A DNA stretch of 64,000 nt, taken from NCBI GenBank assembly GCA_029863175.1, contig JAOTVX010000012.1:1-64000 (forward strand), written 5' to 3'. Below the pieces are notes generated by a model. That model was not told where the DNA came from. It searched no databases and saw only the letters and a list, made by a program, of their open reading frames with translations. The position numbers were made by a program, and so were the translations under genes. Source of the stretch: Betaproteobacteria bacterium (GTDB lineage: Bacteria; Pseudomonadota; Gammaproteobacteria; Burkholderiales; SG8-41). This document shows, piece after piece, positions 1 to 64,000 of the stretch; the first letter of the stretch is position 1; each line of letters begins with the position of its first letter.

Positions 1-240
1 TCGTCGCCGGAGCCCCGCGGCTCAGCCGCGGCTAGGCATGCTCAGGGTGGGGGAGTTTGCCCTGGCCACAGGTGGGGGAGTTTGGGTGGCCGCCGGGGCC
101 ACTAAGTTTTATGCAACACTATTCGGCAATGCTTTGACCCGCTTTGAAGGTAAATTAGGTTATGCGGACAACGCCGATGTACAAATCGGCTTTTACGCCA
201 GCTACTTCACGTTAACCGGAGAAAATAGCCGAGGAATTTT
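1..240. other. Upstream region with direct repeats and hairpins
   Basis: No gene is supported here. The stretch holds a 7-bp-stem GC hairpin (about 15-31), two direct copies of GGTGGGGGAGTTTG at 46-59 and 71-84, and a small hairpin GCCGAT/ATCGGC at 172-189. From about 105 the base composition becomes AT-richer and stays so through the following VIT gene. The stretch ending CACGTTAACC (about 208-217) may be the right end of a recombination site that delivered that gene, but it matches the integron core consensus only partly. Confidence 0.4.
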
Positions 241-930
241 ATGGGCCACGACGAAATGCACAGGTCACACCGTATTGGTTGGTTACGTGCAGCAGTTCTA
301 GGTGCAAATGATGGCATTGTTTCAACGGCAAGTCTCATTATCGGTGTTGCTGCAGCTCATGCCGTACATGCAGACATAATTCTCGCTGGTAGTGCTGGCT
401 TGGTCGCAGGTGCGATGTCTATGGCAGCAGGTGAGTATGTATCGGTTAGTTCACAGGCTGATACCGAAAAAGCAGATCTTGAGCTAGAGAAAAAGGCATT
501 AGAGGACGACAGTGAGTTTGAGCTACAGGAGCTCGCAAATATTTATGAAAAAAGAGGACTCGATTCAAGTCTGGCAAAGCAGGTCGCAGAACAGCTGATG
601 GCTCACGATGCACTGGGCGCACACGCGAGAGACGAGCTTGGCATATTTGAGAGAGTAAGGGCGCGACCCATACAAGCAGCCTTTTCGTCAGCAGGGACAT
701 TCACTATGGGTGCAGCGTTGCCATTATTAACAGCGTTAGTCGTTCCGCTGGAACCGCTAATACCCGTTGTCGCGGGATTGTCACTCATATTTCTGGCAGG
801 TTTAGGGGGCCTTGCTGCGCGTGCGGGAGGGGCATCAATAAGAACCGGCGCGATCAGGGTTACATTTTGGGGGGCACTAGCAATGGCTTTAACAGCGGCA
901 GTGGGTCGATTATTTGGAGTAATTGCATGA
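241..930 (+). CDS. VIT1/CCC1-family membrane transporter
   Basis: A 229-residue protein of the VIT1/CCC1 family (vacuolar iron transporter relatives, divalent Fe/Mn transport across a membrane). The N-terminal half has the family signature LGANDGIVSTASLIIGVA (about residues 20-37) and AMSMAAGEYVSVSSQ (about 59-73), then a charged Glu/Lys-rich helical section (about 76-140) that in the family is cytosolic and metal-binding. Three hydrophobic segments close the protein. The start is ATG with GAGGA five bases upstream. Codon use is clearly more AT-rich than every neighbour, which suggests recent acquisition; an attC-like half-site follows the stop codon, so it may be an integron cassette. The substrate metal cannot be told from sequence. 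Confidence 0.88.
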   Translation: MGHDEMHRSHRIGWLRAAVLGANDGIVSTASLIIGVAAAHAVHADIILAGSAGLVAGAMSMAAGEYVSVSSQADTEKADLELEKKALEDDSEFELQELANIYEKRGLDSSLAKQVAEQLMAHDALGAHARDELGIFERVRARPIQAAFSSAGTFTMGAALPLLTALVVPLEPLIPVVAGLSLIFLAGLGGLAARAGGASIRTGAIRVTFWGALAMALTAAVGRLFGVIA

Positions 931-969
931 CGAAGGGTTCTCGTTAATACCATACAAGTCTTCAGATAT

Positions 970-997
970 GGCTAACAATTGAGTCAAGTCGCCGTTC
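970..997 (+). other. attC-like half-site
   Basis: About 40 bases after the VIT gene lies GCTAACAATTGAGTCAAG followed by GTCGCCG. This resembles the left half (inverse core GCTAAC plus the TCAAG box) of a class 1-type integron attC site. The complementary right half with GTTAGNC is not visible, so the cassette appears fused directly to older DNA carrying the DUF924 gene. Similarity is judged by eye. Confidence 0.4.
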
Positions 998-1632
998 ACC
1001 GGGTTTTGGCAACCTTGGCCGCAAAGGCTTCTGACGAAATCGAGAGCCTGCTCGAGTTCTGGTTCGGCGCGTCCGGGCCGGACGGCGCGATCGATCCCGC
1101 GAAGCGCAAGATGTGGTTCGGGAGCGGCGCAAAGCACGACGCGGAGATCCGCGAGCGATTCGGCGCGCTGCACGAGCGCGCGTGTCGCAACGAGCTCGAT
1201 TCGAGTTGGAGCACGACGGCGCGCGGGCGGCTTGCCCTGACTGTTCTGCTCGACCAATTCTCGCGCCATATCCATCGCGGGACAGCACGGGCTTTTGCCC
1301 AGGATCCTGCGGCGCAGCAGCTCACGGCCGCCGGAATCGACGATGGCGGCGACCTGTTGCTCACGCCCGCGCAACGAACGTTCTTCTATCTGCCCCTCGA
1401 GCATGCCGAGGACCGGGCACTGCAGGCGCGCTCGGTCCAGTGCTACGAGCGCCTCGCGACGGCCGTGGCTGAGGCATGGCGCAAGGACTACGAGAGTTTC
1501 CTCGACTTCGCACGGCGGCACCGCGCCGTGATAGATCGCTTCGGGCGCTTCCCGCACCGGAATGCCGTGCTCGGCCGTCCCTCGACACCAGACGAGGCTG
1601 CATTCCTCGAGCAGCCCGGATCGTCGTTTTGA
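979..1632 (+). CDS. DUF924 family protein
   Basis: A 217-residue protein with the DUF924 pattern: LLEFWFGASGPDG near the N-terminus, KMWFGSGAKHD, LTVLLDQFSRHIHRGTARAF in the middle, and FFYLPLEHAED plus RFGRFPHRN near the C-terminus. The fold is an all-helical TPR-like bundle; no biochemical role is established. The only in-frame starts are weak (TTG at 979 or 1009) with no ribosome binding site, and the first 20 or so residues do not look like the family. The original 5' end and promoter were probably lost when the upstream VIT cassette joined here. The core domain is complete. Confidence 0.8.
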   Translation: MSQVAVHRVLATLAAKASDEIESLLEFWFGASGPDGAIDPAKRKMWFGSGAKHDAEIRERFGALHERACRNELDSSWSTTARGRLALTVLLDQFSRHIHRGTARAFAQDPAAQQLTAAGIDDGGDLLLTPAQRTFFYLPLEHAEDRALQARSVQCYERLATAVAEAWRKDYESFLDFARRHRAVIDRFGRFPHRNAVLGRPSTPDEAAFLEQPGSSF

Positions 1633-1694
1633 GCAGGATCAAGGAAAAACGTGATTTTCTGACTTCTGCCTTGTTCCTTTTCGCCGCCGATGGA

Positions 1695-1879
1695 CGCCCA
1701 TCCTCTTCTCTTCCCCCTCAAGGGGAAGCTCGAACCTCCCCTCGCCCAATTTGGGAGAGGGGCGGGGGTGAGGGCCGAACGCCGATAAGAACCAGAGTCG
1801 AACCGCCGGGCGCTGAGAGCACCAAGAAAAAACTCGATTCACGATTCACCGTTCACCGTTCATCGTTCATCGTTCACGG
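1695..1879. repeat. Intergenic stem-loop and GTTCA(T/C)C repeat
   Basis: Two repeat types sit in this gene-free gap. At about 1705-1775 is a C-rich/G-rich hairpin (CCCCCTCAAGGGG, then GGGAGAGG and GGTGAGGGC), a type also present near 23,850. At 1834-1879 an imperfect tandem array of CGATTCAC/CGTTCATC-type 8-9-mers runs for about 45 bp. No coding signal was found between 1633 and 2080. Confidence 0.7.
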
Positions 1880-1958
1880 AATTTTATGAACCGCGGAGAC
1901 GCGGGGAGAAACAGGATGTGTAGTACCGGTCCCAGAACCCCGTGAACGTCGAAAATCA

Positions 1959-2063
1959 TTAACCACAGAATCACACGGAAATACACGGACGAAAACCTGA
2001 ACCGCGAAGCACGCCTTGGAGCGAGAACAATTTCCGTGTGCTTCCGTGTGGTTCCGTGGCTAA
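1959..2063. repeat. Inverted CACACGGAA repeat pair
   Basis: The left arm TTAACCACAGAATCACACGG (extending to 1990) and the right arm ending GTGTGGTTCCGTGGCTAA (2030-2063) are imperfect reverse complements around a roughly 40-bp centre. Each arm is built from about 10-base units (ATCACACGGA, AATACACGGA). The same design recurs at 14,658-14,760. Confidence 0.8.
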
Positions 2064-2079
2064 GGTGTTGGTTAAGGTC

Positions 2080-2491
2080 CTAGGGCTTCATGTCTTCGAG
2101 GAACCATTCGGCCGGGAGTTCCCGGCCGATTCCTGCCGTCCTCGCATGCTCGTAGATTCGCGGCGCAACTGCCGCGAACTGCAGCCTCATTCCGACATTG
2201 TTCTTGAACACCGACATGCGCGCCAGGCGCGATCCATGAACCGTCTACGATCGGCTGGCTCGTATTGGTCGCCGCGACGACGAGATCAGCGCCCGAAACG
2301 GCAGCGCGGGCGCTTTCGGCCGCCTCGGCCTCGAGCCCGAGCTCGCGGCGTGCGCGCTCGACAAAAATCGCGCGGTGCTCGGGGTTGGGACTGTACACCT
2401 GCACGCGCTGGAGCTTGCGCACCTCCTTCATCACCACCAGGTGCGCCCAAGCCTGTCCGCTCGTGCCGAGGAGGCCCAGTATCGCGGCATC
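2080..2491 (-). pseudogene. Ornithine cyclodeaminase/mu-crystallin family remnant
   Basis: Translated on the minus strand, 2491-2213 gives the NAD-binding core of the ornithine cyclodeaminase/mu-crystallin family: GLLGTSGQAWAHL, RVQVYSPNPEHRA, GADLVVAATNTSQPI, GSWIAPGAHV. Directly after this the frame changes and 2209-2080 encodes a plausible C-terminus (FKNNVGM...QFAAVAPRIYE...ELPAEWFLEDMKP, stop TAG). The N-terminal third and the segment between the two pieces are missing. It is therefore a decayed gene with an internal deletion and frameshift, and not functional. Confidence 0.75.
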
Positions 2492-2529
2492 GGGGCGCGC
2501 GCTCAGGCAAGCGCCGACATTGAGGACGC

Positions 2530-3237
2530 TTAAGTTTCTCTCAGAACCGCGAGCGTATGTGACCTGAATTCGCGCTGATGAAGCACGTAGATCACCCCCA
2601 GCGTCACCGCGATCATGAGCGCGGGGTGAAGGAACCACGACATCGCGGCCGTGCCGAAATAATAGGCGCGCAGTCCCTGGTTAAAATTGCGGTTGGCATA
2701 GGACACCACGACCGTGATGCGCTCGATCTGGGGCAGGTGCTGCGCAACGTCGGACGGCGTCTTCTGGGTCGCGCCGACCAGAATCGAGCAGAAACCAAAT
2801 TGCCGGATTGACCACGTGAACTTGAAGAACGCATAGACGAAGATGAGCAGCAGGACGAGAATCTTGAACTCCCAGAGCCGCTGCGAGACCTCTTGCACGA
2901 ACGGAAGCTCTGACACGACGATCGCCGCCCGCCCGGTGTAGCCCATCAGCGCCACCAGCGCTCCGAGAATCAACATGGTAGTGGAGGCAAAGAACTGGCA
3001 GCTCCGGGTCAGATTGCGCAGGACATTGATGTCCACCATCCGATTGTCGCGCTCGACCATCCGCAAGACCCACTCGCGCATGTGCCGCTGCATCTCTCGG
3101 CCCAGTCGCGGCTGCGCCGTCGGGCTGTAATCCGTGTACCACTGGTAGCCAACCCACAACACGGTAAACAGCAGTAGCGCCAGCAGGTCAAGCCAGGTGA
3201 ATGACAGCGATGTCAGAAACCGGTCAAACAGTGTCAT
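2530..3237 (-). CDS. DUF599 family membrane protein
   Basis: A 235-residue integral membrane protein of the DUF599 family. It has a hydrophobic segment near residues 14-31 (WLDLLALLLFTVLWVGYQWY), further ones near 85-105, 125-145 and 205-225, and the conserved middle WEFKILVLLLIFVYAFFKFTWS followed by YANRNFNQGLRAYYFG. The function is unknown. Its ATG overlaps the stop of the upstream FIST gene in an ATGA junction, so the two are translationally coupled. Confidence 0.85.
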   Translation of the reverse strand: MTLFDRFLTSLSFTWLDLLALLLFTVLWVGYQWYTDYSPTAQPRLGREMQRHMREWVLRMVERDNRMVDINVLRNLTRSCQFFASTTMLILGALVALMGYTGRAAIVVSELPFVQEVSQRLWEFKILVLLLIFVYAFFKFTWSIRQFGFCSILVGATQKTPSDVAQHLPQIERITVVVSYANRNFNQGLRAYYFGTAAMSWFLHPALMIAVTLGVIYVLHQREFRSHTLAVLRET

Positions 3238-4340
3238 AAAAACAGCGTCAGCACGCCGGTATATCCATAGAGCCGGTTATGCGAAACCTCCCCGTTACAG
3301 AAAAATCCGACCAACGGGAAATCGCCGAGGCCCTCGCGGACCAGCTTCAGCTCCTCGGAATCCGGGCCGAACAGGCTCGCGCCGCGCCCGAGACAAGAAT
3401 AGTAGACGCCGCCGCGCGGACGCGTGTAGAGCCCTTTGCGCATGCTCTCCAACATGCGCTTCATGTCCTCTTGCGCGGTCTTGGCGTCGCGCTTGCAGAA
3501 CATGATGCTCGCCCCCGGCTGCACCATCTCGCCGATGGCAATCAGCCGGTTTGCGGGGTCGATGCCCACCAGGTTGCGCACCAGGTAGTCCCCCGTGTCG
3601 CTACCGGGGATCGGCAGTGCCGCGAACACGTGGCTGCCGATGCGGTTGAGATCGCGTCCCAGGGTCTCGCCGATATCTTCACGAAAGACATCCAGCGCGG
3701 GCCGGCCGTCCAGGCTGATGATGACGTTCTGCTGGCTCGTCGTGACGACGTGCTTCCCGCCGATTGGCGAGCAGCCTTGCGTAAGACGGGTGGCAATCGT
3801 AATGCCTTCGGAGAATGAAACGCCCGACAGCCCCCCTTCCACCACCCCATCGGCGATTTGCACGTTCTGCCGCCGCGAGCTCGTCAACCCGCCAACCAGA
3901 AATCCACTTTCGACTCTGCCCGCGAGGCGTTGCACCAGCTCGCCGAGGCGGCGATTAAGGGGATCGGCGTGCACGATCGCGAAATTGGGGACAACATCGC
4001 CGCATTTCAGCGCGACATTGTCGGCGTCGGCCGTGCCCGCCACGCCGGAAAAGACACGGAACGAATCCGGTTCGAAATCGCCCACCAGAACGGCCATCGC
4101 CGGCTCATCGAGATATTCCTTGGCCGTGGCGCAGATCCCGATCCCGACCGTGCCCACCCAATGCGGAATTCCGGTGCGGCCCTTGAGAAACGCGAGAATA
4201 TCGCCAACGTGATCGGCGAGCACGTCGGTCACGTAGAGAAAGCCGAGGCTGGCAGGACCTTGGCCAAGCTGCGCGAGGCATGATTCGGCAGCCTCGCGCC
4301 AGTCGCTGGCGCCCGCATGCCCGCAGCGAAAATCCGGCAT
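3234..4340 (-). CDS. FIST domain signal-transduction protein
   Basis: A 368-residue protein with an N-terminal FIST_N domain (about residues 20-220, including FLYVTDVLADHVGDIL and WVGTVGIGIC) and a C-terminal FIST_C domain (about 220-350, ending YSCLGRGASLFGP and FPLVGFFCNGEV). FIST domains are sensory ligand-binding modules, thought to bind small molecules such as amino acids, and are often linked to chemotaxis or GGDEF partners; none is adjacent here. The gene runs into the DUF599 gene by a 4-bp overlap. A hairpin element lies just upstream of the start codon. Confidence 0.9.
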   Translation of the reverse strand: MPDFRCGHAGASDWREAAESCLAQLGQGPASLGFLYVTDVLADHVGDILAFLKGRTGIPHWVGTVGIGICATAKEYLDEPAMAVLVGDFEPDSFRVFSGVAGTADADNVALKCGDVVPNFAIVHADPLNRRLGELVQRLAGRVESGFLVGGLTSSRRQNVQIADGVVEGGLSGVSFSEGITIATRLTQGCSPIGGKHVVTTSQQNVIISLDGRPALDVFREDIGETLGRDLNRIGSHVFAALPIPGSDTGDYLVRNLVGIDPANRLIAIGEMVQPGASIMFCKRDAKTAQEDMKRMLESMRKGLYTRPRGGVYYSCLGRGASLFGPDSEELKLVREGLGDFPLVGFFCNGEVSHNRLYGYTGVLTLFL

Positions 4341-4345
4341 CGTCT

Positions 4346-4552
4346 AGGAGTGTGTCGGACTTTGCCCCGACACACTCCTTACGCAAAACCGCACGCAGGC
4401 AAACCACGGTTGTCGATTCGAAATACTCGAATTCATCCCTGCTCCTGCACTTCGTGGTGGCGAAAACACTTCGTTTCACTCCCCTCTGCTGTAAGTCCGC
4501 GGGCGGTTTTGCATTTAGCAGCCTGTCGGAACTTCAAATCCGTCAGGCTACT
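4346..4552. repeat. Hairpin-bounded 206-bp element, copy 1
   Basis: The element begins with a 13-bp perfect stem (AGGAGTGTGTCGG/CCGACACACTCCT, 4346-4379) and ends with a second stem (AGCAGCCTGTCGGA with TCCGTCAGGCTACT, 4518-4552). Just inside lie the inverted arms GCAAAACCGCACGCA (4383-4397) and GCGGGCGGTTTTGC (4499-4512). A second copy in opposite orientation is at 36,184-36,389. The last hairpin overlaps the final codons and stop of the GST gene, so it may also act as its terminator. Confidence 0.85.
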
Positions 4553-5184
4553 CCCTTTTTGATCGCCGCCAGCGGGATGAAGCCGCGCTGCGCCTTGATG
4601 CGATCGGTCCATGCCCCGATCGCCGGATACTCATCGAGAGCGATGTCCGCATCGGGCGCCATCGCTACGTAGGGGAAGCAAGCAATGTCAGCGATCGTGA
4701 TTCGCCCCAGGGCGAGCCACGGATGATTCGCCAGGTGGCCCTGGAGCACGGCCAGCGCGGTCCTGCCGTACGCACGGCATTCCTCCAGATCACCGCGCCG
4801 GCCGAAGTGCTGGATCGCGCGAGCGAATTGCAGCCCGTAGTGGATCTCGTTCTGGGCAAAAGAAAGCCACTGCATCACCTTCGCCATCGGCTCCGGCTGG
4901 ACCGGAAGCCACGCATCGCCGCCATACTTGCGCGCGAGGTACACCAGTATCGCCGTCGAATCCCAGATGACCGTGCCGGCGTCGTCGAGTGCGGGTACCT
5001 GGCCGCGCGGGTTGAGTTTCAGGAAATCGGGCTGCTTCTGCTCCCGCTTGGCGAGATCGACGGCAATCGTCTCGTACGGAACACCGAGCATCGAGAGCAG
5101 AAGGCGCGGCTTGTACGAATTACCCGAGCGCTCATTGACATAGAGCTTCAACAGATCTCCGGAATCGTCTTTGTTTTCCGGCAC
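4543..5184 (-). CDS. Glutathione S-transferase family protein
   Basis: A 213-residue cytosolic GST. The thioredoxin-fold N-domain (about residues 12-90) carries KLYVNERSGNSYKPRLLLSM, the cis-proline stretch NPRGQVPALDD and the glutathione gamma-Glu-binding WDSTAILVYLARKY. The C-domain (about 95-205) has the helical capping motif ITIADIACFPYV. GSTs conjugate glutathione to electrophiles or act as isomerases; the substrate is unknown. The stop codon lies inside the end hairpin of the adjacent repeat element, so the last residues (GVA) are encoded by it. Confidence 0.92.
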   Translation of the reverse strand: MPENKDDSGDLLKLYVNERSGNSYKPRLLLSMLGVPYETIAVDLAKREQKQPDFLKLNPRGQVPALDDAGTVIWDSTAILVYLARKYGGDAWLPVQPEPMAKVMQWLSFAQNEIHYGLQFARAIQHFGRRGDLEECRAYGRTALAVLQGHLANHPWLALGRITIADIACFPYVAMAPDADIALDEYPAIGAWTDRIKAQRGFIPLAAIKKGVA

Positions 5185-5357
5185 ATCCTAACACGCGACC
5201 GGGGCCCCGGTCATGGACGGCGGCGCCTGGCGCCGGATGTCCGAGACTGATTGCAGCACACTTGTTCGACGGCTGAAAATATCAGCGCAACCGCAAAGCC
5301 AATAACGGCTGCCTTATGATTTCGGCATTGATGACCAGCACGACGCCCGCCCGAGCG

Positions 5358-6311
5358 TCAGCGCAAAGGCGAGGCAAACGCGTCAAGAATCAAGCTCTTT
5401 GTCTCGACCCGCGCGAAATCCATGAACGCACGCGCAGCCACGGATACGTGTTTGCTCAACGGATAGACGAATTGCCAGTGACTCTCGATCGGGAATCCTT
5501 CGACATCCAGGGAAACTAGCTTCGTCTGTTCCGGTTCCAGCCCCAAAGCGTAGCGGGACAGAATCGACACTCCGAGTCCGGCGAGAATTGCCTCTCGGAT
5601 CGCCTCGTTGGTGCTCAGCTCCATTCGTATTTTCGGAACGAGGCCATGCTGCTCGAACAGCTTCAGCGTGACCATTCGCGTGCCCGACCCGGGTTCGCGC
5701 ATCAGGAACGGCTCGTTGGCGAGGCGCGCGAACGCAATGCCCTTCTCGCCCGCCATCGGATGATCACTGCGCGCAAAGACCACCAGCGGATTGGGCAGAA
5801 GGGCCTGGACGACGACATCCTCATAATCGGGCGCCTCAGCGAATATGTAAAGATCGTCCTCGTTATTTTTCAGCCGCTCGATCAGCGCGCCCCGGTTGTG
5901 GATCTGCAGCGATGTTTCGATCCCAGGATAGCGCTGTATGAAAGCCCCAAGCAGTCGCGGGGCGAAATTCTTGGCCGGCGAAATTACGCCTAACTGGAGC
6001 CGCCCGGAAACCAGGCCGCGCATCTCACTCAACGTTTCCTCGAGGCGGGAGAGGGCGCGAAATACGTCATTACAACCCGCGTAGACCCGCTTGCCCGCCT
6101 CCGTCAGGTAGATGCGCCTGCCTACCTGTTCGAATAGTGGCGAGCCGATCGTTTCGCCGAGCTTCCTGAGTTGCACCGAGGCCGTTGGCTGGGCGAGGTG
6201 AAGTTCCTCGGCCGCCCGAGCAAAACTTCCCAATCGCGCGGCTGCCTCGAACATGCAGAGTTGCGGCAGTGTTCCGTGCTTCAGAAACCGTCGAATATTC
6301 GAGCGCGGCAT
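5358..6311 (-). CDS. LysR family transcriptional regulator
   Basis: A 317-residue regulator. The winged-helix domain (about residues 8-70) reads FEAAARLGSFARAAEELH and LAQPTASVQLRKLGETIGSPLFEQ; the rest is the periplasmic-binding-like effector domain. The domain arrangement and sequence resemble the CbbR/CysB-like branch. The start was set at the ATG at 6311 (MPRSNIRRF), because the longer frame adds 33 non-homologous residues. It is transcribed away from the cation ATPase gene; a palindromic T-N11-A sequence lies in the shared intergenic region, so it may control that gene or itself. Confidence 0.9.
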   Translation of the reverse strand: MPRSNIRRFLKHGTLPQLCMFEAAARLGSFARAAEELHLAQPTASVQLRKLGETIGSPLFEQVGRRIYLTEAGKRVYAGCNDVFRALSRLEETLSEMRGLVSGRLQLGVISPAKNFAPRLLGAFIQRYPGIETSLQIHNRGALIERLKNNEDDLYIFAEAPDYEDVVVQALLPNPLVVFARSDHPMAGEKGIAFARLANEPFLMREPGSGTRMVTLKLFEQHGLVPKIRMELSTNEAIREAILAGLGVSILSRYALGLEPEQTKLVSLDVEGFPIESHWQFVYPLSKHVSVAARAFMDFARVETKSLILDAFASPLR

Positions 6312-6598
6312 GGCGACTGTTCCTCGAGTCCGTTGCCATTTCCGCCATGCCACAAATGCACAGCGGCCTTCACCTCGAGATGAAGGCCGCCTTCCGATGC
6401 GGACCTTCACCAGTTCGGCAAAGGTCTCGCTCGCATCCGCACTTCCGATGCCGGCGCGACCGGGGCAGAGCCCGTCATGACGATCGCGCCGTAGCAGCCA
6501 ACCGGCTGCCGGAGCTACTCCCCTAGGAGGGGCGGCTGGCTTCCGCCAGGCCGCACCGTATGTTTAGCACGCCAGCACCCCTCTTTCAAGCGGACAGT

Positions 6599-6615
6599 CA
6601 TTACTAAACGTAATG
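6599..6615. promoter_or_regulatory. Candidate LysR-type operator
   Basis: CATTACTAAACGTAATG is a perfect 6-bp-arm palindrome containing ATTAC-N5-GTAAT, which fits the T-N11-A box bound by LysR regulators. It lies between a divergent lysR gene and the P-type ATPase gene in an AT-rich stretch. No promoter boxes were assigned. Confidence 0.45.
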
Positions 6616-6756
6616 TCAGTCTTTATTGTTTAATCACAAGCATTTGCTTTCGTAATGGCAATCATCCTAAAAATCAAATTTTCTTGCCGAACCGGCAACC
6701 CCATACTGGATTCGGTGCCACGCCTTACGGGCGCGAGCCTTCCAGGAGGCCTTCAT

Positions 6757-9700
6757 ATGAACGAAAAAGAATTCCACGGCACGCCGGTGGAGGAGCTCGT
6801 CACCCGCTTTCAGACGCACCTCGACCGGGGCCTGACCCAGCAAGAGGCGCAGGATCGCCTCCTGAAACTCGGCCCCAATGAACTCACGGAGAAGCCTCGG
6901 CCGGGCTTTCTCGCGCTGCTGTGGGGCCAGTTCAACAATTACCTCGTGATCATCCTGATCGTCGCCGCCCTCGTCGCGCTCGCGCTCGGTGAGTGGGTCG
7001 ATTCCATCGCCATCATGATCATCGTGGTGCTGAACGCGGTGGTTGGCGTCATACAGGAGTCGAAGGCGGAACAGGCCCTTGCGGCGCTCAAGAAGATGTC
7101 GGCGCCCAATGCCCAGGTCATACGCGACGGCGGCCAGATGACGATCCCGGGCCGCGAACTCGTTCCGGGTGATATGGTCCTCCTGGAGGCAGGCAATTAC
7201 GTTCCCGCCGACATGCGCCTCGTCACGAGCTTCAACCTCAAGGTCGAAGAGGCCTCGCTGACGGGGGAATCGGTGCCCGCGGAGAAGAACGCGGCGGCGG
7301 TGCTGGACAAGGACATACCCCTCGGCGACCGCAAGAATTCCGCCTTCATGAGCACGATGGTGACCTACGGCCGCGGCAAGGGGCTCGTGACGGGCACGGG
7401 CATGCACACGCAGATCGGCTTGATCGCCGAGATGATCCAGTCCTACGAGGACGAAGACACGCCCCTGCAGCAGAAGCTGGCGCAGCTCGGCAAGGTTCTC
7501 GGCACGATCGTCATCTTCATCTGCGCGTTCGTCTTTGTCTACGGCCTCACCCGGGACACGAAGGTGACGGATATCTTCACGGTCGGGCTCCTCAACTACC
7601 TCCAGGCCGAGCAGAAGGACATCGTCAATCTCTTCATGACCGCGGTGAGTCTCGCGATCGCGGCCATCCCCGAAGGTCTCCCGGCCATCGTGACCATCTG
7701 TCTCGCGCTGGGGATGCAGCAGATGGTCAAGCGCCATGCCTTGATCCGCAAGCTGCCCGCTGTGGAAACGCTCGGGTGTGCGACGGTCATTTGCTCCGAC
7801 AAGACGGGCACGCTGACCCAGAACGAGATGACTGTCGTCCAGGGATGGGTCGGGGGAAAGCGGTTCCGGGTCACGGGAGAAGGATACAACCCCACCGGGC
7901 AGTTCTCCGTGGACGACCGGCCATTCGATACGCGCACCGACGCGGACGCCACCGTGCTTCTGCACGGGGCGCTGCTCTGCAACGACGCGAAACTGGGCGA
8001 AAAGACGGACGAAACGGGCAGGCAGTCGTGGCAGATCATCGGCGACCCCACGGAAGGCGCCATGGTCGTCGTCGCCACGAAAGCCGGACACGGGCGGGAT
8101 GAACTGGAAAAAGCGATGCCCCGGGTCCAGGAGATTCCGTTCGACTCGGACCGGAAGCGCATGACGACGATCCACAGCCCCGATGCCGCTCACGGCCAGG
8201 CTTTGGGCGCGAGTTTCCGCTATCCGCAACACGTCGCCTTCGTCAAGGGCGCGCCCGATGTGCTGCTCGACCTCTGCAACCACGTCCAGGAATCGGGCCA
8301 GCTCGTTTCCCTGACGGAGGCGAAGCGCAAGGAGATCCTCGATCAGAACCGCGACCTCGCGAGTAACGCGCTGCGCGTGCTGGGCGTGGCCTATCGCCCC
8401 TTGGACATCGTCCCCGACACCTGCACCCCCGAGACGATCGAGAAAGAACTTACCTTCGTCGGACTGCTGGGCATGATCGACCCGGCGCGACCGGAGGTCA
8501 TGGACGCGGTGAAGGTGGCGAATGGGGCCGGGCTGAAAAGCGTCATGGTCACCGGCGATCACAAGGAAACCGCCGAGGCCATCGCGCGGCAAATCGGCGT
8601 GCTGACGAAAGGCGGCCTGGTGCTGACCGGTCCGGAAATCGAGAAGCTCAGCGACGAGGAGCTGGCGGCCAAAGCGGACACGCTTCAGGTGTGCTGCCGG
8701 GTCTCGCCCCAGCACAAGACGCGGATCGTCGATGCCATGAAGTCGCGCGACCATGTGGTGGCGATGACAGGGGACGGCGTAAACGACGCCCCGGCCCTGA
8801 AGCGGGCGAACATCGGCGTAGCAATGGGCATCACGGGAACGGACGTCTCCAAGCAGACGGCCGACATGGTCCTCACGGATGATAATTTTGCGAGCATCGT
8901 GTCGGCCATCGAGCAGGGGCGGATCATCTATTCCAACATCCGCAAGTTCGTGTACTTCCTGCTCGCCTGCAATGCCGGAGAAATCCTGATCATATTCGGC
9001 TCGATGCTGCTCGGCCTGCCCCTGCCCTTGAGGCCGGTGCATCTCCTGTGGCTGAACCTCGTGAGTGACGGCGCTCCCGCTCTCGCGCTGGGCATGGAAA
9101 AGGGCGATCCGGACATCATGAAGTATCCGCCGCGACCGCCCAGGGAGCCGATCATCAATCGCGACATGGCGATCGGCATCGGCGTCATCGCCGTGGTCGA
9201 CGCCATCGCCATACTGTTGGCGTTCTATTTCGGCTTGCAGCGCTATCCCGGGCACCTCGAGGCGGCACAGACCATCGCTTTCGCCACCCTGTGCACGTCC
9301 GAGCTCATCCGTGCCTATACCGCCCGCTCCGAGTACCACAGCGTCTTCTCCATCGGCGTGTTCTCCAACAAGTGGATGAACTGGGCGGTGTTGGCGTCAT
9401 TTGTGCTGGTGCTGGCGGTGGTGTACGTGCCGTTCCTGAGGCCTTTCTTCGACACGGTGCCGCTGACGCCCAGCGACTGGCTCTTCATGTTCCCCTTCTT
9501 CTTCGCCTCGCCGATCGCCATGGAACTGCTCAAGGTGTACTTCCGGGCAAGGGCCGTAACGCCGGCGGGCAAGGAGCAGACTCCTTCATCCGGCACGCCT
9601 GTCGCCGGGCTAGCGCAGCAGAGCGCGACTCGCGCATCCGTCTCGCGCCACTTTTCAGGAGGGGACGCCATGCTCAAAGTACTGGTCCCGGTCGACGGTT

Positions 9701-10179
9701 CCCGCAATGGCGAGTTCGCAATAAAGCATGTGATCAAGCAATTCATGAACAACACGGCGATGGAGATACACCTGCTGAACGTACAGCCGCCGTTTAGCAG
9801 GCACATCGCGCGCTTTGTGAGCAGAAAGGCGCTGCACGACCACCACCGCGATGAGGCCGAAAAAGCGCTGCGCCCAGTCCGGCAAACGCTCGACGCCTTT
9901 GGCATTCCCTACTCGGTGCACACCGTAGTGGGTGATCGGGCGAAATCGATCACCGATGCGGCCCGCCGCCTGCGCTGCGACCAGATCGTATTGAGCACCG
10001 CGCGCAAGAACTCGCTGACCCGGCTGGTGGAGAATTCGCTCACCAACAAGGTGCTCGAGCTCACCCCGGTCCCGGTCGAGGTGATCGCCGGCGATGCGGT
10101 GTCGAAATACGAGCGCTACGGTATTCCGGCCGCGATCGCCGCGCTGCTCGGCTTGTTATTGGCGGCGGTTGTGGAGTAA
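6757..10179 (+). CDS. P-type cation-transporting ATPase fused to a universal stress protein domain
   Basis: A 1140-residue membrane pump. Residues about 1-70 are a cation ATPase N-terminal domain, followed by M1-M2, the actuator loop with LTGESVP, the M4 motif IPEGLPA, the phosphorylation site CSDKTGTLTQNEM, nucleotide-domain KGAPD, the hinge TGDGVNDAPALKRA, and C-terminal helices. The PEGLPA/M6 sequence NLVSDGAPALALG resembles SERCA/PMA-type Ca2+/Mn2+ pumps. After a linker, about residues 972-1120 form a UspA domain (KVLVPVDGSRNGEFAIKHV; GDRAKSITDAARR), and a final hydrophobic helix ends the chain. The start is the ATG after TCCAGGAGG. An internal Shine-Dalgarno and ATG at 9670 could make the Usp part on its own. 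Confidence 0.92.
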   Translation: MNEKEFHGTPVEELVTRFQTHLDRGLTQQEAQDRLLKLGPNELTEKPRPGFLALLWGQFNNYLVIILIVAALVALALGEWVDSIAIMIIVVLNAVVGVIQESKAEQALAALKKMSAPNAQVIRDGGQMTIPGRELVPGDMVLLEAGNYVPADMRLVTSFNLKVEEASLTGESVPAEKNAAAVLDKDIPLGDRKNSAFMSTMVTYGRGKGLVTGTGMHTQIGLIAEMIQSYEDEDTPLQQKLAQLGKVLGTIVIFICAFVFVYGLTRDTKVTDIFTVGLLNYLQAEQKDIVNLFMTAVSLAIAAIPEGLPAIVTICLALGMQQMVKRHALIRKLPAVETLGCATVICSDKTGTLTQNEMTVVQGWVGGKRFRVTGEGYNPTGQFSVDDRPFDTRTDADATVLLHGALLCNDAKLGEKTDETGRQSWQIIGDPTEGAMVVVATKAGHGRDELEKAMPRVQEIPFDSDRKRMTTIHSPDAAHGQALGASFRYPQHVAFVKGAPDVLLDLCNHVQESGQLVSLTEAKRKEILDQNRDLASNALRVLGVAYRPLDIVPDTCTPETIEKELTFVGLLGMIDPARPEVMDAVKVANGAGLKSVMVTGDHKETAEAIARQIGVLTKGGLVLTGPEIEKLSDEELAAKADTLQVCCRVSPQHKTRIVDAMKSRDHVVAMTGDGVNDAPALKRANIGVAMGITGTDVSKQTADMVLTDDNFASIVSAIEQGRIIYSNIRKFVYFLLACNAGEILIIFGSMLLGLPLPLRPVHLLWLNLVSDGAPALALGMEKGDPDIMKYPPRPPREPIINRDMAIGIGVIAVVDAIAILLAFYFGLQRYPGHLEAAQTIAFATLCTSELIRAYTARSEYHSVFSIGVFSNKWMNWAVLASFVLVLAVVYVPFLRPFFDTVPLTPSDWLFMFPFFFASPIAMELLKVYFRARAVTPAGKEQTPSSGTPVAGLAQQSATRASVSRHFSGGDAMLKVLVPVDGSRNGEFAIKHVIKQFMNNTAMEIHLLNVQPPFSRHIARFVSRKALHDHHRDEAEKALRPVRQTLDAFGIPYSVHTVVGDRAKSITDAARRLRCDQIVLSTARKNSLTRLVENSLTNKVLELTPVPVEVIAGDAVSKYERYGIPAAIAALLGLLLAAVVE
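9657..9672 (+). promoter_or_regulatory. Internal ribosome binding site inside the ATPase-Usp fusion
   Basis: AGGAGGGG followed five bases later by an in-frame ATG (9670) occurs exactly at the boundary between the ATPase linker and the universal stress domain (MLKVLVPVDGS). The site looks like a normal gene start, so the Usp protein may be made separately as well as in the fusion. Confidence 0.5.
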
Positions 10180-10557
10180 CGCGGCGCCGACGCAAGACTC
10201 GAACCACAGCCGCTCCGCCTTGCTCGGTCAGCCGAGGATCGAGGTTTCGCGCGCGAATCTTGAGCCTTGCCGCTGCGCGGTCAGAGGCCGCGGGCTCGAG
10301 TCCGGCCTGTTCCCGCTTCACCGCAAGCGGAGTCACAGGCCTAGCCCTCCGGCCACGTCATCCGGGAAAAACGGCTGGAAGAGATCGCCGTCAAGGTCGT
10401 TCCAGTCAAGACGTGACCCTCCTCCGGTCACCGGTCACGGGTCACTGGTCACCTGTCTAACGATCGTCTGAGCGGTATCGTCTCTCTCCGCCGCGCGGCA
10501 TCGCGTGGCCTCCGCTAATGCCGGCCCTATAATATGGATCGGCTCCAGGAGAACTTC
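10180..10557. other. Gap without recognised gene
   Basis: No coding region could be supported. Around 10,420-10,457 there is a short tandem of (G)GTCACCGGTCACGGGTCAC-type units, one of the intergenic repeat types of this genome. The end of the gap should contain the promoter of the enoyl-CoA hydratase gene (TATAAT-like at about 10,527), which was not defined further. Confidence 0.4.
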
Positions 10558-11367
10558 ATGACGATCATTGAACCGGCATCGGCGGGCACTGGGAACGGCC
10601 TCCTCCTGCGAGCGGACGCGGACGGCGTCGCGACGCTCACCTTGAACCGGCCGGCACAATTCAATTCCCTGTCTGCCGCTCTGCTCATCGAAATGCAAAC
10701 CGCGGTCGACGAGCTCGCCAGCGATAAGTCCCTGCGGGTGGTGGTCATCGCCGGCGCCGGCAAGGCCTTCTGCGCCGGTCATGATCTGAAGGAGTTGCGC
10801 GCCCACCGGGACCGCCGCTTCGTGCAGGACGTGTTCGAGCGCTTCAGCCACGTGATGGTGAGCCTTACGCGCCTGCCTCAGCCCGTCATCGCGCGTGTCC
10901 ACGGCCCTGCGTTTGCCGGGGGCTGCCAGCTCGTCGCGCAATGCGACCTGGCGGTCGCTTCGACTGCCGCGACGTTTGCCACCTCAGGAATCAATTATGG
11001 ACTTTTTTGCAACACACCCGGCGTATCCCTTGCGCGCAATGTACCGCGTAAGCGGGCGCTGGAAATGCTTCTCACCGGCGAGGCCATCGACGCGGACACC
11101 GCGCTTAACTATGGCCTGGTCAATCGCGTTGCTCCGCCGGAACGCCTCGACGAAGAAATCGCCACCCTGACGAGGTCCATCCTCGACAAGACACCGATCG
11201 CGGTCAGCGCCGGCAAGCACCTGTTCTACCGGCAGGTCGAGACAGACCTGGAAGAAGCCTACCGCCTCGCGACCGAAGCGATGGTCGAGAACATGATGAC
11301 CGAGGATGCCGCAGAGGGCATCGACGCGTTTGCGCAGAAGCGCCAGCCCATCTGGAAAAACAAGTGA
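10558..11367 (+). CDS. Enoyl-CoA hydratase/isomerase family protein
   Basis: A 269-residue crotonase-fold protein. It shows VATLTLNRPAQFNSLS, the oxyanion-hole strand VVVIAGAGKAFCAGHDLKEL, and the second oxyanion element VHGPAFAGGCQLVAQCDLAV. The usual catalytic Glu positions are not obvious (GINYGLFCNTPGVSLAR), as in the ECHDC3-like branch, so hydration of enoyl-CoA is not assured. The start is the ATG after CCAGGAG. It stands alone, flanked by repeat DNA on its 3' side. Confidence 0.88.
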   Translation: MTIIEPASAGTGNGLLLRADADGVATLTLNRPAQFNSLSAALLIEMQTAVDELASDKSLRVVVIAGAGKAFCAGHDLKELRAHRDRRFVQDVFERFSHVMVSLTRLPQPVIARVHGPAFAGGCQLVAQCDLAVASTAATFATSGINYGLFCNTPGVSLARNVPRKRALEMLLTGEAIDADTALNYGLVNRVAPPERLDEEIATLTRSILDKTPIAVSAGKHLFYRQVETDLEEAYRLATEAMVENMMTEDAAEGIDAFAQKRQPIWKNK

Positions 11368-11503
11368 TGATTACTGGTGATGGGAACTGGTGATGAAAAA
11401 TGGTGATGAGAGCCACCACCAAGCTGAGGGATGAAGGATGAGGGATGAGCGATGACATAATGATAATGAATCTGTGTGTATCTGCGTTTATCTGCGGCTA
11501 AAT
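11368..11503. repeat. GGTGATG array and TCTGCGTTTA repeat
   Basis: Directly after the hydratase stop runs an array of (A/C)TGGTGATGNNAA units (11,368-11,415), a run of GAGGGATGA units (11,434-11,453), and then TCTGTGTGTATCTGCG TTTATCTGCGGCTAA with a 10-base period (11,470-11,501). The first unit overlaps the TGA stop codon. Confidence 0.8.
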
Positions 11504-11561
11504 TTGGCGTTTTCGCAATGCGGGTTTCTCGGCTTGCGAATCGCGATAAACTGGCTGCCGC

Positions 11562-12320
11562 ATGAGTGCCGAACAGGCTTTTCCCACGATCGTCTCCGTA
11601 AGCATCCGCGCCCCGTTCGCCTGGCTCGCCGCAGGCTGGCAGGACTTTCGCGCCGCGCCGGGTGCGAGCCTGTTCTACGGCCTTGCCTTTGTCGGCATGG
11701 GGTTTCTTCTCAACGCGCTCTTCGCCTCGCGCCCGCACATCACGCTGGCGCTCGGCACCGGCTTCACGCTAATCGGTCCATTTCTCACAATCGGGATCTA
11801 TGATCTTTCGCGTCGGCGCCAGCGCGGCGAGAAGCCGCAACTCGCTGCGAGTCTCAGCGCGTGGCGAGCCAACCCGGGCGCAATCGGCTTCTACGCGATC
11901 ATCCTGCTGCTGCTGTTCGCGGGCTGGGCCCGCGTCTCGGTCTTGCTCGTCGCGCTTCTCTTCGAGGGCTCCATGCCGAGCGTCGCAACCTTTCTGCAAC
12001 ATCTCGTGTTCTCCGGAGAAAATGCAGCGTTCCTGGTCATCTATATCGGCGTCGGCGCCGGTTTCGCGCTGCTGGTGTTCGCCCTGAGCGTAGTGTCCAT
12101 CCCGCTCATGATGGACCGCGGTACCGATACCGTGACTGCGATGATCGCGAGCTTTCTCGCGCTCACGCGCAGCTTCCCTGCAATGCTGGTATGGGCCGCC
12201 TTGATCGCGGCGCTCGTCTTCGCCGGGCTTGCGACGTTCTACCTCGGGCTTGCGCTCACCGGCCCGCTGGTCGGCCATGCTACCTGGCACGCCTACCGCG
12301 CGGCCGTGGCCCCCCGCTAG
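11562..12320 (+). CDS. DUF2189 domain membrane protein
   Basis: A 252-residue polytopic protein with six predicted hydrophobic segments. The family motifs are WLAAGWQDFRAAPGASLFYG near residue 22 and the helix pair around FYAIILLLLFAGWAR; YDLSRRRQRGEKP lies in the first cytoplasmic loop. DUF2189 is a conserved proteobacterial inner-membrane family of unknown role, sometimes encoded next to cytochrome oxidase genes. No such genes are adjacent. Confidence 0.85.
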   Translation: MSAEQAFPTIVSVSIRAPFAWLAAGWQDFRAAPGASLFYGLAFVGMGFLLNALFASRPHITLALGTGFTLIGPFLTIGIYDLSRRRQRGEKPQLAASLSAWRANPGAIGFYAIILLLLFAGWARVSVLLVALLFEGSMPSVATFLQHLVFSGENAAFLVIYIGVGAGFALLVFALSVVSIPLMMDRGTDTVTAMIASFLALTRSFPAMLVWAALIAALVFAGLATFYLGLALTGPLVGHATWHAYRAAVAPR

Positions 12321-12354
12321 TGTGCTGTCCCGTAAATACCCGGCATCAGTCGGA

Positions 12355-12690
12355 ACCGTGCTCTTATCAGCGGCCAATAAACCTGGTTCCGGGTTCAATG
12401 TTCCGGGTTCCGCGTTCCGGGTTTCTTATATGTAGATCTGTATTTATCGGCGTCCATCGGCGGCTAATAAACCTGGTTCTGGGTTCCTAGTTGTAGATCT
12501 GTATTTATCGGCGTGTATCAGCGTCCATCAGCGGCTAATAAATCTGTTTCTGAGTTCTGAGTTCTGAGTTCTGAGTTCTGAGTTCTGAGTTCGGGGTTCC
12601 GTGTTTCTTGTATGTGTAGATCTGCGTTTATCTGCGTTTATCTGCGGCTAAACTCGGGGTTTAACCGCAATAGGTTTCACGTTTCACGTT
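12355..12690. repeat. Dense composite repeat block
   Basis: At least four repeat types lie side by side: ATCGGCGTCCATCGGCGGCTAATAA units (three sets: about 12,360, 12,446 and 12,510), ACCTGGTTCCGGGTTC units, a tandem TTCTGAGT octamer repeated about six times (12,549-12,598), TCTGCGTTTA units (about 12,620-12,655), and TTTCACG x3 (12,674-12,695) running into the 3' end of htpG. The 10-base rhythm is obvious on reading. No gene lies here. Confidence 0.85.
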
Positions 12691-14610
12691 TCACGGATTT
12701 TTCCCCGCCATCTCCAGCAGCAGCTGATTCATCCGCTTGACGAAACCGGCGGGATCCTCGAGCGTGCCGCCCTCGGCGAGCAGCGCCTGGTCGTAGAGGA
12801 CTTGCGACAAATCCTTGAACCGCGCCTCGTCGCTCTCGACCTTCAACCGGTCCAGCAGGCGGTGGTGCGGATTGATTTCGAGAATCGGCTTCGACGCCGG
12901 CGTCTTTTGTCCCGCGGTCTTGAGCAGGCGTTGCAGGTTGGCTGACAGATCGTGCTCGTCGGCGACGAGACACGCCGGCGAGTCGGTGAGCCGCAAGGTC
13001 ACGCGCACGTCCTTGACGCTCTCGCCCAGGGCCGTCTTCATCTTCTCGATAAGCTCCTTGAACTCGCCCGCCTCCTTTTCCTGCTCCTTCTTCTCGGCCT
13101 CGTCCTCGAGCTGGCCGAGCTCGAGCCGGCCCCGCGCGACCGACTGCAGTGCCTTGCCCTCGAACTCGGTCAAATTCGACGCGACCCATTCGTCGACGCG
13201 GTCGTACAGCAACAGCACCTCGACGCCTTTCTTGCGGAACACTTCGAGATGCGGGCTGTTACGGGCCGCAGCGAAGCTGTCGGCGGTAACGTAGTAGATC
13301 TTCCCCTGCTCCGGCTTCATGCGCGCCACGTAATCCGCGAGCGATTCGTCCTGTTCCTCCGCGTCCTTGTGCGTAGACGCGAAGCGCAAGAGCTTCGCAA
13401 TGCGCTCGCGGCTCGAAAAGTCCTCTCCGACGCCCTCCTTGAACACCCTCCCGAATTCCTTCCAGAACGTCGCGTATTTTTCCTTGTCCTTCTCAGCGAG
13501 ATCCTCGAGCATCGAGAGCACGCGCCGCACCGACCCGGCGCGGATCATCTCCACGTCCTTCGATTCCTGCAGGATCTCGCGCGAGACGTTGAGCGGAAGG
13601 TCGGCCGAATCGACGACCCCGCGCACGAAGCGGAGGTACGCCGGCATTAGGTGCTCGGCGTCGTCCATGATGAACACGCGCCGGACGTAGAGCTTGATGC
13701 CGCGCCGATGGTCGCGGTCCCAGAGGTCGAAGGGCGCGCGCGAGGGAATGTAGAGGAGCTGCGTGTACTCTTTCGTGCCCTCGACCCGGTTATGAGAGTA
13801 GGCGAGCGGTGTCTCGAAGTCGTGCGCGACGTGCTTGTAGAATTCGTGGTACTGCTCTTCGGTGATCTCCGACTTCGGCCGTGCCCACAACGCGCTCGCC
13901 TGGTTGACGGTCTCGTCCTCGCCCGTGGTGCGGTAGACCCGGTTGTCCTTGTCCCACTCCTCCTTCTTCATCACGATCGGCAGAGTGATGTGATCGGAAT
14001 ACTTTCTGATGATGGAGCGCAGCCGCTCTCCGTTCGCGAGCTCGTCCTCGCCCTCGCGTAAATGTAGCGTCACCTCGGTGCCGCGCCCGGCGCGCTCGAC
14101 CGTTTCGATGGTGTATTCGCCGCTGCCGTCAGATTCCCACCGCACCCCGTGCTCCCGGGTGAGCCCTGCGCGGCGTGTCGTCAGCGTCACCCGGTCGGCG
14201 GCGATGAACGAGGAATAGAAGCCCACGCCGAACTGTCCGATCAGGTGCGCGTCTTTGGCCTGATCGCCTGTCAGGCTCTGGAAAAAGTCGCGCGTGCCGG
14301 ATTTGGCGATGGTGCCGATCTGCTCGATCACCTCCTGGCGCGACATGCCGATGCCATTGTCCGACACGGTCACGGTGCGCGCCTTCGGGTCGAGGCTAAC
14401 GCGGATCCCGAGCTCGGGATCGTCCTCGTAGAGCGCCTTGTCGGTGAGCGCCTCAAAGCGCAGCTTGTCGCACGCGTCCGACGCGTTCGAAATCAGCTCG
14501 CGCAGGAAGATCTCCTTGTTGCTGTACAAGGAGTGCACCATCAAGTCGAGCAGCTGCTTGACTTCGGCTTGGAAGCCAAGTGTCTCGCGGGTCTGGGTTT
14601 CAGACATCAT
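12691..14610 (-). CDS. htpG: Hsp90 chaperone HtpG
   Basis: A 639-residue cytosolic ATP-dependent chaperone of normal length. The GHKL ATPase domain has [20 protein letters not shown] (catalytic Glu and Asn), DNGIGM (DxGxG box), and [11 protein letters not shown]. The middle domain includes [25 protein letters not shown] and [13 protein letters not shown]; the C-terminal dimerisation domain ends [13 protein letters not shown]. The start ATG is preceded by GGAGG. It is bordered on both sides by repeat blocks and appears to be a single-gene unit. Confidence 0.98.
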
Positions 14611-14657
14611 TTCCTCCCTGGAACCGGTCTAAACAAATCAGTGCAACCGTTTGATCA

Positions 14658-14760
14658 TTAACCACGGAATCACACGGAATCACAACGATGAAGATTTGAA
14701 CCGGAAAATGTTCCGTATTGCAACGAAAGTTTTCGTCTGGTTCCGTGTGGTTCCGTGGCT
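14658..14760. repeat. Inverted CACACGGAA repeat pair, second locus
   Basis: TTAACCACGGAATCACACGG begins the left arm (14,658) and GGTTCCGTGTGGTTCCGTGG ends the right arm (14,760). The two arms are near-complementary over more than 25 bases, with an inner pair GGAAAATGTTCCGTATTGC / GCAACGAAAGTTTTCG. It resembles the element at 1959-2063. It lies immediately upstream of htpG. Confidence 0.8.
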
Positions 14761-14895
14761 GTGGTGTTTTTGAGGTGGATTCTGGACAGATACTGGCGGA
14801 TCTGGGGTCCGCCCCGCGAATTTCAAGGGCCTGCTGGCGGAGGGGAGCGCAGTGGGCAAACCCGACAGCGTGCCGGGCGCGGCCATGGGCCGGTA

Positions 14896-16269
14896 TCAAC
14901 CCCGCCCAGGTGAGGCGGCTATCCGCCTGGCCCAAATCAGCACCGGAACGCCCGAGAACACCATAGCGATTCCGATGATGGCGCCGATGCTGCCCGGATC
15001 GAGGCTCATTGCGTAAGTGAAGCTCGAGTAGAGCATGTAAGCGCACGCCGCAACAAACAGCAGCGGGGTCACGGGGTAAAAAGGCACCCGGAACGGGTCG
15101 CTGTTGACTGGCGCGTGGCGCCGCAGGAGAAAGAGCGAGACTGCGGTCAGCATGAAGAACAGCCAGAATGCCGGCGCAGTGTACGCCACCATGGTCTGAA
15201 ACCCGTCCGGCGTAAAGGAAGCGAGCAGTATCAGCGTGAGCGCGATTGCACCCTGCACCAGTAACGCATTTACCGGGGCGGCCGCCTGCTCGCTCCAGCG
15301 CCCGAGCGCGCTGAAGATGGCGAAATCCCGTCCCAGCGCGTAGTTCGTGCGCGCGCCCGTAAAGACTGTCGCGTTGAGCGTCGAGAGCGCAGCCGACACG
15401 ACGACGATGGAGAGTAGCCATGCGCCGCCATCGCCCCACGTCGCCCGCATCAGGTCCGCTGCGACCGCCTTCGAGGACTGCATCCCGCCCAGCCCGAGCA
15501 CGTTCAGGTAGGCGAGATTGAGCAGCAGGTAGAGCAGCGTGATCACAAAAATGCCGATCAGCAAAGCGCGGACGATGTTGCGCTTCGTGTCGCGCATTTC
15601 CGCGGTCAGATAAGCCGCCTCGTTCCAGCCGCCGTAAGTCAGCAGCACGAAGATCAGCGCGAGCCCGGAAAACCACGCTCCACCCTTTGACGGGTCGGGC
15701 GCCGGCGCTGGCGGAGCCGGCGCTGCCGCGAGACCGCCGACCACCACCGCCAGCACGGTCAGCGCCAGCGCCGTGGTGAGCATGTTCTGAACCCATTTGC
15801 TCTGCGTGGTGCCCGCAACGTTGAGCGCCGTGACGCCAAGCACCGCGAGGCCGGCGTAGAGCGCGGAGCTATGCTTGCCGAGCGGCAGGAGTGTCGTGGC
15901 GTAATCGGCAAAGACAAATGCGATCGCAGCAATCGCGCCGGTCTGGATCACCGTCATCCGCGCCCAGGCGAAAAGAAAACCAAGCCAATCGCCGTAGGCC
16001 CGCGACAGGAAATAGTATTCACCGCCGGCGTTGGGATGCGAGCTGCCCAGCTCGGCGTAGCAGAGCGCCCCGATCAGCGAGATTGCGCCGCCAATCAGCC
16101 AGAGCGCGATGAAGGCGAACGGGGTCGCGACATTGCCCGCGACAATGGAAGGCGCCTTGAAGATCCCGACGCCCACGACGATCCCGACGATCATCGCCAC
16201 CGCGTCGAATACGGTAAGCGTCGGGCGTGGCGTGGCGCCGCTCCCCGCGGGGTCGTGGTCGATCCTCAT
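14896..16269 (-). CDS. APC superfamily amino acid permease
   Basis: A 457-residue, about 12-helix transporter of the amino acid-polyamine-organocation superfamily. Helix 1 has the unwound substrate motif VGIVVGVGIFKAPSIV, helix 3 region CYAELGSSHPNAGGEYYFL, and helix 6 GGWNEAAYLTAEMRDTKRNI. The ATG at 16,269 overlaps the stop of the upstream methyltransferase gene (ATGA), so it is the last gene of the five-methyltransferase operon. The substrate is unknown; context suggests something used or made by those exported enzymes, but that is inference. Confidence 0.9.
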   Translation of the reverse strand: MRIDHDPAGSGATPRPTLTVFDAVAMIVGIVVGVGIFKAPSIVAGNVATPFAFIALWLIGGAISLIGALCYAELGSSHPNAGGEYYFLSRAYGDWLGFLFAWARMTVIQTGAIAAIAFVFADYATTLLPLGKHSSALYAGLAVLGVTALNVAGTTQSKWVQNMLTTALALTVLAVVVGGLAAAPAPPAPAPDPSKGGAWFSGLALIFVLLTYGGWNEAAYLTAEMRDTKRNIVRALLIGIFVITLLYLLLNLAYLNVLGLGGMQSSKAVAADLMRATWGDGGAWLLSIVVVSAALSTLNATVFTGARTNYALGRDFAIFSALGRWSEQAAAPVNALLVQGAIALTLILLASFTPDGFQTMVAYTAPAFWLFFMLTAVSLFLLRRHAPVNSDPFRVPFYPVTPLLFVAACAYMLYSSFTYAMSLDPGSIGAIIGIAMVFSGVPVLIWARRIAASPGRG

Positions 16270-17195
16270 TGCGTCATGCGCTGGAACCGGCGCGCCGGAT
16301 GGCTGCCGCCGTAGCTGACCTCCCTGGCCTCGATCAGCCTGGCGACCCACGGCCGGGTGCGCTGCGCCTTGCCTTGGCCGAAGGTGACGGTGCCCTCGAT
16401 CGTATCGTTCTTCACCTTCCCGCTGAAGCGATGGGCGAGCATCCGCCCCTCGACGATAAGCTGCGAGTTGAACTCGAACTGGTCGCCCACGAGCCTAAAC
16501 TCGGGGATCTTGCCCTCCCGCTTGCCGACCCGCACCATGCCTTCGACGAACTGAAAGTCCTGATCGAAGAAGAAATCGTACGGCACCACTTTGCGGCCGT
16601 GCTCGATCTGCGAGAGCCATCGGCCCGCCATCTTGGCAGGCACGGTATAGAGGAAAATGTAGCTCTTGTCTTCGTCGCCGACCTCTTTCCCCGGCACGGG
16701 CATGATCTTCTGGGCGTCGGGGAACCATTCAGCCATGTCATAATCATGCGTCACCACGCGCGTGCCCGGCTTGAGCCCCAGAATCTTCGGCCGCAGCTTG
16801 AGGTTTAGCTCCGGCAGAAGGTAGGCCGTGATCACCGTGGCGGGCGTAAGATCGGTCTGGAACAGATCCTGTTCGAGGAAGTGCGCGCGGTCGGCCACGC
16901 CCGCCAGGCGCGCGTTCTCGTTCGCCCTCTTGAGCAGGACACGGTCGAGGTCCACGCCGAAGCCGCGTGCTCCGTGTTTCGTCGCCGCCGTGATGACGAT
17001 GCGCCCGTCGCCCGAGCCGAGGTCGATGATGTAATCGCTTGGGCCAACTTTTGCCATGTTCAGCATCTCGTCGACGACCTCCTGCGGCGTCGGCACGTAG
17101 ATCACGTCGCCTTCGCCTTCCTGGGCACCGACGCCTGGCGCTGCCAGCAGCAGCGACACCGCCAACATTCGTTTCAATCGTGCAGTGAGATTCAT
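16266..17195 (-). CDS. Exported class I SAM-dependent methyltransferase, paralogue 1
   Basis: A 309-residue protein with a signal peptide (MNLTARLKRMLAVSLLLAAP, cleavage likely after GVGA). The mature part opens with VIYVPTPQEVVDEMLNMAKV, then motif I DLGSGDGRIVITAATKHGA, acidic FGVDLDRV, and later TRVVTHDYDMAEWFPDA. This core resembles the FAM173/ATPSCKMT-like methyltransferases. The last 120 residues are a separate beta-rich part with FLYTVPAKMAGRW and FSGKVKNDTIEGTVTFGQG. It is coupled to the permease gene by an ATGA overlap. Substrate unknown; how SAM would be available outside the cytoplasm is unexplained. Confidence 0.85.
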   Translation of the reverse strand: MNLTARLKRMLAVSLLLAAPGVGAQEGEGDVIYVPTPQEVVDEMLNMAKVGPSDYIIDLGSGDGRIVITAATKHGARGFGVDLDRVLLKRANENARLAGVADRAHFLEQDLFQTDLTPATVITAYLLPELNLKLRPKILGLKPGTRVVTHDYDMAEWFPDAQKIMPVPGKEVGDEDKSYIFLYTVPAKMAGRWLSQIEHGRKVVPYDFFFDQDFQFVEGMVRVGKREGKIPEFRLVGDQFEFNSQLIVEGRMLAHRFSGKVKNDTIEGTVTFGQGKAQRTRPWVARLIEAREVSYGGSHPARRFQRMTQ

Positions 17196-17214
17196 GTCAA
17201 GTCCTCGACTCAAA

Positions 17215-17316
17215 TGTGAATAATGAACGGTGAACGGAAGAAACAACACACATCGCACCCTATTTCCTAATTCCTATTTCCTATTTACTTGGTGATCTGC
17301 GTTCATCGGCGGCTGT
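17215..17316. repeat. Short-unit repeats between methyltransferase genes 1 and 2
   Basis: This gap holds GTGAATAATGAACGGTGAACG, then CCTATTTCCTAATTCCTATTTCC units (17,260-17,287), and TCTGCGTTCATCGGCGGCT (17,296-17,314), which runs into the last codons of paralogue 2. Thus the C-terminal SRR of that protein is repeat-derived or overlaps it. Confidence 0.7.
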
Positions 17317-18247
17317 CGCCCGGGAACACTTGAGATCGCTTCCAGTCAGCCGGCGCTGGCGTGATATCGATCGCCGCGCGCTGAATCCGGCTCGCGCGCC
17401 AGTCGAGTTCCACGCCCCCGGCCAATTTCACCTTTCCAGTAATGGCGTCTCCGTTCACCCGCCCCTGAAACTCATAACGCACGCCGCGCCCCCCGGCTTC
17501 CGTCGTCAGCGAAAAACGCAACGCGTCTCCGCGCACTCTGCCGCCCTCGAGCCGGGCCATTGCCCCGCCCGCTCGTGCCGTGCCGGACAACATCTGGAAC
17601 CTTTGCTTGAGCTGGGCCTCGTATGTGACGAGCCCTTCCCCGGTGCCAACGCTCCAGCGCCACGTGCCTGCTGCATTCGCCGGTATGACCCACAGATAGA
17701 CCTTGCTCTCAGGCGCGCCGTAGGGCTTGTCGGGGACCGGGACCGTAAGCTGCGCATCCGGTAACCACAGATCCATGCCGAAATCGTGCGAAACCACGCG
17801 CGTGCCGGGCTTGAGCTCCGCGAATAGTCGCGAGCGCAACTGTAAATTGATTGAAGGGTAAAGATACATGGTGAGCACTGTGGCCCGGGAGATGTCGGTG
17901 AGGAAGAGGTTCCGTGCGAAGAACTGGACACGTTCCCCAACACCCGCTCGCTCCGCCGCCTCCCGGGCGCGGGCGACCAGGTACTCGTCCACGTCCACGC
18001 CGAAACCGCGCGCGCCATGCCGCTTGGCTGCGGCAATGACGATACGCCCATCCCCGGATCCGAGGTCCACCACGTAATCCTGCGACTCGACCTTGGCGAT
18101 AGCGAGCATGGCCTCCACGACATTGGGAGCCGTCGGCACGTAGGGCACGTCGGGATCGGGTGCTGCAAACGTGCCGGTGGTTACCGCAACAAGAGAACAT
18201 ACCGCGACCGCCAACGCGGCGCGTACCCGCTGACCGTAATGATTCAC
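17303..18247 (-). CDS. Exported class I SAM-dependent methyltransferase, paralogue 2
   Basis: A 314-residue paralogue. The GTG at 18,247 overlaps the upstream stop as GTGA and is preferred over an ATG 24 bases upstream. The signal peptide (RAALAVAVCSLVAVTTGTFA) leads into VPYVPTAPNVVEAMLAIAKV, motif I DLGSGDGRIVIAAAKRHGA, GVDVDEYLV, and RVVSHDFGMDLWLPDA. The C-terminal part repeats the array signature VYLWVIPANAAGTWRW and FQGRVNGDAITGKVKLAGG. There is a 107-bp repeat-bearing gap before paralogue 1. Confidence 0.84.
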   Translation of the reverse strand: MNHYGQRVRAALAVAVCSLVAVTTGTFAAPDPDVPYVPTAPNVVEAMLAIAKVESQDYVVDLGSGDGRIVIAAAKRHGARGFGVDVDEYLVARAREAAERAGVGERVQFFARNLFLTDISRATVLTMYLYPSINLQLRSRLFAELKPGTRVVSHDFGMDLWLPDAQLTVPVPDKPYGAPESKVYLWVIPANAAGTWRWSVGTGEGLVTYEAQLKQRFQMLSGTARAGGAMARLEGGRVRGDALRFSLTTEAGGRGVRYEFQGRVNGDAITGKVKLAGGVELDWRASRIQRAAIDITPAPADWKRSQVFPGDSRR

Positions 18248-19107
18248 TGTCCCACCCGAAGTGCGCGCCATTGTGCAATGGCTCGTGCCTTTCCGACGCC
18301 GCGCGTTACCTGCCCCTCGATCGCATCGCCCGCTACGCGCCCCTCGAAATAGAGGCTCGCCTCGTTGTCGCGGTCGGAGGTATCGACGAGGATGAAGCTC
18401 AGCCGCGCGCCGGTCAGCCGCGCCTCCCAGACTGGCGCGTGCACGCCGTTCAGCCGCGCGCTGCCGGAAACCACCTGATAGCGTTGCGTGAACTCAATCT
18501 CGATCAGGCGCTCGATCGGCGGCAGCGCCAGCCGCATCTGCCAGCGGCCCGCAACCCGCGCTGGGACGATCCACAAGAATACCTTCTTCCGGATCGTGCT
18601 CGTGCGGTCGGGCCGCCAGTCCTCGAGATCGTAATCGTGCGAGACGATGCGCGTACCTGGATTCAACGTCAGGAGCCGCAGCCGCAGCCTGCGGTTTACT
18701 TCCGGGAACAGGTACATCGTAATGACGGTCGCTGGCGAAAGGTCTGTCTTGAAAAGGTCCTGCTCGACGAATTTCACCCGGGCCTCGACGCCCGCCTGCC
18801 GCGCGCGCTCCTCGCTCTGGATGAGCATGTGTTGATCCAGCTCCACACCGATCCCACGCGCTCCGAATTTTTTTGCGGCGGTGATCACCACGCGCCCGTC
18901 GCCGGAGCCCAGATCCATCACGAAATCGTCGGGGCTGACATTCGCGAGCCTCAACATCTCGTCCACGACGACCATTGGCGTGGGAACGAACGGCACGTCG
19001 AAGCTGGGTTGCGCGAGCGCCGGCCCCGCTGAAGCTCCCGCCGCCAAGAGAACAGCTACGGCAAAAACGCCTGTCCTTCGACACACGATTGACACAGCAT
19101 TGAACAT
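18244..19107 (-). CDS. Exported class I SAM-dependent methyltransferase, paralogue 3
   Basis: A 287-residue paralogue. The signal peptide (VFAVAVLLAAGASAGPALA, cleavage before QPSF) is followed by VPFVPTPMVVVDEMLRLANV, motif I DLGSGDGRVVITAAKKFGA, GVELDQHML, and RIVSHDYDLEDWRPD. The C-terminal part has VFLWIVPARVAGRWQ and FEGRVAGDAIEGQVTRGVG. The TGA stop overlaps the GTG of paralogue 2. There is no clear ribosome binding site before its ATG, and the preceding gap is filled by a CTTGAACCTG repeat. Confidence 0.84.
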   Translation of the reverse strand: MFNAVSIVCRRTGVFAVAVLLAAGASAGPALAQPSFDVPFVPTPMVVVDEMLRLANVSPDDFVMDLGSGDGRVVITAAKKFGARGIGVELDQHMLIQSEERARQAGVEARVKFVEQDLFKTDLSPATVITMYLFPEVNRRLRLRLLTLNPGTRIVSHDYDLEDWRPDRTSTIRKKVFLWIVPARVAGRWQMRLALPPIERLIEIEFTQRYQVVSGSARLNGVHAPVWEARLTGARLSFILVDTSDRDNEASLYFEGRVAGDAIEGQVTRGVGKARAIAQWRALRVGQ

Positions 19108-19110
19108 TTA

Positions 19111-19157
19111 AATTTAAACCTTGAACCTGCAACCTTGAACCTGGAACGTTGAGCGTC
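19111..19157. repeat. CCTTGAACCTGCAA tandem repeat
   Basis: Three near-copies of (A)CCTTGAACCTG(CA/GA) fill the 58-bp gap between methyltransferase genes 3 and 4. It is another short-unit intergenic repeat type. Confidence 0.65.
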
Positions 19158-19165
19158 GAAGACGC

Positions 19166-20125
19166 TCACCGGGCCCCGCACGGCACCCCCATCTCCCGGC
19201 ACGGCGGCACGTTCCGCAGAGCAAAGTGCTTGGGGTCCCACAACTCGATGCGCGCCGCGTTCCACGAAAGCGCCTGCCGCTGCTCACCGCGGATGATGCG
19301 TCCCTGACCTTCAATCACGTGGCTGACGATGCGCCCCGAGAACTCGTAACGCGTCCGCGAAGAGCCGGCCTCGCTCGCGCCCACGAGCGCTATCCGGTCT
19401 CCCTCCAGCGTGACGCTTTCCAGAGACGCCCGACGCGCCCCGATCGTGAGCGTGCCGGCGAGCTTTTGGAACGTCTGATCGAGCGTTAGTTCGAACACCG
19501 CTGGCTTGCCGTCCCGCGTCACTGTCCAGTACCAGCGTCCCGCGGCATTTCCCGGCACCACCCAATAGAAAATCTTGCTCCTCTTGCTCGAGCCCACCGT
19601 CTTCCCGGGCGCCTCCAGCTCCGTCTGGTCGTCCGGCGCCCACACGCCCATGTGGTAGTCGTGCGAGACGATGCGCGTACCCGCTCGCAGCGTGGCAAGC
19701 AGCTTGGGGCGGATCATGAGGTTCACCTCCGGAAGGAGGTAAAGCGTGACTATGGTGGCGGGGCTGACGTCGGTCTCGTGCAGGTCGCGCTGGTAGAACA
19801 CGGCGCGATCCGCCACACCAGCCTTGGCGGCATTGGCATTACCGAGTTCGACAAGGCGCTGGTCGAGGTCCACGCCGAAGCCGCGCGCGCCATATTTCTT
19901 CGCGGCGGTGATGACCAACCGTCCGTCGCCGGAGCCCAGATCGATCAGGTAGTCGTCGGCGCGCACCTTGGCAAGGCCCAGCATCGTGTCCACGATGTTC
20001 CGGGGCGTCTGGACGTAGGGCACGTCACCGTAGTCCTGGGCAAACGCCGCAGCCGCCACTCCGGCGACCAGCAGCATGCCGCCGAGGTGCGCCAAGGTTG
20101 GTCCAACGGGAGCGTGAAAAATCAT
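19166..20125 (-). CDS. Exported class I SAM-dependent methyltransferase, paralogue 4
   Basis: A 319-residue paralogue with signal peptide GGMLLVAGVAAAAFA (cleavage before QDYG), then VPYVQTPRNIVDTMLGLAKV, motif I DLGSGDGRLVITAAKKYGA, GVDLDQRLV, RIVSHDYHMGVWAPDD. The C-terminal part has IFYWVVPGNAAGRWYW and FSGRIVSHVIEGQGRI, and a Cys-containing tail (PPCREMGVPCG). Its ATG shares one base with the stop of paralogue 5 (TGATG), so translation is coupled. Confidence 0.85.
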   Translation of the reverse strand: MIFHAPVGPTLAHLGGMLLVAGVAAAAFAQDYGDVPYVQTPRNIVDTMLGLAKVRADDYLIDLGSGDGRLVITAAKKYGARGFGVDLDQRLVELGNANAAKAGVADRAVFYQRDLHETDVSPATIVTLYLLPEVNLMIRPKLLATLRAGTRIVSHDYHMGVWAPDDQTELEAPGKTVGSSKRSKIFYWVVPGNAAGRWYWTVTRDGKPAVFELTLDQTFQKLAGTLTIGARRASLESVTLEGDRIALVGASEAGSSRTRYEFSGRIVSHVIEGQGRIIRGEQRQALSWNAARIELWDPKHFALRNVPPCREMGVPCGAR

Positions 20126-21087
20126 CAGTGGGGCAAGACTGGAGGATGAGGCAGGAACTGGCGGCGCCTTGTTTCATCTGTCGCCACCGCGGTCCGGGTT
20201 ACGCGTCGTGCAGTCCAGTCGCCCTGCGACTGCAGGCGTTCGCCAGAGAGCATCGCGGTACCGAAGACATCGTCGCCATCAACCTTGCCGGTCAAGGCAT
20301 GTTTCACGCGCGCGCCGTTGATATCGATCGTGAACTCTACGCGCAGCTCATCGCCCCGCACCCGTGCTTGGTCGAGCTTGACCAAGCGGCCGCCGATGCG
20401 GGCAGTGCCCGATAGGACCTGGTAGCGCTGCTGCAGGACAATCTCGTAGGAATGCGCTCTGCCTCCTACTGCGGACTCCCACGTCCAGCGGCCGGCGACC
20501 CGGGCCGGAACGATCCAGAGATAGACATCGCTCCGGCCGCCCGCGCGTCCGAACTTGTTCAGCGCCTCCACGACGACGTGCTGGTCCGGCTGCCAGGCGT
20601 CCATGGAAAAGTCGTGCGAGACGATGCGCGTGCCGGGCTTGAGCGCAAGCAGCCGCGGACGCAGCTCGAGGTTGACGTGCGGCGCCAGGTACATGGTGAT
20701 CACGGTGGCTTCGGCGAGGCTGGTATCGAACAGATCGCGCTGGTAGAACGCGACGCGGTCAGCAACGCTCGTGCGCCGGGCGTTTTCGTTGCTCTCCTCA
20801 ATAAGTTCCGGATCGATGTCCACCCCGAAACCACGCGTGCCGAAGTTTTTTGCAGCCGTGATCACGATGCGGCCATCGCCCGAGCCGAGGTCGATCAGAT
20901 AGTCGTTGGAGCCGACCCTGCCGATCTCGAGAATGCGGTCGACAACGGCCTGCGGGGTCGGCACATAAGGAACCCGGGGTTCCGCCGCTGCAACCGGCAT
21001 GGCCGCGGCGGCAGCCAGAAGCGCGCCGCACAACCTGTCGCGGATTGGCGACGAAACCAGCTGACGAGAAGGGGTCTGCACTAGCAT
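20125..21087 (-). CDS. Exported class I SAM-dependent methyltransferase, paralogue 5 (first in operon)
   Basis: A 320-residue paralogue with signal peptide CGALLAAAAAMPVAAA (cleavage before EPRV), VPYVPTPQAVVDRILEIGRV, motif I DLGSGDGRIVITAAKNFGT, GVDIDPELI and RIVSHDFSMDAWQPD. The C-terminal part has VYLWIVPARVAGRWTW and LTGKVDGDDVFGTAML. AGAGGAG precedes the ATG by only two bases, so the GTG two codons on (21,081) may be the true start. It heads the methyltransferase operon and diverges from a spermidine-synthase-like gene across about 98 bp. Confidence 0.85.
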   Translation of the reverse strand: MLVQTPSRQLVSSPIRDRLCGALLAAAAAMPVAAAEPRVPYVPTPQAVVDRILEIGRVGSNDYLIDLGSGDGRIVITAAKNFGTRGFGVDIDPELIEESNENARRTSVADRVAFYQRDLFDTSLAEATVITMYLAPHVNLELRPRLLALKPGTRIVSHDFSMDAWQPDQHVVVEALNKFGRAGGRSDVYLWIVPARVAGRWTWESAVGGRAHSYEIVLQQRYQVLSGTARIGGRLVKLDQARVRGDELRVEFTIDINGARVKHALTGKVDGDDVFGTAMLSGERLQSQGDWTARRVTRTAVATDETRRRQFLPHPPVLPH

Positions 21088-21185
21088 TCTCCTCTAAGAG
21101 CTGCTCTCCTCGCCCGAGCCTGGGTTATATTGGGAAATTCGAAAGTGCGGGATTATACCCGACTGATGCTTACGCACTCCTGACC

Positions 21186-22796
21186 ATGCTGCTCTACGCC
21201 ATCATTTTCCTCTCGGGCGGCGCGGTGCTGGCGCTCGAGCTTCTGGCCTCGCGCATCATGACCCCCTATTTCGGGGTCAGTCTCTACATCTGGACCGGGA
21301 TCCTGTCGATCACGCTGGTCGCCCTGGCGTTCGGCTACCGGTTGGGCGGGAAGCTTGCACGCGGCCGCGGCAACGCGATTGCGGGCGCCGCCCGCCTCGC
21401 GCAGCTCTATATGGTTCTGCCCGCGGTCGCCGCGTTCGGGATCGTTCTGGCCTGCCTCGTATATCCCTATCTCTTTCCTGTGCTCGCGCGCGCCGATCTG
21501 GTGCTCGGATCGTTCGCCGCGTGCCTCCTGCTGCTGTTCGTGCCGCTGGTCGCGGCTTCGGCCATGAATCCGTTGCTGGTCGCGCTCCTGCTCGCGCGCG
21601 GAGGGGGCCCGACCGGTGATGCCGGGGCGGGCACCGTCTTTTTTGTGAGCACGGTCGGCTCGGTCGCCGGGGTGTTCGTCACCGCTTTCGGCCTGATCCC
21701 GACGGTCAGCAACTTTTCGGCCACACTTGCCGTTGCGCTCGTGCTGGCACTGGTTTCGCTGGCAGCCGCGGCGCGGCCGCCCGCCCCGCTCCTGGCGCGC
21801 CGCAAGCTCGGCATCGCGGCCGCCTGCGCGACGCTGTGCGCTGCGCTGCTGTTGTGGCAGGCCGACGCCTATATTGGGCGCATGTGGCCGGCGAGCTACG
21901 CCGGGCAGCTCTGGCGGATCGAAGCCCGCTTCAGCTCGCTCTTCGGAACGGTAAAGATTTTGCGCAACGAGACCGACCCCGAAACGGGCCGCTTCGCGCG
22001 CATGTATTTTCAGGACGGCTTGATACAGAACACCGTACGCTCGGACGGGCGTTCGCTGTCGTTCTACACCTATGCGCTCGAGGCCCTGGCCTATGCCCAC
22101 CGGCCGCGCATCGGATCGGCGCTCGTACTCGGGCTGGGGGCCGGCGTGGTGCCGCGCCGGCTCGCCGCGCAGGGCGTCTCCGTCGAAGTGGTTGAAATTG
22201 ACCCGGCGTCGCTCGCGGCTGCGCAGCAGTTTTTCGACTTCGATGCCCGGCGCGTGCGCGTCCATCTGGAGGATGCTCGTACGTACCTGCGCCGCTGCAG
22301 CCAGCGCTACGATGTCGTGGTGGTGGATTTGTTCTACGGCGACGGCACCCCCGAATACCTGGTCACGCGTGATTTCTTCAGCGATCTGCGCCGCTGCCTC
22401 GCAGCGGACGGCGTGGCGCTCTTCAACACGTTCGCCGACCTCGACCTGCCGAACGCCTATGCGCACTTGCTTATCACGCTGCGCTCGGAGCTGCCATACG
22501 TCAGGCTCTATCGTCCGGACTGGCCGGGCGCAGCGCACGTGAACAGCTTCGTCGTGGCGGGACTGCGCCCGCTGCCCGACCCGCGTCCCGTAACGCTCGA
22601 CTACGTGCCGCCGCGGCACAGCGCGGCGCTCACCGCGATGCTCGCGCGCCCGCAGGCCCTTCACCACGATCTCCTCGATGAAGGCGAGATCGTGACCGAT
22701 GCCAACAACCACGGGGTGCACGACATGGCCGAAAGCCAGCTCGTCTACCGGCAGGGGGTGGTGCGGGCGCTGCCGGCCGCCTTTCTCGTCAACTGA
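21186..22796 (+). CDS. Membrane-anchored spermidine synthase-like protein
   Basis: A 536-residue fusion. About residues 1-230 form seven or so transmembrane helices starting AIIFLSGGAVLALELLASRI, the usual anchor of the MFS-like/SpeE fusion family. About residues 250-480 are a spermidine synthase-type Rossmann domain: MYFQDGLIQNTV, VLGLGAGVVPRRLAAQG, VEVVEIDPASLAAAQ, HLEDARTYLRR, VVVDLFYGDGTPEYL. This fold transfers aminopropyl or methyl groups from (decarboxylated) SAM; the actual substrate is unknown. The ATG at 21,186 was chosen because the upstream extension is not family-like. It is divergent from the methyltransferase operon, which is also SAM-related. Confidence 0.86.
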   Translation: MLLYAIIFLSGGAVLALELLASRIMTPYFGVSLYIWTGILSITLVALAFGYRLGGKLARGRGNAIAGAARLAQLYMVLPAVAAFGIVLACLVYPYLFPVLARADLVLGSFAACLLLLFVPLVAASAMNPLLVALLLARGGGPTGDAGAGTVFFVSTVGSVAGVFVTAFGLIPTVSNFSATLAVALVLALVSLAAAARPPAPLLARRKLGIAAACATLCAALLLWQADAYIGRMWPASYAGQLWRIEARFSSLFGTVKILRNETDPETGRFARMYFQDGLIQNTVRSDGRSLSFYTYALEALAYAHRPRIGSALVLGLGAGVVPRRLAAQGVSVEVVEIDPASLAAAQQFFDFDARRVRVHLEDARTYLRRCSQRYDVVVVDLFYGDGTPEYLVTRDFFSDLRRCLAADGVALFNTFADLDLPNAYAHLLITLRSELPYVRLYRPDWPGAAHVNSFVVAGLRPLPDPRPVTLDYVPPRHSAALTAMLARPQALHHDLLDEGEIVTDANNHGVHDMAESQLVYRQGVVRALPAAFLVN

Positions 22797-22848
22797 CGCG
22801 GAATCGTGTCACGTCTTCAGCCGCACGGCGCCTTTGCCGCGCCTGCCG

Positions 22849-23679
22849 TCACAACGCGAGCGTTTCACCCGGCTCGATTAGAAAGACTTTGGTCGGCGCG
22901 TTGCCGAGCGCCTGCAGGTAGTCCTTGGGCGTGCCGGCGAGCACCGGCAGCGTTCCGTAGTGGATCGGAATGGCGTACTTGGGCTTGAGCCATTCGCGTG
23001 TCGCATAAGCCGCATCCTTGGGGTCCATCCCGAAGTGCCCGCCGATCGGAATCATGACGAGGTCCGGCTTGTAGTAGTCCCCGATCAGCTTCATGTCTCC
23101 GAACAGCCCCGTGTCTCCCATGTGGTAAATCTTGAAGCCGTTCTCGAGCTCGATGATGAAGCCAACCGGCTCCCCGCCAGGATGCGTTTCCTTCTTTTTC
23201 GTCGCGGGGTTGGCCCACAGCAGCTCCGAGCTGTGCTCGGCCCGTACCTGCGTAATTTTCACGCCAGGGAACGGCGTGATGGTGCCGCCCTTGTTCATGC
23301 GAGGCGCGAGCGCGGCCGGCAGCACGCCCAGCGTCCGCAGCGTCTGGTTCAGCCCGGCCGGCCCCCACACCGGCGCCTTGTGCCGGCGCGCGAGCGCCGG
23401 CGCGTCACCCAGGTGATCGTCATGCCCGTGGGTCACCAGGATCAGGTCCACGTTGCCCAATGCGCCGCGCTTCCGGTATTCGGGCGGGGTCTTAGGGTTC
23501 GTGGCAAGCCAGGGATCAATCAGAATTACCTTGCCCGACACCGTGGTAACGCGCACCGCGGAATGTCCCAGCCAGAGCACCTCGATCTTGCCTTTCTCCT
23601 GCGCCATCGCAACGGACATCGGGAAAAGCGCCAGCAGGGCGGTGACCCAGCTGATCGCGATAAGGCGCATCGCTTGCAT
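22849..23679 (-). CDS. Exported metallo-beta-lactamase-fold hydrolase (UPF0173-like)
   Basis: A 276-residue protein with a signal peptide ending SVAMAQ. The metal-binding motif is THGHDDHLGD, with later Asp and His ligands in YHMGDTGLFGDMKLI and IPIHYGTLPVL; EVLWLGHSAVRV is typical of the UPF0173/YtkL-type metal-dependent hydrolases. The location is periplasmic by inference. The substrate is unknown. AGAGGA precedes the ATG. It is convergent with the spermidine-synthase-like gene. Confidence 0.9.
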   Translation of the reverse strand: MQAMRLIAISWVTALLALFPMSVAMAQEKGKIEVLWLGHSAVRVTTVSGKVILIDPWLATNPKTPPEYRKRGALGNVDLILVTHGHDDHLGDAPALARRHKAPVWGPAGLNQTLRTLGVLPAALAPRMNKGGTITPFPGVKITQVRAEHSSELLWANPATKKKETHPGGEPVGFIIELENGFKIYHMGDTGLFGDMKLIGDYYKPDLVMIPIGGHFGMDPKDAAYATREWLKPKYAIPIHYGTLPVLAGTPKDYLQALGNAPTKVFLIEPGETLAL

Positions 23680-23814
23680 AGTGTCCTCTGGTTCCGGTTG
23701 AGCCTAGTACCACGCCACAAGATTCGCCCACTCACTAGAAGCGGTCTCAAATACGAAACTGCAGCCGCCGATGCACGCCGACGAAACGCGACGGTGATGA
23801 TTCGTTTGAGTATT

Positions 23815-23938
23815 CTATCTGCGTTCAATCCCCCATCCCCGACCCTTCCCCCGAAGGAGGAAGGGGGGCACACACTTCCTCTTTCCCTCTGGGAGAGAGG
23901 AAAGGCGTGAGGGCTGGCGTTTATCTGCGGCTAACATT
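23815..23938. repeat. Stem-loop and TCTGCG repeat block
   Basis: The 280-bp gap contains TCTGCGTTCAATCCCCC, a C-rich to G-rich hairpin (CTTCCCCCGAAGGAGGAAGGGG and CTCTTTCCCTCTGGGAGAGAGG), then TGAGGGCTGGCGTTTATCTGCGGCTAA. The hairpin is the same type as at 1705-1775. Confidence 0.7.
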
Positions 23939-23959
23939 TCTTGATCTTGCTACGGGCTC

Positions 23960-24274
23960 TTATTTACTTTGCCCAGCTTTCCGGACCGGGATCGACAGCC
24001 TGCCATCCTGGCATGCCTCGTTGACGTCATATACCGAGTAAGCGCCAATGAAGGACTCACGAATGAGAAGCCGGATGAATTCGAGCTCGGTTGGCGTGAA
24101 GCGGCGCTTCATTTCACCATCCTCGGTTTCGGCAAGCAGGTTCGGAAGCGACGCGCCCTGGTTGCGCAGGCTGATGGTTCTCTCGGAAATGGCGACGAGT
24201 TGCTCGCACGTGACCTCCGCCCGCGCTAGGGCACATGGGAGGAGGAGGATAATTACGGCGAACGGTCGCAGCAT
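23960..24274 (-). CDS. Small exported protein of unknown function
   Basis: A 104-residue protein starting MLRPFAVIILLLPCALARAE, a clear signal peptide cleaved after ARA. The mature part is about 85 residues with two cysteines (VTCEQLV and NEACQDG), which could form a disulphide, and a central helix FTPTELEFIRLLIRESFIGAYSVYDV. The longer frame upstream adds 25 residues without signal character, so ATG 24,274 was chosen. No family was recognised; the pattern resembles small periplasmic Rap1a/Tai-like or stress proteins only loosely. Confidence 0.65.
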   Translation of the reverse strand: MLRPFAVIILLLPCALARAEVTCEQLVAISERTISLRNQGASLPNLLAETEDGEMKRRFTPTELEFIRLLIRESFIGAYSVYDVNEACQDGRLSIPVRKAGQSK

Positions 24275-24374
24275 GGCGGTCGGAACATAGTTTAAACCAG
24301 AGCACTGCAAGGCATATAGTAAGAGCCCGCACGGAGGTTTCGCAAACACACTTTATTCATCATGGGAGACGAAC

Positions 24375-25262
24375 ATGCCTGATGCCGGCTTTCATGGGGT
24401 CTTTCCCTATCTCGTATCACCCGTTGATTCAACCGGCGAAGTCAAGGCGGACGTGCTGGCGCGGCTCTGCGAGGATCTCATCAAGGCCGGCGTCCATGGG
24501 TTAACGCCGCTCGGCTCGACCGGCGAGTTTGCTTATCTGTCGTGGCCGCAGCGGCGCCGCGTCGTCGAAGTCGTCGTTGAGACAGCCGCGGGCCGCGTCC
24601 CGGTCGTCGCGGGAGTGGCCTCGATGACTATTGCCGACGCAGTGTCGCAGGCGCGCGAGTTCGAACGGATCGGCTGCGCCGGCATCCTCGCGATTCTGGA
24701 AGCCTATTTCCCCATCACCGACGAAGGAGTGTTCTCCTACTTCGAGGCGATTGCGAAGGCCGTCTCTCTGCCGCTCGTGCTCTACACAAATCCGAACTTC
24801 CAGCGCTCGGATTTGAGCCTGCCCGTGATCGACCGGTTGAGCCGCATCGACAACATCCGTTACATCAAGGACGCCTCGTTCAACACCGGGCGGCTGCTGT
24901 CGATCCTCAACAGGGTCGACGGACGACTCAACGTGTTTGCCGCGTCCGCGCATATACCCACCTGCGTGATGCTCATTGGCGGCGTCGGCTGGATGGCAGG
25001 GCCCGCTTGCGTCGCCCCGCGCCAAAGCGTTGAGCTATACGAGACCTGCCGCCGAGGCGACTGGGTTGCGGCAATGGAACGCCAGCGCCCCCTGTGGGCG
25101 CTTAACCAGGCCTTCGCCCGCTATAACCTCGCGGCGTGCATCAAAGGCGCGCTCGAGCTGCAGGGCTACGCCGTGGGTACGCCGTTGCCGCCGCAAGCGC
25201 CGCTGCCGCCAGAAGGCGTCGAGGAGGTGAAGCGGGCGCTCGTTGCGGTCGGCGCGCTCTAG
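24375..25262 (+). CDS. Dihydrodipicolinate synthase/N-acetylneuraminate lyase family aldolase
   Basis: A 295-residue TIM-barrel class I aldolase. It has [19 protein letters not shown] (pyruvate-binding loop), [15 protein letters not shown], the catalytic Tyr in LVLYTNPNF and the Schiff-base Lys in [13 protein letters not shown]. Such enzymes condense or cleave pyruvate and an aldehyde or imine. It is a lone gene beside a TTT-type uptake block, so a catabolic 2-oxo-acid aldolase is more likely than lysine synthesis. GGGAG lies before the ATG. Confidence 0.9.
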
Positions 25263-25263
25263 T

Positions 25264-25475
25264 TTCCCATCTGCGTACATCTGCGTTCGTCTGCGCCTGA
25301 CAATTTCAGTGACCAGGAAATAGTGATGGGTACTGGTGATGAGAGATGGTGATGATTAATGGTGACGCAGGAAGTTGCGGGCGTTTTTCATCACCATTTC
25401 GCATCACCATTTACCATCACCAATTCTCATCACTTCTTTCTTACCGTCGGCGTTCATCGGCGGTTAATGAAGTTT
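25264..25475. repeat. Composite repeat with inverted GGTGATG/CATCACC arms
   Basis: Just after the stop codon come three TCTGCGTNCA units, then a GGTGATGNNNNA array (25,325-25,370), then its complement ATCACCATTTNNCATCACC (25,388-25,435), and finally GTCGGCGTTCATCGGCGGTTAA. The two arrays can pair into a long imperfect hairpin. No gene is present. Confidence 0.8.
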
Positions 25476-25502
25476 TTTAATCTTTGCGATACGCCCCCGC
25501 CC

Positions 25503-26753
25503 TTAACGGGCCGCCACCGCGGCCGCACGCAGTTCACCCTGCCGCGCTGCCAGTACGCAGGCGAGTCCGGCGCCCGTAGGGACGGCAAGCAGCGCAAAAG
25601 TGAGCGCGTAGCTGCCGCTTGCGAGATAAATGTTGGTGAAGACGATGGGGCCCAGCATCTTGAAAACGTTCACATACACGAGCGAGCCGCCCGTCATGCG
25701 CGATACTGCCGGGCGAGGTGTCACGCGCGCGACCTCCCCCAGAAACGCCCCGTTCCAGCCGCTGGCGGTCGAGCCGATGACGAAGAACAGCGCGCAGGCC
25801 GCGAGGATCGACCAGCCTGCGGTGATGAAATAGGCGAGCAGGCAGGCCGCAAGCATCACCGCCGCAAGCACGGCCAGGACCCCGAAGCAGCTGCGCGTCA
25901 CGTCGGCCATCCAACCCCAGAATACGCGCCCTGCGACCCCGCCCACCTGAGAGGCGGTGAGCACAATGCCGGCCTCGATGAGCCCGATTCCCACCTCCTC
26001 CGCGAAGAACACGACGGTAAACGTGCTGAGGCAGATTTGCACAATCACGAAGCAGCCGCCGGCGATCGAGAGCAACCTCAATCCGTCGTGCTGCCAGATC
26101 TCGGCAACGCTCGCGAACGGATTAACGCCGATGCGCGCCGCAGGGTCGCAGTCGTTGTCCCAGTGCGGCCGACCGCGTTGCAGCAGCAGCACGAGTCCGC
26201 AGAGAACGAGCGCGTTGCCCACTAGCGCCCATTGCCAGCCAAAAACAACCGCGACCGCCGGCGTGATCGCCGCGGCACCCACGCCCCCGAGGGGCACACC
26301 GGTCTGCTTGAGCGAGAAGATCAGGTTGCGCCGCTTGGCCGGCGCGAAGCGCGCCAGGAGATGCGATGCGGAAGGCGTGAGCAAACCGTAGCCCAGGCCT
26401 AGTGCAAGCGCCGAGCCGAACATGAATGCGGCATCGGGAAGGATCGCAACGAACGAGCCGGCGACGAGCAGCAAGAGGGCTCCTTGCTGCACCCGGCAGG
26501 CGCCCCAGCGCATGGAGAGCTGGCTCCCTAGCGCCAGCGACACTAGCATCGCGCCGGCGAGAATGCTGATCTGATAGCCGATCAGCGACGAGCTGATGCC
26601 GTAGGTCTCAGCTACCTTAGGCGCGACAACGGGCAGCGTCATCGTCGCCATCGTGCCGAAGCTCTGGGCGGCCAGCATTGTTCCGACCAGGAACGGCAGC
26701 GACGGCGCACCGGCCGACGCCGCGTCGGCCTCTACACCGCGAGTGTTGGTCAT
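25503..26753 (-). CDS. MFS transporter
   Basis: A 416-residue protein with about 12 transmembrane segments. The loop after helix 2 is SLALGSQLSMRWGACRVQQG (degenerate MFS signature), helix 4-5 region LGYGLLTPSASHLLARFAPAKRR, and SLKQTGVPLGG. It resembles oxalate/formate-antiporter-like and nitrate-type MFS carriers that sit in catabolic clusters. It lies last in a minus-strand run after the Tct transporter, about 90 bp downstream, and may be part of that unit. Confidence 0.87.
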   Translation of the reverse strand: MTNTRGVEADAASAGAPSLPFLVGTMLAAQSFGTMATMTLPVVAPKVAETYGISSSLIGYQISILAGAMLVSLALGSQLSMRWGACRVQQGALLLLVAGSFVAILPDAAFMFGSALALGLGYGLLTPSASHLLARFAPAKRRNLIFSLKQTGVPLGGVGAAAITPAVAVVFGWQWALVGNALVLCGLVLLLQRGRPHWDNDCDPAARIGVNPFASVAEIWQHDGLRLLSIAGGCFVIVQICLSTFTVVFFAEEVGIGLIEAGIVLTASQVGGVAGRVFWGWMADVTRSCFGVLAVLAAVMLAACLLAYFITAGWSILAACALFFVIGSTASGWNGAFLGEVARVTPRPAVSRMTGGSLVYVNVFKMLGPIVFTNIYLASGSYALTFALLAVPTGAGLACVLAARQGELRAAAVAAR

Positions 26754-26841
26754 GCCGGGAATACTACAAGAAGCGGAACGAAATCGGGTAAATGGAGCGT
26801 GACGGGTGATGGGTGTGTTTATCTGCGGCTAAGTTTGTTTT

Positions 26842-28365
26842 TCAAACCTCACCTTCGAGCCCCACTTTCGCGCGCCAATCCTTCTTGCCCTTGAAGATGA
26901 GCGGCTTGACCGCAAACCCGAAGAGAATAAGGCCGAGCACGAACATGGTGGTCGCAATGGGACGCTCGATAAAAATGGCGTAATCGCCAGCGCTCATCGC
27001 CAGCGACTGTCCCAGCGAGATCTCCAGCATCGGCGAGAGCACCAGCCCCAGAGCCACCGGCGCCAGGTCATAGTCGAACTTTCGCAGACCATAACCCACC
27101 GCGCCCATGATCAGCATAATCCAGACGTCCATCATGCTGTTATTCACGGAGAAGCACCCGACGATGCAGAAAGCGAGGATGCACGGATAGAGGTAAGCGT
27201 ACGGGATACGCAGCAGGTTGACGAACAATCCCACCATCGGCAGGTTGAGTATCAGGAGCACCACGTTGCCGACGTACATACTGGCGACAAAACCCCAGAA
27301 AAGTTCCGGCTGATCCACGATCAGCAACGGGCCGGGCTCGATGCCGTGCACCATGATGGCGGCGATCATGACCGCGGTGATCGGGCTGGTCGGAATGCCG
27401 AGCGCCAGCATGGGCACGAACGCGCCGCTCGACGCGGCATTGTTGGCCGATTCCGGCCCCGCCACGCCTTCGATCGCGCCTTTGCCAAAGCGCTCGGGAT
27501 GCTTCGACAGGCGCCGCTCCAATCCGTACGATACGAACGACGAGATGATGTGCGCCGAGCCCGGAATCACGCCGATCAAGAAGCCGAGCAGACTGCCGCG
27601 GCCGATCGGGCCGACGGAAAGCCGGAAATCCTCGCGCGAGGGAATGAGCTCGCGCAACGTGGGTTTCTGGACCTTGGGCGGCTCTTCCTGGCCGGCCGTG
27701 AGCAGGATCTCGGACACGCCGAACAAGCCCACTGCAACCGGCACGATGCTGATGCCGTCACCCAGCTCGACCAGGCCGTACGTGAAGCGGGTGAACCCGC
27801 TCATTTGGTCGATGCCGATCATGCCGAGCAGCAGCCCCAGCCCGGCCATCGAGAGCGTTTTCAACATCGACCCGCCGCTCATGTAGGCGAGGATGAACAA
27901 CCCCATCATCAGCAGTGCCGTGAATTCCGGCGCCCCGAAAGCCAGCGCCCATGCCGCCAAAGTCGGTGCCAGCAGCATGAGCCCGACAACACCGAAGGTA
28001 CCCGCAACAAAAGAACCGATGGCCGCGATCGCAAGGGCTGGCCCCGCCCGCCCGCTTTGCGTCATCGCGTAGCCGTCTATGCAGGTCATCACCGAGGCGG
28101 CCTCGCCGGGAATGCGCATCAGGATCGACGTCGTTGAGCCCCCGTACATCGCTCCGTAGTACACGCCGCCCAGCACCACCATCGCGATGATGGGATCGAG
28201 GCCAAAAGTTGCAGGGAGAAGAAGACTGATTCCCGCCAAGGGCCCCAGCCCTGGCATCATGCCCACGAGCGTGCCGAGAATGCAGCCAATAAACGCATAA
28301 ACGAGTATCGACGGCTGAAGAGCGATCGAAAAGCCGAGCAGCAGGCCGTCTAACGTTTCACCCAT
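26842..28365 (-). CDS. tctA: Tripartite tricarboxylate transporter large permease TctA
   Basis: A 507-residue, about 12-helix membrane subunit. It carries the family hallmark GTLVGMMPGLGPLAGISLLLP near the N-terminus and the paired GVIPGSAHIISSFVSYGLERR motif in the second half, plus YYGAMYGGSTTSILMRIPGE. With TctB and TctC it forms a secondary transporter for di- or tricarboxylates driven by an ion gradient. The gene follows tctB on the same strand after a repeat-filled gap of about 100 bp. Confidence 0.95.
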   Translation of the reverse strand: MGETLDGLLLGFSIALQPSILVYAFIGCILGTLVGMMPGLGPLAGISLLLPATFGLDPIIAMVVLGGVYYGAMYGGSTTSILMRIPGEAASVMTCIDGYAMTQSGRAGPALAIAAIGSFVAGTFGVVGLMLLAPTLAAWALAFGAPEFTALLMMGLFILAYMSGGSMLKTLSMAGLGLLLGMIGIDQMSGFTRFTYGLVELGDGISIVPVAVGLFGVSEILLTAGQEEPPKVQKPTLRELIPSREDFRLSVGPIGRGSLLGFLIGVIPGSAHIISSFVSYGLERRLSKHPERFGKGAIEGVAGPESANNAASSGAFVPMLALGIPTSPITAVMIAAIMVHGIEPGPLLIVDQPELFWGFVASMYVGNVVLLILNLPMVGLFVNLLRIPYAYLYPCILAFCIVGCFSVNNSMMDVWIMLIMGAVGYGLRKFDYDLAPVALGLVLSPMLEISLGQSLAMSAGDYAIFIERPIATTMFVLGLILFGFAVKPLIFKGKKDWRAKVGLEGEV

Positions 28366-28371
28366 GAGAAC

Positions 28372-28466
28372 CCGTGACGAGTGACGACTGACGACTGACG
28401 AGCGATTCCTTACGAACGCACAGCGCGGAGTGCGGGCTTTTACTCATCACTCATCACCCATCACCG
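28372..28466. repeat. GTGACGACTGACGA / CATCACTCATCACC repeat
   Basis: The gap between tctB and tctA has CGTGACGAGTGACGACTGACGACTGACGAG (7-10-base units) and then TCATCACTCATCACCCATCACC, the complementary type. The repeat interrupts an otherwise compact operon. Confidence 0.7.
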
Positions 28467-28468
28467 CG

Positions 28469-28948
28469 CTAGAAGCCCCAAGGGCTCCGCGGCAGCGGTA
28501 CCAGCAGCAAGTCGGCGACGACGTAATACGACAGGAAGGCAAACCCGATTGACAGGATGGCCACCATGACTGGCGGTTTACGCTCGATCACGCCCATCAG
28601 AAAAACCAGCAGCACCATGATAGTGAGGCGGTATCCGACAGCTTCGAGTGCAACCACACCCACGACGGCCGCAAGCAAGATAGTGACCGCGCGTTTCGCT
28701 TCGGTCCAGCGCATCTCGATGAGGGGGCGAGAGCGGGCGCCCCCAGCCGCGATCAGCAGGCCCATCGAGCCGAAGAATATCGCCAGCGCCAGCGGCATGA
28801 AGCCGGGACCCGGCACATGGACCGTACCGACCGGATAAACCCGGTTCGCCCACACGACATACAGCGCAAACGCGACCAGCATCAGGCCCGAAAACTGGTC
28901 ACTTCGTACGCGTCTCTTTGGCGTGGCCTGCGCGTCGTCCTGTGCCAT
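28469..28948 (-). CDS. tctB: Tripartite tricarboxylate transporter small permease TctB
   Basis: A 159-residue protein with four transmembrane helices: FSGLMLVAFALYVVWANRVYPVG, PLALAIFFGSMGLLIAAGG, AVTILLAAVVGVVALEAVGYR and a final helix ending VADLLLVPLPRSPWGF. This matches TctB. The ATG at 28,948 was chosen over an in-frame TTG three codons upstream. It starts 24 bases after the tctC stop. Confidence 0.88.
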   Translation of the reverse strand: MAQDDAQATPKRRVRSDQFSGLMLVAFALYVVWANRVYPVGTVHVPGPGFMPLALAIFFGSMGLLIAAGGARSRPLIEMRWTEAKRAVTILLAAVVGVVALEAVGYRLTIMVLLVFLMGVIERKPPVMVAILSIGFAFLSYYVVADLLLVPLPRSPWGF

Positions 28949-28971
28949 TTCAGACAATCGTCACAGCCAGC

Positions 28972-29958
28972 CTACTTCTTCGTGTCCACCTTGCCGACCA
29001 TCTTCACGATGCCTGCGAGACGCTTGGCATCAGTTTTCCAGTACGTGTCAAACTCCGGCGCGTCCTTGTAGACGATCGGCGAGTTCAGGTTCTTCATGGC
29101 CTTCTTGAAGTCTGCGGACTGCACGGCCGTGCGCGTGGCGTCGCGCAGCACTTTGATCACTGAATCCGGCGTGCCCGACGGTGCAAACATCCCGGCCCAG
29201 ATGTAGTAAACGATGTCGTAGCCGAGTTCCTTGAAGGTCGGGACATCCGGATAGGCCGGATGCCGGTTATCGCCCCAGCTCGCCAGCGGGCGCAGCTTGC
29301 CGCTCCTGATATGCGGCCCGATCGCCGCGGGACCGCCCGCGGTGAAATCCACGTGCTCGCCGAGCAGCTGTCTCAAGGCCGGGGCGCCACCCTTGGTCGG
29401 AACGTGACGCAGCTGAAGGCCGCCGGCGGCATGGAAGAACATTTCCATCGGCATGTGCAAGGCGCCATAGATGCCGGAGGATGAGAAAGAATACTGCCCC
29501 GGCTTCTTCTTGATGTCATCGACCAGATCCTTGACCGTCTTCCAATCGCTTTTCGTAGCCACGATCAGGATCATCGGGTCAGCGGAAATCAGGGCGATGG
29601 TCCTCAGTTCATCCAGCGTATAGGCCGGCTTTCGGTTGAAAAGCTCGTCTGCCGCCGGGATAACCGACACGCTCGAGAGCAGCATGCCGATGGTATAGCC
29701 GTCGGGTTTGGCATGCGCGACCACCGCATTGCCAACCGCACCACCGGCGCCGGGCCGGTTGGTGATCGTCACCGGCTGCTTCAGCACCTTTTCCAGTGCG
29801 GCCGCTGTCGGCCGAGCGTTCTTGTCGGCGACGCCGCCTGGCGGGAACGCAACAATCATCGTGATGGGCCGACTCGGATAGGCGTCCTGCGCGTGAACTG
29901 GCACACCGCCGAGTAACGCGAACGAAACAACGGAAAATATGGCTAAGCGGATCAACAT
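28972..29958 (-). CDS. tctC: Tripartite tricarboxylate transporter substrate-binding protein TctC (Bug family)
   Basis: A 328-residue periplasmic binding protein. Signal peptide MLIRLAIFSVVSFALLGG... cleaved after VHA; mature domain with the Bug signature YPSRPITMIVAFPPGGVAD, NRPGAGGAVGNAVVAHAKPDGYT, and GGAPALRQLLGEHVDFT. It captures a carboxylate and delivers it to TctBA. The ATG is preceded by AAGGAGGAG. Neighbouring FAH-family enzymes suggest an aromatic-derived or dicarboxylic acid ligand, which is inference. Confidence 0.94.
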   Translation of the reverse strand: MLIRLAIFSVVSFALLGGVPVHAQDAYPSRPITMIVAFPPGGVADKNARPTAAALEKVLKQPVTITNRPGAGGAVGNAVVAHAKPDGYTIGMLLSSVSVIPAADELFNRKPAYTLDELRTIALISADPMILIVATKSDWKTVKDLVDDIKKKPGQYSFSSSGIYGALHMPMEMFFHAAGGLQLRHVPTKGGAPALRQLLGEHVDFTAGGPAAIGPHIRSGKLRPLASWGDNRHPAYPDVPTFKELGYDIVYYIWAGMFAPSGTPDSVIKVLRDATRTAVQSADFKKAMKNLNSPIVYKDAPEFDTYWKTDAKRLAGIVKMVGKVDTKK

Positions 29959-30194
29959 GAACTCCTCCTTGGTTTTGGAACGCTATACAGACTTATGGAC
30001 TCATTTTCGGGCGGTCGCCTCCGTAGGTCGCCGGCCGGCTTCAATCGACGCCGATGATCTGCGGAATTTCCCAATACGTCCAGCCCCTCGCCGCAAGATA
30101 TTGTTCGACCATCGCCCCCCTGCATTTGGGGAGGCAGCGACCGTCATTCTATACGGGAATTGCAAACTACCGAATTCGGTGTTGCCGCGCCCCT

Positions 30195-31151
30195 TCAGGC
30201 CGATACCACGCGATTTTCCAGCCGTCCGATGTGTTCGATTTCGCAGACTACAACATCGCGGACCTGAAGATAGCCTTTGGGTGCGACGACGTCCTTGCGC
30301 ATCGGCTTCTTCCCACCCAGCTCCGGGTCGGTGCCCCACGCCGTGCCTCCAGGCGTCCCGGTCGAGATCACCACACCCGGCCGTAACGTGATGAATGTCG
30401 AGAAGAACTCGACCAGGCGGGCACAGTCCCAGATCATCTTCGCGGTGGAGTTGCTCTGTCGCAGCTCGCCATTGACCAGGGTCTTCAACTCCAGCACCTG
30501 CGGGTCCGGGATCTCGTCACGGGTGACGATACAGGGGCCAATTGGCTCGCACGTATCGAAACTCTTGCCTGGCCCGAGGTTGTAGACGGAGGAGCCGTCC
30601 GGGCGCATTGTCACCTGACGATCGCGCGCGGTGACGTCATTCATGATCGAATAACCGAAGACGTGCTCGAGCGCCCGCTCGCGCGGAATATGCCGTCCCG
30701 GCGCGCCAATCACGACGAGCAGCTCCGTCTCGTAATCGAGCTTCCGGGTCACGCGCTCGTCGCGGACGATTTCATCGCCCGGACCGATCACGCCCAGGCC
30801 GGTCTTTAAAAAGAACTCCGGGTCCTTGCGCGTCACCTCGGGCTTCTCGTCGCGATGGTCCCAGTAATTCTCGCCACTGCACAGGATGAGCGACGGATCG
30901 AGCGGCGCCTTGAGCTTCGCGCCGGCGAGCGGGGTCCTGCCGGCGCCGCTCCTCCGCGCGCTGGCAAGCGCCGCCCCGGCGGCCTTGAGGCCAGCCTCGC
31001 CGGAAGCGATGAGCCGCGTCATGTCGCTCATCGCTGCGATGACGGCAGCCGGTGTGCCCGTCGGACACGCGTCGAGCAGGTCGATGAGGTGCTCGCCGTC
31101 TATTATCCCGAGGCGTAGCGCGCCGTTTCTGTCGTATCGAACCAGTTTCAT
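30195..31151 (-). CDS. Fumarylacetoacetate hydrolase family protein, copy A
   Basis: A 318-residue FAH-fold enzyme. The metal-binding acidic residues are in YETELLVVIGAPGRHIPRE and FGYSIMNDVTARD; it also has GENYWDHRDEKP, FFLKTGLGVIGPGD and the C-terminal RPGVVISTGTPGGT. FAH proteins hydrolyse or decarboxylate C-C bonds in 2-oxo-acids such as 2-hydroxyhepta-diene-dioate, oxaloacetate or acylpyruvates. It lies in a minus-strand cluster with a second FAH gene and a Tct transporter. The substrate is not predictable. Confidence 0.92.
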   Translation of the reverse strand: MKLVRYDRNGALRLGIIDGEHLIDLLDACPTGTPAAVIAAMSDMTRLIASGEAGLKAAGAALASARRSGAGRTPLAGAKLKAPLDPSLILCSGENYWDHRDEKPEVTRKDPEFFLKTGLGVIGPGDEIVRDERVTRKLDYETELLVVIGAPGRHIPRERALEHVFGYSIMNDVTARDRQVTMRPDGSSVYNLGPGKSFDTCEPIGPCIVTRDEIPDPQVLELKTLVNGELRQSNSTAKMIWDCARLVEFFSTFITLRPGVVISTGTPGGTAWGTDPELGGKKPMRKDVVAPKGYLQVRDVVVCEIEHIGRLENRVVSA

Positions 31152-31169
31152 TAATCGTGACCTGTGCCC

Positions 31170-31297
31170 GAAAAATGGTGATGGGAAATGGTGATGATTA
31201 CTGGTGATGAATAATGGTGATGCGTAGCATCACCGCAGTCTCTCATCACCATCTTTCATCACTATCTTTAATCACCATTAATCATCACCACTTTCGG
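31170..31297. repeat. Inverted GGTGATG/CATCACC repeat block
   Basis: AATGGTGATGGGAAATGGTGATG and further units (31,172-31,222) meet the complementary GCATCACCGCAGTCTCTCATC...CATCACCA units (31,226-31,290). The two halves can pair in a long imperfect hairpin with its turn near GCGTAGC. It fills the gap between two FAH genes. Confidence 0.85.
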
Positions 31298-32182
31298 CTA
31301 AGCGACGGGGTTTTCGAGAGTGCCGATGGGCTCGATCGTGATCGCCACCCTGTCCCCGGGCTGCAAGTACTTCGGCGGCGTGAAGCCGATGCCCACGCCC
31401 GCGCAGGTGCCGGTGGCGATCAGATCGCCCGGTTCGAGCGTCATCACGCGTGAGAGCGTCTCGATCAGCGTCGGGATATCGAAAATAAGCTGGGTCACGA
31501 ACGCGCTCTGCCGCAGCTCGCCGTTGACTTTGGTGACGAGCTGCAGTTGCGTGACGTCCTTCACCTCGTCGGCGGTAACGATGCAGGGTCCCATCGGACA
31601 ATAGCCGTCCAGGCTCTTGCCGAGAAACCATTGCCGGTGCCGGTTCTGCAGGGTGCGCGCCGACACGTCGTTGATGATCGTGTAGCCGTAGACGCGGCTG
31701 TAGGCATCCTTCTTGCTGATATGGCGCCCGCCCTCGCCGATTACCACCGCGAGCTCACCTTCGTAGTCGGTCGTATTCGTATAGTCATTTGCGCTCGGAA
31801 TCGGTTCGCCGGGACCGATCACCGAGTTCGGCCACTTGGTGAACATCACAGGCACTTCCGGAATGGTTTCCTTCCCGGTCGCGTCGACGCCGCTCGCATG
31901 GAATTCCTGCGCGTGGTCGTGGTAGTTCTTGCCGACGCAAAGGATGTTCTTTGCGGGACGCGGAATCGGCGCGTGCAGCTTCACGCTGTCGAACGGAATG
32001 CGCCCCTCCCCGCTCCTCACCGAACGTCGCGCGCGCGACAATCCGTTCTTGCCGAGCGCGATGAAGGCGTTCATGTCCTGCGGCAGCCGGGTGCCGGCCG
32101 ACAGGTCGACAACGCTGCTGGACTCCGGGTCATGCACGCCCACGCGCGCGCCCTTGTCATCCGAAAAAGTGACTAAACGCAT
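31298..32182 (-). CDS. Fumarylacetoacetate hydrolase family protein, copy B
   Basis: A 294-residue FAH-fold enzyme. The typical features are ILCVGKNYHDHAQEFHAS, FTKWPNSVIGPGEPI, YEGELAVVIGEGGRHIS (metal ligand Glu), and the C-terminal LEPGDLIATGTCAGVGIGF. It resembles ureidoglycolate lyase/2-keto-4-pentenoate hydratase relatives more than copy A does. The two copies differ widely, so they likely act on different intermediates of one pathway. Confidence 0.92.
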   Translation of the reverse strand: MRLVTFSDDKGARVGVHDPESSSVVDLSAGTRLPQDMNAFIALGKNGLSRARRSVRSGEGRIPFDSVKLHAPIPRPAKNILCVGKNYHDHAQEFHASGVDATGKETIPEVPVMFTKWPNSVIGPGEPIPSANDYTNTTDYEGELAVVIGEGGRHISKKDAYSRVYGYTIINDVSARTLQNRHRQWFLGKSLDGYCPMGPCIVTADEVKDVTQLQLVTKVNGELRQSAFVTQLIFDIPTLIETLSRVMTLEPGDLIATGTCAGVGIGFTPPKYLQPGDRVAITIEPIGTLENPVA

Positions 32183-32311
32183 GATGGACTGCGATCTCCT
32201 GTGAACACGGAACGCGAGAGTATCGTATCAGGGCCAACCTTCGTCAACCTCGCGCCCCTTCGAGTGATCTTGAGGAAACAAAAACGGCTTCGGCCGCCGT
32301 TGAGCTTGAAG

Positions 32312-32440
32312 AGGTGATGATTAATGGTGATGGAAGATGGTGATGAAAAATGGTGACAAAAAACGCGGTAAATGCCACCCATCACCAGTAGTCATCACCC
32401 TTTCTCGTCATCATTATTCATCACCATTTTCTGGTTACCG
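32312..32440. repeat. Inverted GGTGATG/CATCACC repeat block before the UGSC gene end
   Basis: GTGATGATTAATGGTGATGG starts the left arm at 32,313, and CATCACCCTTTCTCGTCATC with ATTCATCACCATTTTC forms the right arm to about 32,432. It lies between copy B of the FAH genes and the UGSC gene stop (32,442). Confidence 0.8.
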
Positions 32441-32441
32441 G

Positions 32442-32969
32442 TCACGCCTTCTTGCCGGAGTGCTGCAGCAGGGCCAAGACGGGTCCAACGGCATCGTCGG
32501 CGATCTTCGCGAGCTCCTCGGGCGTGCGATTCTGGATCGGATGCGGCACATAGACGACCCCGGGGTCAAAACCCAGCGCGCCCGACTGCTTTTCCACCGC
32601 ATCAGTGAAAGCCTGCGTGACAACGGAGACGCCGGGACGGCCCCGGGTGTCGAAGTTCATGAGGTCGTGCAAACTGCACGACGTGCATGACCCTCAGTCG
32701 GATAAGCCAATCACCACGACGTCGGCTTCGTCCACGACCTTTTGCACATTTTCCGGCGTCGCGACCTTTGCGTTCGTCGGCTTGCCGAAGCGCTTGACCT
32801 TGAGTCCGCGCTCCGTGAAGCGTTTTTCGATCTGGTTGAAGAACTCGTCGCTCCGGGTCTTGCCGATGTCGAACAGCCCGACGGTGAGGCCCGCAAGTGA
32901 CGCTGGCGGCGCTCGCCGCGCGCGCTTCACCGATGAGGTTTCCGCTGTCGGATCACGCATCCAGCTCAT
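32442..32969 (-). CDS. UGSC-motif selenoprotein (in-frame UGA read as Sec)
   Basis: Reading 32,969 to 32,442 in one frame gives 175 residues interrupted by a single TGA at 32,694-32,696. The N-part (LTVGLFDIGKTRSDEFFNQI ... DEADVVVIGLSD) runs up to the TGA, and the frame continues GSCTSCSLHDLMNFDTRGRP ... VYVPHPIQNRTPEELAKIAD to a TAA-free end GKKA. The TGA falls exactly at the U of the motif UGSC that defines a known bacterial selenoprotein family (Cys or Sec, then Gly-Ser-Cys). A SECIS-like hairpin follows. The ATG has AAAGGAG upstream. A redox role is likely; the substrate is unknown. If no Sec machinery exists, it would be a truncated pseudogene. Confidence 0.85.
32657..32690 (-). promoter_or_regulatory. 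Candidate bacterial SECIS element of the UGSC gene
   Basis: Starting three bases after the TGA, the RNA can fold as UCAUG-(CAC)-GUCGUGCA-(GUU)-UGCACGAC-(CU)-CAUGA: a 5-bp outer stem and an 8-bp perfect inner stem with a small loop containing G-U. The apical loop lies about 19 bases from the UGA, close to the spacing in E. coli formate dehydrogenase mRNA. Folding was judged by eye. Confidence 0.65.
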
Positions 32970-32983
32970 GGCACACTCCTTTC

Positions 32984-33197
32984 AAAGCACAGACACAAAG
33001 AACACCAAGGACACAAAGCAACATCTGGAATCATATCGAACTGCCAAGACGCCGAGAAATGCAGAAATGGAATGGCTTAACTTCAATCAGGCGATAATTG
33101 GCACCTTCGCGGTTCAATTATTCACATTTCCTGGCTGCCTGGGGGATTAATCTTGGCGCCTGGTTTTCCTTCGTGTCCTTTGTGTCCTTTGTGTCCC
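32984..33197. repeat. CACAAAGGACAC inverted repeat arms
   Basis: The left arm AAAGCACAGACACAAAGAAC...CAAGGACACAAAG (32,984-33,018) and the right arm TTCCTTCGTGTCCTTTGTGTCC (33,165-33,197) are built from 9-base units and are mutually complementary across about 150 bp. The right arm lies inside the 3' end of the adjacent minus-strand gene and encodes its tail as KDTKDTKE. Confidence 0.8.
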
Positions 33198-34638
33198 AGC
33201 TTTTGATCTCTTTGGTCACCGGCTGCAATTCGAGCCGGTTGCGCCCCGCGAGCCAGCCCGGCAGGATCGCCGAGAACAACCCCGCCTTCCCGCCCGCACG
33301 CACCACCATCAATCCGTCCTCGTGGAACTTGGGGACCATTTCCTCGGCGCGGCTTGCCGGCACGCCTTCGCCCACGCCGTCGAGCCCGGCAAGAATCTCC
33401 CGGCCGGGACGGATCGTCGCTTCATAGAGCGCGCGCTCGATTCGCTTGCGATCCCATCCCGCCTCGCGATAGATGGCGTAGTGCTCCGGCGAGAGCACGA
33501 ATACCGCGCGCGCGCTCTGGGTCAGACGGGTGTGACCGATTTTGACGAGCGACATCCCGATCGATCGCGAGAGTCCTTCGGGCGTGCGCGACTTCTGGTC
33601 GACGAAAGCCTCTACGCCGTGGCCCTGGAACAGCGTCACCGTCGATGCGCCGCGCGGAAAACCCCGCGCCACGGACAGAGGCTCCCACTCGGGATCCGAT
33701 TCGTCCTCGGCGAAGCACAGGGTGAACTTGCTTGGCGCGCCCAGCGCAGCGCGATCAGCCTCGCCCGGACGGCCGCCGCCGACATTTTGCACGATGAGAT
33801 TGAGGGCACGCCCGATCGTGGCATTGGCGCGATTGCCCTGCCCTAACGCATTCATGCCGGAATTCATCCCGATGCGCTTCGCAACGGGCCCGTTTACGAT
33901 GATGATCGGGCTCGAGAAGTAGGTCGTGGCCAGCACGCCGTGCAGCGTAAAGACCGGCTCGAGCGCCGCCTCCAGCGCCGCGAGCAGCACCGGCAGATAC
34001 TCCGGCCTGCATCCTGCCATCACTGCGTTGATCGCGACTTTCTCGACCGTGCACTCAGCAAGATAGGGTGGAATCTTGCCGACGATTTCGTCCGAGCGGC
34101 GCTTTGTGCCGGTCAACATGCGCATTACCCGCACGTCGTTCGGCGGCGTGACCGGCAGGCCGTCGGCCCAGCCGCGCAGGAAGCAGATCTCTTCAGGGTC
34201 GTCGTGGTCGCCGTACTCGATCTTGCGCGCGGCGAGCAGCACGCCGCCCCGGTGCTTCGCCTCCAGCCGCTCGGCCACCCCGGGCTCGAGGGAGAGCGAG
34301 CCTCACCCGGGCTGGAACGCGGGCAGTCCCTCGCCCAGATCGCGAATGCCCGTCAGGCGCCGCCAGCCGTCCCGGTCCCATCCGACAACGCGCTCGGCCT
34401 CGCGACCTTGCGAGAAACGCACAAGAGTGGGTGTCGCCTCGATATTGTTGAGCCAGGACCGATCGAGCTCGCGGTCATCGACGATATTGGCGACCTCGCG
34501 TGGAAATCCCGGATCGTCCTGGGACACCACCTGGAATGCCGGCAAGGCACGCGCAGCTTGTTGCATCGCCGGCTCCACGAGCAAGCACGTCGGGCACGCG
34601 CGTTTGGAGAAGACCACCAGACCGTCGGTTACCAGCAT
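33118..34638 (-). CDS. Thioredoxin-fold / UGSC-partner fusion with in-frame UGA (predicted selenoprotein)
   Basis: One frame runs from ATG 34,638 to 33,118 with a single TGA at 34,303-34,305. Residues 1-111 are a thioredoxin-like domain with CxxC (FSKRACPTCLLVEP) and the cis-Pro region IEATPTLVRF. The sequence then reads ...GLPAFQPG-(TGA)-GSLSLEPGVAERL and continues through a 390-residue domain (WADGLPVTPPNDVRVMRML, AGCRPEYLPVLLAALEAAL, NVGGGRPGEADRAALGAP). Reading the TGA as Sec gives 506 residues with Sec112 followed by Gly-Ser. Conservation of the frame after the TGA argues against simple decay. The C-terminal tail KDTKDTKE comes from an intergenic repeat. The gene is upstream of, and co-directional with, the UGSC gene. 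Confidence 0.75.
34270..34290 (-). promoter_or_regulatory. Candidate SECIS element of the thioredoxin-fusion gene
   Basis: Twelve bases after the TGA the RNA can form CUCG-(A)-GCC-(CGGGGU)-GGC-CGAG, a 7-bp stem with one bulged A and an apical loop GGGGU. Loop position is about 21 bases from the UGA, within the range of bacterial SECIS elements. A competing hairpin GGCUCG/CGAGCC starts right after the UGA. Confidence 0.5.
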
Positions 34639-34838
34639 ATGAAAACAGCAGCGCGAATATTTTCGAAGGACTATAGTTTAACTCAACTTACTCCGGACGC
34701 TCCGCGCCGGATTAAGTCCGCCGATTCTGGCATGACTCACGGTAAACGGCGGCCGGCCGTGTTTCTATTTCGACAGCCGCACATTGCGACTCAACGGCGG
34801 GTACGGCATTCTTGCCCGAACGAACCTGACGGGCAGTC

Positions 34839-36185
34839 ATGAGCACTCACCAGACACCATCCCAGAAGGAATCCGAGACCGAAGCCCTTGCTCTAAAGGC
34901 TCTGCAACGCGGCGAGCTTGGTCGCGCGCACGAGCTGTGCGACGGAATGCTCGCCGACAAACCCGACAGTCCGGTCGGGTTACGGATCCTGGGCCTCGTC
35001 AACATGCTCGAACGGCGCTACGAGGCGGCGATCGACGCATTCATGCGGTCGGCGGAGTCGTTTCCCGAACTGGGAACGTTCATCAATCTGGCGACCTGCC
35101 AGACGAAAATCGGCGACCTGGAGCGCGCGCTCCACAGCAGCCAGGCCGCCGTCGCGATGGCGCCGGGATCGGTCCCGGCGAGACTCGGCCTGGCCAGGAC
35201 GCTGCAGGGGATGCGGCGCTTGGAGGAAGCCCTTGCCGAAGTCGAAGAGGTTGCGCGGTTGAGCCCGGGCAATCCGGCAGTGGCAATGCGCCGCGGCGCG
35301 ATCCACGCTCATCTTGGACACTATGACGCCGCCGAGCAGGATTTCGCTTTGGCCGCAGCGTCAAACGATACGCCGCAGTGCCGGGCCGTGCGGCTCAGTC
35401 AGGCGTTTTACAATACGCTGGGTGCGGCGACCGGCGATCGAGTACCCGAGCGCGCTCAGCTCATGAACATGGGCAGCAGCGAGGGCGCGCGCTACGTCGT
35501 TTACGTCGGCTGCACTGCCGAATACTTCTGCAAATACGGCGTCACCTTCGTCAATTCATACGCCGCGAATTCGGCTGTAGGGAATCTCCTGCACTTGCAC
35601 ATCGTCGACCCGCATGAGCGCTTCGGGAACGCACTGTCGAATATCGCCCGCCGCCTGCCCACGTTGAATCTGGTGGTGACCACGGAGCGCGCGCCCATCG
35701 ACGCCACAACAGATCCAGGTAACGCCAAGAGCTACTACGCCTGTGCCCGCTTCATTCAGCTGGCGGACCTCCTTGCACATTACGGCAGGCCCATCCTCTC
35801 CTTTGACGTCGATGCGGTAGTCGAGGCGCCGCTCGACCGGCTGGTGGACCACATCGGCAGCCACGACCTGGGTCTCGTCCTCCGGGAACCGATCGATTCC
35901 CCGTGGTGGGACATAATCGCCTACATCGTGGGTGTCCGGCCAACGCCGGCCGCGCTGGAGTACCTGCGCCGGGTTCGCAAGTACATCCTTCATTTCCTCG
36001 ACCGCCGGCAGATGCCGTGGGCTCTCGACCAGCTCTCTTTTTACTGCGTGCTGAAAATGATGGAGCGGTTCGACACGGCGCCAGCCGTTGCCTGGTTCCC
36101 CCGCGAGCTACAGGCAGTCACCTGGCAGATCGGGCAAGCCTATGACTACAAGCTGAGTGACGCGCGGGTCAGGCGTTATTCCTAG
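34839..36185 (+). CDS. TPR-repeat protein with glycosyltransferase-like C-terminal domain
   Basis: A 448-residue soluble protein. About residues 10-165 hold four or five tetratricopeptide repeats (LALKALQRGELGRAHELCDG; LGLVNMLERRYEAAIDAFMR; LGLARTLQGMRRLEEALAEV; RGAIHAHLGHYDAAEQDFAL). The rest resembles a GT-A fold: VVYVGCTAEYFCKYGVTFVN, a DxD-like ILSFDVDAVVEAPLDRL, and CARFIQLADLL. Neither an acceptor nor a sugar donor can be named. It stands alone on the plus strand, and its TAG stop lies at the edge of the hairpin-bounded element. Confidence 0.75.
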   Translation: MSTHQTPSQKESETEALALKALQRGELGRAHELCDGMLADKPDSPVGLRILGLVNMLERRYEAAIDAFMRSAESFPELGTFINLATCQTKIGDLERALHSSQAAVAMAPGSVPARLGLARTLQGMRRLEEALAEVEEVARLSPGNPAVAMRRGAIHAHLGHYDAAEQDFALAAASNDTPQCRAVRLSQAFYNTLGAATGDRVPERAQLMNMGSSEGARYVVYVGCTAEYFCKYGVTFVNSYAANSAVGNLLHLHIVDPHERFGNALSNIARRLPTLNLVVTTERAPIDATTDPGNAKSYYACARFIQLADLLAHYGRPILSFDVDAVVEAPLDRLVDHIGSHDLGLVLREPIDSPWWDIIAYIVGVRPTPAALEYLRRVRKYILHFLDRRQMPWALDQLSFYCVLKMMERFDTAPAVAWFPRELQAVTWQIGQAYDYKLSDARVRRYS

Positions 36186-36389
36186 CAGCCTGTCGGACTT
36201 GAAGTTCCGACAGGCTGCTTAAATGCAAAACCGCCCGCAGATTTACGACATAGCGAAGGACAAGACGTGTCTTTGCCTTTGAGGAGCGCTGAAGCAGGGC
36301 CGGATACAGGTATTTCGAATCCGAACCTGCCGTTTGCCTGCGGGCGGTTTTGCGTGAGGATTGTGTCGGTCTTTGACCGATACAATCCT
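36184..36389. repeat. Hairpin-bounded 206-bp element, copy 2 (inverted)
   Basis: The element starts with a 14-bp perfect stem AGCAGCCTGTCGGA/TCCGACAGGCTGCT (36,184-36,219), followed by GCAAAACCGCCCGCA (36,225-36,239) and its exact complement TGCGGGCGGTTTTGC (36,339-36,353), and ends with a stem AGGATTGTGTCGGT/ACCGATACAATCCT (36,357-36,389). It matches copy 1 in reverse orientation, including inner bases around GGATTCGAAATAC. Its two ends carry TAG, which supplies the stop codons of both convergent neighbouring genes. Confidence 0.88.
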
Positions 36390-36714
36390 AGCGCATTTTG
36401 GAGAAATCGGTGGGCTGAAGGATCGTCCGTGTGATCGAAGCGACGAGCGGTCCCGCCGCTTCGCTCTGGTCGCGGGCCGCGATCCACTCGCTATCCTTCT
36501 GGAAGGCAGCCGTCGCGCGCCCGCGGTGCGTCATGTCGTCCCACTGCAGGAGGTAGTAGAGATCGTTGGTGCTCTCGCCGATGTCCACGGTCCAGAATCC
36601 CATCGGGCGAATGTCGTGCTTTTCCCAGATGCGCACCGTGGTCTTGCGGAAGCGGTCCACGAGAGCGGGAAGCTTGCCGGGCATGGCATGGTAGACGCGT
36701 AGTTCGTATATCAT
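36388..36714 (-). CDS. NIPSNAP family protein
   Basis: A 108-residue protein of the NIPSNAP/dimeric alpha-beta barrel family: MIYELRVYHAMPGKLPALVD at the N-terminus, a heme- or substrate-site-like FWTVDIGESTNDLYYLLQWD in the middle and TRTILQPTDFSKMR at the end. GAGGAGG lies six bases before the ATG. The stop TAG belongs to the end of the neighbouring 206-bp element. Function unknown in bacteria. Confidence 0.88.
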   Translation of the reverse strand: MIYELRVYHAMPGKLPALVDRFRKTTVRIWEKHDIRPMGFWTVDIGESTNDLYYLLQWDDMTHRGRATAAFQKDSEWIAARDQSEAAGPLVASITRTILQPTDFSKMR

Positions 36715-36844
36715 TGTTGCCTCCTCGAGAAATGGGCGACCGAGTATACACTGACCGGCTCTTCCCCCGGTTTCGGAATGTGGACCGCTCCCCGGGAACG
36801 AATTCCGGCGCACCCGTTCTATACTGAGCAACAGGAACGGTGTC

Positions 36845-37762
36845 ATGAATAACGGAAGACGCCTGATATTGAAAGCGGCGGCAGCCATGGCGATATCCCC
36901 TAGCGCCCCGAAAAACGCGCTCTCCGCCTCCACCGTCGTGCAAAAGCGCGCCATTCCGCGCAGCGGGGAGCTGCTCCCGATCGTCGGCCTCGGCACCTGG
37001 CAGACCTTCGATGTGGATCCCGGCTCGCCGCGACGCCCGGAGCTCATGCAGGTTCTGCAGTTGCTCCCCGAGCTGGGTGGCAGCGTTGTCGACTCCTCGC
37101 CGATGTACGGCGAAGCGGAGCGTGTCGTAGGTGACCTGAGCGCCGAAGCCGGGCTGCGTGACCGGCTCTTCTTCGCCACCAAGGTCTGGACCAGCGGCCG
37201 AAACGCCGGGATCCGGCAGATGGAGGAATCATTCCGGCTCATGCGCACCGGCCGCATGGACCTCATGCAGGTGCACAACCTGGTCGACGTGGCGACGCAC
37301 ACCAAGACTCTGAAGGAATGGAAGGCGGCCGGTCGCATTCGCTACATAGGCATCACGCATTACCACTCCGGCGCCTTCGCAGAGCTCGAGCGGCTGGTAA
37401 AGACGCGCGAATACGACTTCGTGCAGTTCAACTACTCGATTGACGACCGCGCCGCGGAGTCCCGCTTGCTCCCGGCCTGCGCCGAGAGCGGAACCGCCGT
37501 GCTCATCAACCGCCCGTTTTCCCAAGCGGACCTGTTCGGCCAGGTCCGGGGCAAGACGTTGCCTCCCTGGGCAGCCGAATTTGATTGCCAGAGTTGGGCG
37601 CAATTCTTCCTGAAATACCTGTTGGGCCATCCGGCGGTGACCTGCGTGATACCTGGAACAAGTCGTACGCGGCATCTGCGGGACAATCTACAAGCCGGAA
37701 TGGGACGTCTGCCCGACGCCGCGACACGCCGCCGGATGGCGGAATATTTGGACCGGCTTTGA
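36845..37762 (+). CDS. Aldo/keto reductase with N-terminal Tat-like signal
   Basis: A 305-residue AKR. The catalytic tetrad is visible: Asp and Tyr in VVDSSPMYGEAERVVG, Lys in FFATKVWTSG, His in MDLMQVHNLVD. The C-terminus has the NADP-binding CVIPGTSRTRHLRDNL. The N-terminus NNGRRLILKAAAAMAISPSA resembles a twin-arginine export signal, which would place the enzyme in the periplasm; this is unusual for an NADPH enzyme but is seen in some Tat-exported AKRs. Its stop overlaps the start of the next gene (TTGA). Confidence 0.88.
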   Translation: MNNGRRLILKAAAAMAISPSAPKNALSASTVVQKRAIPRSGELLPIVGLGTWQTFDVDPGSPRRPELMQVLQLLPELGGSVVDSSPMYGEAERVVGDLSAEAGLRDRLFFATKVWTSGRNAGIRQMEESFRLMRTGRMDLMQVHNLVDVATHTKTLKEWKAAGRIRYIGITHYHSGAFAELERLVKTREYDFVQFNYSIDDRAAESRLLPACAESGTAVLINRPFSQADLFGQVRGKTLPPWAAEFDCQSWAQFFLKYLLGHPAVTCVIPGTSRTRHLRDNLQAGMGRLPDAATRRRMAEYLDRL

Positions 37763-38646
37763 CGCTGCTGCGCGCAACAATCCTGGCATGCGGCCTCGCG
37801 GTGCTCGCGGGATGCAGTACCGTGCGCGTAGGCTACAGCCAGCTCGATACCATCGCGGCGTGGACGACCGATCGCTACTTCGACCTCAACGAGCAGCAGA
37901 GGAAAGCGTTCAGGACCGGCTTCAGCCGCCTGCATGAATGGCACCGCTACGAGCAGCTCCCGGACTATGCGGAGTTTCTCACGCTGGCCAAGGCGCGGCT
38001 GGAGCGCGGGCTCAATGCCGGGGACGTCCACTGGTTCCTGGAAGGCATCAAGCAGCGCTACGCGATCATCGTGAACCGCGGAGCGGACGATGCGGCAGCG
38101 CTCCTGAGCACAATCACGCCCCGCCAGCTCGAAGTGGTGCAGGAGGGGTGGGAGGAAAACAACCGGCGCTTCGTGAGCGAGAACCAGCTCAACTCTAGCA
38201 TCGAGGAGCAGCGGCGCGTGAGCTCGCAGCGGACCATCGAGCGTTTTCGCGACTGGGTCGGCAGCCTTAGCACCGATCAGGAGCACATGATCCGCGCAAG
38301 CATCGAGACGATGGAAATGATCGGCCCGCTACGGCACCAGGACCGGTTGCGCCGCCAGCGCGAGTTCCTGCAGTTGATGCAGCTGCGGGGAGAGCCCGGG
38401 GTTTTCAGGGAGAAATTGCGGCTCTGGCTCATCCACTGGGACGCGGGCCGCTCGCCGGAGTATGAGCGCGTCTCTGCCCGGTCGCGCGCGCAGCGTATCG
38501 CCCTGCTACTCGCGGTCGACCGCTCGCTGACGCCGCACCAGCGCGCGACAGCGGTTCACCGGCTGCAGGGCTATATCGACGACTTCCGGGCACTGGCCGA
38601 ACGGCCGGGCGCGCAGGCCGCCGTTGTGCCGCAGGAACGGCGATGA
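37759..38646 (+). CDS. DUF6279-like lipoprotein
   Basis: A 295-residue protein beginning TLLRATILACGLAVLAGC: a lipoprotein signal with lipobox LAGC at about residue 19, so it is anchored in the envelope. The mature part is highly helical and charged (ERGLNAGDVHWFLEGIKQRYA; LEVVQEGWEENNRRFVSENQ), consistent with DUF6279. The start is TTG overlapping the TGA of the AKR gene; no later Met keeps the lipobox. The function is unknown. Co-transcription with the AKR gene is certain from the overlap. Confidence 0.78.
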   Translation: MTLLRATILACGLAVLAGCSTVRVGYSQLDTIAAWTTDRYFDLNEQQRKAFRTGFSRLHEWHRYEQLPDYAEFLTLAKARLERGLNAGDVHWFLEGIKQRYAIIVNRGADDAAALLSTITPRQLEVVQEGWEENNRRFVSENQLNSSIEEQRRVSSQRTIERFRDWVGSLSTDQEHMIRASIETMEMIGPLRHQDRLRRQREFLQLMQLRGEPGVFREKLRLWLIHWDAGRSPEYERVSARSRAQRIALLLAVDRSLTPHQRATAVHRLQGYIDDFRALAERPGAQAAVVPQERR

Positions 38647-39150
38647 AGTGCCGAATGACGAGCGGTGATCGACACGCTGAAGCTTCACCGCCAAGAGCGC
38701 GGAGGACGTTAAGGCAAGGAACAGCCTCACCGCCAAGGACGCGAAGACAACGCCAAGGGCTGCATACAGGGGAGCCGGTGGTCCGGACACCCCGGACAGA
38801 CATACCGCGTTTTTGAATTCTTATACGCCCCGAAGCCGGGTCGGACCAGCGCAACGTGTTGATTCACGGAGGCAACAGCGCAAGCTAAGGTCGCCCAAGA
38901 GGCTTAGAGGCGCGTTATTAGGGACAATATTGACGCTCTAAGGAAACCGACGCCATGCACCGTGCCGCCATCGGCGGGGCGGGAGACACGCACAGGCTAC
39001 GGGAGCCGGAGAATCGTTATACGCCCGTTCTTCCCACAAAAACTGGCTCGCTTAGGCCCGACAACCGCACTTTCTTAAGCGGAAAACTTTAGCGATGCAG
39101 AGACTTGCCGTGGTCCGACCCAGGCTTCAAGACGCTGGGCCACCAGCGGC
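38647..39150. other. 500-bp gap with one short-unit repeat
   Basis: At 38,683-38,762 lie TTCACCGCCAAGAGCGCGGAGG and CTCACCGCCAAGGACGCGAAG with a 10-base rhythm, the one-sided version of the intergenic repeats. From 38,770 to 39,150 nothing recognisable was seen: no open frame with gene-like composition and no tRNA-like cloverleaf. Confidence 0.5.
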
Positions 39151-40365
39151 TCATGCAGCCTGGCGCGTGTTTTTCTTGATGAATTCGACCATGCGCGCTA
39201 CCCCCTGCTCGATCGCCTGTTTCGAGGCCGCGTAGGAAAAGCGCACATGCTGTCCTTCTTCCGGCACCCGCGATCCGAAATGGATGTCGGCCAGAATCGC
39301 CACGCCCTCCTCGTTCAGCAGGCGCTTTCTGAACTCCTCGGAGTCGGCGACGCCGATCATCCTGCAGGCTTCCGTGACGTTAGGCCAGGCATAAAATGCT
39401 CCGCCCGGGTTGCGGCAGGTCACCCCCGGCACTTTGTTGAGCAGGTCGACGATCAGGTCGCGCCGCTCGAGAAAGCTTGCGCGCATCATCGCCGCCGCGT
39501 CCTGCGGGCCGGTGATCGCTTCCAGCGCCGCCCACTGCGAGATCTGCGAGGCGCAGGACTCGGTGTTGGTGATCCAGCGCGCGAACACCGGCGCGAGCGC
39601 CGGGTTGGCGGTGAAGCCGATGCGCCAGCCGGTCATCGCCCAGGTCTTGGAGGCACCGTCGGAAATGATGGTGCGCTCGTACATCCCAGGCAGTTGCGCG
39701 ATGGAAAAGAATTCGCCCGTGTAGCAAAGCCGGGAGTAGATTTCGTCGGCGTAGATCCACACCTGCGGGTGCTTGCGCAGGATCGCCGCGATTGCTTCCA
39801 GGTCCTGGCGCGACAGCAGGCCTCCGGTGGGATTATGCGGGTAATTCAGGATCAGGAGCCGAGTCTTCGGCGTGATCAGCCGCTCGAGCTCCGCCGGGTC
39901 GAAGGCGAAGTCGCGCGCCTCGTGCAGGTGGATCGGCACGGGCTTGGCGCCGTTGGCGAGGATCTGCGACTCGTAGATCGGAAAACCCGGGTTGGGGTAG
40001 ATCACTTCGTCGCCCGCGCCGTGGTCGGTGGTGGACAGGATCGCATAGGCGATGAAGGGTTTTGCCCCTGCCCCCACTACCACGTCCTCGGGCCGGATCG
40101 GCACGCCGCCGCGCATGCCCGCCATGTACGTTGCGGCGGCCGCGCGCAGCTCGTCGATGCCGGCCGACGGCGTATAGCCGTGCTTGCCGCCCTGGATGGC
40201 GCGAATCGCCGCCGCCTGCACGTTGTCCGGCGCCGGAAAATCAGGCTGCCCGATGCAAAAACTGATGATGTCCTTGCCCTCGCGCGCAAGCGCGTTGACT
40301 TCGGCGAGGACGACGAAGGCGTTTTCAGTGCCCAGGCTCCGGGCACGGCGGCTGATGTCGGGCAT
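39151..40365 (-). CDS. Class I/II PLP-dependent aminotransferase
   Basis: A 404-residue fold-type I aminotransferase. Motifs are IISFCIGQPDFPAPDNV at the N-terminus, NYPHNPTGG, YADEIYSRLCYTGEF, and the PLP Lys in SDGASKTWAMTGWRIGF; the C-terminal Arg is in HVRFSYAASKQ. Sequence type is that of aspartate/alanine-like aminotransferases of the 1-gamma group. The ATG at 40,365 is preceded by AAGGGGG. The gene upstream on the opposite strand is a truncated corA. Confidence 0.94.
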   Translation of the reverse strand: MPDISRRARSLGTENAFVVLAEVNALAREGKDIISFCIGQPDFPAPDNVQAAAIRAIQGGKHGYTPSAGIDELRAAAATYMAGMRGGVPIRPEDVVVGAGAKPFIAYAILSTTDHGAGDEVIYPNPGFPIYESQILANGAKPVPIHLHEARDFAFDPAELERLITPKTRLLILNYPHNPTGGLLSRQDLEAIAAILRKHPQVWIYADEIYSRLCYTGEFFSIAQLPGMYERTIISDGASKTWAMTGWRIGFTANPALAPVFARWITNTESCASQISQWAALEAITGPQDAAAMMRASFLERRDLIVDLLNKVPGVTCRNPGGAFYAWPNVTEACRMIGVADSEEFRKRLLNEEGVAILADIHFGSRVPEEGQHVRFSYAASKQAIEQGVARMVEFIKKNTRQAA

Positions 40366-40411
40366 CTGTTCCCCCTTAGGCGCGCATTTTACAGTGCTGG
40401 AATTCCCGGCC

Positions 40412-40513
40412 ATGCTCGTCAATTGCACCGCCCACGAGGACGGGAAGAAACTCGCCGAAATCCACCAGCACAAAATGCGCAGCTACCTCGGCCGCCCGGG
40501 CTGCTTCATCTGA
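40412..40513 (+). pseudogene. CorA N-terminal fragment
   Basis: A 33-residue frame MLVNCTAHEDGKKLAEI...YLGRPGCFI matches the start of betaproteobacterial CorA magnesium transporters, which then normally continue into about 290 more residues. Here it stops at TGA (40,511) and the following 280 bp show no CorA sequence. It is a broken remnant at the edge of a region that carries cassette-like genes. Confidence 0.6.
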
Positions 40514-40796
40514 CGGATAGGCAAATTAATTCCGCCCGTGACCGGAGCATTGCCGGTCGCGTCGATTGCCGGACGATTCCGGAGTGTCGACGGGCTGCGC
40601 ACACGGGCATTGTGCATTCGGACTGTCTGGCGTGCAACGGCGGCTGCGTCGTAGCCGCTAGATTCCTCATCGACGCTGGGCAGTGTAGGCGGGAGAATTC
40701 TTTCCGCGTCTGTCTCTCGGCAAGGAGAGCAGATGCGGACATTGGCCCCTCCACCCCAGTCACATAACGCACGGTCACCGCCAAGGAGAACGAATC

Positions 40797-41024
40797 ATGG
40801 GCAACTTTATCAACTTCAATGAATTGCTGAAGTCGTTGGAAGTTGACGCGAGCACTGCGAGCGAGCCCGTTAAGCGAATGTTCATTTGTGACGGTCCCCA
40901 CCTCACAGCCAACATTTCAATGGGCATCGAAGGCGGTGGTACCTTGCATACTCAACCAGCACACGACGAAATCAACGCCGACTGCCGCCGGTGGGCCTTC
41001 GGCCCCAGCCGGCGCGGCCGGTAA
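40797..41024 (+). pseudogene. Truncated cupin-like gene
   Basis: About 55 residues (FINFNELLKSLEVDASTASE, FICDGPHLTANISMGIEGGG, HTQPAHDEI) look like the first strands of a cupin protein, with the metal-binding His pair at HTQPAHDE. After residue 59 the frame loses resemblance (NADCRRWAFGPSRRGR) and ends; the DNA there is GC-palindromic (GGGCCTTCGGCCC) and reaches a GTTAGGC core at 41,036. A strong ribosome binding site (AAGGAG) precedes the ATG. It seems cut by a cassette insertion. Confidence 0.55.
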
Positions 41025-41060
41025 ACTTGATCTCGTTAGGCGTCTCTGAGGTATGCAGAT

Positions 41061-41870
41061 ATGAGCAACGATCGACAAGGCGTCTGGTCAGGTGGCGAGG
41101 CCTATGAGCCATACGTAGGCCGCTGGAGCCGGCTGGTTGCGAGGCAGTTCCTGGATTGGCTTGGTGCGCCACCCGGTGCCGCATGGTTAGATTGTGGCTG
41201 TGGCACCGGAGCCCTCACGGAAACGATATTGTCTGTTTGCTCGCCATCGCGGGTTCACGGCATCGACCCCTCGGAGGGTTATTTGCGTGTCGCTCGAGTG
41301 AAGGTTCAGGACCCGCGAGCCCATTTCGAACAGGCTGACGCTCAAGACCTTCATGCAGAGGCAAATGCATACGACATGGTTGTCTCCGGATTGGTGCTCA
41401 ACTTCATTCCCGACAAAGCACGGGCCATGAGCCATCTGACCCGCGCCACGAAACCAGGTGGGCAAGTTGCGGCCTATGTCTGGGACTACACCGGTCGTAT
41501 GGAACTGATGCGCTACTTCTGGGATGCAGCGGTCGAGTTGAAGCCGGAGAATCGACACCTTGACGAGGGCGTTCGGTTCCCGCTATGTCAGCCCGATTCG
41601 CTGCTACAGCTATTCGAGGAGAGCGGTCTTACGCATGTCGAGGTGTCGCCCCTGGAAATCTCGACGCATTTCCAGAATTTCGACGACTACTGGACGCCTT
41701 TCCTGGGAGGGCAATTTCCGGCACCCGACTATGCGATGTCGCTGTCTGAAGTGGATCGCGCTAAACTCAGGGAGCGGATCCGTAGCCGCCTGCCCATCGA
41801 CAAGGACGGCTCGATCAAGATGGTTGCCCGGGCATGGAGTGTTCGTGGTGTCGTCGATACTGACGCCTAA
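41061..41870 (+). CDS. Class I SAM-dependent methyltransferase, cassette-like
   Basis: A 269-residue cytosolic methyltransferase. Motif I is WLDCGCGTGALTETIL, then GIDPSEGYLRVARVK, EQADAQDLHAEANAYDMVVSG, and TKPGGQVAAYVWDYTG. It resembles the Methyltransf_11/25 group. The codon use is less GC-rich than neighbouring genes. A GTTAGGC core lies 19 bases upstream of the start, and GCCTAAC (41,868-41,874) overlaps the stop, so the gene looks like an integron cassette. Substrate unknown. Confidence 0.83.
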   Translation: MSNDRQGVWSGGEAYEPYVGRWSRLVARQFLDWLGAPPGAAWLDCGCGTGALTETILSVCSPSRVHGIDPSEGYLRVARVKVQDPRAHFEQADAQDLHAEANAYDMVVSGLVLNFIPDKARAMSHLTRATKPGGQVAAYVWDYTGRMELMRYFWDAAVELKPENRHLDEGVRFPLCQPDSLLQLFEESGLTHVEVSPLEISTHFQNFDDYWTPFLGGQFPAPDYAMSLSEVDRAKLRERIRSRLPIDKDGSIKMVARAWSVRGVVDTDA

Positions 41871-41933
41871 CCAAGGCATCGGCGGCGACGAATAAGCGCT
41901 ATTCGTTCGCCCACAAACGGGACGGAGCGACGT

Positions 41934-42320
41934 ATGAGCATCGATTTCACAGTTGATGAGACGAATCCCGCCTACGTGCGACTGCCTTGTCAAGGCACGT
42001 ATACGCGGGACGCGCTGTTGAGCGTAGTTGACGAAGCGATCGACATCGCCGCGAGCCAAAATCGAAGGGCAGTTCTCGTCGACATTAGGGACGTGAAAGG
42101 AACACCGCCGGACATGTTTGGCCGCTATCAACTCGGTGTGGGGACGGCCAAGATCCAGAGAGAAAAGAGCGTTCTTGTCACAATCGCAGTCGTTGGAAAT
42201 GAGCCGATGATCGACCCGCAAAGACTCGGCGAGACCGTATTTCTTAACCGGGGTGGCATTGGGAAAGTTTTCACCAATGTCGACGAAGCCGTTGCTTGGC
42301 TCGAACAAAGGCTCGAATAA
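41934..42320 (+). CDS. Cassette-like protein of unknown function (STAS/SpoIIAA-like fold)
   Basis: A 128-residue protein: ... YVRLPCQGTYTRDALLSVVD, RRAVLVDIRDVKGTPPDMFG, RYQLGVGTAKIQREKSVLV, LGETVFLNRGGIGKVFTN, EAVAWLEQRLE. The strand-helix alternation and the AVAWL ending resemble SpoIIAA-like/STAS proteins, but no assigned function was recognised. GGAG precedes the ATG. The stop is followed by an attC-like site at 42,329, and the gene is AT-richer than its surroundings. Confidence 0.65.
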   Translation: MSIDFTVDETNPAYVRLPCQGTYTRDALLSVVDEAIDIAASQNRRAVLVDIRDVKGTPPDMFGRYQLGVGTAKIQREKSVLVTIAVVGNEPMIDPQRLGETVFLNRGGIGKVFTNVDEAVAWLEQRLE

Positions 42321-42328
42321 AACCGCGT

Positions 42329-42363
42329 GCTAACAAATCGCTCAACCGGAGCGGCGGTTAGGC
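42329..42363 (+). other. attC-like recombination site
   Basis: GCTAACAAATCGCTCAACCG ... CGGCGGTTAGGC has an inverse core (GCTAAC), a core (GTTAGGC) and an inner hairpin CGCTC/GAGCG, but only 35 bp. It resembles integron attC sites shortened in the middle. It begins nine bases after the stop of the cassette-like gene. No integrase gene is in the window. Confidence 0.5.
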
Positions 42364-42386
42364 GCGGAATCAGGTATTGAAAGCGA

Positions 42387-42482
42387 GAGGAAAAGGTGTC
42401 AGGAACCTCAAGCCCACCAAAAGAACGCTTCCCGGTCAGCGGGCTGCTCTGCTGCGAAAAAAGTTCCTGACACCTCTTCCCC
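42387..42482. repeat. AGGTGTCAGGAAC inverted repeat (REP-like)
   Basis: AAAAGGTGTCAGGAAC (42,391-42,406) is matched by its complement GTTCCTGACACCTC (42,463-42,476), separated by about 57 bp. GGTGTCAGGAAC palindromes are typical of REP elements linked to RAYT transposases in many proteobacteria. No RAYT gene is in the window. Confidence 0.6.
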
Positions 42483-42487
42483 GATCA

Positions 42488-42607
42488 GTAGTGATTCTGC
42501 TTCTCTCCGCGTCTCCGCGGTTCAACTATTGTCCTTGCTTCTCCTGGCGGTTTGGCGGTTCAATGATTTATTTTATCTGCGTGTATCTGCGTTTATCTGC
42601 GGCTAAA
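42488..42607. repeat. Composite CTCCGCGTCTCCGCGG / TATCTGCGTT repeat block
   Basis: Three sets lie in order: TTCTCTCCGCGTCTCCGCGG (42,497-42,517), TTCTCCTGGCGGTTTGGCGG (42,539-42,560), and TATCTGCGTGTATCTGCGTT...TATCTGCGGCTAA (42,574-42,605). Period is about 10 bases. Confidence 0.8.
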
Positions 42608-42648
42608 GTGGTTTTTCCTAGCACTAATGATCCGTCACCCGTCACCAG

Positions 42649-43416
42649 CTATTTCACCCAGTTGATCTCGCGCGCCGTCCGGATGCCGATCGCGACCTCG
42701 TCCATCCCGGCCGGCATCTCCGCACTGGCTTCCGACACCGGGATGCGGCCCGCCATTATTTCAGCGCGCGACTGGGGGTAAAGCGGCACCGCATGCGGGT
42801 CTGCGAACCCGTCGGGAAAGAGCGGCCGGTTGCTTCCGGGCTCGTATTTGTCGGTGGCGCCAAGGGTGTGCATGAGCTCGTGCGCGATGACGACGTTGTT
42901 GGAGCCGTCCATGTCGGCGCGCGCGAAGGCGTTCACGACGCCAATCAGGCCCTTCTGCAGTCCCGTCGAATGCGCCAACCGCGAATGCGCCGCCGGATCG
43001 AAGTAGGAGACGAAGATCCGCACGTCCGGCTTCGGCCCCCGGTAGTTATCATGCCGCCAGGCCCAGTAGCGAAGCCGCAGGCTCCAGAGCGCGACGTCCA
43101 TCTTGCTTCCTCCGAACGGGGGCGATGGCGGTTGCGCTGCCACCGGTGGCGTCAGGCTGATGTCGATCGGCTGGCGCAGCGCGACACCATAACCGGCCAC
43201 CTCGCTCCTGAAGAACGCCTCGATCGGTTCGAAGCCGGGCTCGCCTAGCTGGCCGATGTAGCCGGCCACCACGCTGCTGCCGTCGCCATTGATGGGATAG
43301 ATGGCCACCCGGACGGTGTTGTTCCAGTCGGTAGTGCGGGCGCGCGCGATCCAGGCCGCCTGTGCTACCGTCGCCAGGATGAACAGCAGGATCACGATGC
43401 GCAGTTTTCGCCACAT
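42649..43416 (-). CDS. Exported putative zinc metalloprotease-like protein
   Basis: A 255-residue protein with an N-terminal signal or anchor helix (LRIVILLFILATVAQAAWIA). The middle carries VVIAHELMHTLGATDKYEPG: an HExxHxxG motif, the zinc site of gluzincin/metzincin-type proteases, here followed by Asp in a metzincin-like extension. The preceding DMDGSNN and final INWVK resemble a conserved family of small secreted proteins of unknown role. No peptidase family could be assigned, and a structural non-proteolytic role is possible. Confidence 0.7.
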   Translation of the reverse strand: MWRKLRIVILLFILATVAQAAWIARARTTDWNNTVRVAIYPINGDGSSVVAGYIGQLGEPGFEPIEAFFRSEVAGYGVALRQPIDISLTPPVAAQPPSPPFGGSKMDVALWSLRLRYWAWRHDNYRGPKPDVRIFVSYFDPAAHSRLAHSTGLQKGLIGVVNAFARADMDGSNNVVIAHELMHTLGATDKYEPGSNRPLFPDGFADPHAVPLYPQSRAEIMAGRIPVSEASAEMPAGMDEVAIGIRTAREINWVK

Positions 43417-43440
43417 GATTAGCGTATCTCAAAAATCAAA

Positions 43441-43620
43441 ACAACTTATTAACCGCAGATAAACACGGACAGAAAACTCGCGTAAACCAATACACTTCCT
43501 CTTTATCGGCGTCGATCGGCGTTCATCGGTGGCAGTCATTCGGTTTTTTGAGATGATTTCTAGCCAGTTTAGTCGCTTGTTCGCTTAGTCACTCAGTAAC
43601 TTAGTCACACAGGTCAAGTT
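43441..43620. repeat. Composite short-unit repeat block
   Basis: This gap has TTAACCGCAGATAAACACGG, then ATCGGCGTCGATCGGCGTTC (43,502-43,530), then TTAGTCGCTTGTTCGCTTAG and GTCACTCAGTAACTTAGTCAC (43,573-43,610). The units repeat at 8-10 bases. Confidence 0.75.
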
Positions 43621-43659
43621 GCCGTAAACTTCCAGCTTCGCACTGTAGGGGAGATTGGC

Positions 43660-44385
43660 ATGGCGGACAACAACGATACCGCGGTCGTCGTCGGAGCGGG
43701 ACCGGGGCTGGGCTCCGCGCTCGTGCGCCGCTTCGCGCGCGCAGGAATGAAGGTTGCAGCGGCAAGGCGGGACGCGGGCCAGCTGGATGGGCTCGTCAAG
43801 GAGTCCGGGGCCGCGGTTCGTGCGTACTCCTGCGACGCCACCGACGAGGGATCGGTGACGGCCCTGTTCGCCAAGGTCGCGAAGGAGCTGGGAACGCCGC
43901 GGCTCGTCGCCTATAATGCCGGCGGCTTCGTGCGCAAAAGCGTGCTCGAGACCTCGCGGGAGGAGTTCGAGCGTTGCTGGCGCAACGCCTGCCTGGGCGG
44001 CTTTCTCGTCGGGCGTGAAGCGGCGCGAAGCATGCTCGCCGCGAAGGCCGGCGGGCGCCATAACGGCACCATCGTTTTCACCGGGGCCACGGCTTCACTC
44101 CGCGGCGGCGCCAACTTCCTCAACCTCGCGGTCGGCAAGTTCAGCCTGCGCGCGCTCGCGCAGAGCATGGCGCGCGAGCTCCAACCCCAAGGCATCCACG
44201 TTGCGCACGCCATCATCGACGGCCAGATCGAAAGCGACCGCCCCGGCCGCGGCGTCGCCGAGCGCGGGGCGGACGCCGTCCTCTCCCCGGCCGCGATCGC
44301 CGAAGCCTATTACCAGTTGCATTTGCAACCGCCGAGCGTCTGGACGCTCGAGTTCGACTTGCGGCCTTACGTAGAAAAGTTCTAG
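43660..44385 (+). CDS. Atypical short-chain dehydrogenase/reductase
   Basis: A 241-residue SDR-fold protein with the nucleotide motif VVVGAGPGLGSALVRRFARA and the structural YNAGG. The usual catalytic Tyr of YxxxK is missing: the matching stretch reads NLAVGKFSLRALAQS, with Leu at the Tyr position and Lys retained. The Ser region is GATASLRGG. Such sequences form a recognisable SDR subgroup, so activity may be altered or lost. The ATG follows GGGGAG. Confidence 0.85.
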   Translation: MADNNDTAVVVGAGPGLGSALVRRFARAGMKVAAARRDAGQLDGLVKESGAAVRAYSCDATDEGSVTALFAKVAKELGTPRLVAYNAGGFVRKSVLETSREEFERCWRNACLGGFLVGREAARSMLAAKAGGRHNGTIVFTGATASLRGGANFLNLAVGKFSLRALAQSMARELQPQGIHVAHAIIDGQIESDRPGRGVAERGADAVLSPAAIAEAYYQLHLQPPSVWTLEFDLRPYVEKF

Positions 44386-44484
44386 TTGAACCGCCAAGAC
44401 GCCAAGAAAAGCCATCATTCACTATTCACCCGCTTCCGTTTGGCATTGGTTTGTTTTAAACAGCGATGGCTGCTCGAGGCTACG

Positions 44485-44742
44485 ATGATCCAATTTCGAA
44501 GCTGGTTCTTCCCGATGGCGCTCGCACTGCTTGTGTCTCTCCCCGGTCTCGCAGCGACCGACTACTTGAAGGAAGTCCCGAAAAGCGGAAAGCTTCGCTA
44601 CGGCGAGATCGTCTACGTGGACGATGGAACCTGCCCTAAGGATGAGGTGAAGGAGGTCACCGGAGGAAGTCGGGAGAAATCGATACCGAGGAAAGTCCGG
44701 TGTCTGAAGCGACCTTCGAGCAGTCGCAAGTACACCCCTTGA
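44485..44742 (+). CDS. Small exported protein (DUF6719-like)
   Basis: An 85-residue protein: signal peptide FFPMALALLVSLPGLAA, then DYLKEVPKSGKLRYGEIVYV and DDGTCPKDEVKEVTGG, ending in a basic KVRCLKRP tail. Two Cys are in the mature part. This fits the small DUF6719-type periplasmic proteins of unknown function. The start at ATG 44,485 was chosen because the upstream residues (from TTG 44,386) are encoded by a CCGCCAAGACGCCAAG intergenic repeat. Confidence 0.65.
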   Translation: MIQFRSWFFPMALALLVSLPGLAATDYLKEVPKSGKLRYGEIVYVDDGTCPKDEVKEVTGGSREKSIPRKVRCLKRPSSSRKYTP

Positions 44743-44905
44743 ATTCTGTTTCTTGCCGGCGTCCGTCGACGGCTTAATATTGGCTTTCGGATTCGAAATG
44801 GAAGCGAAAAATATGTTTCCCTCCGGACCTTGCGGGAAGATAAATCGACGTGAGAAGTTTGGCGCACCGCTTACCATTGACGATTCACGAGAGTAGGAGG
44901 GAAAC

Positions 44906-45613
44906 ATGCCAGTCCGTTGGGACACCACCGAGGTAAGCGGAAAAGAGATGCGTATCTACATTGGCGTTCCGGAAAGCGAGCCGAAGCGCCGCGGCATTCT
45001 CGTCGCGCAGCACGGCGGCGGCGTGGACGGCTTCGTGCAGGACGTCGTCAACCGCCTATTCCGCCGAGGCTACGTCGCCGCGGCACCGGAGCTCTACCAC
45101 CGCCAGCCGTCCGATATCAATGACAACATGGCGCGCATTGGCATGCTCAAGGACGACGAAATCATCGCGGACATGAACGCGACGCTCGCGCACATGAAGA
45201 GCCTCAAGGAACCCACGGTCGGACACGTGGGCATCGTGGGCTTCTGCATGGGGGGGCGCGTGTCCTACCTCATGGCCGCAGCCAATTCGGAGATCAAGGC
45301 ATGCACAGTGTTCTACGGCGGCAATATCCTGAAGCCTTGGGGCGGATCACCGACCCCCTTCGAGCGCACCAAGGATATCCGTTGCCCTATGATCGGTTTT
45401 TTCGGCGCCGAGGACACCAATCCCAGCCCCGAGGACGTCAAGAAAATCGACGCGGAGATGACGCGCCACGGCAAGCCGCACGAGTTCCACACCTACCACG
45501 GTGCCGGGCACGCGTTCCAGAATTTTCTCGACGCGGCGCGCTACCGTGAGCGTCCGGCGCGCGGAACGTGGACGGAGATGCTGGCGTTCTTTTCCCAGCA
45601 CCTCAGGCCATGA
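44906..45613 (+). CDS. Dienelactone hydrolase family protein
   Basis: A 235-residue alpha/beta hydrolase. The nucleophile elbow is VGIVGFCMGGRVSYLMAA with Cys as nucleophile, Asp is in GFFGAEDTNPSPEDV, and His in YHGAGHAFQNF. Dienelactone hydrolases open lactone rings of dienelactones in chloroaromatic degradation, though many act on other esters. The start has AGGAGGGA upstream. It is alone. Confidence 0.92.
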   Translation: MPVRWDTTEVSGKEMRIYIGVPESEPKRRGILVAQHGGGVDGFVQDVVNRLFRRGYVAAAPELYHRQPSDINDNMARIGMLKDDEIIADMNATLAHMKSLKEPTVGHVGIVGFCMGGRVSYLMAAANSEIKACTVFYGGNILKPWGGSPTPFERTKDIRCPMIGFFGAEDTNPSPEDVKKIDAEMTRHGKPHEFHTYHGAGHAFQNFLDAARYRERPARGTWTEMLAFFSQHLRP

Positions 45614-45664
45614 GGCGTGACTGGTGACGAGTGACGGCTGACGGCTCAGTCGATTCGCTACTCT

Positions 45665-46942
45665 TCAGGTGGCGAAGTAGGCATAGACGTTCAGCACCGC
45701 GAACGCCGGGATGGTCATCGTGAAGCTGAAGCGGCGGTTCCGCCGCACCAGCTCTCCGAACGGAACACCGTAGCGGCTGTGCACCGCCACCAGGGTGTTG
45801 GCCATGGGGCACGCCGGCAGACTGATTCCCCACGTCATCAGAAACGTGATCGCGAGCAAAGTCGGATCAGGATCGAGCGGCATGAGCCAGGTTCCGACGA
45901 CCGAGATCAGAATAACCGGGTGGAAACCCAGCCAAGCAAAGGCGCTGATACCCAGAAAGACCAGGCTCGCCTCGAGGCCGCCGAAGCGCTCGAATGGCAC
46001 GCCGAGGTCCAGCGCCGCGATCACGCCGGCCATGCCAGCGGACAGCACGCCCGCGGCGAGAAAGAGCGAAACCTCCCCGCTCATCTCCGGCAGGCGCAGG
46101 CGCACCAGCCGCAGCAACGAGGCGCCCGTGCGATTCCCCTCCCGTACCAGCAGCGTGATGACCGTCAGCAGGGGCGCCAACACCGTGATGATGGCAAGCA
46201 CCGACCACTCGCGCTCGTACTCGTGCACGGTCAGCACGCCAGCCGCCAGCACCGCAGGCACCCACAGCGCCTTGAAGTGGATCGGGTAACCGACAAATTC
46301 GCGGGCGTAGCCGTAGCGTTTCGAGGACAAGGTCAGCCATGTCAGCACGATTCCGAGCGCGGCCAACGGCATGCCGACGCCCATCAGCCGCGCCAGGCTG
46401 GCCTCGGGCGCCACTGTCAGCGTCACTGCCATCGCCCCGAAGAACGGCGACCACAGCGCAGCACTCATGAACGCTTGCGACAACCCTATCGCCTGCTCGA
46501 GCGTGAGCCGAGCGCGCCCAGCGAGGCGGTCGGCGAAGATGGCGACGGCCGAGAAGTTGATCACCGAGCCGAAGAGATGGACCCCGACGAGGGTCTTGAG
46601 CAGCGCGAGCCTGCCGGTCGATGGCGGCTCGTCATGGGCATTGGGCGCCGTGCTGATGAGGCGCAGGAAGGAAACCGCGATCAGCATCCCGATCAGCGGA
46701 ATGTTCTGCGCGAGGGCGCGGGCTATGAGGCCGGTAGCCCCGCTTGCCATGCCCCACAGGATGCCCGCGCTCCCGACGACGAGCAGCGCGAGGACGACGC
46801 GCGCCTGCACGCTGGAGAGCCGCGGCCATAACAACGCGCACGCCATCCAGCCGGCAATACCGGTGAGCCAGGCGGGGTAAGCGTCAAAAAGCGCGCCGAC
46901 GACGGCAAACGCCGCCACGGCTACCAGAAACCAGGCGGCCAT
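45665..46942 (-). CDS. Integral membrane protein, ion-transporter-like permease
   Basis: A 425-residue protein with about 12 hydrophobic segments. Landmarks are LLKTLVGVHLFGSVINFSAV, the middle LSQAFMSAALWSPFFGAMAV, and near the C-terminus WGISLPACPMANTLVAVH. The two-half arrangement with polar breaks in hydrophobic helices resembles ion-transporter superfamily carriers (dicarboxylate or gluconate permeases). No closer family was recognised. ATG 46,942 was chosen: the 17 residues before it (TSTFIPPPSSLRPRYT) come from a GAGGGCGGAGGGATGA repeat. Confidence 0.65.
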   Translation of the reverse strand: MAAWFLVAVAAFAVVGALFDAYPAWLTGIAGWMACALLWPRLSSVQARVVLALLVVGSAGILWGMASGATGLIARALAQNIPLIGMLIAVSFLRLISTAPNAHDEPPSTGRLALLKTLVGVHLFGSVINFSAVAIFADRLAGRARLTLEQAIGLSQAFMSAALWSPFFGAMAVTLTVAPEASLARLMGVGMPLAALGIVLTWLTLSSKRYGYAREFVGYPIHFKALWVPAVLAAGVLTVHEYEREWSVLAIITVLAPLLTVITLLVREGNRTGASLLRLVRLRLPEMSGEVSLFLAAGVLSAGMAGVIAALDLGVPFERFGGLEASLVFLGISAFAWLGFHPVILISVVGTWLMPLDPDPTLLAITFLMTWGISLPACPMANTLVAVHSRYGVPFGELVRRNRRFSFTMTIPAFAVLNVYAYFAT

Positions 46943-47109
46943 CGTATACCGAGGGCGGAGGGATGAGGGCGGAGGGATGAAGGTTGAAGTCACAGTCCTT
47001 TCGACGTGCTTCTTGCCACCCTCCTTCAGCGATCGGATCTTGACGGAGATGCAGATGCGTCTGTCGCGCTTATCCGCGGCTCAATTCGTGCTTCAGGATT
47101 ATCCGGCGT

Positions 47110-47883
47110 TCAGAGAACGCCGGATAATCCTCCGTCGACGTTGATGCAGCAACCCGTCACGTAGCTCGCGGCATCGGAGGCAAGAAACGCGATGACGTTT
47201 GCGACCTCTTCGGCCTCGCCCATACGTCCGAGCGGGACAGTCTTGCCCGTTTTCGCGTAATGTTCCTCCACGGAGATCTTGTTGCGCGCGGCACTGCGCT
47301 CCTGTTGCTTGGACTTGATCTTGCCCACGGCCACCGCATTCACCAGGATGTTGTGGGCCGCCAGCTCTTTCGACAGCGCCTTGGTGAGCGCCAGGCCCGC
47401 GGCCCGCGAGATGGTGGTAGGGAAGGTCCCCTCGAACGGCGTCTTGGCGGCAACCATGTTGAGGCTGATGATCCGCCCCCCGCCCTGCTTTTTCATGTGC
47501 GGGATCGCCGCGCGTGCGGTACGGATATGGGCAAAAACCTTGATATTGATATCGCTCTGCCAGGCGTCGTCGTTCACCGCGTCGAATGGAGACTGCCCGG
47601 TGCCGCCCGCATTGTTGATCACGGCATCGATGCGGCCGAAGTGCTTGACCGTCTCCTCGATGAAACGCTCGGCATCGCCAGGCTTGGCCGCGTCGGCCAC
47701 CACCGCGAGCACGTCGCAGCCGGATTTCCTGAGTTCGTCTGCGAACGCGTTGAGCACCTCCGGGCGCCGCGCGCAAATGGCGATCTTCGTGCCTTCAGCG
47801 GCAAAACGCAGCGCGGTCGCGCGCCCGATGCCTTCGCTGCCGCCGGTGATCGCGACGACCTTCCCGCGTAGTGCCAGATCCAT
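47110..47883 (-). CDS. SDR-family oxidoreductase, catalytic Tyr replaced
   Basis: A 257-residue SDR. The cofactor motif is VVAITGGSEGIGRATALRF, followed by INNAGGTGQSPFDAV and the C-terminal TGCCINVDGGLSG typical of 3-oxoacyl-ACP reductase-like enzymes. In the active-site helix the sequence is PTTISRAAGLALTKAL: Thr stands at Tyr and Arg at Lys, and the Ser region is SLNMVAA. The enzyme is therefore non-canonical. AAGGAGGAC lies before the ATG. Confidence 0.88.
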   Translation of the reverse strand: MDLALRGKVVAITGGSEGIGRATALRFAAEGTKIAICARRPEVLNAFADELRKSGCDVLAVVADAAKPGDAERFIEETVKHFGRIDAVINNAGGTGQSPFDAVNDDAWQSDINIKVFAHIRTARAAIPHMKKQGGGRIISLNMVAAKTPFEGTFPTTISRAAGLALTKALSKELAAHNILVNAVAVGKIKSKQQERSAARNKISVEEHYAKTGKTVPLGRMGEAEEVANVIAFLASDAASYVTGCCINVDGGLSGVL

Positions 47884-48009
47884 GAGTCCTCCTTGAAATT
47901 TCGGAAAAAGGTGGATTTTGACACAGGACGCGCAGTGCGGCGACCCAACTCGTTACAGATGCTTGCCGACGGTTATCGCGTTGAGCGCGCTACGGATCTA
48001 TGGAGTTTT

Positions 48010-48120
48010 GCTCTTCTCGGCGGGCTCGGCGCCTCGGCGGTGCTGATTCTGCTTCTCTTGGCGTCTTGGCGGTTCATTCACTACCGTGATTCATGGTTCT
48101 CTTGGCTCCTTGGCGTTCGG
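48010..48120. repeat. CTTGGCGTCTTGGCGGTTCA repeat
   Basis: TCGGCGGGCTCGGCGCCTCGGCG, then TTCTCTTGGCGTCTTGGCGG and TTCTCTTGGCTCCTTGGCG fill most of the gap between two divergent genes. It is the complement type of the CCGCCAAGACGCCAAG repeats at 38,700 and 44,395. Confidence 0.75.
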
Positions 48121-48155
48121 AATTTCGGGGTTGCCGACTCTGCTAAACTGCGCGG

Positions 48156-49136
48156 GTGATCATCGCGATTCCCGACGACTACCACGGCGTCGTCGCTCAG
48201 CTTGCCTGCTTCTCCAGATTGTCGGGTCATGACGTGCGCGTTTTCTGCGACGCGGCGCCGCCGACCGGGAAGCTCGTGCAACACCTGCGGGACGCCGACG
48301 TCATTGTCCCGATCAGGGAGCGCACCCTTTTTACGCGGGAACTCATCGCCTCGCTCCCCAAATTGAGGCTCATCAGCCAGACTGGCCGCAGCACGCGCCA
48401 TATCGACATCGCGGCCTGCACTGAGCGCGGCATCGCCGTCACCGCGGGCACTCACGCGTCGCCCTATACGGTCGCCGAGCATACCTGGGCCCTCATCCTC
48501 TCGGCGCTTCGCCATATCCCCGAGGATGCCGCCCTCATGAAGCGCGGCGAATGGCGCGCGAGCTTTAGCACGGGGCTGCGCGGCAAAACGCTAGGTGTGT
48601 TCGGCCTCGGCATGATTGGAAAGCTGATTGCCATGCCGGCGGGCGCCTTCGGCATGCAGGTCCTCGTCCACGGCCGGGAATCTTCTCTCGTCGCCGCCCG
48701 CGCAGCTGGTTACGAAATCGCGGACAGTAAAGCGGATTTCTTCGCGCGCAGCGATGTCCTGTGTGCGATGGTGCGGCTCTCTCCCGTCACGCGCGGCATT
48801 GTGACGGCAGAGGACTTGGCACAAATGAAACCCACCGCCTTGTTCGTCAACACGGCGCGCGCGGAACTTGTCGCACCCGGTGCCCTGGTCAACGCCCTCA
48901 GCAAGGGAAGGCCGGGTTTCGCTGTGACAGACGTGTATGAGAACGAGCCTGTCCTGCGCGGTGACCATCCTCTTCTGAAACTGGACAACGCGCTTTGCAC
49001 GCCGCACACCGCGTGGCTCGAGCGCGAAACCTACGAGCTGTATTTCGGTGAGGCTTTCGACAATCTTCTCGCGTTTCTCGCCGGCAAGCCGGTCAATATG
49101 GTGAACCCCGAAGTATTGGCGAGACACAAGGCGTGA
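48156..49136 (+). CDS. D-isomer-specific 2-hydroxyacid dehydrogenase family protein
   Basis: A 326-residue NAD-dependent enzyme. The catalytic Arg is in NTARAELVAPG, Glu in TDVYENEPVLRGDHP and His in CTPHTAWLERE; the NAD-binding fold has GKTLGVFGLGMIGKLIA. It reduces 2-oxo-acids to D-2-hydroxyacids or the reverse. The start is GTG without an obvious ribosome site. It could supply 2-hydroxyacids to the nearby LeuC/D-like hydratase, but this is only proximity. Confidence 0.92.
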   Translation: MIIAIPDDYHGVVAQLACFSRLSGHDVRVFCDAAPPTGKLVQHLRDADVIVPIRERTLFTRELIASLPKLRLISQTGRSTRHIDIAACTERGIAVTAGTHASPYTVAEHTWALILSALRHIPEDAALMKRGEWRASFSTGLRGKTLGVFGLGMIGKLIAMPAGAFGMQVLVHGRESSLVAARAAGYEIADSKADFFARSDVLCAMVRLSPVTRGIVTAEDLAQMKPTALFVNTARAELVAPGALVNALSKGRPGFAVTDVYENEPVLRGDHPLLKLDNALCTPHTAWLERETYELYFGEAFDNLLAFLAGKPVNMVNPEVLARHKA

Positions 49137-49198
49137 CGGGTGAGTCGACTCCCTATTCGCCATTTACGATTCACGATTCACGCAATTGAGCGATCGAA

Positions 49199-49447
49199 AT
49201 GAAGACCTTATTCGACCAAGAGCTGGTTGAGGCGATGGAGCAGCTTTGCGATGAGACCAGTGAAGCGATGCAGCTCGCAAAAATGAGCCCGGATCTCGAC
49301 GACCTCGCCGCCTGCCTGGCGGTAGCCCTGCTCAAGCTGAGCCTTGCGACCGGCTTTGTCGAGCAGCGCCACCCTGGCTTCGCCAAGGACATCGAGGAAA
49401 AGCGCCAGAAGGTGATCGCGGCGCTTACGGAAGGCCAGAAACATTGA
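49199..49447 (+). CDS. Small helical protein of unknown function
   Basis: An 82-residue soluble acidic protein (FDQELVEAMEQLCDETSEAM; DLDDLAACLAVALLKLSLAT; HPGFAKDIEEKRQKVIAALT). It is predicted to be almost entirely helical. The 60-bp gap to the dehydrogenase contains a TTTACGATTCACGATTCACG repeat. There is only a weak ribosome binding site. No family recognised. Confidence 0.5.
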   Translation: MKTLFDQELVEAMEQLCDETSEAMQLAKMSPDLDDLAACLAVALLKLSLATGFVEQRHPGFAKDIEEKRQKVIAALTEGQKH

Positions 49448-49473
49448 AGGCGTGACCCGAACGTATCTCAAAA

Positions 49474-49724
49474 ACCATCATTAGCCGCAGATAAACACAG
49501 ATGAACGCGGCTGAAGAGCAAATATCAGCCACAGAGATCACAGAGAACACAGAGGTTTGAAATTTGAGCCGATCGCTGCTGTGTTGCTTTTTCTCTGTGA
49601 ACTCTGTGTTCTCCGTGGCTAATGCTTTTTGCGCGTCAAGCCTATTGCTGTCCATCGGCGGCTAATATAGATTTAGGCGCTTTGTTATATCTGCGTTCAT
49701 CGGCGTTTATCTGCGGCTTAGAAT
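49474..49724. repeat. Composite repeat block with CACAGAGA inverted arms
   Basis: AGCCGCAGATAAACACAGATG (49,484-49,504) is followed by CCACAGAGATCACAGAGAAC and CACAGAGG (49,530-49,557), its complement CTCTGTGAACTCTGTGTTCT...CCGTGGCTAA (49,592-49,621), TCCATCGGCGGCTAAT, and TATCTGCGTTCATCGGCGTT...TCTGCGGCTTA (49,687-49,720). The two CACAGAG arms can pair into a hairpin. No gene lies here. Confidence 0.85.
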
Positions 49725-49766
49725 GTCATTCTATTTTTTAACACACGTTGCTGCGAATGGTGACTC

Positions 49767-50252
49767 GTGAGAGCGTTGATTTTCTGGGAGCAGCCCTTGC
49801 GGGTAGCGGGCCCCGGCTCGACAGCGAATGCGGTCGCCAGGCTCAACGCACAATTTTCAGTGGGCCGCTTTGGGAGCAAAGAGCGCCTGACCGGGTCGCT
49901 GCGGGGCTCCCGGCTCACAGCCTGGAGGGCCACCTTGCTCGGTCGCGCCGGGGACGTGGTGGAATTCGACGGCGAGATACGCTCTGCCGGAGAAGGGACC
50001 GTCATCGAGGGCGTGGTCAGGTATCAGGCCGCAACCAAGATCCAGTTCGCCGGCCTGCTGGCGATCGGGGTAGTGTTGACGGTTGCGGGAGTCACGCAGA
50101 AATTGTCCGGGACCGCCGCCGGTCCGGAATTGCTTGGCCTCGGTCTTTTCGTGACCGTCGTGACGGTCCTGTGGATCGGGTCGAGCGCAGGCATGCGTCA
50201 TGTTCAGGTCCAGTTTCTCGAAGAGAAACTCGGCGGGGTAATGGCCCGGTGA
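49767..50252 (+). CDS. Small membrane protein of unknown function
   Basis: A 161-residue protein. About residues 1-90 are soluble, with a repetitive basic part (FGSKERLTGSLRGSRLTAWR) and an acidic FDGEIRSAGEGTVIEGVVRY that reads like a short beta domain. Two transmembrane helices follow (IQFAGLLAIGVVLTVAGV; LLGLGLFVTVVTVLWIG). The layout resembles DUF-type two-helix inner membrane proteins. Start is GTG 49,767. Confidence 0.55.
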   Translation: MRALIFWEQPLRVAGPGSTANAVARLNAQFSVGRFGSKERLTGSLRGSRLTAWRATLLGRAGDVVEFDGEIRSAGEGTVIEGVVRYQAATKIQFAGLLAIGVVLTVAGVTQKLSGTAAGPELLGLGLFVTVVTVLWIGSSAGMRHVQVQFLEEKLGGVMAR

Positions 50253-50255
50253 AAC

Positions 50256-50465
50256 CGTGACGGGTGATGGGTGACGGGTGATGAGTGGGGAGCCCAACAT
50301 TCGTAAATCGTGTTTTGTTTCTCTCCGCGCGCCCTGTGGTTCAATTAGTGTTCTTGTGTTGATTGGCGCCTTGGCGGTTTAGCTTTGCAGTTCATCGGCG
50401 TCCATCGGCGGCTAATATAGATCTTTGCTTTTCGTTGCATCTGTGTTTATCTGCTGCTGATTTTG
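50256..50465. repeat. Composite short-unit repeat block
   Basis: CGTGACGGGTGATGGGTGACG (50,256-50,284), TTTCTCTCCGCGCGCCCTGT (50,319-50,340), GATTGGCGCCTTGGCGGTTT (50,359-50,380), then TCATCGGCGTCCATCGGCGG (50,391-50,412) and TCTGTGTTTATCTGCTGCTG (50,439-50,460) fill the gap. At least four repeat types stand in series. Confidence 0.8.
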
Positions 50466-50481
50466 GGTTTGTTGAAGCAAC

Positions 50482-51789
50482 ATGGGAATGACCGCTGTCG
50501 AAAAGGTGCTGGCACGTGCGAGCGGCAAGTCTGACGTGAGGGCGGGCGATGTCGTCTATCCCGCGCCCGACTTCATCATGATCCACGACGGGGTCGTGAT
50601 GGGTGCCAAGCGCGAACTCGACACCCTCGGCATCGACCGCCTCGCGGCACCGGACAAGGTCGTCATGGTCACTGACCACGACGTGATCTACGGCAGCGCG
50701 CGCGCCGCTGAGCGGGGCGATTTCAACCGCAAGGCTGCGCGCCAGTGGGGCGTGAAGCACTTTTTCGACGTGGGCCGCGGCGGACATGGTCATATCTTCC
50801 CGATGGAAACCGGGATGCTGCTGCCAGGCATGTTCTATTTCGACAACGACCGCCACGCGACGAACGCGGGGGCCATTGGCGCATTCGGATTCCGGGTCGG
50901 CGCGGAAATCTCACGGGTGCTGGCGACCGGCACCAACTGGGTCATGGTCCCGAAGTCCGTGCGCTTGAGGGTCCGGGGCGCCCTGAAACCCGGCGTGCAC
51001 GCCCGTGACGTGGGCTTCCACCTCGCCACGCGCATTGCCAATGAATCGTTGAAGCTCGACCTCGATTACCGCGTGCTGGAATTCGCGGGCGAGATCGGCC
51101 AGTTCGACCTTGCGGCGCGCACCGCCCTTTGTTCAAGCCCGACCGAGATGCGCGCGTACGGCGTATTCTTTCCGCCATCCGAATCGATTATCGCCCTCGC
51201 CAAGGCGCGAGCACAGCGTCCTTTCACGCCCATCTACCCCGACGCCGATGCGAGCTACGAAGCGGACCTCGAGCTCGACGTCAGCGCGCTGGAGCCTCAG
51301 ATCGCGCTGCCCGGCGGCGTGCACAAGGCGGTGGACTTGTCCAAGGTCGCAGGAACGCCCGTGAGTCACGCATTCATCGGGTCGTGCGGGTCCGGGATGT
51401 ACGAGGACCTCGTGACCGCGGCCAGCATCCTCAGCGGCCGGCGTATCGACCCCGGAATCCGCCTCTTCATCGCGCCGGGCTCGGAGCGATCCACCAAGCG
51501 CATGATCCAGGACGGCATCATGCAGATCTTCATCGAGGCAGGCGCAGTCTTGCTGCCTGCCGGTTGCGGTCCGTGCAATGACGCGGTGATCGGCCCCGTG
51601 CACTCGGGCGAAGCTTCGATCTCAACCGCTGCCAACAACAACGCCGGACGCTTCGGAGCAATGGACGCAAAGCTCTACTTGGGGAGCCCCGCGACCGTGG
51701 CTGCGTCCGCGATCGCGGGGCGAGTTGCCGATCCGCGCAGCGTTCCCGCCTCGCAGGAGGTTCTGCGCCTGGCGCAGGAGGCCGCGTGA
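50482..51789 (+). CDS. LeuC-like aconitase family protein, large subunit
   Basis: A 435-residue aconitase-superfamily large subunit. It has FDVGRGGHGHIFPMETGMLLPG, MVPKSVRLRVRGALKPGVHA, and the three-cysteine iron-sulphur pattern IGSCGSGMYEDL and LPAGCGPCND. The Fe4S4 cluster dehydrates or isomerises 2- or 3-hydroxy-acids (isopropylmalate, homoaconitate, dimethylmalate and the like). The sequence differs from canonical LeuC, and no leuB or leuA gene is near, so a catabolic hydratase is likely. The stop overlaps the GTG of the small subunit. Confidence 0.9.
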   Translation: MGMTAVEKVLARASGKSDVRAGDVVYPAPDFIMIHDGVVMGAKRELDTLGIDRLAAPDKVVMVTDHDVIYGSARAAERGDFNRKAARQWGVKHFFDVGRGGHGHIFPMETGMLLPGMFYFDNDRHATNAGAIGAFGFRVGAEISRVLATGTNWVMVPKSVRLRVRGALKPGVHARDVGFHLATRIANESLKLDLDYRVLEFAGEIGQFDLAARTALCSSPTEMRAYGVFFPPSESIIALAKARAQRPFTPIYPDADASYEADLELDVSALEPQIALPGGVHKAVDLSKVAGTPVSHAFIGSCGSGMYEDLVTAASILSGRRIDPGIRLFIAPGSERSTKRMIQDGIMQIFIEAGAVLLPAGCGPCNDAVIGPVHSGEASISTAANNNAGRFGAMDAKLYLGSPATVAASAIAGRVADPRSVPASQEVLRLAQEAA

Positions 51790-52316
51790 GCGATTTCGAC
51801 TGGGTCCTCAAAGGCCGCTGCTACAAGCTGGGACATGACGTCCCGCACGCCGGCGGGGTCATTCCCAACCGCTACATCGTCGCGCGACAATTTGACCCTG
51901 CCGTGCTCATCCAACACCTGTTCGAGGAGACCGACCCGGGATTTCACCAGCGCTGCGAAGCCGGCGACATCATCATCACCGGGCGCAATTTCGGCATGGG
52001 GCCCAAAATGAACGGCTATATCGCGATGCGCGCCCTGGGACTTGGGCTCGTGTGCGAATCGATGCCCTTCCTTGCCTACCGCGCCGCGATCGGCGAAGGC
52101 CTGCGCGTGCTGACCGACTGTCCCGCGGTTACCGAGATCTGCGAAACCGGCGACGAACTCGAAGTCGACTTCCGTAACGGGTTCTTCGTCAACCGCACGC
52201 GGGTTGTCTCGCGCGAGTACCCGCCGATGCCCGAGACGCTGATGGAAATCGTCGCGCTCGGCGGCAACTCAGGCTGGCTGAAGCGCTGGTGGCGCCAACA
52301 GCAGAAAACAGGGTGA
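51786..52316 (+). CDS. LeuD-like aconitase family protein, small subunit
   Basis: A 176-residue swivel-domain subunit (LKGRCYKLGHDVPHAGGVIP; IIITGRNFGMGPKMNGYIAM; LVCESMPFLAYRAAIGEGLRV). The GTG start overlaps the large-subunit TGA, so the two form a heterodimeric enzyme. The Gly-rich turn GRNFGMGPKMN replaces the GENFGCGSSRE typical of LeuD; this points to a different substrate. Confidence 0.88.
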   Translation: MSDFDWVLKGRCYKLGHDVPHAGGVIPNRYIVARQFDPAVLIQHLFEETDPGFHQRCEAGDIIITGRNFGMGPKMNGYIAMRALGLGLVCESMPFLAYRAAIGEGLRVLTDCPAVTEICETGDELEVDFRNGFFVNRTRVVSREYPPMPETLMEIVALGGNSGWLKRWWRQQQKTG

Positions 52317-52443
52317 TGAGAGATGGTGATGGAAGACCGTAGGATCGCAACGCTATGTCTGGTATTCGCCCGTGGGCCGGTGCGTCCCAAGGGTTTTCAT
52401 CACCATTTTCCATCACCAGTACACATCACCAGTACTCATCACT
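52313..52443. repeat. Inverted GGTGATG/CATCACC repeat block
   Basis: GGTGATGAGAGATGGTGATGG begins at the stop codon of the leuD-like gene (TGA is part of the first unit), and ATCACCATTTTCCATCACC with further units lies at 52,398-52,441. The centre is a 60-bp unique stretch. Confidence 0.8.
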
Positions 52444-52474
52444 GTTTTGAAAATCCGCCAGCCTAGCCCTTGTG

Positions 52475-53203
52475 ATGCCCTCGGAATATCAAAATGCGCT
52501 CGGGCAGCCGATTGGGCCGCCGCTGCCGAACTGGACTGCGCCACCGCTGCCGCCCCGCGAGCCGATGACGGGGCGTTTTTGCCGTGTCGAACTGCTCGAC
52601 CCCGGGCGGCATGCAGAAGATCTCTATCGGGCAAACGGCTTCGACGCGGAAGGCCGCAACTGGACCTACATGAACTATGGCCCTTTCGACTCTTTTGCGG
52701 CCTATCGCAGCTGGATGGAGGGATTTTGCCTCGGAGAGGATCCGCTGTTTTACGCGATCGTGGACGACGCGACCGGGAAGGCGGTCGGGGTGGCGAGCTA
52801 TCACCGGATTGATCCCAGGATCGGTGTGATCGAAGTGGGTCACATCAATTACTCGCCGCTGCTGCAGCGCAAGCCGGCGGCGACCGAGGCGATGTACCTC
52901 ATGATGAAGCGCGCCTTCGAGCTGGGTTACCGCCGCTATGAATGGAAGTGTGACTCGCTCAACGCGTCCTCGCGCGCCGCCGCGCAGCGGCTGGGATTTT
53001 CATACGAGGGAATCTTCCGGCAGGCAACGGTCTACAAGGGCCGCAGCCGCGATACTGCCTGGTATGCGGCGATCGACATGGAATGGCCCGAAGTCGAGCG
53101 CGCATTCCGGCATTGGCTCGATCCCTCCAACTTCGACGAGGACGGCAGGCAGCGGGCGCGGCTTTCGGCACTGACGGGGTCTATCCTCAAACGGCGCGGC
53201 TGA
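52475..53203 (+). CDS. GNAT family N-acetyltransferase
   Basis: A 242-residue RimJ/RimL-type acetyltransferase. It shows MTGRFCRVELLDPGRHAEDL, YHRIDPRIGVIEVGHINYSP, AMYLMMKRAFELGYRRYEWK, and the C-terminal acetyl-CoA-related LNASSRAAAQRLGFSYEGIF plus TAWYAAIDMEWP. It uses acetyl-CoA to modify an amine; the target is unknown. The ATG at 52,475 was preferred over GTG 52,472. Confidence 0.9.
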   Translation: MPSEYQNALGQPIGPPLPNWTAPPLPPREPMTGRFCRVELLDPGRHAEDLYRANGFDAEGRNWTYMNYGPFDSFAAYRSWMEGFCLGEDPLFYAIVDDATGKAVGVASYHRIDPRIGVIEVGHINYSPLLQRKPAATEAMYLMMKRAFELGYRRYEWKCDSLNASSRAAAQRLGFSYEGIFRQATVYKGRSRDTAWYAAIDMEWPEVERAFRHWLDPSNFDEDGRQRARLSALTGSILKRRG

Positions 53204-53292
53204 CAGCGGGTGACCTGGACCGGAAACAGCTGATTGCCCGACGGATGTTTAGAACCGTTCTCAAAATACCCGGAAAACCGCAGGATCCTTAA

Positions 53293-54763
53293 TTGTACTG
53301 TGTTAGCGGTCGTGGTACCGTCGCGAGGTGTTTATCGTAACCGTGGAGGTGCGCGATGGGTAGGGGCGTGGAAACGCGATTCGAACGTTATGCCGAGAAG
53401 ATGGTGGAGGCGCTGGGTCATGCGAACCGGGCGACCCCAGCGCGCTGGTATCTGAGAGGTCTGATGCTGCCGGGGCAACGCAAGAGCGTGGAACCGATGG
53501 CCGCCCGTGTGCATCCGCAGGATGTCGAATCGGCGCATCAATCGATGCACCACCTGGTGGCCGACTCCGATTGGAGCGATACGGCGTTGCTGAGTGCGGT
53601 GGCACGCGAGGTGGTGCCGGTATTGCGCCAGCAGGGGCAGGCGCCGTGCTTCTGGATCATCGACGACACGAGCTATCGTAAGTGGGGCAAGCACTCGGTG
53701 GGCGTGGCGCGCCAGTATTGCGGGCACCTGGGCAAGACGGAGAATTGCCAGGTGGCGGTGAGTCTGACGCTGGCCACCGTGGCGGGGAGTCTGCCGGTGA
53801 ACTACCGGCTGTATCTGCCGCACGAGTGGACCCGGAACAAGAAGCGATGCCAGGCCGCGGGTGTGCCCAAAGCGGTGAGGTTTGCCACCAAGGGGCAAAT
53901 CGCCTGGGCGCAGATCGAGGCGGCGCTCGCGGCCGGCCTCCCGCGCGGCACCGTGCTCATGGATGCCGCCTACGGCGATGAGGCGGCGATGCGTGATCGA
54001 CTCAGCGCGCACGAGCTCTCCTACGCGGTAGCGGTACGGCCGGCAACCACCGTGTGGTGGGGCCAGCATCAACCTGCGCCTGCGCTCGCGCAACAGACTC
54101 GCGGTCGGCGCCGCACCCGCGTGCGACGCGACGCGGGGCATCAGCCGCGCAGCGTGCTTGATCTCGCCCGGACATTGCCCGCGGCAAGCTTTCGCAAAGT
54201 CGAATGGCGCGAGGGCACGAACGCAGCGCTCGCTTCGCGCTTTGCGCGGCGGCGCGTGCGTGCCGCGCAGGGTGGTCGTGCCCGCGATGAGGAATGGCTG
54301 CTCATCGAATGGCCGCGCGGTGAAGCCAAACCCACGCATTATTTCCTGTCTAACTTGCCCGAAACCTGCTCGCTTGAGGCTCTGGTGGCCACCGTCAAGA
54401 TGCGCTGGCGTATCGAACGCGACTACCTTGAACTCAAACAAGAACTCGGTCTCGGTCATTACGAGGGGCGCAACTGGCGCGGCTTTCATCATCACGCGAG
54501 CCTGTGTATCGCCGCCTACGGCTTTCTCATGCTCGAACGCCTGGCCGGGAGTAAAAAAAACTCCGCTCGACTACCAGCGCCTGCCCTACCCGAAACCTTC
54601 CGCCCGCGCGGGGCTGGGCCCGATGCAGCGCCACATCCCGTGGTCGATCGCCACCGCTCGCCATCGACTGGCACGCGCCATCGCGCGAGGGCTCCCGCAG
54701 TGCCCGTGCTGCGGGAAAGCGTACCGGCGGGCAGCGGCGCGTGATTAGCAAACACAGTACGAC
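53293..54763 (+). mobile_element. IS701-like insertion sequence
   Basis: Terminal inverted repeats GTACTGTGTTAGCG (53,295-53,308) and its imperfect complement AGCAAACACAGTAC (54,747-54,760) bracket one transposase gene. The element is about 1.47 kb. A target duplication was not resolved by eye. Confidence 0.75.
53356..54744 (+). pseudogene. IS701 family transposase, 3' end out of frame
   Basis: An IS701-type DDE transposase: FWIIDDTSYRKWGKHSVGVA (first Asp), LYLPHEWTRNKKRC, VLMDAAYGDEAAMRDRL (second Asp) and RIERDYLELKQELGLGHYEG (Glu). After an eight-A run at 54,553-54,560 the reading frame changes: this frame gives a Pro/Arg-rich tail, but the frame one base on gives the expected KKTPLDYQRLPYPKPSARAG and RHIPWSIATARHRLARAIAR and a final CPCCGKAY. 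Removing one A would restore a full transposase. Slippage in the run could also do so. Confidence 0.8.
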
Positions 54764-54796
54764 TATTTACTGCGGTTAACGGATAGGAGAGCCATC

Positions 54797-56203
54797 ATGC
54801 GAGACACCGCGCGGGGCCGATGGATTTTCGGGGGTCTTATCCTCTTATGCGCTTTGCTAAGCGCTGGCTGTTCGCTGATCGAGGAATGGCTGACGGGGGA
54901 CGAATGGCGTAGCCCCCGTGTCGTTAAGGTCACGGGTGTAAAAAAGTTATGCCCCTACCCGCCCTCGTGGTGCATCACTCCCAGAGAGGGGCGTCCCGCC
55001 GGAGTTCTGGCCCGTGATGGCGATCTCTTTAGTGCCTCCAAAGAAAAAGAAGGCGTTCCGTTCCTTTATCGAGAAACCGACGGGGAATCGTTGGTCCTGG
55101 ATATACGTGGCGACATGGTTTTCTTGAACGGAAAGGCCGTGACGATCCAGCTTTCGGACAGCACAGGATGGGAGTGGCTCCGGAAGGCCTCGGTCGAGGA
55201 CCTGGCCAGCTTGCGCCTTCTGTTTATTAACGTAAAGACAGAGACTCTCGATTTCTCTCTCTTGGAAAAGGTGGCCCGGGTGCGACCGAACGTTGGGCTC
55301 TTTCTGGACAGGGTTGGACAGTCTAAATCGACTGACCTCGTCGTCCGTTTGGTCACACTTTTCGAGCCACGTTTCCTCTTCATCAACCTGGACGTGCTCT
55401 CGGCGCAGTTTGATGCGCTCGAGCCGCGGCTCGCGAAGCTGGAGACGTTGTGGATCCACGGAGAGGGGTCGTTGGACTTTCTCCCCCGCCTCCCGCGCCT
55501 TCGCACACTTTTGTTGAACAATTGGGTCCGAGCGGGATCAGGCGAAATCCCCGCTGGGAGCCGAACGTTGCGCTCCCTGACCATCATGAAGGGGGAAAAA
55601 AAGGTAGAAGATCTTTCATTTCTGCGGAACGTGACGGGCCTCCGAGAGCTGGTTCTGTGGAGGTTTGATGACCTAAAGGACATCACCGCACTGGCCGCGT
55701 TTCCCGATCTCAAGAAACTCGACATCTTTTTCGTCAAGAAGGAGAACATCTCGGATCTTTCGGTTCTCGAGCGTCTTCCCAAACTGGCCTGGCTGAAGTT
55801 TCCGTGGAACACCACACAGAAAACCTTCGCCAAAGTGATCGCGAGCCACCCCGACCTTGAGATCATCGCGCTCGGTTCTGAGCACATTCGCGATCTCTCG
55901 CCCCTTCAGAGTCTCCGACATCCGAGAGCGGCAATCCTCCTCTTCCTGAAGGAAGACGTTGATCTCGCTCCGCTTCACGAGCTGAAGAGCTTGGAGTACT
56001 TGGGCCTGAACGAAAAGGCTTTCAAGGGGCAAGCGGCCAAGAAGACCGAAGCCCTGGAAAAGGCGCTTCCGGACACCTTCGTGGCACAGGTCCAACCCTT
56101 CTGCCTGGGCTCCGGGTGGATCCTGCTGTTGCTTCCGGCGATCGTTCTCTTTCGACGCTTGTGGCCACGCGGGCAGGGCCTGAGGGTTAAAGCCCATGCG
56201 TGA
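54797..56203 (+). CDS. Leucine-rich-repeat lipoprotein with C-terminal membrane anchor
   Basis: A 468-residue protein. The N-terminus (WIFGGLILLCALLSAGC) is a lipoprotein signal with lipobox SAGC. About residues 120-400 carry irregular leucine-rich repeats (LRLLFINVKTETLDFSLLEK; LETLWIHGEGSLDFLPRLPR; LRELVLWRFDDLKDITALAA; LKKLDIFFVKKENISDLSVL). A transmembrane helix near the end (GSGWILLLLPAIVLFRRLWP) is unusual for a lipoprotein and places both ends in membranes. Its codon use is less GC-rich than its neighbours. It overlaps the next gene by 8 bp. Likely a surface binding or sensing protein. Confidence 0.75.
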   Translation: MRDTARGRWIFGGLILLCALLSAGCSLIEEWLTGDEWRSPRVVKVTGVKKLCPYPPSWCITPREGRPAGVLARDGDLFSASKEKEGVPFLYRETDGESLVLDIRGDMVFLNGKAVTIQLSDSTGWEWLRKASVEDLASLRLLFINVKTETLDFSLLEKVARVRPNVGLFLDRVGQSKSTDLVVRLVTLFEPRFLFINLDVLSAQFDALEPRLAKLETLWIHGEGSLDFLPRLPRLRTLLLNNWVRAGSGEIPAGSRTLRSLTIMKGEKKVEDLSFLRNVTGLRELVLWRFDDLKDITALAAFPDLKKLDIFFVKKENISDLSVLERLPKLAWLKFPWNTTQKTFAKVIASHPDLEIIALGSEHIRDLSPLQSLRHPRAAILLFLKEDVDLAPLHELKSLEYLGLNEKAFKGQAAKKTEALEKALPDTFVAQVQPFCLGSGWILLLLPAIVLFRRLWPRGQGLRVKAHA

Positions 56204-56813
56204 AGCAGTAATTGCAGCGGCGGGGATGTGCCTGTTTGCGCTGTTCGCGCAGCGCTCTCTGCCGCTTTTCGGCGTCTCCCTCGCGGGCCTTCTGCTCGTC
56301 GCTGCTCTGATCATCCGCTCCGTGGGCAGGGAAACCTCTCTCCTCGCAGTATTCGGGTGGGGCCCTTTTTCGCGAAAGGTTGGGCTCGCGACCGCTGTTG
56401 GTTGCATTCTGGGCCTGCTGCTCGGGCTGAGTTACCGGGGCGCGTACGATCTCTCCCTGATTCCCGGTCCTCTTGCGCTCTTTGTCGTTTCAGCGGCGCT
56501 CATCGGGGCGACGGAGGAGCTGGTCTTCCGCGGCTACATCCAGGGGCGCATCACCGGCTCCGGGTTCTGGCTGGCTCCGGTGTTCGCGGCGCTCAGCCAC
56601 ACCGCTTACAAGTCCGCGTTGTTCGTTTTTCCCCCGGCCGGAGTGGAGATCGACTTACCGCTCCTTGCTTCTCTCACTTTCGTTGCGGGGTTCGCGCTTG
56701 CACTCCTTCGGCAACTCTCTGGAAGCGTTCTTCCCGCCGTCGCAGCCCATGTTCTGTTTGACGTCCTCGCGTATGGGGATCGCCTCGAGGCGCCCTGGTG
56801 GGTTTGGAGGTAG
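56196..56813 (+). CDS. CPBP family intramembrane metalloprotease (CAAX protease-like)
   Basis: A 205-residue polytopic protein with about six helices. The CPBP/Abi motifs are present: EELVFRGYIQGR (EExxxR), SHTAYKSALF (motif with His), and AAHVLFDVLAYGD. These residues coordinate the catalytic site of Rce1-type proteases that cleave within or near the membrane. The ATG lies inside the LRR gene end (8-bp overlap). Role in the cluster: possible processing of a peptide or lipoprotein. Confidence 0.85.
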   Translation: MREAVIAAAGMCLFALFAQRSLPLFGVSLAGLLLVAALIIRSVGRETSLLAVFGWGPFSRKVGLATAVGCILGLLLGLSYRGAYDLSLIPGPLALFVVSAALIGATEELVFRGYIQGRITGSGFWLAPVFAALSHTAYKSALFVFPPAGVEIDLPLLASLTFVAGFALALLRQLSGSVLPAVAAHVLFDVLAYGDRLEAPWWVWR

Positions 56814-56817
56814 ATCG

Positions 56818-58053
56818 GTGATTACGAACGCCTGCAATGACGGCCGGATGAAGAGCGCGATGGCTCTTTCCAAAGATCAGTGCATGAGCACGCTGGCGAG
56901 TCCCATCCTCACGGGCTGGCGCGCAGGGCTCGCCACCGCGCGGCTCTGGGGGGCGATCCTGCGCCTCGCGCTCGCCAGTCATTCACCGGGCCGGGCAATT
57001 CAGGCGGTGCTGGCGCTCTACAGGAAAGTCTGCGCCGCCTGGCCGGATGCGCGCCGTGCGTTGACCCCGAAGCTGGTTCGCGGCGCGGGCCGATACTTCT
57101 TCCATCTCAACTATCCCGGATACCCGTCGCCGGCTTTCGACCGGTTCATGACCCGGGAGCTGACGCGGGTGGCTTCTTCGAGCGAGTCCGCCACCAACCT
57201 GCAAACGCTGATCCTGGCCATCACGCGGCGCTGCCCGCTCTCCTGCCAGCACTGCTCGGAATGGAAAACGCTCAACGGCCACGAGCAGCTCTCGAGAGAA
57301 GATCTCCTTTCCATCGCCGGGCGCTTCGAGGCGCTCGGCGTCAACCAGATCCTGCTCTCCGGCGGAGAGCCCCTGTTGCGCCTGGATGACATCGTGGCGC
57401 TCTGCCGCGCATCGCGTCCCCAGACCGACTACTGGATTGCGACGTCCGGCTTCCGCCTGGATCGCTCCGTCGCTGCGCGGCTCGCGGAAGCCGGTCTCAC
57501 CGGGGTCTGTCTCAGCATGGACCACTTCGAGGCTGACGCGCACGACGCCTTTCGGGGCCGCGCCGGCAGCTTCCGGCAGGTCCAGCAGGCTGCGCGCCAC
57601 GTGCGCGAAGCGGGGCTGGTTCTGTGCCTCACGCTCTGTGCGACCCGCGAATTCGTTTCGGCTGAGAACCTCGAGCGTTACGCCAGGCTCGCCGGAGAGC
57701 TGGGCGCGGGCTTCCTCCAGATCCTGGAGCCGCGCGCCGTGGGCCGCTACGAGGAACGCGACGTGGCGCTCTCCGCCGAGCAGCTGGCGCTCCTTGACGC
57801 GTTCAAGATGACAGTTAACACCGATCCCGGCTGCGCCCACCTTCCCGCCGTCATCTACCACGGCGACTACCAGCGCCGCTTGGGCTGCTACGGAGCGGGC
57901 AGGTGGTATGTTTTCGTGAACAGCGCGGGCGAGGTCCATACTTGCCCCTTCTGCTCCGCCAGCGCCGGAAGTTGCCTCGACGGCCCGCTCGAAGAAGTGC
58001 TCGAACGGGTGGAACGGTTTGGATGCCACGCCTACTCGCTGGGCCCGCGATAA
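56818..58053 (+). CDS. Radical SAM protein with C-terminal Cys-rich (SPASM-like) region
   Basis: A 411-residue protein. The radical SAM motif is ITRRCPLSCQHCSEW (CxxxCxxC), followed by ILLSGGEPLLRLDD (GGE), WIATSGFRLD and GVCLSMDHFEADAH. The C-terminus has YGAGRWYVFVNSAGEVHTCPFC and further Cys (SAGSC), which looks like an auxiliary cluster-binding region. The start GTG 56,818 follows GGAGG by seven bases. The N-terminal 110 residues have a hydrophobic, Arg-rich helix. It may modify a peptide or protein; no precursor peptide gene was found nearby. Confidence 0.83.
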   Translation: MITNACNDGRMKSAMALSKDQCMSTLASPILTGWRAGLATARLWGAILRLALASHSPGRAIQAVLALYRKVCAAWPDARRALTPKLVRGAGRYFFHLNYPGYPSPAFDRFMTRELTRVASSSESATNLQTLILAITRRCPLSCQHCSEWKTLNGHEQLSREDLLSIAGRFEALGVNQILLSGGEPLLRLDDIVALCRASRPQTDYWIATSGFRLDRSVAARLAEAGLTGVCLSMDHFEADAHDAFRGRAGSFRQVQQAARHVREAGLVLCLTLCATREFVSAENLERYARLAGELGAGFLQILEPRAVGRYEERDVALSAEQLALLDAFKMTVNTDPGCAHLPAVIYHGDYQRRLGCYGAGRWYVFVNSAGEVHTCPFCSASAGSCLDGPLEEVLERVERFGCHAYSLGPR

Positions 58054-58334
58054 TGTGCTCGGATCCACTTTCTTTGCGAAATGTGAACCCGACCCCATTT
58101 ATCGCGGTTGAGAAGATATGCGAAAAGACGCGCCCTCACCTATTTGTGTGATTGGCAGGGGACCGGCGAGACCCTACCCTGTGGCAAGCAGAACTCGCAA
58201 AAAGTCTATCGAGACCGGGGATTGCGAATCAGGACATCAAATGTAACCGATATGTAAGCGACCCGTAAGTCATCCGCAATCCCGACCCGGCCACCATACA
58301 CGCTATGGCACGAGCGGAAAGAGGGAGCGACATC
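58054..58334. other. Gap with hairpins, before TRAP operon
   Basis: The stretch GGATCCACTTTCTTTGCG... AATGTGAACCCGACCCC (58,071-58,098) resembles a REP-type remnant. A hairpin GGGGATTGCG (58,217-58,226) with its complement CGCAATCCCG (58,276-58,286) surrounds ATGTAACCGATATGTAAGCG and could be a regulatory palindrome upstream of the TRAP genes. No gene. Confidence 0.4.
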
Positions 58335-59291
58335 ATGACAAAGGCAATGATGAGCGTCGCCTGCGATCCACCTAACGGTCGGCGCGTCGGTTCTGCTGCC
58401 CTAGCTTTACTTCTGGTCGTTACGCTCATGGGCGGCTGCTCGGTGCGCAACTTCGCACTCAATCAGGTGGGGGATGCACTGGCGAATAGTGGTTCCACGT
58501 TTGCATCCGATGACGATCTGCAGCTGATTGGCGCCGCCGCACCCTTCAGCCTCAAGCTGATGGAAAGCGTGCTGGCGGAGACGCCCGATAACCGCGGCCT
58601 GCTTCTCGCCACCACCCGGGGTTTCGTCCAATACTCGTACGCCTACGTCGAATTTCCCGCCGACGAGATCGAGGATCGCAACGTCAAGGCCGCGTACGCG
58701 CAGCGTGACCGCGCGCGGCGACTGTACCTGCGTGCGCGCAACTACGGCCTGCAGGGCCTCGAAACCTCCTACCCCGGTTTGACGAAATCGCTGCGAACCA
58801 ACCCCGCAGGCGCTCTTTCGGCGACGACTGTCGAGGACGTGGGCCTGCTCTACTGGACCGGTGTAGCGTGGGCGGCGGCCATTTCGCTGTCGAAGGACAA
58901 CCCCTTCCTGGTGGCAGACCTTCCCATCGTTGAGGCTCTGGTACGCCGCGCGCTTGTCCTGGACGAGACCTACGATCACGGTGCCGTCCACGTGTTCCTG
59001 ATCAGCTACGAGATGAGCCGGTCCGGCGTTAATGCCGGTGCCGCTGATCTAGCACGCCAGCACTTCGACCGGGCCGTGGAACTCAGCGAGGGCAAGCAAG
59101 CAGCCCCCTTCGTTACGTTTGCTGAGGCGGTGTCCGTCACAGAACGCGACCGCACCGAATTCGAGAAGCTTCTTCAGCACGCATTGAAGCTTAACGTCAA
59201 CGCCGACCCGGAAGGGCGCCTGGCCAATCTCGTCATGCAACGTCGCGCGCGCTGGCTGCTCGGCCGCACGGACGTGCTCTTCGCCGACTGA
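58335..59291 (+). CDS. TRAP transporter TatT-type lipoprotein
   Basis: A 318-residue envelope lipoprotein (ALALLLVVTLMGGC, Cys about 36) followed by a TPR-like helical body: DDDLQLIGAAAPFSLKLMES, GLLLATTRGFVQYSYAYVEF, RALVLDETYDHGAVHVFLIS. It matches TatT, the periplasmic T component found with some TRAP transporters. It is followed after 13 bases by DctP. The ATG at 58,335 was chosen over one ten codons upstream. Confidence 0.9.
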   Translation: MTKAMMSVACDPPNGRRVGSAALALLLVVTLMGGCSVRNFALNQVGDALANSGSTFASDDDLQLIGAAAPFSLKLMESVLAETPDNRGLLLATTRGFVQYSYAYVEFPADEIEDRNVKAAYAQRDRARRLYLRARNYGLQGLETSYPGLTKSLRTNPAGALSATTVEDVGLLYWTGVAWAAAISLSKDNPFLVADLPIVEALVRRALVLDETYDHGAVHVFLISYEMSRSGVNAGAADLARQHFDRAVELSEGKQAAPFVTFAEAVSVTERDRTEFEKLLQHALKLNVNADPEGRLANLVMQRRARWLLGRTDVLFAD

Positions 59292-59304
59292 AAGGACCCA
59301 CGCC

Positions 59305-60327
59305 ATGACAACGGGACGTCTCCTAGTTTGTCTCAGCCAACTGGCTGTCGCGGCACTGTTCGCCGTCAGCGCCGGCGCGGCCGAGCGCGCAATGACGCTT
59401 AAGATCGCGACCGTCGCGCCGAAGGGATCGATCTACCACCGCGTCCTACAGGATATAGGACAAAAGTGGCGTGACGCCCAGGGCGGCAGGTCGCGATTCA
59501 TTGTCTATACCAACAGCGTACAGGGCCCGGAACCGGAAACGGTGCGTCGCATGCGCGTGGGCCAGTTAAACGCATCCATGGTCAGCATCGTCGGCCTCAG
59601 CCAGATCGACAAAGCCGTCGGGGTGCTGCAGTTCATGCCGCTGATATTCCGAACCTGGGAAGAGGTCGATTACGTGCGCGAAAAGCTCCGCCCGGAACTG
59701 GAAGAGCGTCTGCGCGCGAAGGGTTTCACCGTGCTGTTCTGGGGAGAAGGAGGCTGGGTGCAGTTCTTCTCCAACGAGCCGCGCATGATGCCCGAGGATT
59801 ACAAGTCAGCCAAGATCTTCGCCTGGGCCGGGAACAACGCTCAGGTGGATATCATGAAATCGCTCGGCTATCGCCCGGTCGTGATGGAACTCACCGACAT
59901 CCTGCCATCGTTGCAGACGGGAATGATCGACACGGTCCCGGCTGCGCCGTTGTGGGCCCTGGCCGCCCAATTCGACCGCACTGCGCCCTACATGCTGCGC
60001 ATTAACTGGGTACCGATAGTAGGCGCCGTCATCATGACCACGAAAACCCTGGATGCCATGAGTCCGGCGGCTCGCGCCGCCCTGCTCGCAGCAGGGGAAG
60101 AGGCCGGCGAGAAATTGCGGCAGCATCGCAATAAGCAAGACGAAGACATCGTCCGAGCACTCGAGAGCCGCGGCCTCAAGGTCCTGACACTCACGCCGGA
60201 AGTTGAGCGCGCCTGGCAGGAACTTGCCCGGCGCGCCTGGCCGGGTGTTCGGGGGGGCATGGTACCGGCGGATATGTTCGACAATGTCGGGCTCCTGCTC
60301 GCTGAATTCCGCGGAGAGAAGAAATGA
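59305..60327 (+). CDS. TRAP transporter substrate-binding protein DctP
   Basis: A 340-residue periplasmic protein with signal peptide (LAVAALFAVSAGAAE). Mature sequence: LKIATVAPKGSIYHRVLQDI, VYTNSVQGPEPETVRRMRVG, conserved Arg in KVPLR-like positions MPLIFRTWEEVDYVREKL, and the typical GWVQFFSNEPRMMPEDYKS. It binds a small carboxylate-like solute for the downstream permease. Its stop overlaps the permease start (ATGA). AAGGA precedes ATG. Confidence 0.92.
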   Translation: MTTGRLLVCLSQLAVAALFAVSAGAAERAMTLKIATVAPKGSIYHRVLQDIGQKWRDAQGGRSRFIVYTNSVQGPEPETVRRMRVGQLNASMVSIVGLSQIDKAVGVLQFMPLIFRTWEEVDYVREKLRPELEERLRAKGFTVLFWGEGGWVQFFSNEPRMMPEDYKSAKIFAWAGNNAQVDIMKSLGYRPVVMELTDILPSLQTGMIDTVPAAPLWALAAQFDRTAPYMLRINWVPIVGAVIMTTKTLDAMSPAARAALLAAGEEAGEKLRQHRNKQDEDIVRALESRGLKVLTLTPEVERAWQELARRAWPGVRGGMVPADMFDNVGLLLAEFRGEKK

Positions 60328-62195
60328 GCCTTCCGCTGTCGGCGGCACACCCCACTTCGGAGTGGACGGCGCACGCGAGCGCGGCCGTGAACGCGAACGC
60401 GGCGGCCAAGTGGCTAGCCGCAGCGGAAAATGTCCTCCTGTCGGCGTTCTTCGGGCTCCTCGTCGTACTCCCGCTCGCCGAAATCGCGTTGCGGGCCACG
60501 GTGGGCGTCGGCATCCACGGCGTCGCCTCGCTGGTCCAGAATCTCACTCTGATCGTGGGAATGCTGGGCGCAGTGGTTGCGGCACGGGGAAACCGCTTGC
60601 TCGCGTTTTCCGCTACGGTGCTGCTGCAAGGCCGCTTCGCAACAATCGCACGGATGTACGCGGCCGCGATCGCCGCCACAGCAAGCGCTCTGTTGTGTAT
60701 CGCCAGCGTCCAGTTCGTCGCCGCCGAACGCATCGGTGGCGTCGCCCTTGCTTACGACATCCCGGTTTGGCTCATCCAGTCCTTCCTCCCGATCGGTTTT
60801 GGCGTCATTGGCGCAAGGTTGATCTGGAACGCATCCGAGCAGTTGTCGGGAAGAGCCTGTGCGTTCCTGCTCGCGGTCGCGCTAATTGCGATCGCGTTGT
60901 TCGCGCCGGTCGATCCGGGCTATATGGTCCCGGCCGGACTCGTCGTGCTGATCGTGGGGGCGCTGTTCGGGGCACCGCTGTTCGCCGTCATTGGCGGAGT
61001 CGCGCTGCTGCTGCTGTGGAGCACGGGCGTGCCTCTGGCCTCGGCCGCCGTGGATCACTACGGCCTGACGTCCAACCCCACGTTGCCGGCAATCCCGCTA
61101 TTCACGCTGGCAGGCTACTTTCTCGCCGAGAGCGGTGCGCCGAAGCGCCTGATCGAGGTCTTCGACGCCTTGTTCGGAAGATTTCGTGGGGGCGCGGCAG
61201 TCGTTACCGTGCTGGCCTGCACGTTTTTCACGAGCTTTACCGGCGCGTCCGGCGTGACGATCCTCGCGCTCGGGGGACTCACCATGCCGTTGTTGCTGGC
61301 ATCCGGGTTCGAGCGCCGACCAGCGCTCGGTTTGATTACCGCGGGCGGCCTGCCAGGGGTGCTGCTCTTCCCGGCCCTGCCGCTCATCCTCTACGCGATC
61401 GTCGCCAAGACGAGCATCGAGTCGATGTTCCTGGGCGGCCTGATGCCGATGCTGCTCATGCTGGCGATCACGCTCGCCTGGGGCTTGCGCCAGCACAAGT
61501 CGGCCCCCGGCGTGCAGCAAACGCTGGACCGCAATCGGGTCAGGCGCGCGCTGTGGATCGCAAAATGGGAACTCGCGCTGCCGGCGGTACCCATCTCGAT
61601 GCTGCTGGGAGGTTTGGCAACCCCGGTGGAAGCCGCGGCGGCGACGGCGCTTTATGCGTTCATCACGGCAGCCGTCATTCACCGCGACGTGAGGCCCTAT
61701 CCGGACGTGCCCCGGATCATGTCGGAATGCGGGCTGCTCGTCGGCGGAATCCTGCTGATCCTCGGCGTAGCACTCGCCCTCACTAATTTCCTGGTGGACG
61801 CGCAAGTGCCTGAGCACGCCGTGGAGTGGGTCAAGGAGCGGATCGAGTCTCCTTGGGTCTTCCTCCTTTATCTCAACGTGCTACTGCTTGCCGTCGGCTG
61901 CATCATGGATATTTTCTCGGCCATCGTCGTGATCGCCCCTTTGGTCGTCCCGATCGGCCTTGCTTTCGGCGTGGATCCCGTCCACCTGGGCATTATCTTC
62001 CTGGCGAATCTGGAGCTGGGCTACCTTACGCCGCCCATTGGTATTAACCTGTTTTTCGCCTCGTACCGGTTCGACCGGCCCATGACGGAGGTTTGCCGGT
62101 CGGTCGCGCCGCTTTTTCTGGCGCTATGCGGGGGCATCCTGGCCATCACCTATATACCGTGGCTGAGCACGGGCCTGCTCAAGATGCTGCACTAG
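60324..62195 (+). CDS. TRAP transporter fused small/large permease (DctQM)
   Basis: A 623-residue membrane protein. The first about 190 residues have four helices of a DctQ-type small permease (AENVLLSAFFGLLVVLPLAE), and the rest has 12 helices of DctM, with PLFTLAGYFLAESGAPKRLI, TCFF-like FTSFTGASGVTILALGGLTM, and near the end GCIMDIFSAIVVIAPLVVP and NLELGYLTPPIGINLFFASY. Fusion of Q and M is known in this family. It is the last transporter gene before the activase pair. Confidence 0.93.
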   Translation: MSLPLSAAHPTSEWTAHASAAVNANAAAKWLAAAENVLLSAFFGLLVVLPLAEIALRATVGVGIHGVASLVQNLTLIVGMLGAVVAARGNRLLAFSATVLLQGRFATIARMYAAAIAATASALLCIASVQFVAAERIGGVALAYDIPVWLIQSFLPIGFGVIGARLIWNASEQLSGRACAFLLAVALIAIALFAPVDPGYMVPAGLVVLIVGALFGAPLFAVIGGVALLLLWSTGVPLASAAVDHYGLTSNPTLPAIPLFTLAGYFLAESGAPKRLIEVFDALFGRFRGGAAVVTVLACTFFTSFTGASGVTILALGGLTMPLLLASGFERRPALGLITAGGLPGVLLFPALPLILYAIVAKTSIESMFLGGLMPMLLMLAITLAWGLRQHKSAPGVQQTLDRNRVRRALWIAKWELALPAVPISMLLGGLATPVEAAAATALYAFITAAVIHRDVRPYPDVPRIMSECGLLVGGILLILGVALALTNFLVDAQVPEHAVEWVKERIESPWVFLLYLNVLLLAVGCIMDIFSAIVVIAPLVVPIGLAFGVDPVHLGIIFLANLELGYLTPPIGINLFFASYRFDRPMTEVCRSVAPLFLALCGGILAITYIPWLSTGLLKMLH

Positions 62196-62299
62196 CACAC
62201 TTGGAATGCGTCCATGATACTTACGTGGTTGATGCCGGGCGCAAATCGCATATAAATATGACGTCGGCTTTTCCGTCCTGCGAAACAGGAGCAACAAGA

Positions 62300-63817
62300 A
62301 TGGAAACAGCGAAGCTCGAACCCTACCTGACCTACAAACCTCGAGCATTTACCCGGGCCGAACGGGACCAGGTCACGATCCTGTTCGGCGGCCTGCACTG
62401 GAGGGTCGAACGGTTGATCCAGGGCGCGATGGGTAATCTCGGCTATCGCAGCCAAGTTCTGCCCACCGCGACCAAGGAAGACCTGCTGACGGGACGGGAG
62501 TTGGCCGATATCGGCCAATGCTGCCCGACGAGCTTCACGACCGGTAACCTCGCCAACGTCCTGCGGCAGGAGACACAACGAGCGGGGGCCGAGGAAGTCG
62601 CCAGGAAGTACGTCTACATTACCGCCGGCGCCTGCGGCGCGTGCCGCTTCGGGCAATACCATCAGAGCTACGAGCTTGCCCTGCGTAACGTGGGGCTGGA
62701 CTCGTTCCGGATGTTTCTGCTGGCGCAGAACGGCCTGGAGCAAGGCGCCGCCGAAGGGGGCGGACTCGAGCTCAACCTGCCCTTCACGCTGGGTACCGTC
62801 TGGGCAGTCATGGTGGGCGACCTCATTCAGGACCTGGAATATCAGATACGGCCGTACGAGGTAATTCCGGGAGAAACGGAGCGGGTCGTCAAGGAAAGCA
62901 TCGAGTATCTGCACGGGATGTTCGACAGGTCTCCTGTGAGCGGCATGAAGAAATGGGGCGCCCCCTTCTGGTATCTGAGTACCAACCACTTCGTAAAAGC
63001 CCTGCGCGAAGTTCGCCTCCGATTCGACAGCATCGAGGTAGACCGCCTGCGCGTCAAACCGGTCGTGAAGATCACCGGTGAGTTCTACCTGCAGACGATC
63101 GAAGGCGAGCCCAACTACAACATCCACCGGTGGCTCGAGTCGGAGGGAGCCGAGGTCTACCCGGCCGCCATCACGATCTGGCTCGACTACCTGATGCGGC
63201 ACGCGGGGCAGGACTACGAGGACCACATTGGCATCGACCGGTCCGCCCGCCTGAAACTGGGCGGCATCAAGACGGGACGGGCTTTGCTGCGGTGGATCTA
63301 CAATCGCCTGCGCAAGACGCTCGACGACTTGCCGCACGAGATGCCGGACCAGTATGAGCTTCGCGCGCTTGCCGCCCCCTACTATCACAGCCGCCTGAAC
63401 GGGGGCGAAGGCGACATGCTGATTGGAAAGGCGCTGTGGGCCTATCATCGGAAAAAGGCGCACATGACGTGCGAGCTTTCCCCCTATTCATGCATGCCGA
63501 ACACCATGAGCGTCGGCGCAATGGCGGCGGTCACCGGCAAATACCCCAATCTCCTCTATGCACCCCTCGAAATCAAGGGTGACGCAGAAGTTCACGCGCT
63601 GTCGCGCTGCCAGATGATACTGACCGAAGCAAAACGCCGGGCGCAGCGCGAGTTCGAGGACGCGCTCAATGTCAACGGCATCACGTTGGACCGGGCGCGC
63701 GAGCTGCTCGAAGCCTTTCCCGAGATGAAGCGCGCGACTTATCGGGTGCCGCGCCTCGGGGCAGCCGGAACCGCCGCAAATCTGGTCCACCATCTTGCCG
63801 CGAAGGCGAAGTCATGA
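62300..63817 (+). CDS. 2-hydroxyacyl-CoA dehydratase/activase-associated protein (HgdB/DUF2229-like)
   Basis: A 505-residue protein of the family related to 2-hydroxyacyl-CoA dehydratase B subunits. It carries several conserved cysteine pairs: IGQCCPTSFTTGNL, ITAGACGACRFGQYHQSYEL and MTCELSPYSCMPNTMSVGAM, probably binding iron-sulphur clusters. AGGAG precedes the ATG. It is coupled to the following BadF-type ATPase by ATGA, which in this family drives electron transfer. The acyl-CoA substrate is unknown; the 104-bp gap from the TRAP operon hints that it may process the imported acid. Confidence 0.82.
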   Translation: METAKLEPYLTYKPRAFTRAERDQVTILFGGLHWRVERLIQGAMGNLGYRSQVLPTATKEDLLTGRELADIGQCCPTSFTTGNLANVLRQETQRAGAEEVARKYVYITAGACGACRFGQYHQSYELALRNVGLDSFRMFLLAQNGLEQGAAEGGGLELNLPFTLGTVWAVMVGDLIQDLEYQIRPYEVIPGETERVVKESIEYLHGMFDRSPVSGMKKWGAPFWYLSTNHFVKALREVRLRFDSIEVDRLRVKPVVKITGEFYLQTIEGEPNYNIHRWLESEGAEVYPAAITIWLDYLMRHAGQDYEDHIGIDRSARLKLGGIKTGRALLRWIYNRLRKTLDDLPHEMPDQYELRALAAPYYHSRLNGGEGDMLIGKALWAYHRKKAHMTCELSPYSCMPNTMSVGAMAAVTGKYPNLLYAPLEIKGDAEVHALSRCQMILTEAKRRAQREFEDALNVNGITLDRARELLEAFPEMKRATYRVPRLGAAGTAANLVHHLAAKAKS

Positions 63818-64000
63818 AAACCGTCGGGATGGACGTCGGCTCGACCACCGTCAAGGCGGTGGTCGTGGAAGACGGCAAGCCGCTATGGCGGGACTACCGA
63901 CGGCATAACACGAAGCAGGCCGAGACGGTGCTCGATTTTCTCGAGCGCATGGAAGCCGAGTCGGGTTTCACACCGGGGCAGGACCGCCTGTTTTTCACCG
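63814..64000 (+). CDS. BadF/BadG/BcrA/BcrD-type ATPase activase (partial)
   Basis: Only the first 62 codons are in the window. TVGMDVGSTTVKAVVVEDGK is the phosphate-1 motif of the acetate/sugar kinase-Hsp70-actin fold used by dehydratase activases. It overlaps the previous stop (ATGA). The protein would use ATP and an iron-sulphur cluster to feed electrons to the partner dehydratase-like protein. Confidence 0.85.
   Translation, partial: MKTVGMDVGSTTVKAVVVEDGKPLWRDYRRHNTKQAETVLDFLERMEAESGFTPGQDRLFFT

Follow-up and report, generated by a model that had tools for sequence, protein, structure and literature searches.

Putatively exported aKMT-type methyltransferases paired with a LAT-type exchanger: a possible route to protein methylation in the bacterial envelope

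Introduction

Bacterial SAM-dependent chemistry is generally taken to be cytosolic. How would methyltransferases that carry export signals be supplied with SAM? The question is raised by a contig of a Betaproteobacteria bacterium (JAOTVX010000012.1), of which a stretch of 64,000 nucleotides was analysed (the window). An earlier note on this DNA had described five tandem paralogous methyltransferases, each with its own signal peptide, and had offered three explanations: SAM is exported, the proteins act before or during export, or the fold is reused for another ligand. Methylation of envelope (periplasmic) proteins, supplied by a dedicated exchanger, is the answer proposed here, and we consider its chances evenly balanced. 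More tentatively, bacteria of several phyla may maintain a working periplasmic SAM pool: cytosolic SAM would leave through a dedicated LAT-type exchanger in return for periplasmic SAH, and envelope proteins would be methylated by exported enzymes of aKMT type, of which one betaproteobacterial family has as many as 18 in a genome and, in addition, a 7-TM enzyme; for this fuller account the odds seem to us slightly adverse. In the literature searched, by titles and abstract openings and with few subscription papers, neither an exported aKMT-like enzyme nor a bacterial SAM exporter was described.

The methyltransferase array

The open reading frames listed for the window confirm the tandem array of five (Table 1). 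All five share the opener V(P/I)(Y/F)V(P/Q)T, the SAM motif DLGSGDGR, the HD(Y/F) box and the C-terminal W/G pattern, as had been observed before, and the position 1 protein is 40-47% identical to the other four. For each of them NF041081 (prot_lys_mtase_Arch) is the top NCBIfam profile with 99.5-118.7 bits, the curated cut-off of 200 bits being reached by none of the five. Matches to DOT1 (PF08123, 29-35 bits at a gathering score of 23), in part of the five overlapped by better general methyltransferase matches, suggest kinship at a distance only. The reported gene overlaps were also found, 1 nt between genes 5 and 4 and 28 nt between genes 3 and 2 in the earlier numbering, and gene 1 overlaps the permease by 4 nt (ATGA) if the permease begins with the ATG at 16269 and not with the GTG at 16350. 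For gene 1 the probable start is 17195 (MNLTARLKRMLAVSLLLAAPGVGAQ) rather than 17258; for both genes the choice of start is our own judgement.

Table 1. Features of the array and its flanks (positions in the window)
Feature	Coordinates	Strand	Basis
LAT-type APC exchanger	14896..16269 (longest ORF starts 16350)	-	AA_permease_2, solved relatives, co-occurrence
Putatively exported methyltransferase, position 5 (gene 1 of the earlier note)	16266..17195 (longest ORF to 17258)	-	NF041081, motifs, signal rule, own clade
Putatively exported methyltransferase, position 4	17303..18271	-	NF041081, motifs, signal rule, own clade
Putatively exported methyltransferase, position 3	18244..19107	-	NF041081, motifs, signal rule, own clade
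Putatively exported methyltransferase, position 2; opener VPYVQTP, n-region without K/R	19166..20125	-	NF041081, motifs, own clade
Putatively exported aKMT-type methyltransferase, position 1 (gene 5 of the earlier note)	20125..21087	-	NF041081 match, motifs, signal rule, model
Calycin-like beta-barrel at the C-terminus of the position 1 protein	20125..20526	-	separate model, pLDDT 90.4
7-TM protein; its spermidine-synthase-like domain has the motif GLGAGV	21186..22796	+ (divergent)	NF037959, topology, motif

Are these proteins still SAM-binding enzymes? Motif I and the acidic residue of strand 2, whose retention the earlier note wished to see checked, are present in all five and unbroken in 282 of 284 family ORFs, while Y133 is kept in 258 and H158 in 252 of 290. 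Sequence and model comparison give the same fold and SAM site as in aKMT (aKMT4) of Sulfolobus islandicus (NF041081; PDB 5fa8, 5fad, 5jwj), which has the same catalytic domain with 44% identity and the opener and SAM motif in common with the array proteins. The structure model of the position 1 protein (pLDDT 91.6) superposes on the aKMT complexes with SAM and SAH, with TM scores by target length of 0.91-0.92 for 5fad and 5fa8, and also on 5bxy (50% identity, TM 0.94), a Salinibacter ruber 'RNA methyltransferase' titled as a SAH complex, whose RNA substrate is implied by the name only. A stretch of the 5bxy chain is found letter for letter within a signal-peptide ORF that adjoins an exchanger, indicating that 5bxy, which lacks the C-terminal barrel of the array proteins, is a member of the exported family; the structure should therefore be reread as that of a gene product with a signal peptide. 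Since this SAH complex represents the mature portion of an exported protein of the family, and given the conservation of the SAM residues, reuse of the fold for another ligand and degeneration of the enzymes are both disfavoured, and intact SAM pockets appear well supported.

The array proteins nevertheless differ from aKMT in architecture, combining a signal with a barrel, whereas aKMT is a single short domain of about 160 residues that has neither, so that the known duplicated cytosolic family that the earlier note had considered as a counter-case is not what was found. The accessible part of the aKMT report gives it a cytosolic role, with chromatin proteins and MCM as targets (PMC4639711). 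In the barrel W201, Q220 and G245 are invariant among 96 full-length relatives; a structure search returned only weak calycin-like matches (FABP, bradavidin, Cap15 and nitrobindin, best E 0.024), none of them at E 0.001 or better.

Every array position constitutes a clade of its own, and a search of other genomes for the array, as had been suggested, found the same order at 14 other loci. Recent tandem duplication is ruled out by these position-specific clades, and the five genes have stayed in fixed order over a long time. The clades also fit the earlier suggestion that divergent copies have distinct partners.

Export signals

Signals were scored by a home-made rule. Four of the five array proteins pass, for which the claim of an own signal peptide stands; the position 2 protein fails although it has an h-region ending in AFAQ, apparently solely because its n-region contains no K or R. 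In the family as a whole, 236 of 260 ORFs above 100 bits pass, a set in which some loci were fetched and counted twice, as against 517 of 4980 shuffled N-termini (10.4%), and 10 of the 24 failing ORFs are truncated at a contig end. The signals of relatives are of Sec, lipoprotein and Tat type, most being Sec-type; lipoboxes occur in cyanobacterial members (7 by pattern, 10 by eye) and Tat-type signals in some relatives, for example SRRSFIAGAAAAG. Judged from N-terminal sequences, export signals on family members thus appear well supported.

The exchanger

The permease, which in the earlier note merely overlapped the array, proved the most informative neighbour. It scores 164 bits against Pfam AA_permease_2, the solved sequences nearest to it are the BasC-like 6f2g and LAT1 (E values around 1e-49 to 1e-48), and by sequence and fold it is a member of the LAT-type APC family. 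In three samples comprising 388 genomes the exchanger clade was found in 18 genomes, every one of which has a methyltransferase, and in 0 of 365 genomes without one; by sample, it occurs in 10 of 98, 5 of 148 and 3 of 142 genomes, with 13, 6 and 4 methyltransferase-bearing genomes, respectively. A chance neighbour is ruled out by this co-occurrence. The betaproteobacterial family includes 51 genomes with one exchanger and one genome with two, at 1-18 methyltransferases per genome, suggesting one supplier for many enzymes. Methyltransferases without a clade exchanger, which count against the proposal, are found in 7 genomes of this family, of which the completeness is not given; likewise, the clade exchanger is missing from one genome out of six in the phylum of genome G010 and from one out of four in the class of G008. 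Adjacency occurs in both gene orders. In the phylum of G013 the exchanger lies within 1.5 kb of a methyltransferase at 3 of 30 loci, a count that covers adjacency, and it is present at 10 of 44 named loci with a single methyltransferase, many of these contigs being short. Fusions of the two genes were absent among the ORFs of loci L001-L138 and the window. The low counts of adjacency likewise speak against the proposal, as does the chance that adjacency is inherited as a block. Methyltransferase-linked exchangers carry a near-invariant acid in GGWNEAAY, to which LAT1 aligns a Y.

A possible periplasmic SAM pool and its alternatives

That LAT-type exchangers handle many amino acids also counts against the proposal. 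As SAM and SAH are both alpha-amino acids, the kind of solute handled by such exchangers, the exchanger would probably take SAM out and return SAH. Each paralogue could then methylate lysines, or other amines, on its own set of envelope proteins, and the barrel may aid partner recognition. Among the options of the earlier note, export of SAM is the one favoured by the Sec, lipoprotein and Tat-type relatives and by the conserved exchanger. A widespread pairing of exported SAM enzyme and dedicated exchanger would give bacteria an extra compartment for methylation, surface proteins could be methylated after export, and the two genes would constitute a simple test for periplasmic SAM. Alternatively, the exchanger could move a different amino acid or an amine, perhaps a cationic one, the exported enzymes methylating that molecule or serving its metabolism and SAM arriving otherwise. 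The wide amino acid range of LAT-type exchangers speaks for such a role, as does the GGWNEAAY acid, with which cationic solutes in general would be compatible, but we consider it rather unlikely, as SAM would still be needed outside, as many as 18 divergent enzymes per exchanger fit many protein targets better and aKMT, the nearest characterised relative, methylates proteins according to the part of the report available (PMC4639711).

Could the exchanger, or a similar membrane protein, itself be the substrate, as the ADP/ATP carrier is for human FAM173A? From what the accessible text of two publications states, FAM173A and FAM173B (ANT-KMT and ATPSc-KMT), to which the array proteins are likened via these publications, are homologous to archaeal KMT, have an N-terminal hydrophobic segment and methylate the membrane targets ANT and ATP synthase subunit c; they differ in being mitochondrial, with targets on the matrix side and SAM from the SAM carrier (PMC9006661, PMC10238732). 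The tight pairing would agree with such a substrate; the copy numbers, one exchanger against up to 18 methyltransferases, do not match, and some exported enzymes have no adjoining exchanger, making this explanation improbable. Action before or during export, or with bound SAM carried out, would need no SAM transporter. Tat substrates fold in the cytosol and some members have Tat-type signals; most members are Sec-type, however, some are lipoproteins, and bound SAM would suffice for a single turnover, and this option of the earlier note is hence kept as a rival of very low probability. Equally remote appears the idea that catalysis has been lost and that the proteins now serve the envelope in a structural or ligand-binding role: the titles and abstract openings searched describe no activity for the exported clade, but the conserved SAM residues, Y133 and H158 and the fit of the position 1 model to SAM- and SAH-bound aKMT argue against it.

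Lysine methylation of bacterial envelope proteins, as in the proposed periplasmic system, is carried out by Rickettsia PKMT1/2 and Acinetobacter KmtA, which are methyltransferases of a different type that has a dimerisation domain and for which the available part of the report does not mention enzyme export (PMC11784438).

The 7-TM gene and other neighbours

On the array flank opposite the exchanger lies the 7-TM gene, whose product matches NF037959 (fused MFS/spermidine synthase) with 164.2 bits, exceeding the cut-off of 40. Its catalytic domain is predicted to be outside (periplasmic), with K/R in loops 3, 5 and 7. The D/E in GxG(D/E)G expected of a spermidine synthase, an aminopropyltransferase (PMC10349129), is absent, and GxGAG occurs in all 23 homologues with the motif printed. 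By description, its layout resembles that of the fungal 7-TM methyltransferase NHMT, which in the accessible text acts on secreted proteins and combines a 7-TM part with a spermidine-synthase-like domain lacking this D/E; the 7-TM sequence of NHMT is, however, called unique to filamentous fungi there (PMC10349129). The 7-TM neighbour could be an additional methyltransferase using the same SAM.

In a survey of conserved partners covering 720 rough gene calls at 48 loci, the methyltransferase, present at 33 loci, and the exchanger, at 27, made up the two biggest clusters. The third (18 of 48) would, judged from one example, consist of ORFs antisense to methyltransferase genes, and the fourth (7 of 48) looks like ABC transporters from one sequence start. 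The 7-TM gene and HtpG are each found at 5 betaproteobacterial loci, the window counted.

Array genes and their paralogy

The five consecutive genes of the earlier note, described as sharing an N-terminal signal, a DLGSGDGR motif and a common beta-rich C-terminus, are borne out as five minus-strand ORFs with all of these features.

Methyltransferase ORFs of the array, numbered by position
ORF	Coordinates	Strand	Features
Position 1	20125-21087	-	signal, DLGSGDGR, beta-rich C-terminal part
Position 2	19166-20125	-	signal, DLGSGDGR, beta-rich C-terminal part
Position 3	18244-19107	-	signal, DLGSGDGR, beta-rich C-terminal part
Position 4	17303-18271	-	signal, DLGSGDGR, beta-rich C-terminal part
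Position 5	16266-17258	-	signal, DLGSGDGR, beta-rich C-terminal part

Pfam matches are to general methyltransferase and DOT1 models, and the top NCBIfam model for 5/5 ORFs is NF041081 (archaeal protein-lysine methyltransferase), with scores of 99-119 bits where the cut-off is 200. The nearest solved sequences to position 1 are 5bxy, 5fa8 and 5jwj, and a protein search that scored 7,999 candidates gave at least 7,997 relatives of it. Downstream of the array lies an APC permease (the exchanger), overlapping position 5 by 4 nt if the permease starts at 16269, and upstream a divergent fused membrane/spermidine-synthase-like gene (the 7-TM gene). ORFs at compared loci are rough ORF calls, not gene-finder models; the locus titles Bordetella parapertussis (L006, L035, L041, L076) and Klebsiella pneumoniae (L032) are metagenome-assembly labels that look doubtful and are not relied on.

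The array members are ancient paralogues. In a tree of 86 members from 15 loci including the window, positions 1, 2, 4 and 5 form clades of 13, 15, 14 and 15 rows (support 100/99, 100/99, 100/97 and 100/99), position 3 falls within nested groupings (11 rows, 96/95; 14 rows, 99/91), and member order is identical along each array. Position 3 is missing in locus L001, position 4 occurs twice in L029, and a sixth clade supplies an additional member in L010, L015, L006, L022 and L035. Four or more copies are found at 20/79 named loci, and 59/60 genomes of the family to which the nearest genome belongs carry the enzyme, with 1 to 18 copies each. Nine loci (L004, L005, L006, L008, L010, L011, L015, L029, L034) have a further copy beyond the 7-TM gene, mostly grouping in a clade of their own; the window has no methyltransferase copy on that far side. 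Among relatives, P0032 (528 residues) has three tandem aKMT-type domains after one signal-like N-terminus, and P0012 and P0059 have two each, paralleling the array at the protein level, though they may be assembly joins.

Intact SAM pockets and export signals

The SAM pockets of these methyltransferases are intact. Among 290 ORFs above 100 bits (276 distinct aligned sequences, some loci being fetched twice), 282 of the 284 covering the SAM-binding motif retain it, which answers affirmatively the earlier question of residue retention; L130 and L188 each have one ORF that does not. An alignment of 96 full-length members shows no variation at D66, G68, G70 and G72, while position D90 is D/E and D118 is D/N in 96/96. 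The predicted model of position 1 (pLDDT 91.6) divides into two domains, one Rossmann and one beta, the former matching 5bxy (SAH) and 5fa8 and 5fad (aKMT SAM and SAH complexes) with TM 0.91-0.94 by target length. A stretch of the 5bxy chain is found verbatim within an ORF at locus L124 (L124:1444-2784) that starts with a signal peptide and adjoins an exchanger gene, so that an exported, exchanger-linked member has already been crystallised with SAH; this renders the PDB name 'RNA methyltransferase' doubtful.

Predicted export signals are a property of the family. A rule based on n-region charge, h-region and cleavage site was passed by 236/260 ORFs above 100 bits versus 517/4980 shuffled N-termini, and 10 of the 24 failing ORFs are truncated by a contig end. 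The claim that each of the five genes has its own signal held by this rule for four; position 2 fails, apparently because K/R is absent. Cyanobacterial members have lipoboxes (e.g. VGLAGC) and some betaproteobacterial members Tat-type signals (e.g. SRRSFIAGAAAAG). Pattern counts among 282 (14 lipobox, 43 Tat-like) include false positives, mostly of the Tat pattern, which also matched the window's first gene, where no Tat signal is plausible; three predicted signal types on one enzyme core are the stronger argument for export. Distant homologues at L131-L135 and L137 (55-80 bits) begin with a hydrophobic stretch that leads into GGALFV-like openers, a combination reminiscent of FAM173, and have no exchanger within 1.5 kb.

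Pairing with the exchanger

Methyltransferase and exchanger are paired well beyond Betaproteobacteria, where gene-order comparison places an APC gene beside the enzyme in both orders. The exchanger is visible at 15/20 named arrays, with one more (L004) in the gene-order view, where masked bases did not hide the ORF, and at 10/44 named single-copy loci, many on short contigs. In evenly drawn genomes (1.5 kb flanks, methyltransferase >150 bits, exchanger >300 bits) 23/38 methyltransferase ORFs adjoin it: 2/3 and 4/6 in the classes of genomes G009 and G008 (in the latter an ORF matched twice being counted once), and 11/13, 5/10 and 1/6 in the phyla of G011, G010 and G012. Weaker methyltransferase matches adjoin it in 0/10 cases, and in the phylum of G013 a clade-like exchanger (>400 bits) adjoins in 3/30 loci. 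In the window, as in many betaproteobacterial arrays, the exchanger is followed by HtpG (12691-14610 in the window, minus strand).

A profile built from 17 linked exchangers separates the clade (>=625 bits) from the next matches (<=333) in the phyla of G011 and G010, and under a stricter limit scores 565-667 bits among the matches listed in the class of G008. In these samples of genomes of unstated completeness, each centred on a genome picked for having the enzyme, the clade exchanger occurs in 10/98, 5/148 and 3/142 genomes and the methyltransferase in 13, 6 and 4, respectively. All 18 genomes with the clade exchanger also carry the methyltransferase, and the exchanger occurs in none of the other 365. 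The enzyme occurs without the clade exchanger in 3, 1 and 1 genomes, the best profile matches of the first three being <=145 bits. Fisher p values (2e-11, 1e-8 and 9e-6) describe the association rather than prove it, since they make no correction for relatedness and neighbouring genes may be passed on together as one block. In the betaproteobacterial family 52/60 genomes have the exchanger (51 single copy, 1 two copies), 7/60 the methyltransferase but no clade exchanger and 1/60 neither.

What could the exchanger carry? Intact SAM enzymes outside the cytosol would need SAM there. Across phyla, the exchanger alone turned up as a conserved neighbour of the methyltransferases, and it stays single while enzyme copies multiply. 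Its family handles alpha-amino acids, and SAM and SAH are both alpha-amino acids. In the linked clade GGWNEAAY contains an acid, at a position where LAT1 aligns with a tyrosine and both lower-scoring relatives compared have different residues. We infer, as the economical reading, that the exchanger would swap SAM outward for SAH inward, feeding methylation of envelope proteins, probably on lysine, with the C-terminal barrel as putative recognition domain. Such exchange exists in nature, since the mitochondrial carrier SLC25A26 is described as a SAM/SAH exchanger in an excerpt of PMC9239748.

The 7-TM neighbour

Among the loci compared, the 7-TM gene was seen only with betaproteobacterial arrays (11/20 named arrays). 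One of the 26 matches scoring over 300 bits, a second frame at L001, lacks TM segments; a simple threshold gives seven hydrophobic segments in 20/25 of the remainder and six in 5/25, the below-threshold segment being 7 (4 cases) or 6 (1 case). K/R residues concentrate in loops 3, 5 and 7, which predicts that the C-terminal domain is placed outside. GxGAG is present in all 23 homologues with the motif examined, and the acid required of spermidine synthases (excerpt of PMC10349129) is absent. That excerpt also describes a fungal 7-TM methyltransferase with a layout like that of the window's protein; the fungal enzyme co-localises with the ER and has secreted proteins as its methylation substrates. 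The authors discuss SAM supply via plant Golgi transporters. The window further encodes a metal-dependent hydrolase (22849-23679, minus strand; NF001911 family, 229 bits), whose ORF begins with the signal-like MRLIAISWVTALLALFPMSVAMAQ; this member may be exported, in contrast to the usual assignment of its family to the cytosol.
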